Source: Iocasia fonsfrigidae (GTDB lineage Bacteria > Bacillota > Halanaerobiia > Halanaerobiales > DTU029). From it: a stretch of 64,000 bases of DNA. Within the stretch, counting starts at the first letter, position 1. Each line of letters begins with the position of its first letter. The stretch spans positions 3,266,137 through 3,330,136 of the forward strand of contig NZ_CP046640.1 of NCBI RefSeq assembly GCF_017751145.1, written 5' to 3'. The notes beneath the pieces were generated by a model, which was not told the DNA's origin, ran no database searches, and was given only the letters and a program-made list of their open reading frames with translations. Below, one piece after another: positions 1-64,000 of the stretch. Position numbers and translations under genes: made by a program.

Positions 1-706
1 CAGGGATTCTCCTTTCACCCTGCTGGATAAAGATAATGCCAGCAATTATCACTAAAGCCAGAACAGCAAATATCAGTACATTTAAAATTGATATTGAACC
101 AGCTCTGACCAATTTCAAAGTCTGCCAGATATCCCCGGGAAAACGAGAAATAATTGAGGTGAAGATTATTATTGAAATACCATTACCTATTCCCTTATCA
201 GTTATCTGTTCACCTAACCACATTAAAAAAGCAGTTCCTGCTGTAAGGCTAATAACAATCAAAAACAGATTAAAAAAATTAGGGTCTTCTACTGCCGGCT
301 TTACATACATGGTTATTCCATATCCCTGAATTAAAGCCAGAACAATAGTACCGTATCTGGTATACTGTGTCATTTTCTTTTTACCCTCATTACCTTCTTG
401 CTGCAATTTCTTTAAAGCAGGAATAACACCTGTTAACAGCTGCAGGATAATAGAGGCGGTAATATAAGGTGTAATACTCATAGCAAAAATTGTAAAATTC
501 CTCAATGCACCACCAGCAAAAAGATCGAGAAAATCAAACACATTTCCAACTCCACCGCCAAATAGCTGTTCCCTCAAAGTAGCTATATTTACCCCCGGAA
601 CAGGGATAAAAGCACCCAGGCGGTAGATAACCATCATAGAAATAACAAATAAAATTTTCTTCCGTAATTCTTTTACCTTAAAGGCATTGCCTAGAGCAGA
701 TAACAC
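1..706 (-). CDS. secY: Protein translocase subunit SecY (3' part beyond window)
   Basis: SecY is the channel-forming membrane subunit of the Sec translocon. About 235 N-terminal codons are visible. They show the first hydrophobic segment at about residues 18-38, the ring-like region after GAFIPVPG, and further membrane segments. I read the start as GTG at 706, one base after the rplO stop, because an AGAGGTG ribosome binding site precedes it at the right distance. It is the last visible gene of the spc operon. The rest of the protein lies outside the window, so its C-terminus cannot be checked. Confidence 0.93.
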   Translation of the reverse strand, partial: MLSALGNAFKVKELRKKILFVISMMVIYRLGAFIPVPGVNIATLREQLFGGGVGNVFDFLDLFAGGALRNFTIFAMSITPYITASIILQLLTGVIPALKKLQQEGNEGKKKMTQYTRYGTIVLALIQGYGITMYVKPAVEDPNFFNLFLIVISLTAGTAFLMWLGEQITDKGIGNGISIIIFTSIISRFPGDIWQTLKLVRAGSISILNVLIFAVLALVIIAGIIFIQQGERRIP

Positions 707-707
707 C

Positions 708-1151
708 TTAAATCACCTCTGCCTTTCCGCCAGCTCCCTCTATTTTTTCCTTAGCCGACTTTGTGAAAGCATTGGCTTTGACAACCAGTGCCTTTTCAAT
801 CTCGCCTTCACCAAGGATCTTTACCCCTGATTTAGCTATTTTATTAATAACACCAGACTCAAGTAATTTCTCCGGGGTTACTTCTTCATTTTTATCAAAT
901 TTATTTAGTTGATAAACATTTACCTCATTAAATTCTTTTTTGTGAATATTGGTAAATCCCCTTTTTGGTAAACGTCTGAACAGGGGTGTCTGACCACCCT
1001 CAAAAGTAGGTCTAACTCCACCACCAGAACGGGCATTTTGACCATTTGCACCACGTCCTGAAGTATAACCTCTTCCAGAGCCTATACCACGACCTACACG
1101 TTTGCGTTTCTTTTTAGAACCTTTATTAGGTTTCAAATCATGCAGATTCAT
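708..1151 (-). CDS. rplO: Ribosomal protein uL15
   Basis: Large-subunit protein L15 of 147 residues, normal for the family. It has the glycine/arginine/lysine-rich N-terminal extension ([16 protein letters not shown]...) that threads into the 23S rRNA and the conserved [11 protein letters not shown] segment. It lies between rpsE and secY. Only 15 bp separate it from rpsE, which leaves no room for rpmD, the gene usually found at this place. Confidence 0.97.
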
Positions 1152-1166
1152 TTGTCCACCTCCTTA

Positions 1167-1667
1167 TTACCCAAGGATTTCTTCTACAGTTTTACCTCTC
1201 AATTTAGCAACTTCTTCAACTCTTTTTAATTCGCCAAGCCCAGTAATTGTTGCATTTACCATATTTATCGGGTTAGTTGAGCCTAGTGATTTAGTCAAAA
1301 TATCACTAATACCGGCTAATTCGATTACCGCTCTTACCGGACCACCTGCAATAACACCAGTACCAGGAGCAGCCGGTTTTAGCAGTACTGAACCTGCACC
1401 AAATTGGCCGGTCACCTCATGTGGGATAGTAGTCTCAACAATCGGAACCTCCACTAACTTCTTTTTAGCATCATCAATACCTTTACGAATAGCTTCAGGT
1501 ACTTCATTGGCTTTCCCGATACCAGCACCCACATGGCCATTACCATCCCCAACAACAACAAGGGCACTAAAGCTGAAATTACGGCCACCCTTAACAACTT
1601 TCGCAACACGGTTTATATTGACAACACGTTCTTCAAGATCTAATTTATCGGGATCAATAATCTTCAT
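1167..1667 (-). CDS. rpsE: Ribosomal protein uS5
   Basis: Small-subunit protein S5, 166 residues. It has the N-terminal double-stranded-RNA-binding-like half ([20 protein letters not shown]) and the C-terminal half with [16 protein letters not shown], the region involved in decoding accuracy. The ATG is preceded by a strong GGAGG. It sits in the spc operon between rplR and rplO. Confidence 0.97.
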
Positions 1668-1685
1668 GAATTCGCCTCCTTCTTG

Positions 1686-2042
1686 CTAAAAATTTAAACC
1701 CTTCTCTCTAGCCGCTTCCGCTACTTCTTTTACCCTACCGTGGTATTTATAACCACCACGATCAAAGACAACTGTCTTGATACCTTCTTCCAAGGCCCTT
1801 TCTGCAGCAAGCTCACCGACTAACTTGGCTGCTTCTTTATTACCACCGTATTCGATAGAATCTTTCACAGCCGGGTCAAGGGAAGAAGCAGCAACCAGGG
1901 TATGGCCAGATAAATCATCAATTATTTGAACATAGATGTTTTTAGAACTCCTATATATATTCATTCTTGGTTTTTCTGGAGTCCCCAATACATTATTTCT
2001 AATCCTCATATGACGTTTTTTTCTCGGGGTCATTTTACCCAT
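1686..2042 (-). CDS. rplR: Ribosomal protein uL18
   Basis: 5S-rRNA-binding protein L18, about 118 residues. The sequence [20 protein letters not shown] and the C-terminal [24 protein letters not shown] are typical of the family. A GTG nine bases further upstream (2051) is also in frame. I prefer the ATG at 2042 because the AGGGAG ribosome binding site is then eight bases away. Confidence 0.95.
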
Positions 2043-2060
2043 ACCATTCACTCCCTTCCT

Positions 2061-2594
2061 TTAACCTGTTTTACCAACTTTACGTCTGATGTGTTCATCA
2101 ACATATTTTATGCCCTTTCCTTTATACGGCTCAGGTTCTCTAACTGACCTGATTTTAGCAGCCATTTCACCAACTAACTGTTTATCAATACCCTTGACAG
2201 TTATATTGGTATTTTTATCTACTTCAAATTCTATTTGGCCCTCTGTTTTAATAATAACAGGGTGTGAATACCCAACCTCTAATTCCAGGTCTTTACCTTT
2301 TAGTTTAGCATTATAACCAACACCAACCATTTCTAATTTCTTTGCAAACCCTTCTGTAACCCCAGTTATCATACTTTCAATTAAACTCCTGGTTAAACCG
2401 TGTAATGACCTGTCTTCCCTATTATCTGAAGACCGTTCAACAATAACCTGGTCATCTGTAATATTTATAGTCATCAAAGGACTAAATTCTTTACTAAGTT
2501 CACCCTTAGGCCCTTTGACAGTTAATTTATTCTCATCTTGTTTAAGTGTTACTCCTTCTGGAATATCAATCGGCAATCTTCCAATACGGGACAT
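2061..2594 (-). CDS. rplF: Ribosomal protein uL6
   Basis: Large-subunit protein L6, 177 residues from the start MSRIGRLP. It is a tandem repeat of two similar alpha/beta domains and ends with the conserved [19 protein letters not shown] region that contacts 23S rRNA near the factor-binding site. An upstream in-frame start adds five residues, but GGAGGTGA lies just ahead of the ATG at 2594, so that start is chosen. Confidence 0.96.
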
Positions 2595-2658
2595 TCCTTT
2601 CACCTCCATATGTGAAAATTTTAGTTAACAAGCATCTATCCACATCATACAGGTTTAT

Positions 2659-3057
2659 CTACCAGACATAACAGAGGACTTCTCCCCCAACCTTATCATT
2701 ACGGGCATTCTTGTCAGTCATTAAACCCTTTGAGGTAGAGATAACAGCTATACCAAGTCCGCCAAGTACTCTAGGTATCTCATCTTTTTTAACATAAACC
2801 CTCAGACCAGGCTTGCTTATCCTTTTCAAACCAGAAATAACCTTTTCCCCATTTTCGCCATATTTAAGATAAACCCTGATAGTATTTTGAGGACCATTTT
2901 CTATAACTTTATAGTCATTGATAAACCCTTCTTCCTTTAAAAGCTCAGCAATATTTATTTTCAGCTTTGAAGCAGGTATATCTACACTATTCTTGTCTGT
3001 ACTATTCGCATTCCTGATACGCGTCAACATATCTGCAATAGGATCAGTAATATTCAA
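2659..3057 (-). CDS. rpsH: Ribosomal protein uS8
   Basis: Small-subunit protein S8, 132 residues, which binds the central domain of 16S rRNA and in many bacteria regulates the spc operon. It shows [13 protein letters not shown] at the N-terminus and the C-terminal [26 protein letters not shown]. The start codon is TTG, preceded by GGAGG. Confidence 0.97.
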
Positions 3058-3077
3058 CTTACAAACCTCCTTCCAGT

Positions 3078-3263
3078 TTACCAGCTTGCTTTCTTTACTC
3101 CTGGTAGTTCACCTTTATGAGCCAATTCCCGAAAACAGATCCGACAGAGATCAAATTTGCGGATATACCCACGTGGTCTACCACATCGTTTACATCTATT
3201 TACAGTGCGTGTTGAATATTTAGGTTCTTTATTGGCCTTTTCTACTAAAGCTTTACGAGCCAC
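3078..3263 (-). CDS. rpsZ: Ribosomal protein uS14, zinc-binding (type Z)
   Basis: The short 61-residue form of S14. Two CxxC pairs (CKRC near residue 24 and CRIC near 40) make a zinc ribbon, followed by the family ending LPGVKKASW. Together with the zinc-type L33 and a cysteine-bearing L24 in this window, this shows that the ribosome uses zinc-binding protein forms. Confidence 0.97.
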
Positions 3264-3322
3264 TTCTTTATTACCCCCTTACTGTTCTAATTAAAATATA
3301 TTATTAGGGACGAAATTTAACC

Positions 3323-3865
3323 CTATTCTTCTTTAAAAGGCATTCCCATCATTTTTAACAGTGCATGTGCCTCTTCATCAGTCTCTGCTGAAGTAACAAT
3401 AGTAATCTCAAGCCCGTGTACTGTATCAACATTATCAACACTTATTTCCGGAAAAACAGTATGCTCTCTAATCCCCAGACTGTAATTTCCTCTACCGTCA
3501 AATGACTTAGAAGAAACACCCCTGAAGTCTCTAATACGTGGAAGGGTAATATTTATTACCTTATAAAGAAATTCATACATTTGATTTCCACGTAGGGTTA
3601 CTTTTACACCAATCGGCATACCTTCACGGATTTTAAAATTGGCAACAGACTTCTTTGCCCTTGTTATAGTAGGTTTTTGTCCGGTAATTACAGCAATTTC
3701 ATCTACTACTATGTCCAGTAATTTCTGATCTTCTTTAGCATCTCCTAGACCAACATTAACAACAACTTTCTCAAGTTTTGGTACAGCCATTACACTTTGA
3801 TAATTAAACTCCTCAACAAGCTTTGGAACAATCTCTTCTTTATATTGAGTAGCTAATTCAGGCAT
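3323..3865 (-). CDS. rplE: Ribosomal protein uL5
   Basis: 5S-rRNA-binding protein L5, 180 residues, with the family segments [21 protein letters not shown] and [10 protein letters not shown]. It lies in the spc operon between rplX and rpsZ, and the 59-bp gap after it is one of the larger spacers in this operon. Confidence 0.97.
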
Positions 3866-3885
3866 TTAGTATACCCCCTTTCAAA

Positions 3886-4200
3886 CTACTTATCTATATC
3901 TTCACCACATTTTTTACAAACCCTTACTTTACTGCCATCATCTAAATATCCTGCAGCAAATCTAGTTCTTTCATCACAACGCGGACAAACTAATTGGACA
4001 TTAGATAAATGAATAGAACCTTCATTTTCTATAATACCGCCCTGAGGCATATCCTGTGTCGGACGCATGTGACGGTGAAGAATATTAATACCCTCAACTA
4101 TCACTCGCTCTTCTTTAGGGATAACACTCAGTACTTTACCACGTTTTCCTTTATCTTTACCAGCGATTACCTCTACTTTATCACCTTTTTTTATTCTCAT
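3886..4200 (-). CDS. rplX: Ribosomal protein uL24 with C-terminal cysteine pairs
   Basis: Assembly-initiating protein L24, 104 residues. The KOW motif is at the N-terminus (KKGDKVEVIAGKDKGKRGKV). The C-terminus carries CPRC near residue 74 and CKKC near 97, a possible zinc ribbon found in some bacterial L24 proteins. It follows rplN by 13 bp in the conserved order. Confidence 0.96.
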   Translation of the reverse strand: MRIKKGDKVEVIAGKDKGKRGKVLSVIPKEERVIVEGINILHRHMRPTQDMPQGGIIENEGSIHLSNVQLVCPRCDERTRFAAGYLDDGSKVRVCKKCGEDIDK

Positions 4201-4213
4201 GATACTCCCCCCT

Positions 4214-4582
4214 TTACAAAACCTCAGGTGCTAAGGAGATTATTTTCATATAGTTTTTATTCCTTAATTCCCGGGCTACAGGCCCAAATATACGAGTCCC
4301 TTGTGGGTTATTTTGTTTGTCAATAATAACTGCAGCATTTTCATCAAATCTAATATAAGAACCATCAGAACGTTTTAATTCCTTTTTTGTCCGAACTACT
4401 ACTGCTTTAACAACATCACCCTTTTTAACCATACCACCAGGAATGGCTTCCTTAACAGTTGCAACAATTACATCACCAATTTTAGCATAACGTTTCCTTG
4501 AACCACCTAAGACTTTAACACATAAGAGTTCACGTGCCCCGGTGTTATCCGCAACCTTCAAACGGCTTTCAGACTGAATCAT
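4214..4582 (-). CDS. rplN: Ribosomal protein uL14
   Basis: Large-subunit protein L14, 122 residues from the ATG at 4582. It has [16 protein letters not shown] and the C-terminal [13 protein letters not shown] of the family. An in-frame TTG directly upstream is possible, but the AGGAGGAA ribosome binding site suits the ATG. First gene after rpsQ. Confidence 0.96.
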
Positions 4583-4609
4583 CAAAATTCCTCCTTTCTA
4601 CAGGGGAAA

Positions 4610-4870
4610 TTACTTGGCTTTTTCGACAATATCGACCACACGCCATCTCTTGGTTTTGCTTAAAGGGCGTGTTTCCATAATCTTAACCTTATCCCCTTCT
4701 CTACATTCATTTTCCTCATCATGAGCTTTAAAGGTATTGGTCTTTTTTACTGTGCGTTTGTAAAGAGGATGCTGGGTCCTTTTTTCTACAGCAACACTCA
4801 CTGTTTTATCCATTTTATCGCTGACTACTATGCCAACTAATGATTTCCTTTTGTTTCTTAGCTCGACCAT
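4610..4870 (-). CDS. rpsQ: Ribosomal protein uS17
   Basis: Small-subunit protein S17, 86 residues, an OB-fold RNA-binding protein that joins the 5' domain of 16S rRNA. The segments [19 protein letters not shown] and [20 protein letters not shown] identify it. It lies 14 bp after rpmC. Confidence 0.97.
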
Positions 4871-4884
4871 CTTTGACCTCCTCC

Positions 4885-5088
4885 CTATGCCCTCTTAATA
4901 CCGAGTTCCATTTCACGCAACACAGTCTTTACCCGGGCAATATTACGCTTAACCTCTTTAATACGCATGGGGTTATCAAGTTGTGCCGTCGCATGTTGAA
5001 ACCTTAGATTAAATAACTCTTCTTTAAATTCCTGTAATTTTTGATCAAGTTCTACTTTGGTCATATCTCTTAATTCATCAGCCCTCAT
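4885..5088 (-). CDS. rpmC: Ribosomal protein uL29
   Basis: Small helical protein L29, 67 residues from the ATG at 5088. That start lies inside the end of rplP, an 11-base overlap, which implies translational coupling. A start four codons upstream is also in frame, but [10 protein letters not shown] is the family N-terminus. It binds near the peptide exit tunnel. Confidence 0.95.
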
Positions 5089-5512
5089 TAGAATCACCAT
5101 CCATTTCTTCCCTTTTAACGAAATGAGTTTTGATAGGCAATTTATGAGCTGCCAATCTCATGGCTTCACTGGCTAATTCTTCACTAACACCGGCTATTTC
5201 AAACATAATCCTACCGGGTTTTACTACAGCCACCCATTTTTCTGTGGCACCTTTACCACTACCCATACGGGTTTCAGCTGGTTTTGCAGTTACAGGTTTA
5301 TCAGGGAAGATCTTAATCCAGACCTTACCTCCCCTTTTTATTGATCTGGTCATCGCAACACGGGCAGCTTCAATCTGCCTGTTTGTAATCCAACCAGGCT
5401 CAAGTGCCTGTAATCCGAATTCACCAAAAGAAATCTCGGTTCCTCGAATCGCCTTTCCTTTCATTCGACCTCGATGTTGCTTACGATGTTTTACTCTCTT
5501 TGGTATTAACAT
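5078..5512 (-). CDS. rplP: Ribosomal protein uL16
   Basis: Large-subunit protein L16, 144 residues, close to the A-site of the peptidyl transferase centre. It has [16 protein letters not shown] at the start and the [19 protein letters not shown] segment. The 3' end overlaps the start of rpmC. Confidence 0.97.
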
Positions 5513-5550
5513 CTAAAGGCCTCCTTTCCCTTATATAACTTTATAGCCAA

Positions 5551-6195
5551 TTAGTCATTATCTACTTCTGGTAGTATTTCACCTTTATTAATCCAAACCT
5601 TAACACCTATTTTCCCATAGGTGGTATTTGCTTCAGAAAAACCATAATCTATATCAGCTCTTAAAGTATGCAGTGGTACACTGCCTTCATTATAACCCTC
5701 GGTCCTGGCCATTTCAGCACCACCAAGACGTCCACTACTTTGAACCTTAAATCCTTCAGCACCCATTCTCATCGATCGATTCATGGCCTGTTTCATTGCC
5801 CGTCGAAATGATACCCTTCTTTCCAACTGGGAGGCAATATTTTCAGCAACCAGCTGGGCATCTAGATCAGGATTGTTTACTTCAACAACATTTATCTGAA
5901 CCTTCTTACCGGTCATCTTTTCAATTTCCTGCCTTAAACTATCTACTTCAGACCCTCCGCGTCCAATTACCATGCCAGGACGTGCAGTATAAATATCCAA
6001 TTTCAACTGATTGGCAGCTCTACCGATTACTACTCGTGAGATACCGGCATCAAACATCTTTTCTTTAACATGATTTCTTATCTCCAGATCTTCCTGTAAA
6101 AGCTGTGAATAATCTTTTTTATCAGCATACCATTTGGCATCCCATTCCTTTATCACACCAACACGAAGACCATGGGGATGGATTTTTTGACCCAA
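5551..6195 (-). CDS. rpsC: Ribosomal protein uS3
   Basis: Small-subunit protein S3, 214 residues. The type-II KH domain is visible with its [12 protein letters not shown] loop, and the C-terminal domain contains [14 protein letters not shown]. It forms part of the mRNA entry channel. It follows rplV after only 3 bp. Confidence 0.97.
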
Positions 6196-6198
6196 AAT

Positions 6199-6540
6199 TT
6201 ATCCCTCCTTTTTTTCACTTACAATTATCGAAATGTGACTTGTTCTCTTTTTGATCATACTTGCCTGACCCTGGGCACGGGCGCGCCATCTTTTCATGGC
6301 TGGGCCTTCATCTACATAAGCTTCTTTAACATATAAATCATCTGCTAACATATCATGGTTATTCTCTGCATTAGCAACAGCTGAGTTTAATACCTTTTCT
6401 ACCAATTGAGAAGCCTTTTTGGGCGTATTTCTTAAAATACCAATGGCCTCACCAATATTTTTCCCTCTAATTAAATCAACAACCAGTCTTGCTTTCCGCG
6501 GGGAAATCCGTACATATCTGGCAACAGCTTTAGCCTCCAT
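6199..6540 (-). CDS. rplV: Ribosomal protein uL22
   Basis: Large-subunit protein L22, 113 residues, with a long hairpin reaching the exit tunnel. [19 protein letters not shown] and the C-terminal [22 protein letters not shown] are diagnostic. It is placed between rpsS and rpsC as in other Firmicutes. Confidence 0.97.
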
Positions 6541-6568
6541 TAATAACCCCCCTTTACCTTACACAATT

Positions 6569-6853
6569 TTATTTTAACGATGTGGAGCGCTCTGTATGAT
6601 GACCATGACCCCTGAATTTACGGGTCGGAGCAAACTCTCCCAATTTATGTCCAACCATATCCTCTGTTATATATACAGGAACATGTTTTATTCCATCATG
6701 AACGGCAATAGTATGACCTACCATTTCAGGAAATATTGTAGAACTCCTTGACCAGGTTTTAATAACACTTTTTTTATCTTTTTCATTCATTTCCCTGATC
6801 TTGGCAATAAGGCTCTCTTCTACAAAAGGTCCCTTCTTTAAAGACCTACCCAA
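6569..6853 (-). CDS. rpsS: Ribosomal protein uS19
   Basis: Small-subunit head protein S19, 94 residues. [15 protein letters not shown] and the C-terminal [15 protein letters not shown] are the conserved ends. It directly follows rplB. Confidence 0.97.
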
Positions 6854-6874
6854 TATAAACCCTCCTTTCGATGT

Positions 6875-7708
6875 TTACCGTTTTTTAGCATGGCGTGAAC
6901 GCACAATATAACGATCAGATTTCTTGGTTTTCCTGGTCTTTTTACCCATTGTTGGTTTACCCCAGGGTGTAACTGGATGACGTCCTGCTGGCGACTTGCC
7001 TTCACCACCACCATGTGGATGGTCATGTGGGTTCATAACAACACCACGAACAGTTGGTCTTTTACCTTTCCAACGAGACCTACCTGCTTTACCAACAGTA
7101 ATATTCTCATGGTCTATGTTACCTACCTGACCAATAGTTGCTTTACAATCCATTCTAACCAGGCGTACTTCCCCGGAAGGGAGTTTAATATGGGCATACT
7201 TCCCTTCCTTAGCCATAATCTGCGCCATGGTCCCTGCTGACCTGGCTAACTGTCCACCTTTACCTGGACTTAATTCAACATTATGAATTATAGTACCAAC
7301 CGGTATATCCTTTAATTTAAGGGAATTACCAGGTTTTATATCGGCATTTTCACCAGACATTACAGTTTCTCCAACACTAAGTTTATTTGGAGCTAAAATA
7401 TAACGTTTCTCACCATCTGCATATTTCAAAAGGGCAATCCTGGCTGACCTGTTTGGATCATATTCAATAGTACTAACCAATGCAGGTACGCCATCTTTGT
7501 TACGCTTAAAATCAATCATACGGTAACGGCGTTTATGGCCACCACCCTTATGGCGGGTAGTTATTCTACCATCAACATTACGTCCACCAGACTTTTTTAA
7601 TGGAGCCAGCAGGCTCTTTTCAGGTTTAGTTCTACTTATTTCAGAAAAACTTGAAACTGTCATATATCGTCTGGAAGGAGTAGTCGGTTTAAACTTCTTA
7701 ATCGCCAT
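6875..7708 (-). CDS. rplB: Ribosomal protein uL2
   Basis: Large-subunit protein L2, 277 residues from [14 protein letters not shown]. It is needed for subunit association and peptidyl transfer. The C-terminal [15 protein letters not shown] contains the histidine loop facing the catalytic centre. A start nine codons upstream is less likely, because GGAGGGAAAG precedes the ATG at 7708. Confidence 0.97.
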
Positions 7709-7761
7709 TATCTTTCCCTCCTTATCCTTGAACAATTTATATTTTACAACTTTTTTTCAAA

Positions 7762-8052
7762 TTACATACCTTCAAAAATTTCTAGTCTATCACCGGCAGC
7801 TAGTTTAACCATAGCTTTTTTCCAGGCAGGGGTTCTTCCTTCTTTGAAACCCATTCTCCTTTTCTTACCAGAAACATTCATGGTATTAACCTTTAATACC
7901 TGAACATTGAAGATATCTTCAATGGCATTTCTAATTTCAACTTTGTTGGCTTTCCGGGCAACTTTAAATGTATAGGTATTATTCTCTTCTATTAAATCCA
8001 TACTTTTTTCAGAGATAATAGGAGAAATAATTACATCCCTCGAGTCCTTCAT
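7762..8052 (-). CDS. rplW: Ribosomal protein uL23
   Basis: Exit-tunnel protein L23, 96 residues, the docking site for trigger factor and SRP in bacteria. Recognised by [13 protein letters not shown] and [17 protein letters not shown]. Its start overlaps the 3' end of rplD by 4 bp, so the two are probably translationally coupled. Confidence 0.96.
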
Positions 8053-8678
8053 TTAGCCAACACCTCCTCAATCTTCGCAACAGCCTCTTTTGTAATAATA
8101 ATAAAGTCATTGTTGAGTAAATCATAAGCATTCAATGAACTTACAAGCAAGGTTTTTACCCCAGGTATATTACGTACTGAGAGATAGACATTCTCATCTT
8201 TTTCCGGGATAATGATTAATACCTTTGCCTCCCCAAGATTGAAGTTATCTAGAATTTCAACCATCTGTTTTGTCTGTGGTTTAACAAATTCAAGTTCATC
8301 AATTACCAGTACACTATCACTTTGAACCTTATCACTTAAAATCGACCTTAAAGCAATTTTTTTAACCTTCTTGTTGAGCGACTTATTGTATGAACGAGGT
8401 TTTGGTCCAAAAACAGTACCACCGCCAACCCAGAGTGGTGAACGAATACTACCATGTCTGGCCCGACCGGTACCTTTTTGACGCCATGGTTTACGACCAC
8501 CACCGCGTACTTCACCTCTTGTTTTTGTTGAGGCAGTTCCCTGTCTCCTACCAGCCAGCTGGGCATTAATAACCTCGTGAACTACATGTTCATTTATATC
8601 ATCATTAAATATACTATCAGCTAAATCTATATTTCCAACCTCTTTACCAGTTGTATCATATTTAGCTATCTGCGGCAT
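8049..8678 (-). CDS. rplD: Ribosomal protein uL4
   Basis: Large-subunit protein L4, 209 residues. Its tunnel loop is visible as [20 protein letters not shown] followed by [14 protein letters not shown]. In other bacteria L4 can repress its own operon, but no long S10 leader is present here because rpsJ follows tuf closely. Confidence 0.96.
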
Positions 8679-8709
8679 CGCTAATTCCCCCTTTCCACAA
8701 CTAAATTAA

Positions 8710-9339
8710 CTAATTTGATACCTTTACAGCATCTTTGATCCAGACTATACCTTTATTAGGGCCTGGCACAGATCCTTTAACCAATAACAAATTTCGGTCG
8801 GTATCTACCTTTACTATTTCCAGGTTCTGAATAGTTACCCGGTCATAACCCATTCTTCCTGGAAGTTTCTGGCCTTTAAAAACACGTGCTGCATCTGTTG
8901 CCCCGATAGAACCAGGTGCCCTATGTGAATGTGAACCATGAGTCTCAGGTCCACGCTGGAAATTGTGCCTTTTAATGGTTCCAGCAAAACCCTTACCTTT
9001 GGAGATACCTGTTATATCTACAAGTTCACCATCTGCAAACTGTTCTACAGTTAATTCATCACCTTCATTAACATCCATTTCAAAATCCCTGAGTTCTTTC
9101 AAGTATTTCTTGGGTGTTACATCTGCCCTATCAAAATGACCTTTCTCCGGTTTATTTGTCCTGAATTCAGCCTTATCCCCAAAACCAAGCTGAATTGCAT
9201 TATAACCATCGGTTTCTTCTGTTTTCTTCTGTGTTACAATACATGGCCCGGCCTCAATGACAGTTACCACAACAGCAGTTCCGTCATCATTAAACACCTG
9301 GGTCATTCCAACTTTCTTGCCGATAATTCCTTTAGCCAC
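8710..9339 (-). CDS. rplC: Ribosomal protein uL3
   Basis: Large-subunit protein L3, about 209 residues. [19 protein letters not shown] and the [18 protein letters not shown] loop near the peptidyl transferase centre identify it. The start is probably GTG at 9339, eight bases after AGGAGGTG. A longer in-frame version would begin at 9360 but would put that ribosome binding site inside the gene. Confidence 0.95.
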
Positions 9340-9360
9340 GTCTCTTACACCTCCTGACAA

Positions 9361-9672
9361 TTATAGCTTAATCTCTATATTTACACCTGCTGGTAAATCC
9401 AATCTCATTAATGCATCAACAGTCTTCGAGTTAGGGTCAACTATATCTATTAATCTTTTATGGGTACGCATTTCAAACTGCTCCCTGGAGTCTTTATGAA
9501 CATGTGGTGAACGCAAGACAGTATATACTTCTTTTTCTGTCGGAAGTGGTACAGGACCTGATACATTGGCACCGGTCCTCTGGGCTGTATTTACTATCTT
9601 CTGGGCTGATTGATCCAGCAGTTCATGTTCAAATGCCTTTAAACGAATTCGTATCTTTTCGTGTTTAGCCAT
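9361..9672 (-). CDS. rpsJ: Ribosomal protein uS10 (NusE)
   Basis: Small-subunit protein S10, 103 residues, which also works with NusB in transcription antitermination. [21 protein letters not shown] and [12 protein letters not shown] are family signatures. It opens the S10 block. A terminator-like hairpin separates it from tuf, so part of its transcription presumably reads through from the str genes. Confidence 0.97.
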
Positions 9673-9715
9673 ATTCTTCCCTCCTTCTCGGGTGAAAATC
9701 TATATTCAGAAACAT

Positions 9716-9751
9716 AGAAAAAGAGAGGAGAAAATGCTCCTCGCTTTTTCT
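9716..9751 (-). terminator. Hairpin between tuf copy 1 and rpsJ
   Basis: A 15-bp stem with one mismatch and a 6-base loop. The descending arm reads CTCCTCTCTTTTTCT, so a U-rich stretch closes the stem. It probably acts as a partial terminator or attenuator between the str and S10 gene groups. Confidence 0.6.
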
Positions 9752-9757
9752 AACTAT

Positions 9758-10951
9758 TTACTCAATAATGTCGGTTACAACACCGGCACCTACTGTATGG
9801 CCGCCTTCACGGATAGCAAACCTTAAACCCTCTTCCATAGCAATCGGGGTTATCAGTTCACCTACCATCTCTATATTATCTCCAGGCATTACCATTTCTA
9901 CTCCTTCTGGTAGAGTGATTATACCAGTAACATCTGTTGTCCTAAAGTAAAACTGTGGCCTGTATCCATTAAAGAATGGGGTGTGCCTTCCTCCCTCTTC
10001 TTTTGATAAAACATATACCTCTGCCTTGAATTTTGTATGCGGGGTTATACTTCCTGGGGCTGCTAATACCTGTCCCCGTTCAATATCTTCCCTCTTTACT
10101 CCCCTTAATAGGGCTCCTATATTATCCCCGGCTACTGCTTCATCTAACAGTTTCCGGAACATCTCTACTCCTGTCACTACTGTCTTTTCTGTATCTTTGA
10201 TCCCTATTACCTCTACTTCATCTCCTGGATGCAGGGCCCCTCTTTCCACTCTACCTGTCGCTACTGTCCCGCGCCCAGTTATACTAAAGACATCTTCAAC
10301 AGGCATCAGGAATGGTTTGTCTGTTTCTCTTTCTGGTTGTTCAATATAGCTGTCTACCTCATTCATCAACTCTATAATCTTGGAGCCCCATTCCCCTTCC
10401 GGGTCTCCATTTTCCAGAGCCTTTAAGGCAGAACCTACTACTACTGGTATCTCATCACCTGGAAAGTCATATTCACTTAATAGTTCTCTAACTTCCATCT
10501 CTACTAATTCTATTAACTCTTCATCATCAACCATATCTGCTTTGTTTAAGAATACTACTATATTTGGTACTCCTACCTGACGAGCCAGCAGAATATGCTC
10601 TCTGGTCTGGGGCATTGGTCCATCTGCTGCAGATACTACCAGAATAGCTCCATCCATCTGGGCTGCACCTGTAATCATATTTTTTACATAGTCAGCATGT
10701 CCTGGACAGTCAACATGGGCATAATGCCTTGCTTCGGTCTCATATTCAACATGTGCTGTCGCTATGGTGATTCCTCTTTCTCTTTCTTCTGGTGCATTAT
10801 CAATTGTATCAAATGCCCTTACCTCTGCTCCACCAAAGTTAGACAGTACTGTTGTTATTGCTGCTGTTAATGTTGTCTTACCATGGTCAACATGACCTAT
10901 TGTACCGATATTTACATGTGGTTTTGTCCTTTCAAACTTTTGCTTTGCCAT
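9758..10951 (-). CDS. tuf: Elongation factor Tu, copy 1
   Basis: EF-Tu delivers aminoacyl-tRNA to the ribosome as a GTPase. The 397-residue protein has the P-loop GHVDHGKT at residues 19-26, DCPGH near 80 and NKAD near 136, then the two beta-barrel domains. It is the last gene of the str group after fusA. Its protein is identical to the second copy at 25125-26318, and the DNA differs at only a handful of positions. Confidence 0.98.
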
Positions 10952-11009
10952 TAAAAATTCCTCCTTAAAATATTAAAATATATAATTTTTAAACAGTCAG
11001 ATTTATTGA

Positions 11010-13079
11010 TTAGTCTCCCATAATTTCTTCTGCAATACTCTTAGGTGCAGGTTCATAATGAGAGAACTGCATTGTATAGGTAGCACGCCCCTGTGTTTTA
11101 GAACGCAGATCTGTTGCATATCCAAACATCTCAGATAAGGGTACAAATGACTTTACAACCTGGGCTGTTGCCCTCGGCTCCATACCCTGTACCTGTCCAC
11201 GGCGTCCATTAAGGTCACCAATAACATCACCCATGTATTCTTCTGGAACAACAACCTCAACCTTCATAACAGGCTCTAGAATCACAGGTCTAGCCTTTTT
11301 AGCTGCCTCTTTAAATCCTATTGAACCAGCAATTTTAAAGGCCATTTCTGAAGAATCAACCTCATGATAACTACCATCATTTAAGCTAACCTTCAGGTCA
11401 ACCATTGGATAACCAGCTAGAACACCATTTTCCATGGCTTCTATGATACCAGACTCAACAGCAGGAATGTATTCCCGTGGAATCGAACCACCAACAATAT
11501 TATTTTCAAATTCAAAGCCTCCACCTTCACCGAGTGGTTCAATGTCAATAACTACATGACCATATTGCCCCCGACCACCAGACTGACGAACAAATTTACC
11601 ATGGACACCATTTACCTTTTTAGATATTGTCTCACGATAAGCAACCTGTGGTTTACCAATATTGGCATCAACTTTAAATTCCCTTAATAGACGGTCAACT
11701 ATTATCTCCAGGTGTAATTCACCCATCCCCTTAATAATAGTCTGACCAGTTTCTTCATCAGTCTTAACTTTGAAAGTAGGATCCTCTTCAGCCAGACGCT
11801 GTAATGCCATACCAAGTTTATCCTGGTCAGCTTTACTCTTCGGTTCAATAGCTACATCAATAACTGGTTCAGGGAATTCCATTGCCTCTAATATAATGGG
11901 ATTATCTTCATCACAAAGTGTATCCCCAGTAGTAGTGTTTTTTAAACCTACAGCTGCAGCCAGGTCACCAGCATGAACAGAATCTCTTTCTTCACGGTGA
12001 TTAGCATGCATCTGCAAAATACGTCCAACCCTCTCTCTCTTACCTTTGGTTGAGTTAAAAACATATGAACCAGCCTCAAGTACACCTGAATATGACCTGA
12101 AAAAGGCCAGTTTTCCTACATAAGGGTCTGCCATAATTTTAAAGGCCAGGGCAGAAAAAGGTTCATCATCACTGGCTTTCCTGACTGCTTCCTCTTCACT
12201 ATTGGGGTCTATTCCTTCAACTGGAGGTACATCCAGTGGTGAAGGTAAATAGTCAATAATAGAATCAAGTAATAATTGAACACCCTTATTTTTAAAAGCA
12301 GAGCCACAATAAACAGGAATCAAACTAACATTAATAACCTCTTCCCTGATAATATCCTTCAGGTCTTCAGCCTTAATCTCTTCACCTTCAAGATATTTCA
12401 TCATCAATTCATCATTTTTTTCTGCCAGGGATTCTATTAGGTTTTCTCTGTATTTTTCAGCCTTTTCCTGGTATTCCTCAGGGATAGCTGTCCTTTCATA
12501 GTTTACACCAAGATCATCTTCATATATGACTGCATCCATATTAACAAGATCGATAACACCTCTAAAATCATCTTCCTTACCAATAGGGAGTTGAAATGGT
12601 ACTGCATTAGCACCTAATCTCTCTTTCATCATATCTAAGACCTGGTAAAAATCAGCACCCATTCTATCCATTTTATTTACAAAAGCAATTCTGGGGACTT
12701 TATATTTATCAGCCTGCCGCCAGACAGTCTCCGACTGGGGTTCAACACCACCTACAGAACAAAATAATGCAATAGCACCATCAAGAACACGGAGTGACCT
12801 CTCAACCTCTACAGTAAAGTCCACGTGTCCGGGCGTATCTATAATATTTATACGATTTTCCTTCCATTGACAGGTAGTCGCTGCTGAGGTAATAGTTATG
12901 CCCCGCTCCTGTTCTTGCTCCATCCAGTCCATTACAGCGGCTCCATCATGAACTTCTCCCATCTTATGGACCCTTCCTGTATAATAAAGGATCCTCTCAG
13001 TGGTTGTAGTTTTCCCAGCATCTATATGAGCCATAATACCAATATTACGAGTTTTATTAAGCGGAAATTGACGGGCCAT
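11010..13079 (-). CDS. fusA: Elongation factor G
   Basis: EF-G, the GTPase that drives translocation; 689 residues, normal length. It has P-loop AHIDAGKT at about residues 17-24, DTPGHVDF near 81 and NKMDR near 135, followed by domains II-V ending with the [12 protein letters not shown] segment. It is the canonical type, located between rpsG and tuf. Confidence 0.98.
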
Positions 13080-13127
13080 CTATTTCCCCCTCCCTTCTTA
13101 TAGTTATAATCTTATATATATCTAATA

Positions 13128-13595
<468 letters not shown>

Positions 13596-13609
13596 CTAGC
13601 TTCCCTCCT

Positions 13610-13981
13610 TTACTTAGGTCTCTTTACTCCATATTTAGATCTTCCCTGTTTGCGGTCATCAACACCGGCAGTATCAAGGGCACCTCTAACAATATGATAC
13701 CTTACACCAGGCAAGTCTTTAACCCTTCCGCCGCGTACAAGAACAACAGAGTGTTCCTGTAAATTATGTCCAATCCCAGGGATATATGCAGTAACTTCAA
13801 TCCCGTTAGTTAATCTTACACGGGCTACCTTTCTAAGGGCTGAGTTAGGTTTTTTAGGGGTTGCCGTATAAACCCTGGTACAGACCCCTCTCTTCTGCGG
13901 TGAATTCTGTAAAGCAGGTGCAGATTTTTTCTTACTAACCTTTTTACGACCCTTACGGACTAATTGACTAATTGTTGGCAT
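13610..13981 (-). CDS. rpsL: Ribosomal protein uS12
   Basis: Decoding-centre protein S12, 123 residues from [12 protein letters not shown]. The loops [17 protein letters not shown] and [16 protein letters not shown], where streptomycin-resistance changes map in other bacteria, are present with the common lysine at TPKKPNS. The ATG at 13981 has GGAGGTG in front of it. Confidence 0.97.
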
Positions 13982-13999
13982 AAGCACACCTCCTTCCAG

Positions 14000-14248
14000 T
14001 TATTTCAATAATGCAGCACAAGCAGCTGAAACATCTATACCACAAGCCCTGCCCAGTTTTAACTTGCTCTCAACCTTTTCTACTGATAAATTATTCTTTC
14101 TACTTGCCTCTATAAGTTTAGTCTTTATATGTTTATCAATATCTTCAGCAATAAATATTTTAGCTGCTTTACCATTATTAATGACATGTAATGTCTGCTT
14201 TGTACCAACAACTTTATTCTTCTGTTTGGCCAGCTCTGTCAGTACCAT
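14000..14248 (-). CDS. L7Ae-family RNA-binding protein (YbxF/L7Ae-like)
   Basis: A small protein of 82 residues from MVLTELAKQKN. The L7Ae/L30e/S12e/Gadd45 fold is suggested by VVGTKQTLHVINNGKAAKIFIAEDID and LGRACGIDVSAACAALLK. Its homologues (YbxF/RplGB in Bacillus) bind kink-turn RNA. It is the first gene of the str operon, 18 bp before rpsL. The longer start at 14269 is less likely because CAGGAGGAGA lies just before 14248. Confidence 0.9.
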   Translation of the reverse strand: MVLTELAKQKNKVVGTKQTLHVINNGKAAKIFIAEDIDKHIKTKLIEASRKNNLSVEKVESKLKLGRACGIDVSAACAALLK

Positions 14249-14292
14249 TACATCTCCTCCTGAAGACATCTTTTACTAACACACACTTAAGT

Positions 14293-14321
14293 ATTTTAAC
14301 ACCTTTACCAGTCTATGTCAA
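14293..14321 (-). promoter_or_regulatory. Sigma-A-type promoter of the str operon
   Basis: Reading the minus strand, TTGACA (14316-14321) is followed after 17 bp by TAAAAT (14293-14298), about 45 bp upstream of the L7Ae-like gene start. This is a near-consensus housekeeping promoter for L7Ae-like-rpsL-rpsG-fusA-tuf. Confidence 0.8.
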
Positions 14322-14331
14322 CAAAAATTTA

Positions 14332-14357
14332 TTTAATTAGTATTAATACTAATTAAA
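14332..14357. repeat. Perfect 26-bp palindrome upstream of the str promoter
   Basis: The sequence is perfectly self-complementary around 14344/14345 and consists almost wholly of A and T, with one G and one C. It lies about 10 bp upstream of the -35 box of the str promoter and downstream of the rpoC hairpin. It could be a protein-binding site or part of the rpoC 3' end. Confidence 0.7.
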
Positions 14358-14373
14358 ATATCAAACATACTAT

Positions 14374-14395
14374 ACGGGGGGTTTTTACCCCCCGC
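14374..14395 (-). terminator. GC-rich hairpin after rpoC
   Basis: A stem of seven to eight mostly G-C pairs (CGGGGGGT / ACCCCCCG) with a short A-rich loop, about 30 bp after the rpoC stop. The downstream sequence is AT-rich but lacks a clean U-run, so terminator strength is uncertain. Confidence 0.5.
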
Positions 14396-14424
14396 CTCTA
14401 TGAATAGCAATACTTAAACTACTA

Positions 14425-17400
14425 TCACTCTGCTTCTTCAACAATCTCATCTATTAAATTTTCCATAGGCAGCTCATTCTCATCAAGCATATCAATAGAA
14501 CGGTAACGCCTCATACCAGTACCTGCCGGTATTAACTGCCCAATAATAACATTTTCCTTTAATCCCATTAATGAATCAACCTTACCTTCCAGCGAGGCTT
14601 CTGTTAAGACCCTTGTTGTTTCCTGGAAGGAAGCAGCAGATAGAAAACTATCTGTTGCCAGTGAAGCCTTAGTAATACCAAGCAATTCCGACTTATATGT
14701 GGCGGTCTGACCACCATTTTCAGCTATCTTACGATTAACTTCTCTTACCTCATACCTATTTACCAGACTTCCAGGCAGAAAATCTGTATCCCCTGGTTTA
14801 ATAATCTTAAGCTTCCTCATCATCTGTCTAATAATAACCTCAATATGTTTATCATTTATCTCAACACCCTGTGAACGGTAAACATTTTGAACCTCTTCCA
14901 GGAGATAATTTTGTACCTCACTCTCTCCTTTAACCTTTAATAAAACACTAGGATCCATAGGCCCTTCAGTCAATTTATCACCTGCATAGACCATCTGCCC
15001 ATCTTTTACGCTTATCTGAGAACCATATGGAATCTGATAGGTTTTTTTCTTACCGTCATCATCTTCAATAACAATCCGGCGGCTATTTTTCTTACTGATT
15101 ATTTTAACATAACCAGTTTTTTCAGTAATAATCGCCTGACCCTTAGGTGTCCTACCTTCAAACAACTCTTCTACCCTGGGTAGACCCTGGGTGATATCAT
15201 CCCCAGCAACACCTCCAGTATGGAAGGTACGCATGGTGAGCTGTGTCCCCGGTTCACCAATTGACTGAGCTGCTATTATTCCAATTGATTCACCAATATC
15301 AACTAATTTACCAGTAGCCAGGTTTCTACCATAACACTTGCGGCAAACCCCATGTTTGCTTTCACAGTTTAAGACAGACCTGATTTTTACTGCTTCAATA
15401 CCTGCCTGATCAATTTCTTTCATACTGTCACGTGTAATTACTTCATTTCTTTCTACAATAAACTCTCCTGTTATGGGATGAATAATATCTTCAGCGGCAG
15501 TTCTACCAATACATCTTTCAGCCAGGGTCTCAATAGCCTCTTTACCCTTGCCGCCAATAGACTCTACCAAAGTGCTCTGCTCTGTTCCACAGTCATCTTC
15601 CCTGATAATCACATCCTGCGAAACATCAACCAGACGTCTGGTTAAATAACCGGAATCAGCTGTCCTGATAGCTGTATCAGCCAGACCCTTTCTGGCACCA
15701 TGGGTTGATATGAAAAACTCCATAACATTTAATCCTTCCCGGAAACTTGAGCGAATAGGAACATCAAGTATCCGACCTGAAGGATCTGCCATTAACCCAC
15801 GCATACCAGCCAGCTGTGATATCTGCGATCTATTACCACGGGCACCAGAATCAGCCATGACAGAAATATTATTGTCTTTTTCTAGATGAGCAATTAAAGC
15901 ATTTGTCACATCATCTTTAGCCTTATTCCAGATGTCTACTACTTTTTGGTATCTTTCATTATCAGTAATAGCCCCTCTGCGGTAGTGCTGCTCTATATTA
16001 TGAACCTCTTCTTCAGCCCTATTTAATATATCTTCTTTACTGGCAGGGATAGCAGCATCACTTACAGCAATCGATATCCCTGAACGAGTAGCAAAATCAT
16101 AGCCTAAGGCCTTAATATTATCCAGAGCACGGGCTGTTTTGGTATTTCCAAACCTCTCCTGCAGGTCAGAGATCATCTCGCCAAGTCCACTTTTACCAAT
16201 CTGTTCATTTATATATTCCATTTCTGCCGGTAGGGCCTCATTAAAAATAACCCGACCGATTGACGTCTCGATTATTTTCCCATCTAACCTAACCTTAACA
16301 TTGGCCTGTAGATTAACCTTACCTGTATCATAGGCCTTAATCGCCTCGGAGGCAGAGGAAAACTCTTTACCTTCCCCAACTGCTCCCTCTGTAACAGTTG
16401 TCAGGTAATATATACCCAGAACCATATCCTGGGTAGGGACTGTGATTGGATGTCCATCAGATGGTGTCAATAGATTGGTAGTTGATAACATTAATAACCT
16501 GGCCTCTGTCTGGGCTTCAGCAGATAAAGGAACATGAACCGCCATCTGATCACCATCAAAATCAGCGTTATAGGCAGTACAGACCAGGGGATGTAGTTTA
16601 ATGGCCTTACCTTCAACCAGTATCGGCTCAAAGGCTTGAATGCCGAGTCTATGTAAAGTAGGAGCCCTGTTCAGTAAGACAGGATGGTCCTGAATAACCT
16701 CTTCCAGTACACCCCACACCTCATCATTTACATTCTCAACCATCCGCTTGGCATTCTTTATATTATGTGCTAAGCCTTTATCAACCAGGCCTTTCATGAC
16801 AAATGGTTTAAAAAGCTCTAAAGCCATCTTTTTAGGTAGACCACACTGATGGAGTTGCAAATCCGGTCCTACTACAATAACAGATCTCCCTGAATAATCT
16901 ACCCTTTTACCGAGCAGGTTCTGACGGAAACGGCCCTGTTTACCTTTCAACATATCACTTAGTGATTTGAGCGGACGGTTCCCGGCACCTGTAACCGGTC
17001 TACCCCTCCTACCATTATCAATCAAGGCATCAACTGCTTCCTGCAGCATTCTCTTTTCATTTCTAATAATAATTTCAGGTGCTCCCAGATCAAGTAATCT
17101 CTTCAATCTATTATTACGGTTAATAACACGCCTGTATAAGTCATTCAAATCAGAGGTTGCAAACCTACCCCCATCAAGCTGGACCATAGGTCTAAGGTCA
17201 GGGGGAATTACCGGGATAACATTTAAGACCAACCAAGAGGGATAAATTGATGAATTATTTAACCCATCAAGAACCTCTAATCTCCTGATGGCCCTTTTGC
17301 GGCGCTGCCCAGTTGATTCCTTAACCTCCTTTTTAAGCATCTTAACCTCATTATTTATATCTATTTTAGTAAGTAATTTCCGTACTGCTTCTGCCCCCAT

Positions 17401-17907
17401 CTCAGCTTTGAAACTATTACCATATTTACTGTATGCCTCTCTATATTCACTCTCATTTAGTAACTGTTTCTCACTTAATGGGGTTTCCCCTGGGTCTATT
17501 ACAATATAGGAGACAAAATAAATAACCTTTTCCAATGCCCTTGGTGACATGTCAAGTATTAAACCCAAGCGACTAGGAATGCCTTTAAAATACCATATAT
17601 GGGTACACGGAGCCGCTAATTCAATATGACCCATGCGTTCACGGCGGACCTTGGAACGGGTTACTTCTACACCACAGCGGTCACAGACAACTCCTTTATA
17701 CCTCACCCTTTTATATTTACCACAATGACACTCATAATCCTTGGTCGGGCCGAATATCTTTTCACAGAAAAGCCCATCCTTTTCCGGTTTTAATGTTCTA
17801 TAATTTATAGTTTCGGGTTTTTTAACTTCCCCCCTTGACCAGTCGCGAATCTGTTCTGGAGAGGCAACACTAATTTTCATTGAATCAAAATTATTAACGT
17901 TGAACAA
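14425..17907 (-). CDS. rpoC: RNA polymerase beta' subunit
   Basis: Largest RNA polymerase subunit, 1160 residues, which is short as in many Firmicutes. It shows the N-terminal zinc ribbon [19 protein letters not shown] at about residues 59-77, the catalytic metal loop NADFDGD near 450, the bridge/trigger region [22 protein letters not shown], and a second zinc cluster ([11 protein letters not shown]). The start is probably TTG at 17907, after GGGGAGAA. It follows rpoB by 24 bp. Confidence 0.98.
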
Positions 17908-17931
17908 GGGTCATTCTCCCCTTTCTATAAT

Positions 17932-20900
17932 TTATTCTTCTTCCTCATCAGAGTCATTAGTTAAATCCATATCTAAACCAAGCTTTTTAGCTGTATCATT
18001 AAAATCATCATCTTCCTCAGCTATCTGTAATTCCTCTTCATCCTCAGTATATATCTTGGCATCTAACCCCAGACTCTGCATTTCTTTTATTAAAACCTTG
18101 AAGGATTCTGGTATACCGGGTTCAGGCACATTTTCACCTTTAACAATAGCCTCATATGTCTTCACCCTACCGACAACATCATCAGACTTGACTGTTAACA
18201 TCTCCTGCAAGGTATAGGCAGCACCATAGGCCTCCAGTGCCCACACCTCCATTTCACCAAAACGCTGACCACCAAACTGGGCTTTACCACCAAGCGGCTG
18301 CTGGGTAACAAGTGAATACGGTCCTGTTGAACGGGCATGTATTTTATCATCAACCAGGTGATGTAGTTTAAGGATATACATATAACCAACAGTTACTCTT
18401 TTATCAAAAGGCTCACCAGTTCGCCCATCGTAAAGAACCGTTTTACCATCACGGCTGAGACCAGCTTCCTCCAGTTTATCCTCCACCTCATCTTCACGGG
18501 CACCATTAAAGACTGGTGTTTCAATATATAAACCAAGTGCCTTGGCCGCCATTCCTAAATGGGTCTCCAGCACCTGACCAATATTCATTCTGGAGGGAAC
18601 ACCAAGTGGGTTAAGAACTATCTCAACAGGTTCTCCATTGGGCATGAACGGCATATCTTCTTCAGGTAGTATCCTGGAGATAACACCCTTATTCCCGTGA
18701 CGACCTGCCATTTTATCACCAACAGAAATTTTCCGTTTAGTAGCAATATAAACCCGTACAAGTCTATTTACACCTGGTTTTAATTCATCACCATTTTCGC
18801 GGGAAAAGACTTTAACATCAACTACAATACCTTCTTCACCATGGGGCACCTTCAAAGAAGTATCCCGGACCTCTCTGGCCTTTTCACCAAAAATAGCCCT
18901 GAGTAATCTTTCTTCAGCAGACAACTCTGTCTCACCCTTTGGTGTGACCTTGCCAACCAGTATATCGCCCTCTTTTACCTCTGCTCCAACACGGATAATA
19001 CCCCTTTCGTCAAGATTCTTAAGGGCTGATTCCCCTACATTAGGGATATCCCTGGTTATTTCCTCCGGACCCAGTTTAGTATCCCGGGCTTCAGCTTCAT
19101 GTTCCTCAATATGGACAGAGGTAAAAGCATCTTCTTTAACAAGTCTTTCACTGATCAAAATAGCGTCCTCGTAATTATAACCTTCCCAGGGCATAAAAGC
19201 GATTAATGTATTACGGCCTAAAGCAAGCTCTCCTTTATTAGTTGAGGGTCCATCAGCAATAATATCACCGGCTTCTACCACATCCCCCTTACGGACAATA
19301 GGGCGTTGATTGACACAACTACCCTGATTAGAACGTTTAAACTTAAGCAATTTGTAACTATCAACATTACCCTCATCTGTTTTGATCAAAACCTTATCAC
19401 CTGATACCTTAACAACGGTTCCAGAGTTTTTAGCAACAATAACGGCACCAGAATCTTTAGCACTCTTATATTCCATTCCCGTACCCACAATAGGTGCATC
19501 AGGAATTAATAAGGGAACAGCCTGTCTCTGCATATTAGCACCCATTAAGGCCCTATTAGCATCATCATTTTCCAGAAAGGGTATTAAGGCAGCGGATACA
19601 CCAACAAGTTGTTTTGGTGAGACATCCATATAATCGACATTTTTGGGTAATGCTTCTAATATCTCGCCCCTGCGTCTGGCCAGAACAAACTCATGTTTAA
19701 AGTTACCATCCTCATCTATAGGTTCATTGGCCTGGGCAACAGTATAATTATCTTCTTCATCAGCTGTTAAATACTCAATCTCATCGGTTGCTTTCCCATC
19801 AATAACTCTGCGGTAAGGAGTCTCTAAAAACCCAAATTCATTTGTACGGGCATATGACCCCATAGAACCAATCAGCCCAATGTTTGGTCCTTCAGGTGTC
19901 TCAATAGGACAGATCCTACCATAATGAGAATGGTGAACATCCCTGACTTCAAAGCCAGCCCTGTCCCTACTTAAACCTCCAGGACCAAGTGCACTCAAAC
20001 GACGCTTATGTGTCAGTTCAGAAAGTGGATTGGTTTGGTCCATAAATTGTGATAACTGACTACTACCAAAGAACTCCTGAATAGAAGCAACAACTGGACG
20101 GGTATTTATCAAGGCTTGAGGTGTAACAACATCTATATCCTGAATTGTCATCCTCTCTTTTACTACCCTCTCCATTCTTGATAAACCAATTCTAAACTGG
20201 TTTTGCAATAATTCCCCAACCGTCTTTAACCTTCTATTACCCAAGTGATCAATATCATCTATATTAAATTCCGGGTGATTATCAATTAACTTAAGAAGAT
20301 ATCTAACTGTTTCCACGATATCTCTCTTATCAAGGCATCTCCTGGCAGGATCAATATCCAACTTGAGTTTTTTATTTAGTTTGTATCTACCAACTGCAGC
20401 CATATCATACCGTTTAGGGTCAAAGAAAAGGGAGTTTATTAGATTCTTCGAACTCTCTACTGTCGGCGGTTCACCAGGTCTAAGCCTTTTATATAATTCA
20501 ATTAAGGCCTCATCTTCTGAATCAGTATTATCCCTTTCAATAGTATCCTGAATAACCTCATAATTATCAAAAATATCAAGTAATTCTGCATCACTACCAT
20601 AACCAAGGGCCCTAAATAAGACAGTAGAAGGCATCTTTCTTGTTCTATCTACCCTCACTGAAACAATTCTCTTTTTATCATATTCAAATTCTATCCAGGC
20701 ACCCCTGTTAGGAATAAGGTTAGCAGAAATAAGCCGGCGACCATCCTTTGTCCTTTCTTCATCAAAATAAACACCTGAAGAACGGATCAACTGGTTGACA
20801 ACAACCCTTTCTGCTCCATTAATTATAAATGTCCCCTTATCAGTCATTAAAGGGAAGTCCCCCATAAAGACTTCCTGCTCTTTTACCTCACCTGTCTCCT

Positions 20901-21186
20901 TATTAATTAGTCTTACTTTTACCTGTAAGGGAGCCGAATAGGTAGCATCCCTGTCACGGCATTCATCAATCTGATAATCCGGTTCATCCAGATAATAATC
21001 TACAAATTCCAGGATTAAATTTTCCGAAAAATCTTCAATTGGTGTTATTTCATTAAAGACCTCTTTTAATCCCTGTTCCAGAAACCATTCATACGAATTA
21101 AGTTGTGTCCTTATTAAATCAGGCACAACCTGTGCATCTTTGATTTTGGCAAAACTATATCTCTTCCTCTTTAAAACATTTGCCAT
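17932..21186 (-). CDS. rpoB: RNA polymerase beta subunit
   Basis: Beta subunit, 1084 residues. The rifampicin pocket ([32 protein letters not shown]), the [19 protein letters not shown] region and the C-terminal clamp ([25 protein letters not shown]) are all normal. It ends in a very acidic tail. It is transcribed from its own promoter at 21489-21517 behind a leader of about 290 bases. Confidence 0.98.
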
Positions 21187-21488
21187 TTTTGCACCCCCAG
21201 GAAAACTCTTCTTATAATATTATTTAAAGCAGGTTTATAAAGCCCGCTGGTTAAACATCTATAAGGAATCAAGTCTTAATATTAACTTGTTAATTAAAAT
21301 TACAAAAAAAATCTATATTTATAGTATAAACCTAAGAGATTATATATATACATTTATTATTGAGATAAGATTTATAAACATAATTGCTAATCTATTTTAT
21401 TATGCACTATTTTTCCAATAAAACCCCAGGCATTTAAGCTCTAAGCATAAAACAACCATTTTATCAACCTATGTATCGACAATTAATA
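21187..21488 (-). promoter_or_regulatory. Long untranslated leader of rpoB
   Basis: Between the rpoB promoter and the ATG are about 290 bp of AT-rich DNA with no supportable gene. A small hairpin (GCGGG ... CCTGC, around 21225-21248) and several AT-only inverted repeats are visible. The ribosome binding site before rpoB is CTGGGGGTG. The leader may control rpoBC expression, but I see no known riboswitch or protein-binding motif. Confidence 0.5.
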
Positions 21489-21517
21489 ATGTTATCATAA
21501 TTAAATCTGCTTGTCAA
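21489..21517 (-). promoter_or_regulatory. Promoter of rpoBC
   Basis: On the minus strand TTGACA (21512-21517) is separated by 17 bp from TAACAT (21489-21494). It stands directly after the rplL terminator, so rpoBC can be expressed separately from rplJL. Confidence 0.75.
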
Positions 21518-21548
21518 GATAATTTTTACCTCTCCTGATCTTAAGATA

Positions 21549-21592
21549 TAAAAAAGCATCCTGATTCCAGAACCAGAATGCTTTTTGGTTTT
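21549..21592 (-). terminator. Terminator after rplL
   Basis: Reading the minus strand, AAAAAGCATTCTG pairs with CAGGATGCTTTTT (one G-U pair) around a 10-base loop and runs into a T-rich stretch. It lies 26 bp after the rplL stop and probably works as an attenuator between rplJL and rpoBC. Confidence 0.85.
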
Positions 21593-21617
21593 CAAAAAAG
21601 TATTTTATTAAATGAAA

Positions 21618-21989
21618 CTATTTTAATTCTACAGTAGCACCTGCTTCTTCAAGTTTAGCCTTCATTTCTTCAGCCTCATCTTTACTGACACCCGCTTTAA
21701 CATTTTGAGGTGCATCATCAACTACAGCTTTAGCATCTTTAAGACCTAAACCAGTAATTTCACGAACTGCTTTAATTACATTAATCTTCTTGCCGCCTAC
21801 TTCAGCAAGGAAGACATCAAATTCTGTCTTTTCTTCTTCCTGACCAGCACCACCAGCACCAGGTGCAGCTGCCATAGCTACAGGTGCAGCTGCGCTAACA
21901 CCAAATTTTTCCTCTAATTCCTCAACAAGTTCTGCTAATTCTAAAACACTCATTTCCTCAATTGCTTTAATTAAATCTTCTTTATTCAT
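21618..21989 (-). CDS. rplL: Ribosomal protein bL12 (L7/L12)
   Basis: Stalk protein L7/L12, 123 residues. It has an N-terminal dimerisation helix, the alanine/glycine-rich hinge near residues 35-50, and a C-terminal factor-binding domain with [24 protein letters not shown]. It binds translation factors on the stalk together with L10, which is encoded just upstream. Confidence 0.97.
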
Positions 21990-22012
21990 AATAAATAACC
22001 CCCTAAAATTTT

Positions 22013-22528
22013 TTAAGCCTTTTGCTCTTTAATTTGGTTCAATACCTGAACCAGTCCACGTAGATTACCCTGTAATACATTAACCAATCCTGTAATCGGC
22101 GATTTCATGCCTGCCAGCAGCAGTGCCAGGAGTTGTTCACGAGGCGGTATTTCTGCTAGAGATTTAACCTTATCCAGACTAATAATTTGCCCATTAAGTG
22201 AACCACCTTTAATCTCTAATTCCTCATTCTCCTTAGCAAAATCAACTAATACCTTTGCCGGTGATACGGCATCTTCCAACCCAAAAGCAACTGCTGTTGG
22301 TCCAGTAAAATACTCATTAATATCTTCAAGCTCTGCCTTCTGAGCAGCTATTCTTGCCAGCGTATTTTTTACTACTTTGTACTCAACACCCGCTTCCCTG
22401 AGTTGCTTACGCAGCTCAGTTATTGCTGCTACATCAAGTCCTTTATAATCAGTTACTACCATCGACTTTGCCGAAGTCATTTTCTCAATAAGCTCTTCTA
22501 CAAAAGCCTCTTTTTCAGGCCTTGCCAA
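22013..22528 (-). CDS. rplJ: Ribosomal protein uL10
   Basis: Stalk base protein L10, 171 residues from a TTG start at 22528 (reading [17 protein letters not shown]). AAGGGGGTGA lies directly upstream. Earlier in-frame starts would extend into the structured leader and are rejected. The family segment [37 protein letters not shown] is present. L10 with L12 typically represses its own operon through the leader. Confidence 0.93.
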
Positions 22529-22544
22529 AATATTCACCCCCTTG

Positions 22545-22670
22545 AAACCACTTAGACAATAAAAAAACCCACCCATAGACAGGCAGGAGCAATCATATCT
22601 AAACAGATATATTACAACATAACCTCGGTAGGAAATTAAGTCATTATGACACCTACTGTCTATGGTCAAC
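22545..22670 (-). ncRNA. L10-type leader of rplJL
   Basis: The transcript between the promoter and rplJ begins with CCATAGACAG (22656-22665), which is perfectly complementary to CTGTCTATGG (22573-22582). Between these arms lies CCGAGGTTA, typical of the L10 leader. The 3' arm also overlaps a smaller hairpin, CCTGCC...GGTGGG, followed by a run of seven U. The layout matches the ribosomal-protein leader bound by L10/L12, with two competing pairings near the U-run. Confidence 0.7.
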
Positions 22671-22690
22671 ATATTTTATTTTGCTAATTC

Positions 22691-22720
22691 ATAATACCAT
22701 AGTTGTATAAAAAATGTCAA
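22691..22720 (-). promoter_or_regulatory. Promoter of rplJL
   Basis: TTGACA (22715-22720, minus strand) lies 18 bp from TATTAT (22691-22696). It begins directly after the rplA stop and would start transcription just ahead of the first arm of the L10 leader. Confidence 0.75.
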
Positions 22721-22727
22721 TTTTATT

Positions 22728-23435
22728 TTATCTACCGATAAGGGTCATTATATCAGAGGTGTTCGCTCTGATTCCAGGTCCCATGGTGGAAGAAAGTACA
22801 ACACTCTTTAAATATTTCCCTTTAGCAGCAGATGGTCTTTCCCTCACTAAGGCATCCATAATAACCTTAAAATTTTCAAGTAATTCATCTTCAGAAAAAG
22901 ACACTTTACCAACTGGAAGATGTACTATTCCGGTTTTATCAACACGGTATTCTATCTTACCAGCCTTGATTTCCTTAACAGCCTTGGCAATATCAAAAGT
23001 TACTGTGCCGGCTTTAGGATTTGGCATTAATCCCTGTGGTCCCAATACACGGCCAAGTTTACCAACAATACTCATCATATCAGGTGTAGCAACCGCAACA
23101 TCAAAATCAAGCCAGCCGCCTTCAATCTTCTCGGCCAACTCTTCAGCACCCACTTCATCAGCACCGGCTTCCTCGGCTTCTTTAACCTTTTCACCTTTAG
23201 CAAATACTATAACCTTTACTTCTTTACCTGTACCATTTGGCAAAACTACAGTACCCCTGATGTTCTGGTCAGCATGTTTTGGATCAACACCCAACCTGAC
23301 AGCAACCTCGACTGTTTCATCAAATTTAGCTGAGGAAACTTCTTTAACAAGTCCCAGCGCTGTTTTGGCATCATATAGTTTCTCTATATCAATTTTTTCT
23401 AGTGTTTCTTTAAACCTCTTACTATGTTTTGGCAT
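22728..23435 (-). CDS. rplA: Ribosomal protein uL1
   Basis: L1 stalk protein, 235 residues, which helps release deacylated tRNA from the E site. Typical segments are [21 protein letters not shown] and [15 protein letters not shown]. It follows rplK by 63 bp in the usual order. Confidence 0.97.
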
Positions 23436-23498
23436 ACTCTAACGCCTCCTTGTGGTTAAACGGATTAGATTATAAATCCTCCCACTTAATTTTAAATT

Positions 23499-23921
23499 TT
23501 ATTTTACTAAAATACCCATACTCCTGGCTGTGCCCTCAACCATACTCATGGCTGCTTCAATACTACCAGCATTAAGGTCTGGCATCTTAAGTTCGGCAAT
23601 CTCCTTGACATCATCTTTGGAAATAGTAGCAACCTTGTCTGTATTTGGACGACCAGATGCACTGTCAATACCTGCTGCCTTTTTAATTAAAACAGCAGCT
23701 GGTGGTGTTTTGGTAATAAAACTAAATGATCTGTCTGCATAGACTGTAATCTCTACAGGTATAATCATCCCCGGTTGATCCGAGGTCTTTGCATTAAATG
23801 ATTTACAAAACTCCATAATATTAACACCATGTTGACCTAAAGCAGGTCCAACTGGTGGAGCAGGATTTGCTTTGCCTGCCGGGATCTGCAATTTGATTTG
23901 TCCTATAACCTTCTTGGCCAT
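23499..23921 (-). CDS. rplK: Ribosomal protein uL11
   Basis: GTPase-centre protein L11, 140 residues. The proline-rich N-terminus [31 protein letters not shown] and the C-terminal rRNA-binding domain are visible. It is encoded between nusG and rplA. Confidence 0.97.
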
Positions 23922-23948
23922 TTTCCTCCTCCTTTCATCAGCTATCTA

Positions 23949-24476
23949 TTATGATTTTTCCATCTGCGAGAATTCTAATTCAAGAGGGGTTTCCCTACCA
24001 AACATAGAAACCAACACCTTAGCTTTTCCCTGTTGAGGGTGAACCTCCTGGACTATACCAATAAATTCTTCAAAGGGACCATCTATTACCTTTACTCTAT
24101 CACCCTCATTAAATTCAGAGGCGATTCTCTTATCACCCATACCCATACCTTTAAGGATACGGCTTGCTTCCTCCGGTTGTAATGGCAGTGGTTTAGTCCC
24201 ACTACTTACAAACCCAGTAACCCCGGGAGTATTTCTTACAACATACCATGAATCATCACTCATTATCATCTCTACCAGTACATACCCCGGAAAGATTTTC
24301 TTGTTAACCACCTTTTCTTTCCCTTTTTTGCGTTCTGTTTTTTCTTCAGTCGGCACCAGGATTCTAAAAATCCTATCCTCCATACCAGTCGTCTCTATTC
24401 TCTTTTCCAGGTTGGTCTTTACCTTATTCTCATGACCTGAATAAGTATGAACCACGTACCAATTCTTTTCTGCCAT
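23949..24476 (-). CDS. nusG: Transcription elongation/antitermination factor NusG
   Basis: NusG, 175 residues. The NGN domain starts KNWYVVHTYSGHENKVKTNLEKR and the KOW domain is at the C-terminus (FNEGDRVKVIDGPFEEFIG). It binds RNA polymerase, modulates pausing and couples transcription to the ribosome. It lies downstream of secE. Confidence 0.97.
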   Translation of the reverse strand: MAEKNWYVVHTYSGHENKVKTNLEKRIETTGMEDRIFRILVPTEEKTERKKGKEKVVNKKIFPGYVLVEMIMSDDSWYVVRNTPGVTGFVSSGTKPLPLQPEEASRILKGMGMGDKRIASEFNEGDRVKVIDGPFEEFIGIVQEVHPQQGKAKVLVSMFGRETPLELEFSQMEKS

Positions 24477-24518
24477 AATATAAGGACCCTACAGTCTGTA
24501 GAATCCCCACCTCCCTAG

Positions 24519-24719
24519 TTACATAATAAACGGGGTTATAGATTTAGTTAAAATCAAATCAACGACCCCAATAAAGGCAATCAAAGCCAGTACAGTAACT
24601 ACAACAACTACTGTATTAGATGACAATTCACTGCGATTAGGCCAGTTCACTTTTTTAAGTTCTGCTTTAACATTGCGGAAAAATCTGGCTATTTTACCAA
24701 AAAAACCTAGTTCAGCCAT
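24519..24719 (-). CDS. secE: Preprotein translocase subunit SecE
   Basis: Short single-span SecE, 66 residues. An amphipathic N-terminal helix with RFFRNVKAELKKVNWPNRSEL is followed by one membrane segment at about residues 36-58. It stabilises SecY. Its place between rpmG and nusG is conserved. Confidence 0.95.
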   Translation of the reverse strand: MAELGFFGKIARFFRNVKAELKKVNWPNRSELSSNTVVVVVTVLALIAFIGVVDLILTKSITPFIM

Positions 24720-24813
24720 TACACTTCACCCCATTAAAAAAATATATTTATCTAAACAAAAAACAGCACTATTATTATTATTGCGTTTTTTGTAAGATCT
24801 ATACAATTTCACA

Positions 24814-24963
24814 CTATTTGGTCTCCCTATGAAGGGTATGTTCTTGACAGAACTTACAATACTTCTTGGTCTCTAAACGATCTCTATGTTGTTGTTTGTT
24901 TTTGGTAGTTGTATAATTACGGTTTTTACATTCAGTACATTCCAAGGTAATTATATCTCTCAT
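24814..24963 (-). CDS. rpmG: Ribosomal protein bL33, zinc-binding
   Basis: A 49-residue protein beginning [21 protein letters not shown] (residues 9-12) and CKFC (36-39) form the zinc site, and [20 protein letters not shown] is the L33 core. The ATG at 24963 follows GGGGGTGG, and the TAG stop is at 24814-24816. It is the first gene after the promoter at 25018-25046. Confidence 0.95.
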
Positions 24964-25017
24964 TTACTGCCACCCCCTCAATATAAATGGGCCTATAATA
25001 TATCTTCAGCCTTAATT

Positions 25018-25046
25018 AACTTATCACATTATTTTCCCAATGTCAA
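25018..25046 (-). promoter_or_regulatory. Promoter of rpmG-secE-nusG-rplKA
   Basis: TTGACA (25041-25046, minus strand), a 17-bp spacer and TAAGTT (25018-25023). It lies directly after the hairpin that ends tuf copy 2 and about 55 bp upstream of rpmG. Confidence 0.7.
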
Positions 25047-25052
25047 TAATTT

Positions 25053-25086
25053 TTTAAGCATGTGCCTGAAGAAAGCACATGCTTAA
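25053..25086 (-). terminator. Hairpin after tuf copy 2
   Basis: A perfect stem TTAAGCATGTGC / GCACATGCTTAA around a 9-base loop, 40 bp after the tuf stop. On the minus strand the flank after the stem is A-rich, not U-rich, so it may end transcripts weakly or protect the 3' end. Confidence 0.5.
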
Positions 25087-25124
25087 ATTTATAACAAGCT
25101 CTTTAATTGATAAGTTTAAAGGTT

Positions 25125-26318
25125 TTACTCAATAATATCGGTTACAACACCGGCACCTACTGTATGGCCGCCTTCACGGATAGCAAACCTTAAACCCTCT
25201 TCCATAGCAATCGGGGTTATCAGTTCACCTACCATCTCTATATTATCTCCAGGCATTACCATTTCTACTCCTTCTGGTAGAGTGATTATACCAGTAACAT
25301 CTGTTGTCCTGAAGTAAAACTGTGGCCTGTATCCATTAAAGAATGGGGTGTGCCTTCCTCCCTCTTCTTTTGATAAAACATATACCTCTGCCTTGAATTT
25401 TGTATGCGGGGTTATACTTCCTGGGGCTGCTAATACCTGTCCCCGTTCAATATCTTCCCTCTTTACTCCCCTTAATAGGGCTCCTATATTATCCCCGGCT
25501 ACTGCTTCATCTAACAGTTTCCGGAACATCTCTACTCCTGTCACTACTGTCTTTTCTGTATCTTTGATCCCTATTACCTCTACTTCATCTCCTGGATGTA
25601 GGGCCCCTCTTTCCACTCTACCTGTCGCTACTGTCCCACGCCCAGTTATACTAAAGACATCTTCAACAGGCATCAGGAATGGTTTGTCTGTTTCTCTTTC
25701 TGGTTGTTCAATATAGCTGTCTACCTCATTCATCAACTCTATAATCTTGGAGCCCCATTCCCCTTCCGGGTCTCCATTTTCCAGAGCCTTTAAGGCAGAA
25801 CCTACTACTACTGGTATCTCATCACCTGGAAAGTCATATTCACTTAATAGTTCTCTAACTTCCATCTCTACTAATTCTATTAACTCTTCATCATCAACCA
25901 TATCTGCTTTGTTTAAGAATACTACTATATTTGGTACTCCTACCTGACGAGCCAGCAGAATATGCTCTCTGGTCTGGGGCATTGGTCCATCTGCTGCAGA
26001 TACTACCAGAATAGCTCCATCCATCTGGGCTGCACCTGTAATCATATTTTTTACATAGTCAGCATGTCCTGGACAGTCAACATGGGCATAATGCCTTGCT
26101 TCGGTCTCATATTCAACATGTGCTGTCGCTATGGTGATTCCTCTTTCTCTTTCTTCTGGTGCATTATCAATTGTATCAAATGCCCTTACCTCTGCTCCAC
26201 CAAAGTTAGACAGTACTGTTGTTATTGCTGCTGTTAATGTTGTCTTACCATGGTCAACATGACCTATTGTACCGATATTTACATGTGGTTTTGTCCTTTC
26301 AAACTTTTGCTTTGCCAT
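25125..26318 (-). CDS. tuf: Elongation factor Tu, copy 2
   Basis: A second complete EF-Tu gene of 397 codons. The protein is identical to copy 1, with P-loop GHVDHGKT at residues 19-26. By eye the DNA differs at about four synonymous positions (for example near 25142, 25324, 25599 and 25637). It lies between sigH and rpmG, and a TTGCAG-17 bp-TAAGTT promoter (26351-26379) may drive it alone. Confidence 0.98.
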
Positions 26319-26350
26319 TCATCTCACTCCTTAATTTTAATGTACCAAAA

Positions 26351-26379
26351 AACTTAAAGATATATCTATCTGACTGCAA
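26351..26379 (-). promoter_or_regulatory. Possible promoter of tuf copy 2
   Basis: TTGCAG (26374-26379, minus strand), 17 bp, then TAAGTT (26351-26356), about 30 bp upstream of the tuf start. The same -10 hexamer is used at the rpmG promoter. Confidence 0.5.
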
Positions 26380-26402
26380 GGGATTATGTACAGCCATTTA
26401 AC

Positions 26403-26419
26403 CACCTGACAGAGGTGGA
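26403..26419 (-). terminator. Small hairpin after sigH
   Basis: CCACCT / AGGTGG with a 5-base loop, 15 bp after the sigH stop. It lacks a good U-run, so only weak termination is likely. Confidence 0.4.
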
Positions 26420-26433
26420 TATTTCCATGTGTT

Positions 26434-27081
26434 TTAAATATTATGTTTTTCTAAAAACATTTCTAATTTCCTTTTAACCCTCTGCAGTGCATTGTCAACC
26501 GATTTGACATGCTTGTCCAGAGCATCAGCTATAGACTGATATGATTTTCCCTCCAGATACTCCTGGAGTACATCTAATTCCAGCTGACTTAACATCTCTG
26601 AAATTTGGTTTTCGATAAGATTATATGTCTCATAACTTATTATTAGTTCCTCAGGATTAGTTAATTTGCCACCTTTTAAAACATCTAACAGGGTTCGATC
26701 AGATTCTTCATCATAAATTGGTCTATTTAAAGATACATATGAATTTAAGGGTTGGTGTTTCTGCCTAGTAGCTGCTTTGATCGCTGTGATAATCTGTCTA
26801 GTAATACATAGTTCAGCAAAAGCCCTAAAAGAAGCCAACCTCTCAACTTTATAATCACGTATAGCCTTAAATAACCCAATCATACCTTCCTGAACTATAT
26901 CTTCCCTGTCAGCACCTACTAAAAAATATGACCGCGACTTAGCCAGGACAAAGTTTTTATACCTCTTTATCAAAGTCTCTTCTGCAAGTCTATCTCCATC
27001 CTGTACTAGATCAATTAGTTCTTCATCATTCATTTTGGAATAATCTTCATATTCGATTTCCTGCTGAATATTCCCCTGCAA
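26434..27081 (-). CDS. sigH: RNA polymerase sigma-H factor (Spo0H type)
   Basis: A sigma-70 family protein of 215 residues. Region 2 contains LVGADREDIVQEGMIGLFKAIRDYK (core binding and -10 recognition), and region 4 at the C-terminus is a helix-turn-helix (LEGKSYQSIADALDKHVKSVDNALQRVKRKL). In Firmicutes sigma-H controls the transition to sporulation or competence. It starts at TTG (27081), eight bases after a run of G, and lies downstream of rlmB as in Clostridia. Confidence 0.93.
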   Translation of the reverse strand: MQGNIQQEIEYEDYSKMNDEELIDLVQDGDRLAEETLIKRYKNFVLAKSRSYFLVGADREDIVQEGMIGLFKAIRDYKVERLASFRAFAELCITRQIITAIKAATRQKHQPLNSYVSLNRPIYDEESDRTLLDVLKGGKLTNPEELIISYETYNLIENQISEMLSQLELDVLQEYLEGKSYQSIADALDKHVKSVDNALQRVKRKLEMFLEKHNI

Positions 27082-27152
27082 TAAGACCCCCCCCTTACCT
27101 TATACATTAATATTATACTTATTTAAACTAACTTAGTCAAGCCATATCTTTT

Positions 27153-27890
27153 TCAAGCACGCTGACGAACTATCTCATAGATTATTATCGCTGCTGCAAC
27201 AGAGGCATTCAGTGAACCTAGTTCACCCAGCATAGGTATTTTTATCAAGAAATCACATTTTTCCCTGGTTAAACGCCTTAGACCCTGTCCTTCACTCCCT
27301 ATAACAAGGCCAATTTTCCCCTTCAAATCAGCCTGATAATGGGCCTGCTGTCCTTGCATATCTGCCCCCGCTATCCAGAGTCCCTCTTCTTTTAATCTGT
27401 CTATTGTCTGGTTAATATTGGTGACTTCAGCCAGTCTTATGTGTTCAATTGCCCCGGCAGAACTCTTAGCAACAACCGGAGTCACTCCCACTGCTCTCTT
27501 TTCCTGAAAAATAATACCATGTGCACCAGCAGCATAAGAAGTCCTGATAATAGAGCCAAAATTATGAGGGTCCTGAATCTGATCCAGGATGATAATAAAT
27601 GGCTGTTCATCCCTCTGGTAAGCATATTTTAAAATATCATCAACACTTACTAGAGTGAGTGTTTCACCTATTGCAATCACACCCTGGTGGGCATGGCTTA
27701 AAGCCAATTTATCAAGTGTATTCCTGGAAACCCTCTCAACTATAACTCCCTGACGGCGGGCCTGGGAAATAATCCAGTCTATTTTATCACCACTAATATC
27801 GTTTTTTATTAATATCCTGTCCAATTTGCGGTTCCCTTTTAAGGCTTCAATAACAGGATTCCTACCTTCTATTTTCGCCAAATCAATCAC
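27153..27890 (-). CDS. rlmB: 23S rRNA 2'-O-ribose methyltransferase RlmB (TrmH family)
   Basis: A SPOUT methyltransferase of 245 residues. The N-terminal substrate-binding domain (IEGRNPVIEALKGN...) is followed by the knotted catalytic domain with LDQIQDPHNFGSIIRTSYAAG, IGSEGQGLRRL and the final PMLGELGSLNASVAAAIIIYE. It methylates G2251 (E. coli numbering) of 23S rRNA. The start may be GTG at 27890 or TTG at 27881; the ribosome binding site does not decide. Confidence 0.9.
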   Translation of the reverse strand: MIDLAKIEGRNPVIEALKGNRKLDRILIKNDISGDKIDWIISQARRQGVIVERVSRNTLDKLALSHAHQGVIAIGETLTLVSVDDILKYAYQRDEQPFIIILDQIQDPHNFGSIIRTSYAAGAHGIIFQEKRAVGVTPVVAKSSAGAIEHIRLAEVTNINQTIDRLKEEGLWIAGADMQGQQAHYQADLKGKIGLVIGSEGQGLRRLTREKCDFLIKIPMLGELGSLNASVAAAIIIYEIVRQRA

Positions 27891-27967
27891 CTGCCTTCAA
27901 TGTCAATATCTTATACATAATACATTATACTTATTATACCAATATTATAAGTTTTTTAATGAATTAT

Positions 27968-28792
27968 TTAATTACCTGCCATTTTTTCCTTTATTAATTT
28001 GAGTGCCTCATTTTTAGTCATAATCTTCCCCCTACAGTCTTCATGCTGTAATTCATTTTCAGGACAGTACCCCAGTCTAACACAATTAGGCCCCGCATCA
28101 GCAAATAAGTCAGGGGCACTTTCTTTACATAAATTCAACATCTTTAAGGCAAGGTCTCTTATCTCCCTTTGGGCATTTTTACAACAGCGAATCCTGAACC
28201 AGTCCCGTAAGGCATGGGCATTCATACCAATTAAAGCCTTAAATTCAGTGGCCTGAGGTTTAACATATCTTAAATCTTCTTCAGGGAGCCCCTGATCCAC
28301 ACCAGTATTATACCACTCTTCTACTAGTTGAAAAATATCTTTGGAACCATACTCAAGGATTACTTCATCATTCCCAGCCGGTAAATATTCTGACAGCTTT
28401 GAGCCGTCTTTTAATTTGAATAAATTTACTGGTAATAAATTTTCTGCTGTAAAACCCTCAATATTATCTGGTATAACAATATCAAATGACCTTCTACCCG
28501 ACTTCTCTGCCCGACCAGATTTGATCATATATGATGCCAGTCTCTTCCTGACTAACTGAACCTCAGTAACACGGGCATAGCCTTCTATTCCAAAGATAAA
28601 AAAGTCAAATTCTACTGCTGCTTCATGACCACTATTAATTATCCTTTTTACAAGTTCTTTCGAGTAATCAGAAGCAATAATCTCCTTAAGTGTTCTTTCC
28701 GAACGAACAAACCTGGCCGCTATATCCGTATATACTTTACCACCACCAGCAATCAACTCAACCTTACCATCACCAACATAAGCCTTATTCAT
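27968..28792 (-). CDS. Divergent ThyX-like (flavin-dependent thymidylate synthase family) protein
   Basis: 274 residues. The ThyX fold is indicated by INSGHEAAVEF (residues 52-62), the signature region RKRLASYMIKSGR near residues 82-94 and DWFRIRCCKNAQREIRDLALKML near 196-218. The classical motif RHRxxSxNExSxR is altered: His to Lys, Asn to Met and Glu to Ile. The histidine usually found in the ETPFEH segment is Phe. The location between mrnC and rlmB is shared by many clostridial thyX genes. Whether it still makes dTMP is unclear. Confidence 0.75.
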   Translation of the reverse strand: MNKAYVGDGKVELIAGGGKVYTDIAARFVRSERTLKEIIASDYSKELVKRIINSGHEAAVEFDFFIFGIEGYARVTEVQLVRKRLASYMIKSGRAEKSGRRSFDIVIPDNIEGFTAENLLPVNLFKLKDGSKLSEYLPAGNDEVILEYGSKDIFQLVEEWYNTGVDQGLPEEDLRYVKPQATEFKALIGMNAHALRDWFRIRCCKNAQREIRDLALKMLNLCKESAPDLFADAGPNCVRLGYCPENELQHEDCRGKIMTKNEALKLIKEKMAGN

Positions 28793-28875
28793 TCCCTTCT
28801 TACCCCCTTTTAATACTGTTAATAAAGTAATATTATAATATAATTAAATACATCAGCTTTCTTAACTCAGACTAT

Positions 28876-28943
28876 TTATTACACATAGTTAATCAATAAA
28901 TTATTAACCAGACAAATATATTTGTTGGACGACTCTAGAAATT
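28876..28943. repeat. Dispersed intergenic repeat, copy 1
   Basis: The stretch 28908-28943 matches 31004-31039 at 33 of 36 positions, and weaker similarity continues upstream to about 28876 (compare 30970). The shared core contains GGACGACTCTAGAAATT. It lies between mrnC and thyX. Confidence 0.75.
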
Positions 28944-29034
28944 GGCTGTAGGCACGGACGCCGGAAGACAATTTTTCGACAGTAAGCAAAGGTAGGACAC
29001 CGCAGCACACGACAAGGAAAACAAATATATTTGT
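28912..29034. repeat. GC-rich insert bounded by ACAAATATATTTGT palindromes
   Basis: The same 14-bp palindrome occurs at 28912-28925 and 29021-29034. Between them is a segment richer in G+C than its surroundings, with GGACGCCGGAA (28956-28966) and a 25-base stretch (28992-29016) matching 62494-62518 at 19 of 25 positions. Copy 2 of the surrounding repeat (31004 onward) lacks this insert. Confidence 0.6.
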
Positions 29035-29094
29035 CGGTCTTTAAAGTTATCCATAATCTTAAAATAACATAACTTCCAAGAAAGTTCTTAACAA

Positions 29095-29484
29095 CTATTC
29101 TTCAAACAGCACCTCAACAATCTTCTCCCATATAAAATCAAGCCGTTCATAATTACCAGACAAATAATGATAACCAAATAAAGCCTCCAGCCCTGTACTC
29201 ATTCTATAATCTATCACTGATGAGTTAGCCGGTATATTACCCCCCTTATAATTCCGACCCCGACGGACGATTGACAACTCCTTTTTTGACAGACTAGCCT
29301 CCAATTTACGGAGTGCTTTAGCCTGGGCTGAAGCATTTACTATCTTAACAGTATATTGATGTAGTTCATTTAAGGAACGATACCCCTTTTTCAATAGATA
29401 ATCCCTGGCCATCACCTCATAGATACTATCACCTATATAGGCTAACAAACCTGGTGATAATAACCTTGCTTCCTGTTCTTCCAT
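29095..29484 (-). CDS. mrnC: Mini-ribonuclease III
   Basis: 129 residues, an RNase III catalytic domain without a double-stranded-RNA-binding domain. SPGLLAYIGDSIYEVMARDYLL contains the acidic catalytic residues (GDSIYE), and a second acidic/arginine stretch follows at VIDYRMSTGLEALFGYHYL. In Bacillus it matures 23S rRNA ends. The start at 29484 lies just after the cysS stop; a longer version would overlap cysS. Confidence 0.93.
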   Translation of the reverse strand: MEEQEARLLSPGLLAYIGDSIYEVMARDYLLKKGYRSLNELHQYTVKIVNASAQAKALRKLEASLSKKELSIVRRGRNYKGGNIPANSSVIDYRMSTGLEALFGYHYLSGNYERLDFIWEKIVEVLFEE

Positions 29485-29489
29485 TATCT

Positions 29490-30932
29490 TTAAACCCTCT
29501 CCCATTCCACACCTTGCGTAGTATCTTTGACAAGAAAACCCAGTTCACCCAAGCCGTCCCGTATCCTGTCAGCCAGCTGATAATCCTTCTGTTCTCTTGC
29601 CTCTTCCCTTATTTTAAGAATGAAATCCATTAAATTATTAACAGCCTCATCATTATTAAGATTCGCTTTATCATCTAAGCTAAGTCCAAGAATATCAGTA
29701 AGTTCTTTAAATACCCCATAAGCCTCCTTCAGTACAGTACAGTTTTTTTGTTGCAAGGTAAAGTCAGGACTATTTATAAAGCTATTTATATCACGAACCA
29801 GTTCATGGATAACCCCAATCGCTAAGGCTGTATTGAAATCATCATCCATGGCCTCTTCAAAATCAATACGCCTTTTTCGACATGTATCTTTAATTCCCTC
29901 AGTAGATAGATTCCCCTCTACTTCTTCCAACTGTTCATTATTAAATAGCAGGGACTCTAACTTCTGAGAAAGATTACTTAGCCTTTTAAGACCCGCTTTA
30001 GCAGTCTCCACCTCTTCTTCACTAAAATCAATCGGTGTCCGGTAATTCTTGGTCAGGAGGAAATACCGTATTTCATCTGCTTTATATTTCTCCAATAATT
30101 CCCTGGTAGTAAAAAAATTACCCAGAGATTTAGACATTTTTTCTCCCTTCAGATTTACTGGACCGTTATGGAGCCAGTATTTGGCAAATGTATGGCCAGT
30201 ACAGGCCTCAGACTGAGCAATTTCGTTTTCATGATGGGGAAAAATTAAATCACTTCCACCACCGTGAATATCAAAGCTATCTCCCAGGTATTTGGTGGCC
30301 ATAGCTGAACACTCTATATGCCAGCCAGGCCATCCCTTACCCCAGGGGCTATCCCATTCTTTCTCACCTTCGGGAGCCTTCTTCCATAAAGCAAAATCCA
30401 TCGGGTTTCTTTTCTCCTCAACTACATCAATTCGGGCACCTGCCTGCATTTCATCAAGAGACCTCCCTGATAGTTTACCATAGTCCTCAAATTTATCCAC
30501 ACTAAAATAGACATTACCATTAACTTCATAGGCATACCCCCTCTCCAGCAGGGTTGCTATCATTTTAATAATCGCATCTATATTATCAGTTGCCTTTACA
30601 TATCTGGTAGCTGGTTTAATATTTAATTCGCTAATATCTTCTAGATAAGCCCGGGCATATTTTTCTGCCAGTTCCATCATTGTCAGGCCCTCCTCTGCTG
30701 CCCGGCTTACTATTTTTTCATTTACATCAGTAAAATTCATGATATAGGTAACATCATATCCCTTATATTCCAGGTAACGTCTAATAACATCATAATTAAT
30801 TGCACTCCTGATATGACCTAGATGAGAATAATTCTGCACAGTCAAACCACAGACATACATCCCCACCTTACCCTCTTTTAACGAAATAAATTCTTCTTTT
30901 TTCCTGGTTAAAGTGTTATAAACTTTAAGCAT
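29490..30932 (-). CDS. cysS: Cysteinyl-tRNA synthetase
   Basis: Class I synthetase of 480 residues. The HIGH-type motif appears as HLGH near residue 36, the zinc-binding WHIECSAM near 207, the HHENE motif near 235, and the KMSKS loop as KMSKSLGNF near 268. It charges tRNA-Cys. It is preceded by a T-box leader whose specifier reads UGC, so expression should rise when uncharged tRNA-Cys accumulates. cysE, often placed between gltX and cysS, is absent. Confidence 0.97.
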   Translation of the reverse strand: MLKVYNTLTRKKEEFISLKEGKVGMYVCGLTVQNYSHLGHIRSAINYDVIRRYLEYKGYDVTYIMNFTDVNEKIVSRAAEEGLTMMELAEKYARAYLEDISELNIKPATRYVKATDNIDAIIKMIATLLERGYAYEVNGNVYFSVDKFEDYGKLSGRSLDEMQAGARIDVVEEKRNPMDFALWKKAPEGEKEWDSPWGKGWPGWHIECSAMATKYLGDSFDIHGGGSDLIFPHHENEIAQSEACTGHTFAKYWLHNGPVNLKGEKMSKSLGNFFTTRELLEKYKADEIRYFLLTKNYRTPIDFSEEEVETAKAGLKRLSNLSQKLESLLFNNEQLEEVEGNLSTEGIKDTCRKRRIDFEEAMDDDFNTALAIGVIHELVRDINSFINSPDFTLQQKNCTVLKEAYGVFKELTDILGLSLDDKANLNNDEAVNNLMDFILKIREEAREQKDYQLADRIRDGLGELGFLVKDTTQGVEWERV

Positions 30933-30969
30933 CAAGTTTCCCCCCTTTAATCTTTTACCTTTAACATTT

Positions 30970-31039
30970 TATTTCTTACACAAAGTTAACTAGTTTTAAT
31001 AATCCAGACAGATATTTTGGTTGGACGACTCTAGAAATT
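30970..31039. repeat. Dispersed intergenic repeat, copy 2
   Basis: Second copy of the repeat at 28876-28943, located between the T-box terminator and cysS. It continues directly into TTATCCACAATTT, as the flank of copy 1 does after its insert. A single perfect DnaA-box-like sequence, TTATCCACA, is at 31038-31046. Confidence 0.75.
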
Positions 31040-31068
31040 ATCCACAATTTAAACATAATTTCCAATAA

Positions 31069-31296
31069 AAAAGCCCACATCCCTATTACAGAGACGAAGG
31101 CCCGCGTTTCCACTCTGTTTGGCCAGGGCTTACCCCTGATACCCAACTTAATAAATAATGATAACGGCTTTCACCGTAACTCCCTACTATAATTCAGGAA
31201 TTAAACTCCAGGATGCATAAGGATATACAATCTATAGATTACTTCCAGCCTTTGATAATCCTCTCTGAGATAGAAAACTTATATCCTCTCTTCCCA
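31069..31296 (-). ncRNA. T-box riboswitch upstream of cysS
   Basis: The minus-strand RNA has the AGAGAGGAT bulge region and the apical GGCTGGAAG loop of stem I. A TGC triplet (31215-31217) within TATGCATCC is a plausible cysteine specifier. The conserved T-box sequence AGAGTGGAAACGCG is at 31103-31116. The terminator helix is made by GCCTTCGTCTCT and AGGGATGTGGGC (about 31074-31102) followed by a U-run. It lies about 135 bp upstream of cysS on the same strand. Confidence 0.88.
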
Positions 31297-31475
31297 TCAA
31301 TATTATTAATATATTTTCTTCTTATATAATAATATATACTTTTAACAGGTATTTGTAAAGTATTTTTCAGATAACAATAGTCGATAATTTCCTCTGCCCA
31401 TAAAAATAAAACTACAGGATAGATTTCTTTATATGTCTACCCTGCAGCATTTAATTTGCCTTTCTAAAGTTTAAA

Positions 31476-32945
31476 CTAATTAACCATTTCAAGGGCACTA
31501 TCCAAACGTTTCTCTACTTCATCTAAACCCAGAATATAAATTACATGATTTAACTCCGGTCCTGAGTTTAAGCCAGTGAGAGCTACCCTTGTTGGATGAT
31601 AAATAGTCCTGGCTTTTACAGGCAAATTTTTCCTCATTATGTTAAAAATTTTATTTATTGAATCAGGGTTAAATTCCTCCAGTTCCCTGAGTTTTTCTTT
31701 AAGGGTTGTAAAAACCAGTTCCACATTTTCTCCCTTAAATTCTTCAACAGCCTCTTTTTTATCCGCAAATTCCAGTTCTTTGAAGAAAAGTTCAGCCTCA
31801 TAAGGTATCTGGGACAGATAATCAACCTTGTTCCTGCTAACCTCTATAACCCTTTTTACCCATTCATATTTTTCATCTGATACATCATCACTAATGTATC
31901 CAGCATCTTTTAAATACGGAATAGATAATTCAACAATCCTATCCAGGTCTGCCTCTCTGATATATTTACCATTCATCCAGTTTAGTTTTTCAACATCAAA
32001 CACAGCAGGACTTTTATTAACATCTGCAATATCAAAATGAGATATGATCTCTTCCCTTGACATTATTTCCTGATCATCCTTTGCTGACCAGCCGAGTAGT
32101 GATAAAAAATTAAATAGAGCTTCAGGGAGATAACCATTTTCTCTATATTCCCCAATATATACGGTATCACTATCACTACGTTTTTTCAATTTGGCCTTAT
32201 TCTCATCAAGTATTAATGGGAGATGTGCAAACCTAGGTAAATCAAAACCAAGAGCCTCATAAATCAATAACTGTTTAGGGGTATTTGATATATGATCTTC
32301 TCCTCTGATAACCTGACTTATTTTCATTAAAGCATCATCAATAACTACAGCAAAATTATATGTAGGCATTCCATCTGATTTGTAGATAATGAAATCATCA
32401 AGCACACTGGTATTAAAGGATATTTTACCTCTAATAATATCATCAATGATTATCTCTCTATCCTCATCAGGAACTTTAAACCTGATAACAGGATTCCTAC
32501 CTTCTTTTTTATATTTTTCAACATCTTCTGCAGACAAGGTACGGCAGTGTTGGTTATAACGAGGCATTTCACCCTTGCTGGCAGCCTCTTCCCTCATTTT
32601 ATCTAATTCTTCAGGTAAACAGTAACAATAATACGCTTTACCTTCTTCCAGTAGTTTCTCAGCATATTTCTGGTATATATCTATTCTTTCTGACTGCCGG
32701 TAAGGACCATAATCCCCACCAATACCTACACCTTCGTCAACATCAAGTCCAAGCCACTTCATCTCTTTTAGGATTATCTCTTCAAACTCTTTAGTGGACC
32801 TTTCCAGGTCTGTATCTTCAATCCTTAAAACTAGTTTCCCCTTATTTTTCCTGGCCCACAGCCAGTTAAATAAGGCAGTACGCATATTACCGATATGGAT
32901 CTTACCTGTCGGACTGGGAGGAAAACGCAAACGCATTCCTGACAT
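31476..32945 (-). CDS. gltX: Glutamyl-tRNA synthetase
   Basis: Class Ic synthetase of 489 residues from MSGMRLRFPPSPTGKIHIGN. HIGN stands in the HIGH position near residue 17, and the nucleotide-binding loop reads KAKLKKRSD near residue 240 instead of the usual KLSKR. The C-terminal anticodon-binding domain is helical. The ATG at 32945 is preferred because GAGGAG is eight bases upstream. It lies downstream of the CBS-HutP gene and may be controlled by the structured spacer between them. Confidence 0.94.
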   Translation of the reverse strand: MSGMRLRFPPSPTGKIHIGNMRTALFNWLWARKNKGKLVLRIEDTDLERSTKEFEEIILKEMKWLGLDVDEGVGIGGDYGPYRQSERIDIYQKYAEKLLEEGKAYYCYCLPEELDKMREEAASKGEMPRYNQHCRTLSAEDVEKYKKEGRNPVIRFKVPDEDREIIIDDIIRGKISFNTSVLDDFIIYKSDGMPTYNFAVVIDDALMKISQVIRGEDHISNTPKQLLIYEALGFDLPRFAHLPLILDENKAKLKKRSDSDTVYIGEYRENGYLPEALFNFLSLLGWSAKDDQEIMSREEIISHFDIADVNKSPAVFDVEKLNWMNGKYIREADLDRIVELSIPYLKDAGYISDDVSDEKYEWVKRVIEVSRNKVDYLSQIPYEAELFFKELEFADKKEAVEEFKGENVELVFTTLKEKLRELEEFNPDSINKIFNIMRKNLPVKARTIYHPTRVALTGLNSGPELNHVIYILGLDEVEKRLDSALEMVN

Positions 32946-33021
32946 TCTATCCACTCCTCTAACTATTTTTTTTCAAGTATAATATATATTTATCAGTATA
33001 TCTATTATTCCATAAAATAAT

Positions 33022-33102
33022 GTCTTATCCAAGACCTCCAACGGCCTCGATGGCCTAGTACTGGCCTCATCCTTGCGTATATAATATAAGACCTCTATAT
33101 TA
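33022..33102 (-). promoter_or_regulatory. Structured spacer between the CBS-HutP gene and gltX
   Basis: In the transcript a hairpin TAATAT...ATATTA (33082-33102) carries GAGGTCTT in its loop and overlaps the stop codon. A GC-rich stretch of GGCC repeats follows (33036-33070). A second GAGGTCTT then forms a hairpin GTCTT/AAGAC (33022-33035) followed by a U-rich tract. The single AAGAC can pair with either GTCTT, so alternative folds are possible. Confidence 0.4.
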
Positions 33103-33883
33103 CACTGGTACCCACAGTTAATTGTTCTGGACCATCTACCAGGGCATGGCCAAACTTACCAAATATTGCTGCCGCTATATGGCCTTCCCCACGGACGATA
33201 GCTATTTTAAACCCACCACCAAGTCCCGGATTTATCAAGGCAAGCTGGCTGTACGCATCTTTTACAGCATTGGAAATAGCTATCTTCTCCCGTGAATTTT
33301 CAGAAATAACCCCACGGGCAATTGCTGCAACTGTAGTGCTCTCCCTTAACTTAATAGGTAATTTCTCTGCACTGGCACCTGTCTGGGTGATAGCCCCCTT
33401 ATAGCCATACCCCTTAATTTTCTCCAGCCAGTATTCTTCATATTCACGGCTCCTGGTCATAGCCAGATAAATTGCTGAACTCTCTGGTGTTATGGTCCTC
33501 TTTTCCATAGCCCTTTCATTTTCTTCATCTTTAAGATAACCAGATACTATATCATCTGCTGTTACAATCCCCACCAGTTTATGATCATCATTAAGTACAG
33601 GCAGACCACCGATATGATTATCAGAGAGATGGCGCGCTGCCTCCTGCACAGTCGTATCCAGGCTAATCGTAATTATATCTTCTGACATAAACCTAGTTAT
33701 CGAAGCATTTAGTTCATGTTCAACTACCAGGTCACCATCACTTACCATCCCAATCACTTTACCATCTTCAACTACTATTAACCTTCCAATCTTATTTAGT
33801 GACATAAGTTTCTCAGCTTCAAATACTGTTGCCTCAGGATTTATTGTGATCGGATTATCTGACATGATATCCTTTACTAGCAT
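33095..33883 (-). CDS. CBS-domain pair fused to a HutP-like domain
   Basis: 262 residues. Residues 1-115 form two CBS motifs (MLVKDIMSDNPITINPEAT... and MSEDIITISLDTTVQEAA...), a module that usually binds adenine nucleotides. Residues 130-262 resemble HutP, the histidine-responsive RNA-binding antiterminator: GVISENSREKIAISNAVKD, GFKIAIVRGEG and AAAIFGKFGHALVDGPEQL. By eye alignment the three metal-ligand histidines of Bacillus HutP (73, 77, 138) are Ile, Asn and Gln here. The gene sits between ispF and gltX. I infer a nucleotide-sensing RNA-binding regulator; the target is unknown. Confidence 0.7.
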   Translation of the reverse strand: MLVKDIMSDNPITINPEATVFEAEKLMSLNKIGRLIVVEDGKVIGMVSDGDLVVEHELNASITRFMSEDIITISLDTTVQEAARHLSDNHIGGLPVLNDDHKLVGIVTADDIVSGYLKDEENERAMEKRTITPESSAIYLAMTRSREYEEYWLEKIKGYGYKGAITQTGASAEKLPIKLRESTTVAAIARGVISENSREKIAISNAVKDAYSQLALINPGLGGGFKIAIVRGEGHIAAAIFGKFGHALVDGPEQLTVGTSVI

Positions 33884-33886
33884 GAT

Positions 33887-34369
33887 TTATCCCCTTTCAT
33901 TACTCTCAATTAAAACAACAGCCTGGGCAGCCATTCCCTCTTCCCTTCCAACAAACCCAAGCCCCTCAGTAGTTGTTGCCTTCATATTAATCCTCTTTTT
34001 ATTGATCTGTAAAACCTCGGCATACTTACTAATTATTTTATTATAATACGGTGATATTTTCGGTTTTTCTGCCATAAGTACTAAATCAATATTTTCAATC
34101 CTATATTCTTCTTCCATAAGTAATTTATAGACCTCATCCAGTAATAATAAGCTATTGATATTCTTATAACGCTGATTACTATCTGGAAAATGTCTTCCTA
34201 TATCACCTTTAGCCATAGCACCTAAAATAGCATCCATTAAGGCATGTGTCAGCACATCTGCATCTGAATGCCCCATCAAACCATATTGATAAGGAATATG
34301 TATCCCGGCTATTATCAACGGCCGGTCCTTTTTAAATCCATGAACATCAAAACCTAAACCTACTCTCAC
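33887..34369 (-). CDS. ispF: 2-C-methyl-D-erythritol 2,4-cyclodiphosphate synthase
   Basis: MEP-pathway enzyme of 160 residues. The metal-binding GFDVHGF and GHSDADVLTHALMDAILGA motifs are present, and TTTEGLGFVGREEGMAAQA closes the active site. The start is GTG at 34369, eight bases after CAGGAG and one base after ispD. It makes the isoprenoid precursor ring compound after IspD and IspE. Confidence 0.95.
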   Translation of the reverse strand: MRVGLGFDVHGFKKDRPLIIAGIHIPYQYGLMGHSDADVLTHALMDAILGAMAKGDIGRHFPDSNQRYKNINSLLLLDEVYKLLMEEEYRIENIDLVLMAEKPKISPYYNKIISKYAEVLQINKKRINMKATTTEGLGFVGREEGMAAQAVVLIESNERG

Positions 34370-34370
34370 T

Positions 34371-35060
34371 TTATCTTCTCCTGTTCTCAAGTATACTTTC
34401 TGCTATAAACATATCTTCAGGGGTAGTTATCTTAATATTTTCCTCTGAGCCACTAATAATCTTAACCTGATATCCTAAGAACTCAACCAGTGCTGCATCA
34501 TCTGTAACCTTTAGGTCACTAGCTACCTCCTGATGTGCCTTCATAATAAGTTCTCTGCTAAAGGCCTGGGGTGTCTGGATAGAAACCAATTCTCCTCTAT
34601 CCAGGGTCTCAAGGACATAACCCTTCCCATCCACCCTTTTTATAGTATTTTTAGGTTTTACCCCCACGCTAACTGCATCATTTTCCTTAACAGTAAGTAT
34701 AACCCTTTCTACAACAGAAACCGGCAAAATCGGTCGAGCACCATCATGAATTATAACATAATTAATTGCTGGTGAAAAGACCCTTAAACCAGCAAAAACC
34801 GATTCGCGCCTGGTCTCTCCCCCAGCAATTATTCTGATCTTTTTATTATTAAAATATTTGTTTATAACCTTTTCCCTGCAGTACTTTATTTCTTCCTGCC
34901 TGACAACAACAATTATCTCTTTAATCTGAGGATTGTCAGAAAACAGGGCAATAGTATGGGCAAGAACAGGACGATCAGCCAGACCTAAATACTGTTTATT
35001 AGTCTGGCTATTCATCCTTGAACCCTGACCTGCTGCAGGTATCACAACTCCTATAGACAT
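34371..35060 (-). CDS. ispD: 2-C-methyl-D-erythritol 4-phosphate cytidylyltransferase
   Basis: MEP-pathway enzyme of 229 residues. The nucleotide-binding VIPAAGQGSRMNSQTNKQYL is at the N-terminus, followed by VIIHDGARPIL near residue 100 and LKVTDDAALVEFLG near 185. It forms CDP-methylerythritol. Coupled to ispF. Confidence 0.96.
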   Translation of the reverse strand: MSIGVVIPAAGQGSRMNSQTNKQYLGLADRPVLAHTIALFSDNPQIKEIIVVVRQEEIKYCREKVINKYFNNKKIRIIAGGETRRESVFAGLRVFSPAINYVIIHDGARPILPVSVVERVILTVKENDAVSVGVKPKNTIKRVDGKGYVLETLDRGELVSIQTPQAFSRELIMKAHQEVASDLKVTDDAALVEFLGYQVKIISGSEENIKITTPEDMFIAESILENRRR

Positions 35061-35064
35061 TATT

Positions 35065-36174
35065 TTACCCCTTAATTAGATTAATCTGTTCCCTGGCTTT
35101 GGGTTTAGCAAAAATCATCCTACCTGCTGCTGTCTGTAATATACTGGTTACTAAGACAGAAATCTTTTTACCCATATAATTAACACCATCATCAACAACT
35201 ATCATGGTACCATCATCAAGATAAGCAACACCTTGACCATCTTCTTTTCCCTCTTTAATCACCTTAACATCCATCTCTTCACCTGGTAGCACAATCGGTT
35301 TAACAGCATTTGCCAATTCATTAATATTAAGTACAAAAACACCCTGTAATTCAGCAACTTTATTGAGATTGTAGTCATTAGTTACTATCTTGGCATCCAT
35401 GATTTGGGCCAATCTTACCAATTTACTATCTACTTCATTAATTTCATCAAAATCCTGTTCTATGATCTGAATGTTTATATTACTTTCCTTCTGCATCTGT
35501 TTTAAAATATCAAGCCCACGCCTACCACGGTTACGTTTTAGTACATCTGATGAATCAGCTATATGACGTAACTCTTCAAGTACAAATTCAGATACTATTA
35601 ACGTTCCTTCTACAAAACCACTTTTACATATATCTGCTATCCTACCATCAATTATAACACTGGTATCAAGAATTTTACTACTAATCTCATCATCGTAAAT
35701 ATTATCCATTTTATTTTTGTTGCTCTTTTCAAACAGCTTGATAATCTCAATCTCTTTGTAAGTCAAGAGGCTGAATCCAAGGTATGCACAAACCAAATTT
35801 ATTAATACCTGCAAATATTGCCCGATGCGATGACTTTTTAAAACAGGAAAAGAAATACTTATAAGTATACCTATTAATAGGCCTATAATAATTCCTGAAA
35901 TACTAATCACTATTTTCTTCCATGATACCTCTTTTAATTTGTACTCAAAATTAATAATTAATTGCAATAATTTCTCCAATAAAAAAGAAACAACAAAAAA
36001 ACCAAACAATAACCCGATAATAATGCCAATAAATTGTGTGCTTATAAACCAGCGGTCTATGTTCTCCCAGACAGGTTTTGGAAACTCAGTTGCCAGGTCT
36101 AAAACATCAACAAGCTCATATCCTATAATTGCACCAAATATAGCCAAGATGGACTTCATTATTTTTTTTAGCAC
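35065..36174 (-). CDS. Membrane-anchored PIN-TRAM domain protein (YacL type)
   Basis: About 369 residues. Four hydrophobic segments occupy the first 130 residues. A PIN nuclease-like domain follows, with acidic residues in DTSVIIDGRIADI, EEL and VTNDYNLNKVA, and then a TRAM RNA-binding domain (LPGEEMDVKVIKEGKEDGQGVAYLDDGTMIVVDDG). GTG at 36174 is chosen because GGAGGTGGG precedes it. The location between ispD and carD is conserved in Firmicutes. Its RNA substrate is not known to me. Confidence 0.88.
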   Translation of the reverse strand: MLKKIMKSILAIFGAIIGYELVDVLDLATEFPKPVWENIDRWFISTQFIGIIIGLLFGFFVVSFLLEKLLQLIINFEYKLKEVSWKKIVISISGIIIGLLIGILISISFPVLKSHRIGQYLQVLINLVCAYLGFSLLTYKEIEIIKLFEKSNKNKMDNIYDDEISSKILDTSVIIDGRIADICKSGFVEGTLIVSEFVLEELRHIADSSDVLKRNRGRRGLDILKQMQKESNINIQIIEQDFDEINEVDSKLVRLAQIMDAKIVTNDYNLNKVAELQGVFVLNINELANAVKPIVLPGEEMDVKVIKEGKEDGQGVAYLDDGTMIVVDDGVNYMGKKISVLVTSILQTAAGRMIFAKPKAREQINLIKG

Positions 36175-36245
36175 TTTCCCACCTCCTTCCAAATATTATT
36201 ACCAAAAATAGAATAATAATTCCTAAAATCATTAAAATAAGTAAA

Positions 36246-36749
36246 TTATTCTTCTTCATCCATATATGGATTATCATTAAACACTTCACTAATTAATAAA
36301 TCAACCTCTTCTTCATCCATATCCTTTGATAATACTAATTCACTAATTAATATCTGTCTGGAATTATTAAGCATCTTCTTTTCACCAGTAGAAAGCCCTT
36401 TTTCATGGTCCCTAATAGTTAAATTGCGGACAACTTCAGCTACTTCATATATATCCCCTGTTTTAAGTTTCTCCATATTTGCACGGAAACGTCGGTTCCA
36501 ATTCTGGGACATTTTGCTTTTTTCACCCTTAAGTAGTCTCAAAACATCGTCAGCCTCTTCTTCATCTATAACCCTTCTAATACCTATTTCATCTACTTTT
36601 TCGACAGGTATCATGACCTTCATTTCACCAATAGGTAACTGCATAATAAAATATTTTTTTTCTTCACCTAGGATTTCTTTTGTTTCTAGTCCTATTATTG
36701 TACCAGCACCATGATTGGGATAGACTACTTTATCGCCTACCTTAAACAA
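36246..36749 (-). CDS. CarD/CdnL-family transcription regulator
   Basis: 167 residues. The N-terminal RNA-polymerase-interaction domain reads KVGDKVVYPNHGAGTIIGLETKEI, and the helical C-terminal domain (WNRRFRANMEKLKTGDIYEVAEVVRNL) normally touches promoter DNA. The family stabilises open complexes, especially at rRNA promoters, of which this window has four. The start is TTG at 36749 after GAGGAG. Confidence 0.92.
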   Translation of the reverse strand: MFKVGDKVVYPNHGAGTIIGLETKEILGEEKKYFIMQLPIGEMKVMIPVEKVDEIGIRRVIDEEEADDVLRLLKGEKSKMSQNWNRRFRANMEKLKTGDIYEVAEVVRNLTIRDHEKGLSTGEKKMLNNSRQILISELVLSKDMDEEEVDLLISEVFNDNPYMDEEE

Positions 36750-36841
36750 TTATATCATCTCCTCTATTACCTGAAACCATATTCTTCCTTAGAATAATTA
36801 TAACACCTGTATTATCAACTGTCAATTTTAATAAAATCCCA

Positions 36842-37918
36842 CTATATATGACGATCTAATAAGACTTGATCCCTTAAACGCCTTAATCCTTCTTTTATTG
36901 CCTGGGCACGCACTTCTCCTATACCATCGACATCATCAAGTTCATCTGGTGAAGCATTAATTATATCCTGCAAACTTGTAAATTGAGCAACCAAATTTTC
37001 TATAACAGGCATAGGCAGCCTAGGGATCTTCCTCAATAATCTGTATCCCCTGGGAGAGACTGAAAGGTCCATGGAATTAACAGAGCCACCGTGTCCTAAA
37101 GCCTTGCTTATAGTATTTAGGGATAACATCTCATCTGAAGACCAGTTTGTTAATTCCATTAATAGATCTTCAGGTTCAAACTCATCATCTTCTTCATTAT
37201 CAGCCATATAATCCATAATTAATAAAATGCCTTCCTCTTTAACATTTACTATTAATTCCTGCAACTGCATCTTAATTAGTCTTCCTTCAATACCCAGTTC
37301 ATTTATAAATTTTTTAATTTCTTTTTCAATTTTAAGTACCATTTCTGCCCGTTGTATCACAGTAACTACATCAGAAATAGTAACCAGGTCTTCAAACTCA
37401 AGAGCACTTAAATTTGTCAGGGCTTGATCAAGGACATTGCGATATTTTTCTAGTGTCTGGACTGCCTGGTTGGCCTTTGATAGGATCACTCTGATATCTT
37501 CCAGGATATGTTTGAGGTTATTCTTATAAAGGGTAATGATATTTCTCCTCTGTGAAATAGCAATTACTAGTTCTCCCGTCTGCTTGGCAACTCTTTCAGC
37601 AGTTCTATGCCTGGTACCTGTCTCAGAAGAGGGGATTGAGGGATCAGGTATTAACTGGGCATTAGCACAGAGAATCCGATCAGCATCACTATCTAAAACC
37701 ATAGCTCCATCCATTTTAGCTAATTCATAAAGCCGTGCTGGGTTAAGTTCTGCATTAATATTAAACCCTCCATCGACTATACCTAGTACTTCTTCACTAT
37801 CGCCTATTACTATAAGACCCCCAGTACCAGCCCGCAGCACATTTTCCAGGCCTTCCCTCAGTACTGTACCTGGTGCTATCATTTTTAAAATCTCAGCTAA
37901 TTGATTTTCTCTGCTCAT
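36842..37918 (-). CDS. disA: DNA integrity scanning diadenylate cyclase
   Basis: 358 residues. The N-terminal DAC domain has the catalytic DGA near residue 71 and GTRHRTAER near 102-110. A helical linker follows, then helix-hairpin-helix DNA-binding repeats ([24 protein letters not shown]) at the end. It makes c-di-AMP and slows on branched DNA. It is 3 bp downstream of radA, its usual partner. Confidence 0.97.
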
Positions 37919-37921
37919 TCA

Positions 37922-39280
37922 TCACCCCACCTTAGAGATATGTTGTAATAATTGATGTATATTTACTATTCCCACAATGTTTACTTCAGGGTCAAAATTA
38001 AGCCCTTTAAAATTACCCTGTGGAATAATAATCCTATTAAATCCCAGTTTTTTTGCTTCTTTAATACGCTGTTCTATCTGGCTGACTGCTCTGACCTCAC
38101 CTGCTAATCCAACCTCACCTATAACAGCCAGTCCATCTGGTATAACCTGATCCTGATAACTAGAAATGATAGCTGATATAATCCCTAAATCCAGAGCCGG
38201 CTCATCTACCTTGAACCCGCCTGTAATATTAATATGGACATCTTTAGTCTGAAAGTTGAAACCGGCTTTTTTCTCCAGAACAGCCAGTAAAATAGATACC
38301 CTTTTATAATCAACACCAGTAGTTAAACGCTGTGGCGCAGAAAAAGTTGAAGAAGATACCAGAGACTGCACCTCGATCAATAATGGTCTGCTTCCTTCAA
38401 TAACAGGTGCTATTACAGAACCAGATACCCCGTCAGGTCTCTCCTCCAAGAATAATTGGGAAGGATTTAGTACTTCTTCCATACCGGAACCCTTCATTTC
38501 AAAAACCCCAACCTCATTAGTTGAACCATACCTATTCTTAACCGCTCGTAAGATACGATAAGAGTAGTTGCGGTCACCTTCAAACTGGAGTACTGCATCA
38601 ACCAGATGTTCCATAACTCTCGGCCCTGCCAGGTTGCCCTCTTTAGTAACATGCCCAATTAAAAAGATTGGTATATTTTTAGTCTTGGCTATTTTCATAA
38701 GCTGATTAGTAATCTCTTTAACCTGAGGAATACTACCAGGGGCACTATCCAGTTTTGGTTCATAGACCGTCTGAATAGAATCAATTATTACCAGGTCATA
38801 ATTACCTTTATGTAGGGCTACACTTATCTGGTCAAACTCGGTTTCAGCCAGAATATATAAACTATTATTAATGGCCTTTAATCTCTCCGCCCTCAGTTTT
38901 ATCTGGGTAGCTGATTCCTCACCTGAAACATATAAAACCTGGCCATTAGTTTTACTAAAAAGGGAAGCCGCCTGTAATATCAGGGTTGATTTCCCAATAC
39001 CAGGGGCTCCTCCAAGTAAAACCAGAGACCCACTTACAATCCCGCCCCCCAGGACACGGTCTAATTCACCAATCCCGGAGGAAGAACGAGCACGCACTCC
39101 AGCTTCAATTTTTGTAATTGGACTGGGTTCAACCCTAAGCTGAACCTGTTTCCCACTGCCCTTATTAGCTCTCCTTTCAACAAACGAATTCCAGGTATCA
39201 CAATTCGGACAACGTCCCATCCATTTGGAGCTCTTATAGCCGCATTCCTCACACGTATAATCAACCCTGTCTCTCGCCAT
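37922..39280 (-). CDS. radA: DNA repair protein RadA
   Basis: 452 residues. A zinc finger CEECGYKSSKWMGRCPNC is at residues 10-27, Walker A GGAPGIGKST at about 89-98 and the KNRYGS motif near 249. A Lon-like domain forms the C-terminus. The protein promotes branch migration during recombination. It lies between clpC and disA. Confidence 0.97.
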   Translation of the reverse strand: MARDRVDYTCEECGYKSSKWMGRCPNCDTWNSFVERRANKGSGKQVQLRVEPSPITKIEAGVRARSSSGIGELDRVLGGGIVSGSLVLLGGAPGIGKSTLILQAASLFSKTNGQVLYVSGEESATQIKLRAERLKAINNSLYILAETEFDQISVALHKGNYDLVIIDSIQTVYEPKLDSAPGSIPQVKEITNQLMKIAKTKNIPIFLIGHVTKEGNLAGPRVMEHLVDAVLQFEGDRNYSYRILRAVKNRYGSTNEVGVFEMKGSGMEEVLNPSQLFLEERPDGVSGSVIAPVIEGSRPLLIEVQSLVSSSTFSAPQRLTTGVDYKRVSILLAVLEKKAGFNFQTKDVHINITGGFKVDEPALDLGIISAIISSYQDQVIPDGLAVIGEVGLAGEVRAVSQIEQRIKEAKKLGFNRIIIPQGNFKGLNFDPEVNIVGIVNIHQLLQHISKVG

Positions 39281-39362
39281 ACACCTATCCCCTATTATAT
39301 ACTAACTAATTTATTTTAATTATAACATTTTTGACAGGTTTTTACAAGAAACTTTAGTATGA

Positions 39363-41783
39363 TTATTCATTAATAAAGGACATACTTCCTTGATCTTCAT
39401 CAACCTTAATTACCTGGCCCTCCTTTACTTCTCCTTGAAGAATACGTTCTGATAAAGGATTTTCTATCAATTTCTGGATACTCCTTCTTAAGGGACGGGC
39501 CCCAAATTGGGCATCAAAACCATCCTCAGCCAGTAATTGTTTTGCTTTATCACTTACCTTGATTTCAATTTCCTTTTCACTCAATCTCTTTCTTAAATCA
39601 TTCAGCATCAGGTCAACAATCTGATTGATATGGTCTTTATTTAAAGCATGGAAAACTATTATTTCATCAAGCCTGTTAAGGAATTCAGGTCTGAATGTCT
39701 TTTTTAGTTCAGAGATAACTTTATCTTTCATATCAGTATATTTACTTTCTTCATCTTCCTGTGCTTTAAAGCCAAGCCTTGATTCCTTTTCAATATAATT
39801 AGCACCGACGTTAGATGTCATAATGACTACTGTATTTTTAAAATCAACTTTACGGCCGTGTGTATCAGTTAAAAGACCGTCTTCAAGAATCTGGAGCAGG
39901 ACATTAAATACATCTGGATGGGCTTTTTCAATCTCATCAAATAAGATAACCGAATAAGGGCGCCTTCTTACCGGTTCTGTTAACTGACCACCCTCTTCAT
40001 GTCCCACATAACCTGGAGGAGAACCAACCAGACGTGAGACAGAGTGTTTTTCCATGTATTCAGACATATCAATCCTGATCATAGCATCTTCATCATCAAA
40101 CATTGTTTCAGCCAGTGTACGGGCCAATTCTGTCTTGCCCACACCTGTTGGACCAAGAAAGATAAATGAACCAATAGGCCTTTTAGGGTCTTTGAGCCCT
40201 GCCCTGGCCCTCCTTACTGCTTGAGAAACTGCATTGATAGCCTCATCCTGGCCAATAACTCTCTTGTGAAGCTCCTCTTCCAATCTTAATAATTTTGCTG
40301 TTTCAGCCTCTTCTAACCTGGTAACTGGTATCCCTGTCCAACTGGAAACAATCTCTGCTATATCGTCTGGTGTTACAGTACTCTCTTTCCTTCCTTTATC
40401 CTGATGCCAGTTGGCTTTAATATCCTCTAATTCCTGTTGTAGTTCTTTTTCCTTATCCCTCAGTTTAGCAGCCTTTTCAAACTCCTGGTTTTTTACAGCA
40501 GCTTCCTTTTCCTTCTGTAAATCTTCCAGTTTCTGATTAAGCGCCTTCATCTCTGGTGGTCTTGTATTATTACTCAGCCTTACCTTTGAGGCAGCTTCAT
40601 CAATTAAATCAATCGCTTTATCTGGTAAAAAACGGTCAGTTATATACCGATGTGACAGATTAACAGCTGCTTTAATTGTCTCATCAGTAATAACAACTTT
40701 ATGGTGTGCTTCATAGGGATCCCGCAGTCCTTTTAAAATGCTAATTGTCTCTTCAATAGTGGTTTCTTCTACCAAAACTGATTGGAATCTTCTCTCCAGT
40801 GCTGCATCTTTTTCAATATATTTGCGGTATTCATCCAGGGTGGTAGCACCAATAGCCTGAAGTTCCCCTCTGGCCAGAGCAGGTTTTAAGATATTTGAAG
40901 CATCAATTGCCCCTTCTGCCGCACCAGCACCAACCAGGGTATGGAGTTCATCAATAAATAAAATAATTTCACCGTTTTTTATTATATCATTCATTACTGC
41001 CTTTAATCTCTTTTCAAACTCTCCCCTATATTTAGAACCAGCTACAATTGAACTTAAATCAAGGGAAACAACACGTTTATTTAATAAAATTTCCGGCACA
41101 TTCTCAGAAATAATCCTGGAGGCTAAACCCTCAACAATTGCTGTTTTACCTACACCAGGTTCCCCTATCAAAACAGGATTATTCTTTGTCCGTCTACTAA
41201 GAACTTGTATTACCCGTTCTATCTCTTTATCACGACCAATAACAGGATCCAATTTGCCTTCCCTGGCCATATCAGTTAAATCACGACTGTACTCATCAAG
41301 GTTAGCAGTTTTTGAATTTTTATCTCCGGTATTTTGTTCTATATTGTTTTGACCCCCAAGTAACTCAATAACCTGTTTATGAATTGATGTAAGATCTCCA
41401 TCAAGATCCTGTAGTATCCTAACTGCAACACCTTCCCCCTCACGAATCAAACCAAGCAAAATATGCTCAGTGCCAATATAATTATGACCCAAACGCCTGG
41501 CCTCATCCATAGATAAATTTAACACTTTTTTACTCCTGGGGGTAAGACTAACAGGGTTATTTATCTGCTGTTTACCTTCACCAATTATCTGTTTGATCTT
41601 CTCTATGACCTTCTCCTGAGTAACACCTGCATCAGCCAAGGCCTTTGCTGCTACACCCTGACCCTCTTTAACCAGTCCAAGCAGCATATGCTCTGTTCCT
41701 ACATAATTATGTTTTAGAGCAACTGCTTCTTTCTCCGCAAGACTCAAAACCTTACGGGCCCTTTCAGTAAATCTACCAAACAT
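39363..41783 (-). CDS. clpC: ATP-dependent Clp protease ATP-binding subunit ClpC
   Basis: 806 residues from [14 protein letters not shown]. It has two Clp N-repeats (1-140), AAA1 with Walker A GEPGVGKT near 208, a UVR/middle domain with [27 protein letters not shown] near 420, AAA2 with GPTGVGKT near 542, and a C-terminal D2-small domain. With ClpP it unfolds damaged or arginine-phosphorylated proteins. It belongs to the CtsR operon. The start at 41783 fits the GGGAGTG site. Confidence 0.97.
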
Positions 41784-41795
41784 ATCTATCACTCC

Positions 41796-42845
41796 CTACA
41801 TTTTTAATCTAGTCTGAATAAGTTCACTACGTTTTATATCCCTTTCCGAAATACTTAGTTCTTTACCATTTATTTTTTGAATATGGGCCGGTCTGGTTAA
41901 GACCATTAATTCACTTAAAACTTTTTTATCAACATTATCTATTATACCCATATCAATACCTAATTTTACATTTGAAATTAATTTCATTGCCTCATCACTG
42001 GAAATCTTATAAGCAAAATTTAAAATACCAAATGACCTTCTAATTCTATCAATCACCTCTGATTCTTTTTCCTGTAAGAGGTACTGACGGGCCTGTTTTT
42101 CTTGACCAATTATCTGTTTACTAACACTATTAAGATTATCAATTATATCCCTTTCAGAGTGGCCTAATGTCACCTGATTTGATATTTGATATATACTACC
42201 ATTAGATTCACTACCTTCACCATATATACCCCTGACTGTTAAACCTAATTTTGAAACAGCCGTTAACATTTTCCCTATATTATTTGTCAGGCTTAAGGCC
42301 GGCAAATGAACCATAACAGAAGCTCTTAAACCAGTTCCAACATTAGTAGGACAACTGGATAAATAACCCCATTTCTCTGAAAAAGCAAAATCCAGTTTCC
42401 TTTCCAACAGGTCATCTAATTCACTGGCCAGTTCCCAGGTTTCGTCTAATTGTAACCCTGGTGTCAACACCTGGATCCTTATATGGTCTTCTTCATTTAT
42501 CATAACACTTATTCTTTCATTATCATCAAGAAATACACCTTTTTCATATCCTTCCCTGGCATGCACAGGGCTAATTAAGTGTTTTTCAACAAGTAAATCC
42601 CTTTCTAATTCTGGCATATCAGCAAGGTTAATATAATGCAGTTTTAACTGTTTCTGGGAGGAAATGGCCTCGATTACCCGCTTACTAACAGATTGTTTCT
42701 CTTCTTTACTTGCCTGATTAGGATATGGCTCATCTTCAATATTCCTGGCCAGGCGTATTCTACTACTTAAAACAATTTCATTATCAGGACCCTCACCAGA
42801 AATCCAGTGTGTTACATTATTATTAATAATATCCTTTAATGACAT
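41796..42845 (-). CDS. mcsB: Protein arginine kinase McsB
   Basis: 349 residues of the phosphagen (guanido) kinase fold. Signatures include IVLSSRIRLARNIEDEPYP, GYLSSCPTNVGTGLRASVMVHLPAL with the reactive cysteine, and RGIYGEGSESNG. It phosphorylates arginines to mark proteins for ClpC. It follows mcsA by two bases in the ctsR operon. Confidence 0.96.
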   Translation of the reverse strand: MSLKDIINNNVTHWISGEGPDNEIVLSSRIRLARNIEDEPYPNQASKEEKQSVSKRVIEAISSQKQLKLHYINLADMPELERDLLVEKHLISPVHAREGYEKGVFLDDNERISVMINEEDHIRIQVLTPGLQLDETWELASELDDLLERKLDFAFSEKWGYLSSCPTNVGTGLRASVMVHLPALSLTNNIGKMLTAVSKLGLTVRGIYGEGSESNGSIYQISNQVTLGHSERDIIDNLNSVSKQIIGQEKQARQYLLQEKESEVIDRIRRSFGILNFAYKISSDEAMKLISNVKLGIDMGIIDNVDKKVLSELMVLTRPAHIQKINGKELSISERDIKRSELIQTRLKM

Positions 42846-42847
42846 CA

Positions 42848-43360
42848 CTACTCACCCCCATCATTATCCTCTAATTCTTTTATCTTATCCCTTATTTCTG
42901 CTGCTTTTTCAAAATTTTCATTTTTGACAGCATCTTTCATCTCGTCCCTTAACTCTTTTATCTGACGTTTTTTCCTTAAATGACCTCCCTTTCTCTGGGG
43001 GACCTTTCCATTATGAACAGTTTCCCCATGTATGCGTTTTAACAAGGGGTTAAGCCTATCATTAAAAGTCTCATAACAATCTGCACAACCAAATAGACCA
43101 TTTTGAGTAAAATCATAATAACTCAAACCACATGTTCCACATTTATCTCCCTGTTTTATACCAGTATTATATGAATTAATTTCTGGATTTAATATACCTG
43201 ACAATAAATTCTGAAAAGAAAAAGGGTCATTTCCAGCAAAGGGAAGTTGCCCCGTCTCCCGGGCACATTCCTCACACAAAAAAACCTCATTTTTTTCACC
43301 ATTAACAATTTTAGTCAAATGAACAGTAGCCTCTTTATTATTACACCGCTGACAAAGCAT
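42848..43360 (-). CDS. mcsA: Protein arginine kinase activator McsA
   Basis: 170 residues from MLCQRCNNKEA. Four CxxC pairs (CQRC, CEEC, CGTC, CADC) form zinc-binding units, and a UVR motif (LRDEMKDAVKNENFEKAAEIRDKIKELE) closes the protein. It activates McsB. The ATG at 43360 follows GAGGAGG. Confidence 0.95.
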   Translation of the reverse strand: MLCQRCNNKEATVHLTKIVNGEKNEVFLCEECARETGQLPFAGNDPFSFQNLLSGILNPEINSYNTGIKQGDKCGTCGLSYYDFTQNGLFGCADCYETFNDRLNPLLKRIHGETVHNGKVPQRKGGHLRKKRQIKELRDEMKDAVKNENFEKAAEIRDKIKELEDNDGGE

Positions 43361-43361
43361 A

Positions 43362-43835
43362 TTATTCCTCCTCACTTTCCATTTTTAGAATCACTTCAAG
43401 CATACCCCTGAACAGCCTTCCCCTGATATAATCCCTATGAGGCAGATTCACTCCTATTAATTTTTTATTAACAGCCGTCTCCATCAAAATTTTTTCACGA
43501 AAAGAGATTACTTCATTTTCAAACAACCTGAAAATCACTGCTTCAGCTTCCCGCTGTGATATTGGACCACCAAAACGGGAAATTATCTTTTTTATCTGTT
43601 CTTTTTCAGAGTCCATCTTCAGGCGAATTATCCGAACATAGCCCCCACCACCACGTTGACTCTCTACTACATAACCCCTTTCCACTGGAAATCTGGTCTG
43701 TAACACATAGTTTATCTGTGATGGGGCACAATTAAACTCATTAGCTAATTGGTTACGTTTAATTTCTACTTCACCCTGGTATTTTTTTATCAGGTTTCTT
43801 AAATACCTCTCTATTTGGTCTGATAAATTAGCCAT
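43362..43835 (-). CDS. ctsR: Class III stress repressor CtsR
   Basis: 157 residues from MANLSDQIERYLRNLIKK. It has a winged helix-turn-helix (EIKRNQLANEFNCAPSQINYVLQTRF) and the glycine loop RGGGGYVRI that senses heat in the Bacillus protein. It represses its own operon at the tandem site 43865-43881. Longer in-frame starts upstream cross that operator and promoter, so 43835, with AGGAGG in front, is the start. Confidence 0.95.
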   Translation of the reverse strand: MANLSDQIERYLRNLIKKYQGEVEIKRNQLANEFNCAPSQINYVLQTRFPVERGYVVESQRGGGGYVRIIRLKMDSEKEQIKKIISRFGGPISQREAEAVIFRLFENEVISFREKILMETAVNKKLIGVNLPHRDYIRGRLFRGMLEVILKMESEEE

Positions 43836-43864
43836 AAGAAAAGCAACCTCCTGCGGATTTTGTC

Positions 43865-43881
43865 TTTGACTTTTTTTGACC
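43865..43881 (-). promoter_or_regulatory. CtsR operator
   Basis: On the minus strand GGTCAAA-AAA-AGTCAAA, two heptads in direct repeat separated by 3 bp, as in the CtsR consensus. It lies 30 bp upstream of the ctsR start and just downstream of a probable promoter, so bound CtsR would block initiation. Confidence 0.9.
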
Positions 43882-43893
43882 TTCCTTATTAAT

Positions 43894-43921
43894 ATCATAC
43901 TATATTTTCTATAAATTGCAA
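43894..43921 (-). promoter_or_regulatory. Probable ctsR operon promoter
   Basis: TTGCAA (43916-43921), 16 bp, TATGAT (43894-43899) on the minus strand. The CtsR operator begins 13 bp downstream of the -10 box. Confidence 0.55.
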
Positions 43922-44034
43922 CTACTAATAGTCCATAATCTACTTTAATTATAACCATTATCACTGTTCTCATTCATTTATCTTTGTTTTTGTCAAGATT
44001 ACTCGTTAATATAATGAAATTGCATTATACTAAA

Positions 44035-44059
44035 AACTCACCCTTTCTAAGGGTGAGTT
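44035..44059 (-). terminator. Terminator after the glycoside-hydrolase-like gene
   Basis: AACTCACCCTT / AAGGGTGAGTT stem with a short loop followed by a T-run on the minus strand. It overlaps the stop codon of the upstream gene and separates it from ctsR. Confidence 0.85.
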
Positions 44060-45180
44060 AACAATGTTTCAATAGTATATTTTGAACTCGGATTCCATAA
44101 CAACCATTCAGTTAAACCAAGTTTTTCTACTGCCTTAATCTGTTCCTGTACATCTTTTAATGAATATTTATACCCTAATGAAAAATCCTGTAACCAGGGT
44201 CTAATAACCACATTACTATTATCTGATATTTTTTCCTGGGCATCAATAAGACTCTTATAGATTATTTGATAAGGCTCTCTATCTGGCACTGGAATCCCAT
44301 AGCTTCCGGCTGAGTAATGAGAAGGATAGACCATCGGAGAAATTATTTGAACAATATTAGATAATTCCTTAAAATTTTGCCCAATACCTAAATCATCATT
44401 AACCGCTGTTGTTAAACCAAAAACATCAATTGAAACCGGGGTATTTAACAAGTCTAACTCATCCCTTACATATTGAGCAAAACTATTTATATACTGACTT
44501 TTGTTTTCTTTATCAACTACTGCCTGATATGGTTTTCTGGCTAAGGCAGGGTATCTAATATAATCAAATTGGATCTCATCAAAGCCAATTTCAACTGCTT
44601 CTCTGGCAAGAGCCAGGTTATAATCCCATATTTCTTTTTGGGAAGGGTCAACCCAGTTATCACTTTTAATAATTGTATTATCACTTTGCTCTAATTTAAG
44701 GGAAAGATCCTTTCTCTTATTTGCCAGCAGGGCATCTTTAAAAACAACTATCCGCCCTATTACATAAATACCCCTACTATGCAATTCATCAATTAAGGCC
44801 TTAATATTTTTAATCTTTCGACGGTTAGCACCAATTTCCTGGGCCAGAGGGACATTAGATTTGTAACTCAAATGACCTAACTGGTCTTTGATGTCAATTA
44901 CCATAGTATTCAATACTGTCTTATCAACTAAATTAATTAAAGCTGAAATTTTCTCTGAACCTGCTACCCAGCCTGTTACATAGATACCTTTCACATAAAA
45001 TTCAGGAAGATATAATTTTTTCTCATCAACAAGCTGATATACTTTGCTATTGTTAGCAGGGGGTCTGTCCAAATTATAATGTAATCTAAAATCAGCTAAA
45101 AGCTGTGTCGGATATAAAAGTAATATTAATAATATAATAACAAAAGTATTTATTAATTTTGTAATATTTTTGATAGTCAT
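44047..45180 (-). CDS. Putative exported glycoside-hydrolase-like protein (DUF4015 type)
   Basis: 377 residues. The first 29 residues look like a signal peptide or membrane anchor (positive start, then FVIILLILLLYPTQLLA). The rest resembles the TIM-barrel DUF4015/GHL family: VKGIYVTGWVAGS, TMVIDIKDQLGHLSY, GFDEIQFDYIRYP and ISPMVYPSHY. The aspartates in DEIQFDYIRYP are likely active-site residues by family analogy. Its substrate is unknown. It stands alone between tRNA-Asn and the ctsR operon. Confidence 0.8.
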   Translation of the reverse strand: MTIKNITKLINTFVIILLILLLYPTQLLADFRLHYNLDRPPANNSKVYQLVDEKKLYLPEFYVKGIYVTGWVAGSEKISALINLVDKTVLNTMVIDIKDQLGHLSYKSNVPLAQEIGANRRKIKNIKALIDELHSRGIYVIGRIVVFKDALLANKRKDLSLKLEQSDNTIIKSDNWVDPSQKEIWDYNLALAREAVEIGFDEIQFDYIRYPALARKPYQAVVDKENKSQYINSFAQYVRDELDLLNTPVSIDVFGLTTAVNDDLGIGQNFKELSNIVQIISPMVYPSHYSAGSYGIPVPDREPYQIIYKSLIDAQEKISDNSNVVIRPWLQDFSLGYKYSLKDVQEQIKAVEKLGLTEWLLWNPSSKYTIETLLTHP

Positions 45181-45389
45181 TTTTTATGTACTGGTATATA
45201 TTCTACCAGATCATATACCTCCTTCAAAATATCTTATCAAAATAATGAATATGTAATACTATATTGATCCTTGTTTCCTATATAATAATTATAACACATA
45301 TCAGCTAGTAATTATATAAATATAGTAAAGTAATAGTAGGTAAAAGCTACCATATTTGCTATCAGGTGAATTTTCTAGACATAAAAAAA

Positions 45390-45465
45390 TGGCTCCCCGA
45401 GCAGGACTCGAACCTGCGACTCGATGGTTAACAGCCATCTGCTCTACCAACTGAGCTATCGGGGA
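45390..45465 (-). tRNA. tRNA-Asn (anticodon GTT)
   Basis: 76 bases with encoded CCA. The acceptor pairs TCCCCGA / TCGGGGA, the D loop is AGCTCAGTTGGTAGAGC, the anticodon loop is CTGTTAA and the T loop is GGTTCGAGTCC. It is the last gene of the rRNA operon, and a T-run follows the CCA end. Confidence 0.97.
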
Positions 45466-45502
45466 ACACATATTAGTAAACGATATATAAATATAAATAA
45501 AA

Positions 45503-45616
45503 TCGGCAGCGACCCACTCTCCCACAAAGTCACCCTTGCAGTACCATAGGCGCTGGAGGACTTAACTGCTGTGTTCGAAATGGAAACAGGTGTTTCCCCT
45601 CCGCAATTGCCACCGA
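45503..45616 (-). rRNA. rrf: 5S ribosomal RNA
   Basis: About 114 bases, from TCGGTGGCAATTGCGG to the complementary end CGCTGCCGA. It contains the conserved CCATTTCGAACACAG loop. It lies about 105 bp after the 23S gene and 37 bp before tRNA-Asn. Confidence 0.95.
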
Positions 45617-45721
45617 AAATTTTATCTGCTTTTTATAATACACCAAATATTATAGCATATCTATCTTAGTTGTCAATAGACTATTCTTTCAAAAATGCAT
45701 ACAGGAAAATAATTTTTAAAG

Positions 45722-48812
<3,091 letters not shown>

Positions 48813-48888
48813 TTTTCTTCTTAGAAAATTGTAGTACCTTCAACATTCCTTTCGGAATCTTTCTGGTACCTTCGTCTTTTCCTGTATG

Positions 48889-48905
48889 CAGTTTTCAAAG
48901 AACAG
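48889..48905 (-). promoter_or_regulatory. BoxA-like antitermination element in the 16S-23S spacer
   Basis: The minus strand reads CTGTTCTTTGAAAACTGC, resembling the boxA sequence of Firmicute rRNA leaders bound by NusB/S10. The spacer (48813-48968) holds no tRNA gene. Confidence 0.5.
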
Positions 48906-48958
48906 TTTAAGGAAACATTTTTAACGTTCCCTCAAAGTTGAACAACAAGCTTGACGCA

Positions 48959-50517
<1,559 letters not shown>

Positions 50518-50615
50518 AATTTTAATAGATTATTTGTGACTCTTTGAATACTTTTGAACTCTTTTGGATACTTGCCTTTTATTTAAAAAAGGCTCGCACT
50601 TGCGTCATTGCTTGT

Positions 50616-50635
50616 TGTTCAATTTTCAAGGAACA
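50616..50635 (-). promoter_or_regulatory. BoxA-like element in the rRNA leader
   Basis: TGTTCCTTGAAAATTGAACA on the minus strand, about 100 bp upstream of 16S and downstream of the last promoter. It is typical of the antitermination site in low-GC Gram-positive rRNA operons. Confidence 0.5.
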
Positions 50636-50681
50636 TTAATTGTTTATCTCACTGACTTTTTATTATCTGTCAGCGAATTAT

Positions 50682-50710
50682 ATCTTATCACTTTTAACCT
50701 CACTTGTCAA
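50682..50710 (-). promoter_or_regulatory. rRNA promoter P4 (closest to 16S)
   Basis: TTGACA (50705-50710), 17 bp, TAAGAT (50682-50687), followed by ATAATT. It is the fourth of four promoters in tandem. Confidence 0.8.
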
Positions 50711-50768
50711 GAAGTTTTATTTTATTTCAAAAATCATTTTCCAAGTGCTGTTAACAGCGACGTTTTAC

Positions 50769-50797
50769 ATCTTATCATCTCTGTCGATTACTGTCAA
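50769..50797 (-). promoter_or_regulatory. rRNA promoter P3
   Basis: TTGACA (50792-50797), 17 bp, TAAGAT (50769-50774). The spacer ends in GAGATGA, similar to the neighbouring promoter. Confidence 0.8.
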
Positions 50798-50878
50798 GTA
50801 GTTTTTTCATAAATAGTCTTTTATCATAATCTACTTATCAGTTCCAACTTTTTACCGCTTTTAGCGGCGACAAGATAT

Positions 50879-50907
50879 ATCTTAACATCTCTATCTCTTC
50901 CTGTCAA
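50879..50907 (-). promoter_or_regulatory. rRNA promoter P2
   Basis: TTGACA (50902-50907), 17 bp, TAAGAT (50879-50884). The downstream ATATCTTGTCGC is nearly repeated after P1. Confidence 0.8.
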
Positions 50908-50962
50908 GGAAATTTTAAAATGACAGCGTTGTCTATCACCATCTTTTGTGACGACAAGATAC

Positions 50963-50991
50963 ATTCTAACATCATCTTGCCAGACTGTCAA
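50963..50991 (-). promoter_or_regulatory. rRNA promoter P1 (farthest upstream)
   Basis: TTGACA (50986-50991), 17 bp, TAGAAT (50963-50968). The following GTATCTTGTCGTC resembles the segment after P2, which suggests that the promoters arose by local duplication. The 512-bp gap between 16S and yjbQ contains these promoters and no supportable gene. Confidence 0.8.
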
Positions 50992-51030
50992 GAACTTTTT
51001 TGGGGATAGCACAAAATAATTTAAAAGACA

Positions 51031-51429
51031 CTAATTAGAAATTATCTTAATGTATAATTTCCTCTTCCTTGGACCATCAAATTCACAAAAATATATCCCC
51101 TGCCAGCGGCCTAATACAAGGGCTCCGTTTTCTATTATTATGGTTTCAGACGATCCTATCAAACTACCTTTTATATGGGCTGCCGAATTACCTTCTAGAT
51201 GGAAATAATCATCGTCAAAGGGAACAATTTCATTTATCTCTTTAGTCATATCCTTTACCACATCTGGGTCCGCATTTTCATTTATTGTCACACCAGCAGT
51301 AGTATGGGGTACGTATATTACTACTATACCATCATTAACTTCATCTTTACTGACAATATCCCTGACTATAGTAGTTATATCGATAAACTCAACCTGGTTT
51401 TTTGTTCTTATTTTTACTTCTTCTATCAA
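51031..51429 (-). CDS. YjbQ/UPF0047 family protein
   Basis: 132 residues. IVIYVPHTTAGVTINENADPDV and HLEGNSAAHIKGSLIGSSE are conserved, with histidines that may bind metal; the end reads LGRWQGIYFCEFDGPRKRKL. The family has been linked to thiamine-phosphate synthase-like activity, but its true role is uncertain. It starts at TTG (51429) after GGGGGAGA. It lies just upstream of the rRNA promoters. Confidence 0.9.
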   Translation of the reverse strand: MIEEVKIRTKNQVEFIDITTIVRDIVSKDEVNDGIVVIYVPHTTAGVTINENADPDVVKDMTKEINEIVPFDDDYFHLEGNSAAHIKGSLIGSSETIIIENGALVLGRWQGIYFCEFDGPRKRKLYIKIISN

Positions 51430-51538
51430 AATAGTCTCCCCCTTTTTTATTCTTATTATTTATTTTCTCATTATTTATTATTAAATAAATTCAACAAATT
51501 TCCTGCATAAGTTATAAAAAAAGAAGATAAACATAAAC

Positions 51539-51584
51539 AAAAAGCATCTATCTGCTTTAATTTTAACACAAATAGATGCTTTTT
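51539..51584 (-). terminator. Terminator after the 2-hydroxyacid dehydrogenase gene
   Basis: AAAAAGCATCTAT / ATAGATGCTTTTT stem with a long loop of about 20 bases, starting 13 bp after the stop, followed by T-rich sequence. It probably ends the TRAP/dehydrogenase transcript. Confidence 0.85.
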
Positions 51585-51596
51585 TTATTTAATTAT

Positions 51597-52577
51597 TTAT
51601 TTGAATACTTCTTTATTAATTATATTGGACATATCTTGACCTTTTAACCCAGCCAACAGGTTTTCAACTGCCATCTCAGCCATTTTAGTCCTCGTTTCAA
51701 TACTGGCACTCGCTATGTGTGGTGCCAGTGTCACATTATCCAGTTCTGTTAGTCCAGAAGCAAGTTCAGGTTCCTCCTCATATACATCTAAACCGGCACC
51801 TGCTATTTCGCCATTTTTTAAGGCTTCCATCAAGGCTTTTTCATCAACAATTGGACCTCGCGCTGTATTGATTAAATAAGCAGTCTTTTTCATTAATTTT
51901 AATTCTTTTTCACCTATTAGGTGTTCTGTCTCTGGAATCAGTGGTACATGAAGACTCACAAAATCTGCTTCTTCTAAAAGGGTATCTATTTCCTTGTATT
52001 TTATACCCCATTTTTTTTCTTCTTCAGAGGTTCTTCTATAGGCATCATAATATATAACATTCATATTAAAGCCCCTGGCCCTTTTAGCAAAAGACTGTCC
52101 AATACGCCCCATACCAATTACACCTAGAGTCTTGCCATATATATCTCCACCAAGAAACATCATCGGCCCCCAGCCTTTATATTTACCGGCACGGGTAAAA
52201 CGGTCTGCTTCTACCACCCTGCGGGCTGTTACCATTAATAATGTCCAGGCAAAATCAGCTGTTGTATCTGTTAAAACACCTGGTGTGTTTGATACTGGGA
52301 TACCCCTCTCTGTACAAGCCTTAATATCAATATTATTATAGCCTACTGCATAATTAGCAATAACTTTAAGAGCTGGATTAACATCCAGTAAATCCTCATC
52401 AATAGTGTCAGTTAATAGACATAAGAGTCCATCAATACCCTTAACTGCCTCAGCTAATTCTTCTTTAGTTAAGACCCTATCATATGGATTCACTTCCATC
52501 TCACATTCAGCACTAATCATATCAAGGGCTTTCTGCGGCAACCTTCTTGTAACATAGACCTTTGGTTTACTCATCAT
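51597..52577 (-). CDS. D-2-hydroxyacid dehydrogenase (glyoxylate/hydroxypyruvate reductase type)
   Basis: 326 residues. The NAD(P)-binding GMGRIGQSFAKRARGF (GxGxxG) is near residue 153-158. The catalytic arginine is in NTARGPIVDE, the glutamate in EEEPE and the histidine in LAPHIASAS. This profile fits GyaR/GhrB-type reductases that convert glyoxylate or hydroxypyruvate to glycolate or glycerate. Its nearness to a glycerate kinase and the TRAP genes suggests a role in sugar-acid breakdown; the exact substrate is open. Confidence 0.88.
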   Translation of the reverse strand: MMSKPKVYVTRRLPQKALDMISAECEMEVNPYDRVLTKEELAEAVKGIDGLLCLLTDTIDEDLLDVNPALKVIANYAVGYNNIDIKACTERGIPVSNTPGVLTDTTADFAWTLLMVTARRVVEADRFTRAGKYKGWGPMMFLGGDIYGKTLGVIGMGRIGQSFAKRARGFNMNVIYYDAYRRTSEEEKKWGIKYKEIDTLLEEADFVSLHVPLIPETEHLIGEKELKLMKKTAYLINTARGPIVDEKALMEALKNGEIAGAGLDVYEEEPELASGLTELDNVTLAPHIASASIETRTKMAEMAVENLLAGLKGQDMSNIINKEVFK

Positions 52578-52743
52578 TATTCCCTCCTAAATTTAAGGAT
52601 TCTTTTTTGTTCTTGAATATTAACCACAATTATATTTGTTTATTTATTCTTTATATATGTTGTTTTAGTAAACGCCCTTAATTAACTTAGCATAATTAAC
52701 TATATGCCAGCATCTTTCTACCACAAAAAATAAAATTCTTATG

Positions 52744-54015
52744 TTAAGAAAATAGATTTGGAATAAAAACTGAAATCTCAGGTATTAATATTAATAATAT
52801 TAATACTAATACTAAACTAATAATATAAGGAATAAGGGCTTTACTTTGTTGTACTATTGATGTATTAGATATTTCAGAGGCAACAAACAAACACGCTCCT
52901 ACTGGTGGAGTAACTAAACCAATTGCTAAAGCAACTACTGTAATTAAACCAAAATGGATTGGATCAACTCCTAAATTCTGGATAGCTGGAAACAAAACTG
53001 GAACTAAGAGAATAATATTTGCTGTTAAATCCATTAAAGTTCCTGCTACTATATAAAATATAGATACTAATACTAAAACCACTGTGCGATTCAAAGCCAA
53101 TGTAGTAAGAAAGTTGGCAATTTGCACTGGAATTCTTTCACGCGTAATAATCCAACTAAAGAGGAAAGCAGCTACTAACATTAACATTACAACAGCAGTA
53201 GTATAAGCAGATTCTAGAATAATTCTAGGTAAATCTTTAATTTTAATTGTGCGATAGACAAACAAACTAATAATGAGAGAATATATCACTGCAATAACTG
53301 CCGCTTCTGTCGGTGTAAATACACCTGAAAAAATACCGCCTACAATTATCAAGGGCATAATAAGAGCTAAAATACTTTCCTTGAAATTAACTAATATATT
53401 TTTTATACTTAACGACTTTCCTGAAGGATACCCACGTTTTTTAGATATTACATAACTAGCTATCATCATAATAACCCCAACAAGAATCCCAGGAATTAAA
53501 CCACCCATAAACATCTTTCCAACTGAAACACCAGTTACAACTCCATATACAACCATTGGAATACTAGGAGGAATAATAACACCGATAACAGAAGAAGCTG
53601 CTGTGACAGCCCCAGAAAAATCAGCATCATATTCACGCTCAACCATAGGAGGAATAAGTACAGAACCCACAGCAGAAGTATCTGCTACAGCAGCTCCTGT
53701 AATACCTGCAAAGAACATGCTAGTAACTATATTCACCTGAGCCAAACCTCCTGTTATAAATCCTACTAATGAATCCGCAAAATTAATAAGCTTTTTAGAA
53801 ATCTCGCCATCTTTCATTATATTACCCGCTAATATAAAGAATGGTATTGCAAGCAATAAAAAAGAATCAGCAGCAGTAACCATACGCTGTATAACTACAT
53901 TTAATGGAAAACCTCCAAAATATAAAGCAACACATGATGAAATTGCTAAACTAAATGCTATTGGTACATTAAGAAAAATTAATATTACAAAACTTACAAA
54001 TAAAGGAAGTGTCAT
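52744..54015 (-). CDS. dctM: TRAP transporter large permease (DctM)
   Basis: 423 residues with about 12 hydrophobic segments. MVTAADSFLLLAIPFFILAGNIM and SVIGVIIPPSIPMVVYGVVTGVSVGKMFMGG are typical of DctM. It forms the sodium-driven transport channel with DctQ and a periplasmic-type binding protein. It follows dctQ by 40 bp. Confidence 0.95.
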   Translation of the reverse strand: MTLPLFVSFVILIFLNVPIAFSLAISSCVALYFGGFPLNVVIQRMVTAADSFLLLAIPFFILAGNIMKDGEISKKLINFADSLVGFITGGLAQVNIVTSMFFAGITGAAVADTSAVGSVLIPPMVEREYDADFSGAVTAASSVIGVIIPPSIPMVVYGVVTGVSVGKMFMGGLIPGILVGVIMMIASYVISKKRGYPSGKSLSIKNILVNFKESILALIMPLIIVGGIFSGVFTPTEAAVIAVIYSLIISLFVYRTIKIKDLPRIILESAYTTAVVMLMLVAAFLFSWIITRERIPVQIANFLTTLALNRTVVLVLVSIFYIVAGTLMDLTANIILLVPVLFPAIQNLGVDPIHFGLITVVALAIGLVTPPVGACLFVASEISNTSIVQQSKALIPYIISLVLVLILLILIPEISVFIPNLFS

Positions 54016-54055
54016 TATTAACTCCTTTCTTCAATACAAATAGATTCATTTCAGA

Positions 54056-54619
54056 TCAATTAACTTTATCATTTGTTTTAATTTCCTTATATGTTGTCTC
54101 AAAAGAAATTCGCTCAGGATTAATCCAACCTAATAAAATTTCTCCTATTACAAGGATTGAAAACACAGGAAAAGAAGCATAAATATATTTCATTGATAAT
54201 CCTAATGAAGGAGAAGTTTGACAAAATGTCATATCCAGGAAATCAGGTGTTATCTTTAAAACAAATAACAAAAATACTAAAATAATCAATTCGCCTACAC
54301 GCAAAATAACTTTTTGAACTGATTCTGACAATGCAATCACTAAAACATCTAACCCCAAATGTCCTCTCTTTTTAAAGACAAACCAGGCAGCAAGAAATGT
54401 AATCCAAACAAATAAATAACGTGATAATTCTGAAGCCCAAGTAATTGGATTGTTCAATACATATCGATAGAACACCTTAACAAAAGTCATTACTACTAAA
54501 AAACTCATCAATAAAATAATTAATCCTTCAAAAAAACTACTAATCCATCCCCAAAATGTTTCTAATACCCAAATAATAGGATGCTTTTCTTTTAATAATT
54601 CGTTAGATTTTTTAAGCAT
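54056..54619 (-). CDS. dctQ: TRAP transporter small permease (DctQ)
   Basis: 187 residues from MLKKSNELLK with four membrane segments. The motif RYVLNNPITWASELSRYLFVWITFLAAWFVFKKRGHLGLDV is a DctQ signature. A longer in-frame reading starts at 54694, but GGGGGTG precedes 54619. Confidence 0.93.
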   Translation of the reverse strand: MLKKSNELLKEKHPIIWVLETFWGWISSFFEGLIILLMSFLVVMTFVKVFYRYVLNNPITWASELSRYLFVWITFLAAWFVFKKRGHLGLDVLVIALSESVQKVILRVGELIILVFLLFVLKITPDFLDMTFCQTSPSLGLSMKYIYASFPVFSILVIGEILLGWINPERISFETTYKEIKTNDKVN

Positions 54620-54732
54620 ATAAACACCCCCTAATTTCATCTTAAAAAAGAACAAATAATTACTACCACTTGATAAATTATTTTTAAATATCAAGTGGTA
54701 GTTTTATTTACTAACTAGAGAATAATCACAAA

Positions 54733-55726
54733 TCAGAAATCAATTGCTTTCTTACCACCTGCTGTAACAATTCTGTTAATTAATTCCTCACCGAATTTAT
54801 CTGCATATTTCTTATATACAGGTTCTACTGCTTGCTGAAATGGTGCTTTATCAACAGTTAAAACCTTCATTCCTTTTTCTTCAAGTAATTTTTTCTGACT
54901 AACTTCAATTTCTATACTCTTACTACGTTGATAAACAGTTACCTCTTTAATCGTATTTATTAATATTTTTCGTAAATCTTCAGGTAATTTATTTAAACTT
55001 ACTTGACTGACAAGAACTACATGAGGACTGTAAAGGTGTCCTGTCTCCATAGTATAACCTTGAACTTCAAATAGATTGTTGGTATAAATTACAGTAATTG
55101 GGTTCTCCTGAGCATCAATTACCCCCTGGTTTAAACTAGTATATACTTCGCCCCATACCATAGGGATTGGACTAGCCCCCATCTCTTTAAAAGCATTCAT
55201 ATGAACCTTGTTTTCCATAGTACGTATCTTTAAACCTTCTAAATCTTCTGGTTTATTAATAGCCTTATTAGCTGTCAAATGTCGCCACCCATTTTCCCAG
55301 AATGCTGCTCCATAAATACCTTTTTCTGAAAACTTATCTAGTAATTCTTCCCCAATTGGTCCATCTAAGACACCATAGGCATGAATATTATTTTTAAATA
55401 GAAAAGGTAAATCTACTACCCCGATTTCTGGCACAAACCCTCCTAAAGGCCCAGTAGACACTGATGTGATATCTATAGTACCCATCTGCAACCCTTCAAC
55501 CATTTCTCTTTCTTCACCTAATTGTCGGTTAGGATATATCAATCTTCAGCCGACCATCTGAACGTTCTTCTACTAGCTCTTTTACCCTTAGAGCCCCAAA
55601 ATGTGTTGGATGACTACTCATAACTCCATGACCAAAAGATAAAGTATATATTTCTGCAGCATATCCAACACTAGCAAAAGCAAAAATTAATAAACCCAAT
55701 ATTATTAACAAATTGAATTTTCTCAT
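54733..55726 (-). pseudogene. dctP: TRAP solute-binding protein (DctP) gene with a frameshift
   Basis: The first 65 codons (55529-55726) encode a signal peptide and EIYTLSFGHGVMSSHPTHFGALRVKELVEERSDGRLKIDI, then reach a stop. The remaining part, in the next frame from about 55542 to 54733, begins YPNRQLGEEREMVEGLQMG and runs to the normal DctP end. The break lies in a short TA tract (55534-55539). Losing one TA from GATATATATCC would give exactly what is seen. It could be a true mutation, a reversible slippage switch, or a sequencing error. Confidence 0.85.
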
Positions 55727-55837
55727 TTTTTACCACACCTTTTTTTAGATTTTAGTTAATCCAAAATTGACTAAGACAATACTACTTTATGTGTTATACT
55801 TTAATACCCTTAATATCACCTCCAAGACTTAGTAACA

Positions 55838-55866
55838 ATAGTATCTGAGTTTCTATTTACAATCAA
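55838..55866 (-). promoter_or_regulatory. Possible promoter of the TRAP operon
   Basis: TTGATT (55861-55866), 17 bp, TACTAT (55838-55843) on the minus strand, about 110 bp upstream of dctP. A weak match. Confidence 0.35.
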
Positions 55867-55892
55867 TTAAAAATGGAAATTTTTTAAATATT

Positions 55893-55908
55893 ATATATAA
55901 TCGATTAT
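55893..55908. promoter_or_regulatory. GntR-type operator near the TRAP genes
   Basis: ATATATAATCGATTAT contains the 12-bp palindrome ATAATCGATTAT and the same CGATTATATAT half-site (opposite strand) found near gntR and inside the 40-bp palindrome. It lies between gntR and dctP. Confidence 0.65.
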
Positions 55909-55928
55909 GATTCACTACTGATATCCAA

Positions 55929-56603
55929 TTACAAATCCCCAATTTCTATTAACATTTCTTTAACCTCATTAAAATGCTTTTTTACCATTAAAACAGCTTT
56001 TTCTACATCCTTATCTTTAATCACAGAATAAATTTCTTGATGGCGTGAAACTTGATCAATAAAGTCAAATTTATGGTTATCTTTTAAAAACTTAAGCCCT
56101 AGCCAAGTCCAATATTCAACTCCCAAATTATTCCAAACTTTAACTAAAATAATATTATCCGAAAACTCAATTATACTATTATGAAATCTACCGTCAAGTT
56201 CAGTTTGTTTTACATAATCATTTTTTTGAGATGTTTTAGCCATTTTATCAATTAATGATTTTAAATACGCTATCTCTTTTTCGGTTATGCGTTGAAGAGC
56301 TCGCCTTACTGCAAGTGTCTCTAGATTAATCCTTACATCATATAAATCCAATAATTCTTTAGCCGTTACTTGTTTTACATGACTTCCTTTGTATGGTTCA
56401 CTCTCAATAAAACCCATCATTTTTAAATCACGAATAGCTTCACGGACAGGTGCTTGACTAACTTGCAATTCTTTTGCAATTTTAGTCTCGGTTATTTTAT
56501 CTCCCGGCAAATATTTTTGTTGATTTAAAATACTATCCAATAAATAGTTTTTAACCCTTTCACTTAATGTCTTATGGTCTTTTTTAATACCAGGTAATTC
56601 CAT
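55929..56603 (-). CDS. GntR-family regulator, FadR/FCD type
   Basis: 224 residues. The winged helix (LPGDKITETKIAKELQVSQAPVREAIRDLKMMGFIES) is at the N-terminus and the all-helical FCD ligand-binding domain fills the rest (DVRINLETLAVRRALQRI, ELDGRFHNSIIEFSDN, SRHQEIYSVIKDKDVEKAVLMVKKHF). Such proteins sense small organic acids and usually repress. A perfect promoter and a matching half-site lie directly upstream, which suggests autoregulation. It is placed between tktC and dctP. Confidence 0.92.
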   Translation of the reverse strand: MELPGIKKDHKTLSERVKNYLLDSILNQQKYLPGDKITETKIAKELQVSQAPVREAIRDLKMMGFIESEPYKGSHVKQVTAKELLDLYDVRINLETLAVRRALQRITEKEIAYLKSLIDKMAKTSQKNDYVKQTELDGRFHNSIIEFSDNIILVKVWNNLGVEYWTWLGLKFLKDNHKFDFIDQVSRHQEIYSVIKDKDVEKAVLMVKKHFNEVKEMLIEIGDL

Positions 56604-56625
56604 AAAAAGCCTCCTAAATTTAAAC

Positions 56626-56637
56626 CGATTATATATT
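56626..56637. promoter_or_regulatory. GntR-type half-operator at gntR
   Basis: CGATTATATATT, matching one arm of the palindrome at 59535-59574. It lies just downstream of the gntR -10 box (56650-56655), so binding would interfere with transcription start. Confidence 0.55.
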
Positions 56638-56649
56638 GTTTTTTTCTAA

Positions 56650-56678
56650 ATTATATCTTAACAAACTTATTATGTCAA
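56650..56678 (-). promoter_or_regulatory. Consensus promoter of gntR
   Basis: TTGACA (56673-56678), 17 bp, TATAAT (56650-56655) on the minus strand: an exact match to the sigma-A consensus. Confidence 0.85.
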
Positions 56679-56750
56679 ACAATACACAGCTTAAGGCTTT
56701 TAAAAAACTACCCAGTTTATTATTTACATCAACTTTTTTATATTGAATTT

Positions 56751-57701
56751 TCATTTTAATGCTATAGCCTTTTTTACTCCATCTTTAATATCTGTAATTG
56801 CCATATTATATTTATCTAATAGTTGCTCTGCCTCACCTGATTCAGGGAAAATATCCTGCAATCCTATTCTCACAATAGGAACTGGATAATTACTGGTACT
56901 GGTTTCAGAAATAGCACTTCCTAGACCTCCAATAATATTATGATCTTCCACTGTTACAGCTGCACCGGTTTTTCTTAAAATACTCGTAATATTTTTTTCA
57001 TCTAGCGGTTTCAAAGTATGAACCTCAACAACTTTTGCCTTTATACCTTCTTCTTCATAAAGCATATCAACAGCCTTCAAAGCACGGTATAAAATTGATC
57101 CAGTTGCAAAAACAACTACATCATCTCCATAATCTCTCATTACCCTAATTTTGCCTAATTCAAAATCAATCTCATCTTCAAAAATAAAAGGTTCTCGATC
57201 ACTGCCAACCCTAAGATAGGCCGGACCATCTATTTGGGCTAAGGCTTTGGTTGCCTGATAAACTTCTCTCCCATCAGCCGGAACTACAACTGTTATTCCA
57301 GGAATACTACGAACAATACCTAGGTCTTCAAAAAATTGATGAGTTACTCCTTCACGTTCTCCACCATAAATACCACCATTAGCACCGATAAACTTTACAT
57401 TTAATTTTGGATAAGCTACAAATGTTCTCATCTGCTCACAGGCTCTCATAGTTAGGAAACCAGCATAAGTAGCAACATATGGTTTTAATCCACTAGCTGC
57501 AAGTCCTGCTCCAAAATCAACAGCATTCTGTTCACAAATACCTACATCAAAAAGACGATCAGGGTATTTTTCTGCAAATTCCCCTGCTCGCATCGATTTT
57601 AAAGAATCTGCACAAACTACAGAAATAGCAGGGTCATTACTGGCTAACTTTAAAAGGGCATCCATAACTGCTCTTCTAGTATTAGATTGTTTTTTACTCA
57701 T
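56751..57701 (-). CDS. Transketolase, C-terminal subunit
   Basis: 316 residues from MSKKQSNTRRAVMDALLKLA. It corresponds to the pyrimidine-binding and C-terminal domains of transketolase: DVGICEQNAVDFGAGLAASG carries the catalytic glutamate (near residue 58), then YAGFLTMRACEQMR and the domain ending with GGLGSAISE. The ATG at 57701 overlaps the stop of the N-terminal subunit by 8 bp, with GGAGG in front. Split transketolases include AptA/AptB (apulose-4-phosphate), but the substrate here is unknown. Confidence 0.93.
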   Translation of the reverse strand: MSKKQSNTRRAVMDALLKLASNDPAISVVCADSLKSMRAGEFAEKYPDRLFDVGICEQNAVDFGAGLAASGLKPYVATYAGFLTMRACEQMRTFVAYPKLNVKFIGANGGIYGGEREGVTHQFFEDLGIVRSIPGITVVVPADGREVYQATKALAQIDGPAYLRVGSDREPFIFEDEIDFELGKIRVMRDYGDDVVVFATGSILYRALKAVDMLYEEEGIKAKVVEVHTLKPLDEKNITSILRKTGAAVTVEDHNIIGGLGSAISETSTSNYPVPIVRIGLQDIFPESGEAEQLLDKYNMAITDIKDGVKKAIALK

Positions 57702-58527
57702 TAGCAACACCTCCAAATACTTTAATTGCCATATTAAGTTCATCTTCTGTTGGAGTCCGTTTATGCCAAGAATTATCATTTTCCATAAATGGTAATCCTT
57801 TACCTTTAATAGTCTTAGCCACTATAACTGATGGCTGTTTAGTTTCTGCTTTTGCTTTCTCAATAGCTGCCAATATTTGATTAATATTATGCCCATCTAT
57901 TTCTTGGCAATGCCATCCAAAGGCCTTCCACTTCTCTAAAACAGGTATAATGGTACTGTTAATATCCTTAATAGCCCCCCCACTTTGAAATCCATTATTA
58001 TCAACAAATACTATTAATTTACCTAGATTAAAGTGAGCAGCCGACATAGCCGCTTCCCAAACAACACCTTCTTGCAATTCTCCATCACCTGTAATTACAT
58101 AAACATTATAATCATATCCTGTTACCCTACTTGCAGCTACCATTCCTGAAGCAATTGATATGCCGTTTCCTAAAGAACCAGAAGTCATGTCAATCCCTGG
58201 TGTTTTTATCATATCAGGATGTCCCTGTAAGATTGAACCCAACTTTCTTAAGCTAGGTAAAATTTTAGTTGAAAAATAACCTTTCCTAGCTAAAGCAGCA
58301 TATATTATCGGACAGGCATGACCTTTAGATAATATTAGCCTATCTCTTTCAGACCAATCAGGATTTTTAGGGTCAATATTCATCACCTTATAATAAAGAG
58401 TTGCAACTATATCTGCAATTGACAAGGCCGGACCAGGGTGACCATCTCCTGCTAAATGAACCATTCTTACAACATCTAATCTTAATTTGTTAGCAATTTC
58501 TTTTATTTGAATAGCTTCATTATCCAT
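57694..58527 (-). CDS. Transketolase, N-terminal subunit
   Basis: 277 residues: the thiamine-diphosphate (PP) domain. LAGDGHPGPALSIADI, SKGHACPIIYAAL, and the metal/ThDP motif GDGELQEG...VDNN (near residues 146-174) are present. It pairs with the C-terminal subunit encoded next to it. It lies 40 bp downstream of the ApnO-like gene in the same operon. Confidence 0.94.
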   Translation of the reverse strand: MDNEAIQIKEIANKLRLDVVRMVHLAGDGHPGPALSIADIVATLYYKVMNIDPKNPDWSERDRLILSKGHACPIIYAALARKGYFSTKILPSLRKLGSILQGHPDMIKTPGIDMTSGSLGNGISIASGMVAASRVTGYDYNVYVITGDGELQEGVVWEAAMSAAHFNLGKLIVFVDNNGFQSGGAIKDINSTIIPVLEKWKAFGWHCQEIDGHNINQILAAIEKAKAETKQPSVIVAKTIKGKGLPFMENDNSWHKRTPTEDELNMAIKVFGGVANE

Positions 58528-58567
58528 AATATGAATCCCCTCCTTTAAAAATTAGTTTTTTTATACT

Positions 58568-59410
58568 CTATTTTTTTAATCCCAACATACCTTTAACAGT
58601 CTCCTCAACAACATCGGATTCAAATATTTCTTTCCAGTCTTCCTTGATTATTCTATTATAATTCTGTTCAATTGCCAATTTACAGGCATCTGATACAGGA
58701 GCTGGTATTACGTCTAAGACAATAGCTAATACTGTCCGCAAGTGTCCTAACACAAAGGATTGAGCAGCTTCTTTTGGAATACCTCTTTCAGTTAACTCTC
58801 CAATCACATCTCTTATCAAGTAAACCACTGAACCTCCAGCTACCTCTACAGCTGCTGGTTCTAATAATATCATCTGATCAACAGTAACATCATAAACATT
58901 ATCTACTGGTGCCCACATATCCTTAGCTACTTTTTTTCCAATCTCAAAATGTTTCTCTTTACCCTGAAATAAAGCTGCAACTACATCTTGCCGAGCTACC
59001 CCACCAAAAAAATCATTATATGCCTCCAAATTATCCTGTGCTCTATAAAGAGGGGGATGACCTGGATGTACTACTACAAAACTACAATCATCACGAAGAC
59101 TTACTTCCCCAGCATATGCCGCTGCTGGATCAAGCAAAAGTAATGTTGCATCTTTTTTCATCATAGATACTATTTCTTCTGAAATTTTGCCTATTAGATT
59201 ATCTGGAACTGACAATATTACTAAATCACTTTGAGGAATAGCTTTTTCAGTCTCTGTATTAGTTAACCCCCTTTCTTTAAGCTTCGCAATGCCTGTTTCT
59301 CCATTCTCACAAAACAATAAATTATAATTACTTTTCAAAAGATTATTAGTAATACGAGTACCCATCTTCCCTGCTGCACCAATAATTGAAATTGTTAATT
59401 GTTTTGACAT
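58568..59410 (-). CDS. NAD-binding dehydrogenase of the phosphogluconate-dehydrogenase-C family (ApnO-like)
   Basis: 280 residues. A Rossmann domain begins ISIIGAAGKMGTRITNNLL. The middle and C-terminal parts (FVVVHPGHPPLYRAQDN, DVTVDQMILLEPAAVEVAGG, RTVLAIVLDVIPAPVSDACKLAIEQNY) fit the PF16896-type family that includes D-apionate oxidoisomerase ApnO. The operon with a split transketolase suggests a branched or unusual sugar acid. The exact reaction is not established. Confidence 0.7.
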   Translation of the reverse strand: MSKQLTISIIGAAGKMGTRITNNLLKSNYNLLFCENGETGIAKLKERGLTNTETEKAIPQSDLVILSVPDNLIGKISEEIVSMMKKDATLLLLDPAAAYAGEVSLRDDCSFVVVHPGHPPLYRAQDNLEAYNDFFGGVARQDVVAALFQGKEKHFEIGKKVAKDMWAPVDNVYDVTVDQMILLEPAAVEVAGGSVVYLIRDVIGELTERGIPKEAAQSFVLGHLRTVLAIVLDVIPAPVSDACKLAIEQNYNRIIKEDWKEIFESDVVEETVKGMLGLKK

Positions 59411-59534
59411 TGACTAGTCCTCCCTTATTAAGTTTGTTTGAGTTATCAATTGAATTTAAATATAAAGAAGCTTTATCAATTTATAGTAAATCTTATATCT
59501 ACCCCCTCCTTGAATATTAAGATTATTTCTTAAT

Positions 59535-59574
59535 ATTATATATTATATATAATCGATTATATATAATATATAAT
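59535..59574. promoter_or_regulatory. Perfect 40-bp palindrome, likely GntR operator
   Basis: The sequence is identical to its reverse complement for 20 bp on each side of 59554/59555, with TCGA at the centre and ATATATAATCGATTATATAT around it. It lies directly downstream of the -10 box of the ApnO-like operon (about +1 to +40). The half-site CGATTATATAT recurs near gntR and dctP. Confidence 0.8.
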
Positions 59575-59581
59575 TACAGAT

Positions 59582-59610
59582 AGAGTATCATACTAATCAG
59601 TATTTGTCAA
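59582..59610 (-). promoter_or_regulatory. Promoter of the ApnO-like/transketolase operon
   Basis: TTGACA (59605-59610), 17 bp, TACTCT (59582-59587) on the minus strand. The -10 box is weak and is followed at once by the palindromic operator. The rest of the 364-bp gap (59411-59774) is AT-rich without a gene. Confidence 0.6.
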
Positions 59611-59722
59611 GCAATTTTAAATATATTATTTTTTCATATTATTTTTTACTTATAAAAAATTTATTATTTGAATAAATATTAATAACACCAGCATAATTTG
59701 AACGTTTACAACACAAATAAAT

Positions 59723-59755
59723 ATAACTGCTGAAAATTACAATCCCAGCAGCTAT
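59723..59755 (-). terminator. Possible terminator after glycerate kinase
   Basis: ATAGCTGCTG / CAGCAGTTAT stem with a 13-base loop, then ATTTATTTG. A moderate candidate. Confidence 0.5.
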
Positions 59756-59774
59756 TACTTATGTTTAAATAAAA

Positions 59775-60908
59775 TTAGATATTAATTTTATACAACCTCA
59801 TAATTTGCTCACTCAACATTTCCAGCCATTCCCCCGATTTATTCATTGCCTCCTCAAGGGTAAGGGGCCGCTGTGTTATGCTAAAACATGTATCAATACC
59901 TGCCTGATACACTTCTCCAGCATTTTCAGCTACCATACCTGCTACAGCAATGACCGGAATATTCTTTTCCTTTGCTTTTTTAGCAACACCTACCGGGGTT
60001 TTACCTTGTACAGTTTGCCCATCAATCTTACCTTCACCAGTTATTACCAGATCTACCCCGCTAAGTTTTTCTTTGAATTTATTAGCCTCCAAGACTATAT
60101 CAACCCCTGATTTAAGCTCTGCTTTTAGAAAGGCAAATAAGCCAGCTCCCAACCCACCAGCTGCTCCAGCACCTGGTATACTCTGCAAATCAATATTTAA
60201 ACTTTTTTTAACTACCTCTGCAAAATATCTCAGGTTCTTATCAAGTAGTTCTACCATTCTTTGATCTGCACCCTTCTGAGGACCATATATGTATGCCGCA
60301 CCTTCAGGACCATATAAGGGATTGTTTACATCACAGGCAACATTTACGCTAAGTCTTTTTATCCGTTTATCAAGATTAGATAAATCAATCTCCTTTATTT
60401 TATCCAGTTCTCCTCCACCAAAACCTATTTCCTGTCCATCTTCATCCCTGAAGCTAGCTCCCAGGGCCTGGGCCATCCCTACTCCAGCATCATTAGTAGC
60501 ACTACCACCGATTCCTATTATTAATTCCTCTATCCCCTGGTCAAGGGCATGCTTGATCAATTCACCTGTTCCATAAGTAGTTGTTATACTTGGATCTGCC
60601 TTATCTTCCGGGACTAAAGGCAGACCAGATGCAGTTGCCATCTCAATAACAGCAGTTTTTCCATTACCCAAAATACCAAAGGAAGCTGCCACTTTATCCC
60701 CTAACGGTCCAGTAACATCTTTTACAATAATTTCACCATCAGTTGCGTCAACCAGAGATTGGACCGTACCTTCACCACCATCAGCCATTGGAACCTTAAG
60801 AACCTCTGCTTTAGGAAATACCTTTAATATGCCCTTTTTTATATGATCAGCCACTTCCAGTGCAGTCAAACTCCCTTTAAAAGAATCAGGTGCTATCATC
60901 ACCTTCAT
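59775..60908 (-). CDS. Glycerate kinase (GlxK/GarK family)
   Basis: 377 residues. IAPDSFKGSLTALEVADHIKKG, MADGGEGTVQSLVDATDG, GIGGSATNDAGVGMAQALGA and VITGEGKIDGQT are the family signatures. It phosphorylates D-glycerate, usually to 2-phosphoglycerate in this family. It lies between cdaR and the ApnO-like operon. With the hydroxyacid dehydrogenase it would carry glycerate into glycolysis. Confidence 0.95.
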   Translation of the reverse strand: MKVMIAPDSFKGSLTALEVADHIKKGILKVFPKAEVLKVPMADGGEGTVQSLVDATDGEIIVKDVTGPLGDKVAASFGILGNGKTAVIEMATASGLPLVPEDKADPSITTTYGTGELIKHALDQGIEELIIGIGGSATNDAGVGMAQALGASFRDEDGQEIGFGGGELDKIKEIDLSNLDKRIKRLSVNVACDVNNPLYGPEGAAYIYGPQKGADQRMVELLDKNLRYFAEVVKKSLNIDLQSIPGAGAAGGLGAGLFAFLKAELKSGVDIVLEANKFKEKLSGVDLVITGEGKIDGQTVQGKTPVGVAKKAKEKNIPVIAVAGMVAENAGEVYQAGIDTCFSITQRPLTLEEAMNKSGEWLEMLSEQIMRLYKINI

Positions 60909-61104
60909 AATATATTCCCCCTTATCCCGCGTTTTACAATATATCCTTATTATAATTAACTTGAAATTTCAATACAATATGCAAGTTCATTAAATATCAG
61001 TAGGTAATACAACAAAAATTTGTTAATACTGCATATTTTGACAAGGGAGACGGTTACGAAAATAAATAGTAGACAAAAAGCTGATACTGCGTTTATCTTA
61101 CAAT

Positions 61105-62262
61105 TTATTGATATAAATATAAGTACAAATGATAAGCAATCAATAGTGTAAAAAGGTCCTTAGCACTTCTGGGATTTAATCCGGTTATTTCATTTATTTT
61201 GTTTAATTTATATATTAATGTATTACGGTGAATATATATACTATCTGCTGCTTTACTAATATTTAAATCATTTTCTACAAGGGCTTCTATTAACTCCCCA
61301 AGATCTACATTTTCAAAGACTTCTATTATATTGTTTCCTAATAGATGATGTAGAAAATAAAGTCCTTCCTCTTTATCTATATAAGGCAAAAAATAGTCAT
61401 AACCTAGGTGATCGAGAAAAAATATATTATTTTCATGATTATTATATACTTTCTTTCCCACCTTAAGGGCATGTTTTGCCCCCTGGTATGATATATATAA
61501 TTTCTCTAATTCTGAGACCCTTTGTCCAACCCCAATTATTACAGAATCAAATATTTCATTAAACCTATCCAATATTTTATTGGTAATTTTCTTTGTGTAC
61601 TCATAATAATTTTCAATGTTGTTATCTTTACTAAAACTTTTTACCAAAATGAGATTATCACCTCTACTAAAGATAATATCCTCTTTTTTATTTAGTCTTA
61701 AAAATGTATCCAGTATTCGAATCTGTTCAGTTAACAACTTATTATCAATAGGATGAATCTCAATTACTATTACTACCCGGACAAGGTCTAATGTCAAATC
61801 AAACAACTTAGCCCTATCAACTAACAGTTCTTTACTTTTTATACTGTTACTTAATAGTTGCTGAAAGAAATTTTCACAGGCTTTATTTTCTGCCTCAATT
61901 TCTCTCCGCAAAAACTCCTGCTGTAATATTAATTCAACCATATTTTTAACTATTTCTCCATAGCCAGCTACTTCATTCGCATCACCAGTTATACCAACAA
62001 CACCTATAATCTGTTCATTAAACCTTATTGGAAGATTGATACCAGGTTTAACCCCCTTAAAGCCAGCTATATCTTTATCTTTTATGATCACCATTTTACC
62101 AGTTTTAACTACTTCTGCCGCACCCTTATGATACATATTTATTCTTTCTTGATTCCCACTAGCAATAATTATACCGTTGTAGTCCATTATATTAATGTTT
62201 TTGCCTAATACATCCATAGTATTTTTAACTATTTTTTTTGCTAAATCCATGGTTAATTTCAC
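61105..62262 (-). CDS. CdaR-type sugar-diacid regulator
   Basis: About 385 residues from a GTG start (62262), with AAGAGGG upstream. The N-terminal sugar-diacid recognition domain reads LAKKIVKNTMDVLGKNINIMDYNGIIIASG and LPIRFNEQIIGVVGITG. A central GGDEF-like domain and a C-terminal PucR-type helix-turn-helix (LNISKAADSIYIHRNTLIYKLNKI) follow. In E. coli, CdaR activates glycerate kinase genes, so the glycerate kinase 196 bp downstream is a likely target. Confidence 0.88.
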   Translation of the reverse strand: MKLTMDLAKKIVKNTMDVLGKNINIMDYNGIIIASGNQERINMYHKGAAEVVKTGKMVIIKDKDIAGFKGVKPGINLPIRFNEQIIGVVGITGDANEVAGYGEIVKNMVELILQQEFLRREIEAENKACENFFQQLLSNSIKSKELLVDRAKLFDLTLDLVRVVIVIEIHPIDNKLLTEQIRILDTFLRLNKKEDIIFSRGDNLILVKSFSKDNNIENYYEYTKKITNKILDRFNEIFDSVIIGVGQRVSELEKLYISYQGAKHALKVGKKVYNNHENNIFFLDHLGYDYFLPYIDKEEGLYFLHHLLGNNIIEVFENVDLGELIEALVENDLNISKAADSIYIHRNTLIYKLNKINEITGLNPRSAKDLFTLLIAYHLYLYLYQ

Positions 62263-62370
62263 AATAGTACACCCTCTTAGAAACAATCTATTTGCAATAT
62301 AATATACCGTTAATCTTATGTTCTATAATAAATCTATATTACTTCCGCTTAAACCCTAAATGCTGTGTAA
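62263..62370. other. Intergenic DNA upstream of cdaR, no gene seen
   Basis: AT-rich, about 110 bp. No clear promoter pair is visible, although it must include the start of cdaR transcription. Confidence 0.4.
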
Positions 62371-62537
62371 GCCAATTATATTAATGTAGCGACTTTAACT
62401 TTTTGTGGAGGCAGGACGCCGGAACATTAGAAGCACGGCTTAAAACCTTGTTTCGTAGCGCGGCTCTATGCTATGAAGTAATAGAGGACGAAAGCAGGAC
62501 GCTGAAGCGAACGACAAGCGGAGTTAATATAATTGGC
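62371..62537. mobile_element. MITE-like element with 14-bp terminal inverted repeats
   Basis: GCCAATTATATTAA (62371-62384) is exactly inverted at 62524-62537. The 139-bp core is richer in G+C than the flanks and contains GGACGCCGGAA (62414-62424) and a 25-base stretch (62494-62518) shared with the insert at 28992-29016. No coding capacity or clear target duplication is visible. It may be a small non-autonomous element or a folded RNA. Confidence 0.55.
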
Positions 62538-62735
62538 TGGAACGGAAAAGTGCAATATTTATCCTCAGGGTATATCCCCTCTATAAAATCATGACCTACT
62601 ATATCTAAAACAAATACATATTGTTATTATTCTACCTTAATTATTAAATAAATATGGGGAATTTCCTGCATTACATCTTAAAAAATTTTATTTGCAAACC
62701 ATTACCCATAGGTAGAAAGGTTTTAATTGTTAAAC
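62538..62735. other. AT-rich spacer without recognisable features
   Basis: About 200 bp between the MITE-like element and the terminator of the AEC transporter gene. I see only a small AGGG/CCCT hairpin near 62577. Confidence 0.4.
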
Positions 62736-62737
62736 AC

Positions 62738-62772
62738 AAAAAATACACCTCTTTTAAAGAGATGTATTTTTT
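62738..62772 (-). terminator. Terminator after the AEC transporter gene
   Basis: AAAAATACATCTC / GAGGTGTATTTTT stem with a T-run, active in either direction. It starts about 47 bp after the stop. Confidence 0.85.
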
Positions 62773-62818
62773 AATAAAAATATATAAAACCAGAAGTTCT
62801 TATCCAAGACAACTTTAC

Positions 62819-63766
62819 TTACACAATTCCAATCGTCTTAAAGATAAATACAAAACCAGTCATAGTAAAAACTGATAACAAGGTAGTTGTCATAATAATA
62901 TTAGATGAAAGCTTCTCATCCCCATTCATAGCCGCTGTCATAATATATGATACAAGTGAAGTAGGCACCCCAAATAATATATATATCAGCAGGATATCTT
63001 CATTAGAAAAGCCCAGCAGGTGTGCACAAAATACCGCAGTTGCCGGTAGAATAATCAATTTTAACATACTGGCTAATAAAGGCTGAAATAAATTTTGAAC
63101 CGATTTCTGCAAACTAAAGGTGGCACCTATTGTAATTAAAGCCAGTGGTGTTACTACTACTTCAAAGTAACCCATAGTACGTGTTAAAATTATAGGTAGG
63201 CTTAGTTCGAATCGAGAGGCAACGACACCTGCTAGTATAGCAATTATTAAAGGATTTTTGACAATGTTTGATAGCGTTTTTTTGATACTAATATTACTAC
63301 CCTTACTTGTATCAGTAACTGTTAAGACTATAACAGCAAGTATATTATATAAAGGTATAACAAAAGCCAGTACTAGCGGGGCTTTACTCCCTATTGAACC
63401 AGTTATGTTTTCCATAATTGATAAACCTATATAAAGGAAATTTCCCCTAAATGAACTATGAATAAATGCCCCTAACCTTGATCTTTCTCTGATAAAAATT
63501 AGACCTAAAATCCAGATAAAAACAACACTTAAAATAGTCCCCATAACAACAAATACAGTGAATTTAATATCAAAATAATCACTAATGGAAGTTTTCATTA
63601 CATCACGAAATAATTTAATAGGTAAAGCTATATTAAAAATAAGTTTATTGGCTGCTTTTACAAAACCGTTACCTACTATTTCTTTCTTTTTTAAGATATA
63701 ACCAGTAAACATAACCAAAAATATCGGAACTACAATACTTATACTAAATATAAAATTATCTATCAT
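62819..63766 (-). CDS. AEC-family (auxin efflux carrier) transporter
   Basis: 315 residues with about ten membrane segments. IVVPIFLVMFTGYILKKK at the start and NKLIFNIALPIKLF, plus the C-terminal SNEDILLIYILFGVPTSLVSYIMTAAMNGDEKLSSNIIMTTTLLS, are typical. Members move carboxylates such as malate or auxin-like acids. It stands upstream of cdaR, so an organic-acid substrate is possible; not proven. Confidence 0.9.
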   Translation of the reverse strand: MIDNFIFSISIVVPIFLVMFTGYILKKKEIVGNGFVKAANKLIFNIALPIKLFRDVMKTSISDYFDIKFTVFVVMGTILSVVFIWILGLIFIRERSRLGAFIHSSFRGNFLYIGLSIMENITGSIGSKAPLVLAFVIPLYNILAVIVLTVTDTSKGSNISIKKTLSNIVKNPLIIAILAGVVASRFELSLPIILTRTMGYFEVVVTPLALITIGATFSLQKSVQNLFQPLLASMLKLIILPATAVFCAHLLGFSNEDILLIYILFGVPTSLVSYIMTAAMNGDEKLSSNIIMTTTLLSVFTMTGFVFIFKTIGIV

Positions 63767-63823
63767 ATATAAACTTTCCCTCTTTTGGATATAGTAATTA
63801 TATTATTTCAACATTTGATACAG

Positions 63824-63852
63824 AAAAACAGAGGATCATAAAAATCCCCTGT
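63824..63852 (-). terminator. Terminator after lysS
   Basis: ACAGGGGAT / ATCCTCTGT stem (one G-U) with a 7-base loop and a TTTTT run on the minus strand, 10 bp after the stop. Confidence 0.85.
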
Positions 63853-63861
63853 CTATTGATA

Positions 63862-64000
<139 letters not shown>

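Follow-up and report, generated by a model that had tools for sequence, protein, structure and literature searches.

A CBS-pair protein with a HutP-fold domain, probably an undescribed regulator, holds one genomic place across Halanaerobiia and other Firmicutes

In a 64,000-nucleotide stretch of the Iocasia fonsfrigidae genome (the window), we find a gene, cbs-hutP, whose product joins a pair of CBS domains to a HutP-fold domain (Table 1). Since the gene holds one genomic place in many Firmicutes families and its HutP half is near-frozen, CBS-HutP is probably an undescribed regulator. We are aware of no earlier description of a HutP protein regulated by CBS domains, no literature joining HutP and 'CBS domain' was found among open-access papers and, as far as we can tell, the combination and its conservation are undescribed, while its separate parts are known. 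The reading that we favour, at a little less than even confidence, is that of a regulator that senses nucleotides and whose HutP-fold head engages a conserved partner, most probably an RNA.

Table 1 Features of the cbs-hutP locus, in window positions
Feature	Position	Strand	Description
cbs-hutP gene	33095..33883	-	262 aa, CBS-CBS-HutP
CBS domain 1	33713..33883	-	residues 1-57; signature GMVSDGD; G45 and D51 at least 98% conserved
CBS domain 2	33536..33712	-	residues 58-116; signature GIVTADD; G105 and D111 at least 98% conserved
Linker between CBS pair and HutP	33491..33535	-	residues 117-131; variable, mainly helix in the model
HutP-fold domain	33098..33490	-	residues 132-262; metal-ligand positions are I201, N205 and P252
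ispF	33887..34390	-	stops 3 nt short of cbs-hutP; constant neighbour on the upstream side
ispD	34371..35060	-	constant upstream neighbour
gltX	31476..32954	-	usually next downstream; several other families have a murA-like gene there
Dispersed structured repeat	33015..33094	-	core 33043..33055, in the cbs-hutP/gltX gap
T-box leader	31087..31309	-	upstream of cysS

Both modules were recognised by Pfam in the same 262-residue protein: HutP (PF09021) at E 2.1e-32 and 112.5 bits, against a cut-off of 25, in a match that spans residues 136-258 and profile positions 4-124 of 128, and two copies of the CBS domain at E 5.3e-32 and 110.4 bits. Template-free AlphaFold models were made of the full-length protein (pLDDT 84) and of the HutP half alone (pLDDT 86.7). 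A Foldseek search with the latter yielded five matches at E <0.001, all of them HutP (1e-7 to 4e-6) and followed by the next at 1.2e-2; VIA-align superposed it on the HutP structure 1vea with a Z score of 18.0 (126 residues, 2.1 Å), the next fold reaching 7.2. The full-length model matched CBS pairs including those of AcuB, MJ0922, OpuCA and CcpN. Single-sequence searches of the PDB with the protein found no HutP, which was recovered by the profile search alone. The original prediction, read from the DNA sequence, had proposed an N-terminal CBS pair and a HutP-like C-terminal half, with structure prediction against both folds as a check; profile matches and models bear out both halves of it, and sequence and predicted fold together place the protein in PF09021.

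It had also suggested a survey of this architecture in Halanaerobiales, and the surveys that we ran show it to be widespread. A search of the class found HutP in 53 of 59 Halanaerobiia genomes, 49 of the 53 having the long CBS-HutP form (one of these cut short), by a count tallied by hand from the table. Across the phylum, 398 genomes were sampled, and a profile of the HutP half of CBS-HutP matched 36 of them with E values of 1e-59 or lower, the next match outside the family standing at 1.6e-13 if a piece of a split copy is disregarded. The carriers are Halanaerobiia and eight other families of the phylum (f36, f50, f59, f68, f90, f97, f112 and f121), and every full-length copy in the survey is an open frame of at least 256 aa. 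In a tree of HutP domains, a split with SH-aLRT 94 separates the CBS-HutP family from the PDB proteins and from two further branches, A and B, which indicates one family of single origin.

Bacillus HutP is an RNA-binding antiterminator that needs L-histidine and a metal held by His73, His77 and His138; to our knowledge, HutP is known from one such histidine-triggered antiterminator. We read the metal positions from an alignment of 145 HutP domains and two PDB sequences, in which His73 corresponds to Ile201, His77 to Asn205 and His138 to Pro252, the last equivalence being uncertain because the loop alignment could shift. The three residues had been given as Ile, Asn and Gln in the original prediction, which was right about the absence of the histidines and about the first two replacements, but its Gln is Q254, two residues further on. 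The 65 domains of the CBS-HutP family have Met, Ile, Leu, Ser or Val at position 73; 59 have Asn at 77, and at 138 there are 58 with Pro and a single one with His, so that His73 and His77 are gone throughout (65/65) and His138 in 64/65. Of the residues that we take to contact histidine in Bacillus HutP, Glu139 alone is kept. With 73, 77 and 138 all substituted, the protein lacks the metal ligands of the histidine/metal-activated antiterminator; it lies outside that group and inside the HutP domain family.

The loop that carries Pro252 also holds the invariant His246 and Glu253, the latter equivalent to Glu139 of HutP. A histidine- and metal-dependent antiterminator of the Bacillus type with relocated ligands could thus be imagined, as His246, Asp250 and Glu253 are near-invariant and occupy the loop that bears His138 in HutP; His246 is, however, the sole invariant histidine of the HutP-fold domain, and the three canonical positions are replaced. 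We also considered a link with histidine degradation and rejected it, as urocanase is missing from the I. fonsfrigidae genome and, in the class, is present in just 25 of 59 genomes with a distribution that does not follow the CBS-HutP family. This makes a histidine route unlikely for CBS-HutP, and relocation of the ligands very unlikely. Nor does cbs-hutP show an association with histidine utilisation genes, as it lies in the ispDF cluster in every checkable locus.

Loss of the metal histidines was originally taken to mean that nucleotide sensing by the CBS pair had replaced histidine and metal sensing, an argument that comparison with the CBS-less branches does not support. Branch A has Gly/Gly at 73/77 in 59/59 domains, with Glu or Asp at 138, and branch B has Arg/Arg in 19/19, with His138 retained. 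Since both have equally lost His73 and His77, the loss is no mark of CBS fusion and cannot alone argue for a takeover by the CBS pair; the alignment indicates instead that it is common among HutP relatives in the phylum. The shorter linker noted originally is real; in the profile alignment, however, it is the Bacillus proteins that are longer here, by residues missing from all three branches, the CBS-less ones included. In many families, branch A genes (L036-L094) stand directly before the chorismate mutase gene aroH, after which come HisC-like or TrpE-like genes; in part of Halanaerobiia, they precede an ABC substrate-binding protein gene. Branch A is perhaps an aromatic amino acid regulator. 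Branch B genes (L095-L114 and L001:1444-1914) precede ABC exporter, LpxK and Kdo/lipid A-type genes, and in family f11 follow HPr kinase. Besides the PDB proteins, two domains alone in the 145-domain alignment keep all three metal histidines (L106:5923-6396 and L110:5959-6396); their genes lie beside oxaloacetate-decarboxylase-beta or carboxyltransferase genes, and no hut genes were recognised next to them.

The two modules of CBS-HutP differ in how far they have diverged. As median identities to the window (Halanaerobiia/other families), the HutP half reaches 87.8/72.5%, the highest of all cluster protein segments compared, and the CBS pair 61.0/34.5%, with CarD at 75.7/57.6%, DisA at 74.6/61.2%, GltX at 66.8/44.9%, RadA at 58.8/50.3% and IspF at 55.4/48.0%; for comparison, the two solved HutP proteins share 59% identity. 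There are 63 near-invariant residues, 57 of them in the HutP half and six in the CBS pair, and four of these six are the glycines and aspartates (G45, D51, G105 and D111) of the G-h-h-T/S-x-x-D signatures, which are at least 98% conserved in 61 sequences. As both nucleotide signatures are conserved, nucleotide binding by the CBS pair is plausible. From the contrast between a near-frozen HutP half and a more variable CBS pair, we infer a head that meets a partner that barely changes and a sensor that evolves more freely.

The genomic place of cbs-hutP is also stable. The order radA-disA-carD-yacL-ispD-ispF-cbs-hutP is kept across families, with the exception of four f59 loci without disA, and the whole radA-disA-carD-yacL-ispDF-gltX-cysS order is conserved. 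By tblastn, IspF lies at most ~450 nt upstream of cbs-hutP in 50 of 54 loci, the window counted. In the remaining four, two contigs start inside cbs-hutP and two loci (L178 and L179) have IspD directly upstream, so that the gene follows ispF or ispD in 52/52 checkable loci. Downstream, gltX is mostly found, with a murA-like gene in several loci. A terminator-like hairpin follows cbs-hutP in some species (L022, L026, L028 and L031), and there the gene therefore groups with ispDF and not with gltX. The T-box leader upstream of cysS in the window scores 90.4 bits (E 1e-19), slightly below Rfam's 93.

In the window, disA precedes ispD at a distance of three genes; this arrangement, together with the presence of a c-di-AMP-bound OpuCA CBS pair among the structural matches of the full-length model, would suit a CBS pair that is a c-di-AMP receptor tied to DisA, and thus a c-di-AMP effector with a HutP-fold output. 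The four f59 loci that have cbs-hutP but no disA in the cluster speak against this; a lone diadenylate cyclase is encoded elsewhere in three of these genomes, and in the fourth, which is 90% complete, none was seen. Moreover, as radA and disA stand in this order throughout the phylum in general, the linkage to disA is weak evidence, and we regard a c-di-AMP effector as unlikely.

HutP as characterised so far assembles into a hexamer and recognises RNA with NAG repeats (PMC7430163). In the gaps that precede gltX, carD and yacL, we detected no NAG array that is conserved between orthologues. The leaders before carD and yacL were considered as a conserved target and set aside, as no shared NAG array was seen in them; a pair of elements resembling a promoter (TTGAC/TATAAT) is conserved in the disA-carD gap, and some species have terminator-like hairpins between carD and yacL. 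NAG-like triplets in the cbs-hutP/gltX gap were likewise rejected as the protein's own RNA target, being absent from orthologous gaps and part of a dispersed genome repeat. The core of this repeat, GGCCATCGAGGCC, has 20 exact copies in the I. fonsfrigidae genome (the window's and 19 further, L197-L214), and occurs one to five times each in 21 other genomes of the class. Most copies form a ~100-nt hairpin closed by AGAAATTGTCT/AGACAATTTCT (a typical copy has a fold z of -5.3), two sit between tRNA-Ile and tRNA-Ala of rRNA operons, and an Rfam search with the element gave no match. The repeat lies on the + strand in 7/7 copies before 1.9 Mb and on the - strand in 13/13 after 2.3 Mb. A defence role for the locus was discarded, PADLOC having given no match.

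The lack of a cis RNA element in the gaps compared, the very low identity to RNA-binding HutP, and a linkage to ispD/ispF that is constant while the downstream gene alternates between gltX and murA would all be expected if the HutP half had lost RNA binding and the protein were a nucleotide-responsive protein partner tuning IspD/IspF, GltX, MurA or another conserved machine. The HutP half is, however, far more conserved than IspD, IspF and GltX, which would be odd for their partner, and the linkage may be frozen synteny because the entire radA-disA-carD-yacL-ispDF-gltX-cysS order is conserved. We consider such a protein partner rather improbable.

We therefore return to a nucleotide-sensing regulator with a HutP-fold head, which we picture as a cytoplasmic protein of two modules. 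Its CBS pair would bind an adenine nucleotide (AMP, ADP, ATP or related, the choice of ligand being a guess from the motifs) at the two intact signatures, and binding would alter the assembly or exposure of the head. The head would then bind either a slowly evolving RNA target or some other conserved component of the gene-expression machinery, and expression would be coupled to the energy state. Homology to HutP suggests RNA binding by the head, and the ~23% identity to Bacillus HutP means that binding mode or partner may have changed. A more specific version, in which the CBS pair of a nucleotide-gated RNA-binding regulator reads the adenine-nucleotide state and switches the head on a near-invariant RNA (rRNA, tRNA or conserved sRNA) in Halanaerobiia and other Firmicutes, is a possibility to which we give about one chance in three at best.

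CBS-HutP combines a nucleotide sensor with a HutP-fold domain that exceeds the adjacent GltX, RadA, DisA and CarD in conservation, and its gene holds one genomic place across many families. If the protein does bind RNA, it would connect energy state to control at the RNA level in a new way. Given that loss of the metal histidines is common among HutP relatives in the phylum, the histidine switch of Bacillus may represent a special case within a broader fold of regulators.

Compared with HutP of B. subtilis and Geobacillus (PF09021; PDB: 1vea, 1wmq and 4ok9), CBS-HutP has the same fold across the domain, a significant profile match and a shared Glu139, but it is ~23% identical, lacks all three metal histidines, is fused behind a CBS pair, has a shorter linker and shows no tie to histidine degradation. 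Branches A and B share the domain with CBS-HutP and likewise lack His73 and His77, yet they are separate clades of 24.6-26% identity, stand alone without CBS domains and have other neighbour genes. The CBS-pair regulators such as CcpN, and AcuB, which are among the structural matches, resemble CBS-HutP in combining a CBS pair as nucleotide sensor with another domain; the output domain of CcpN is a DNA-binding helix-turn-helix, whereas that of CBS-HutP is a HutP fold.
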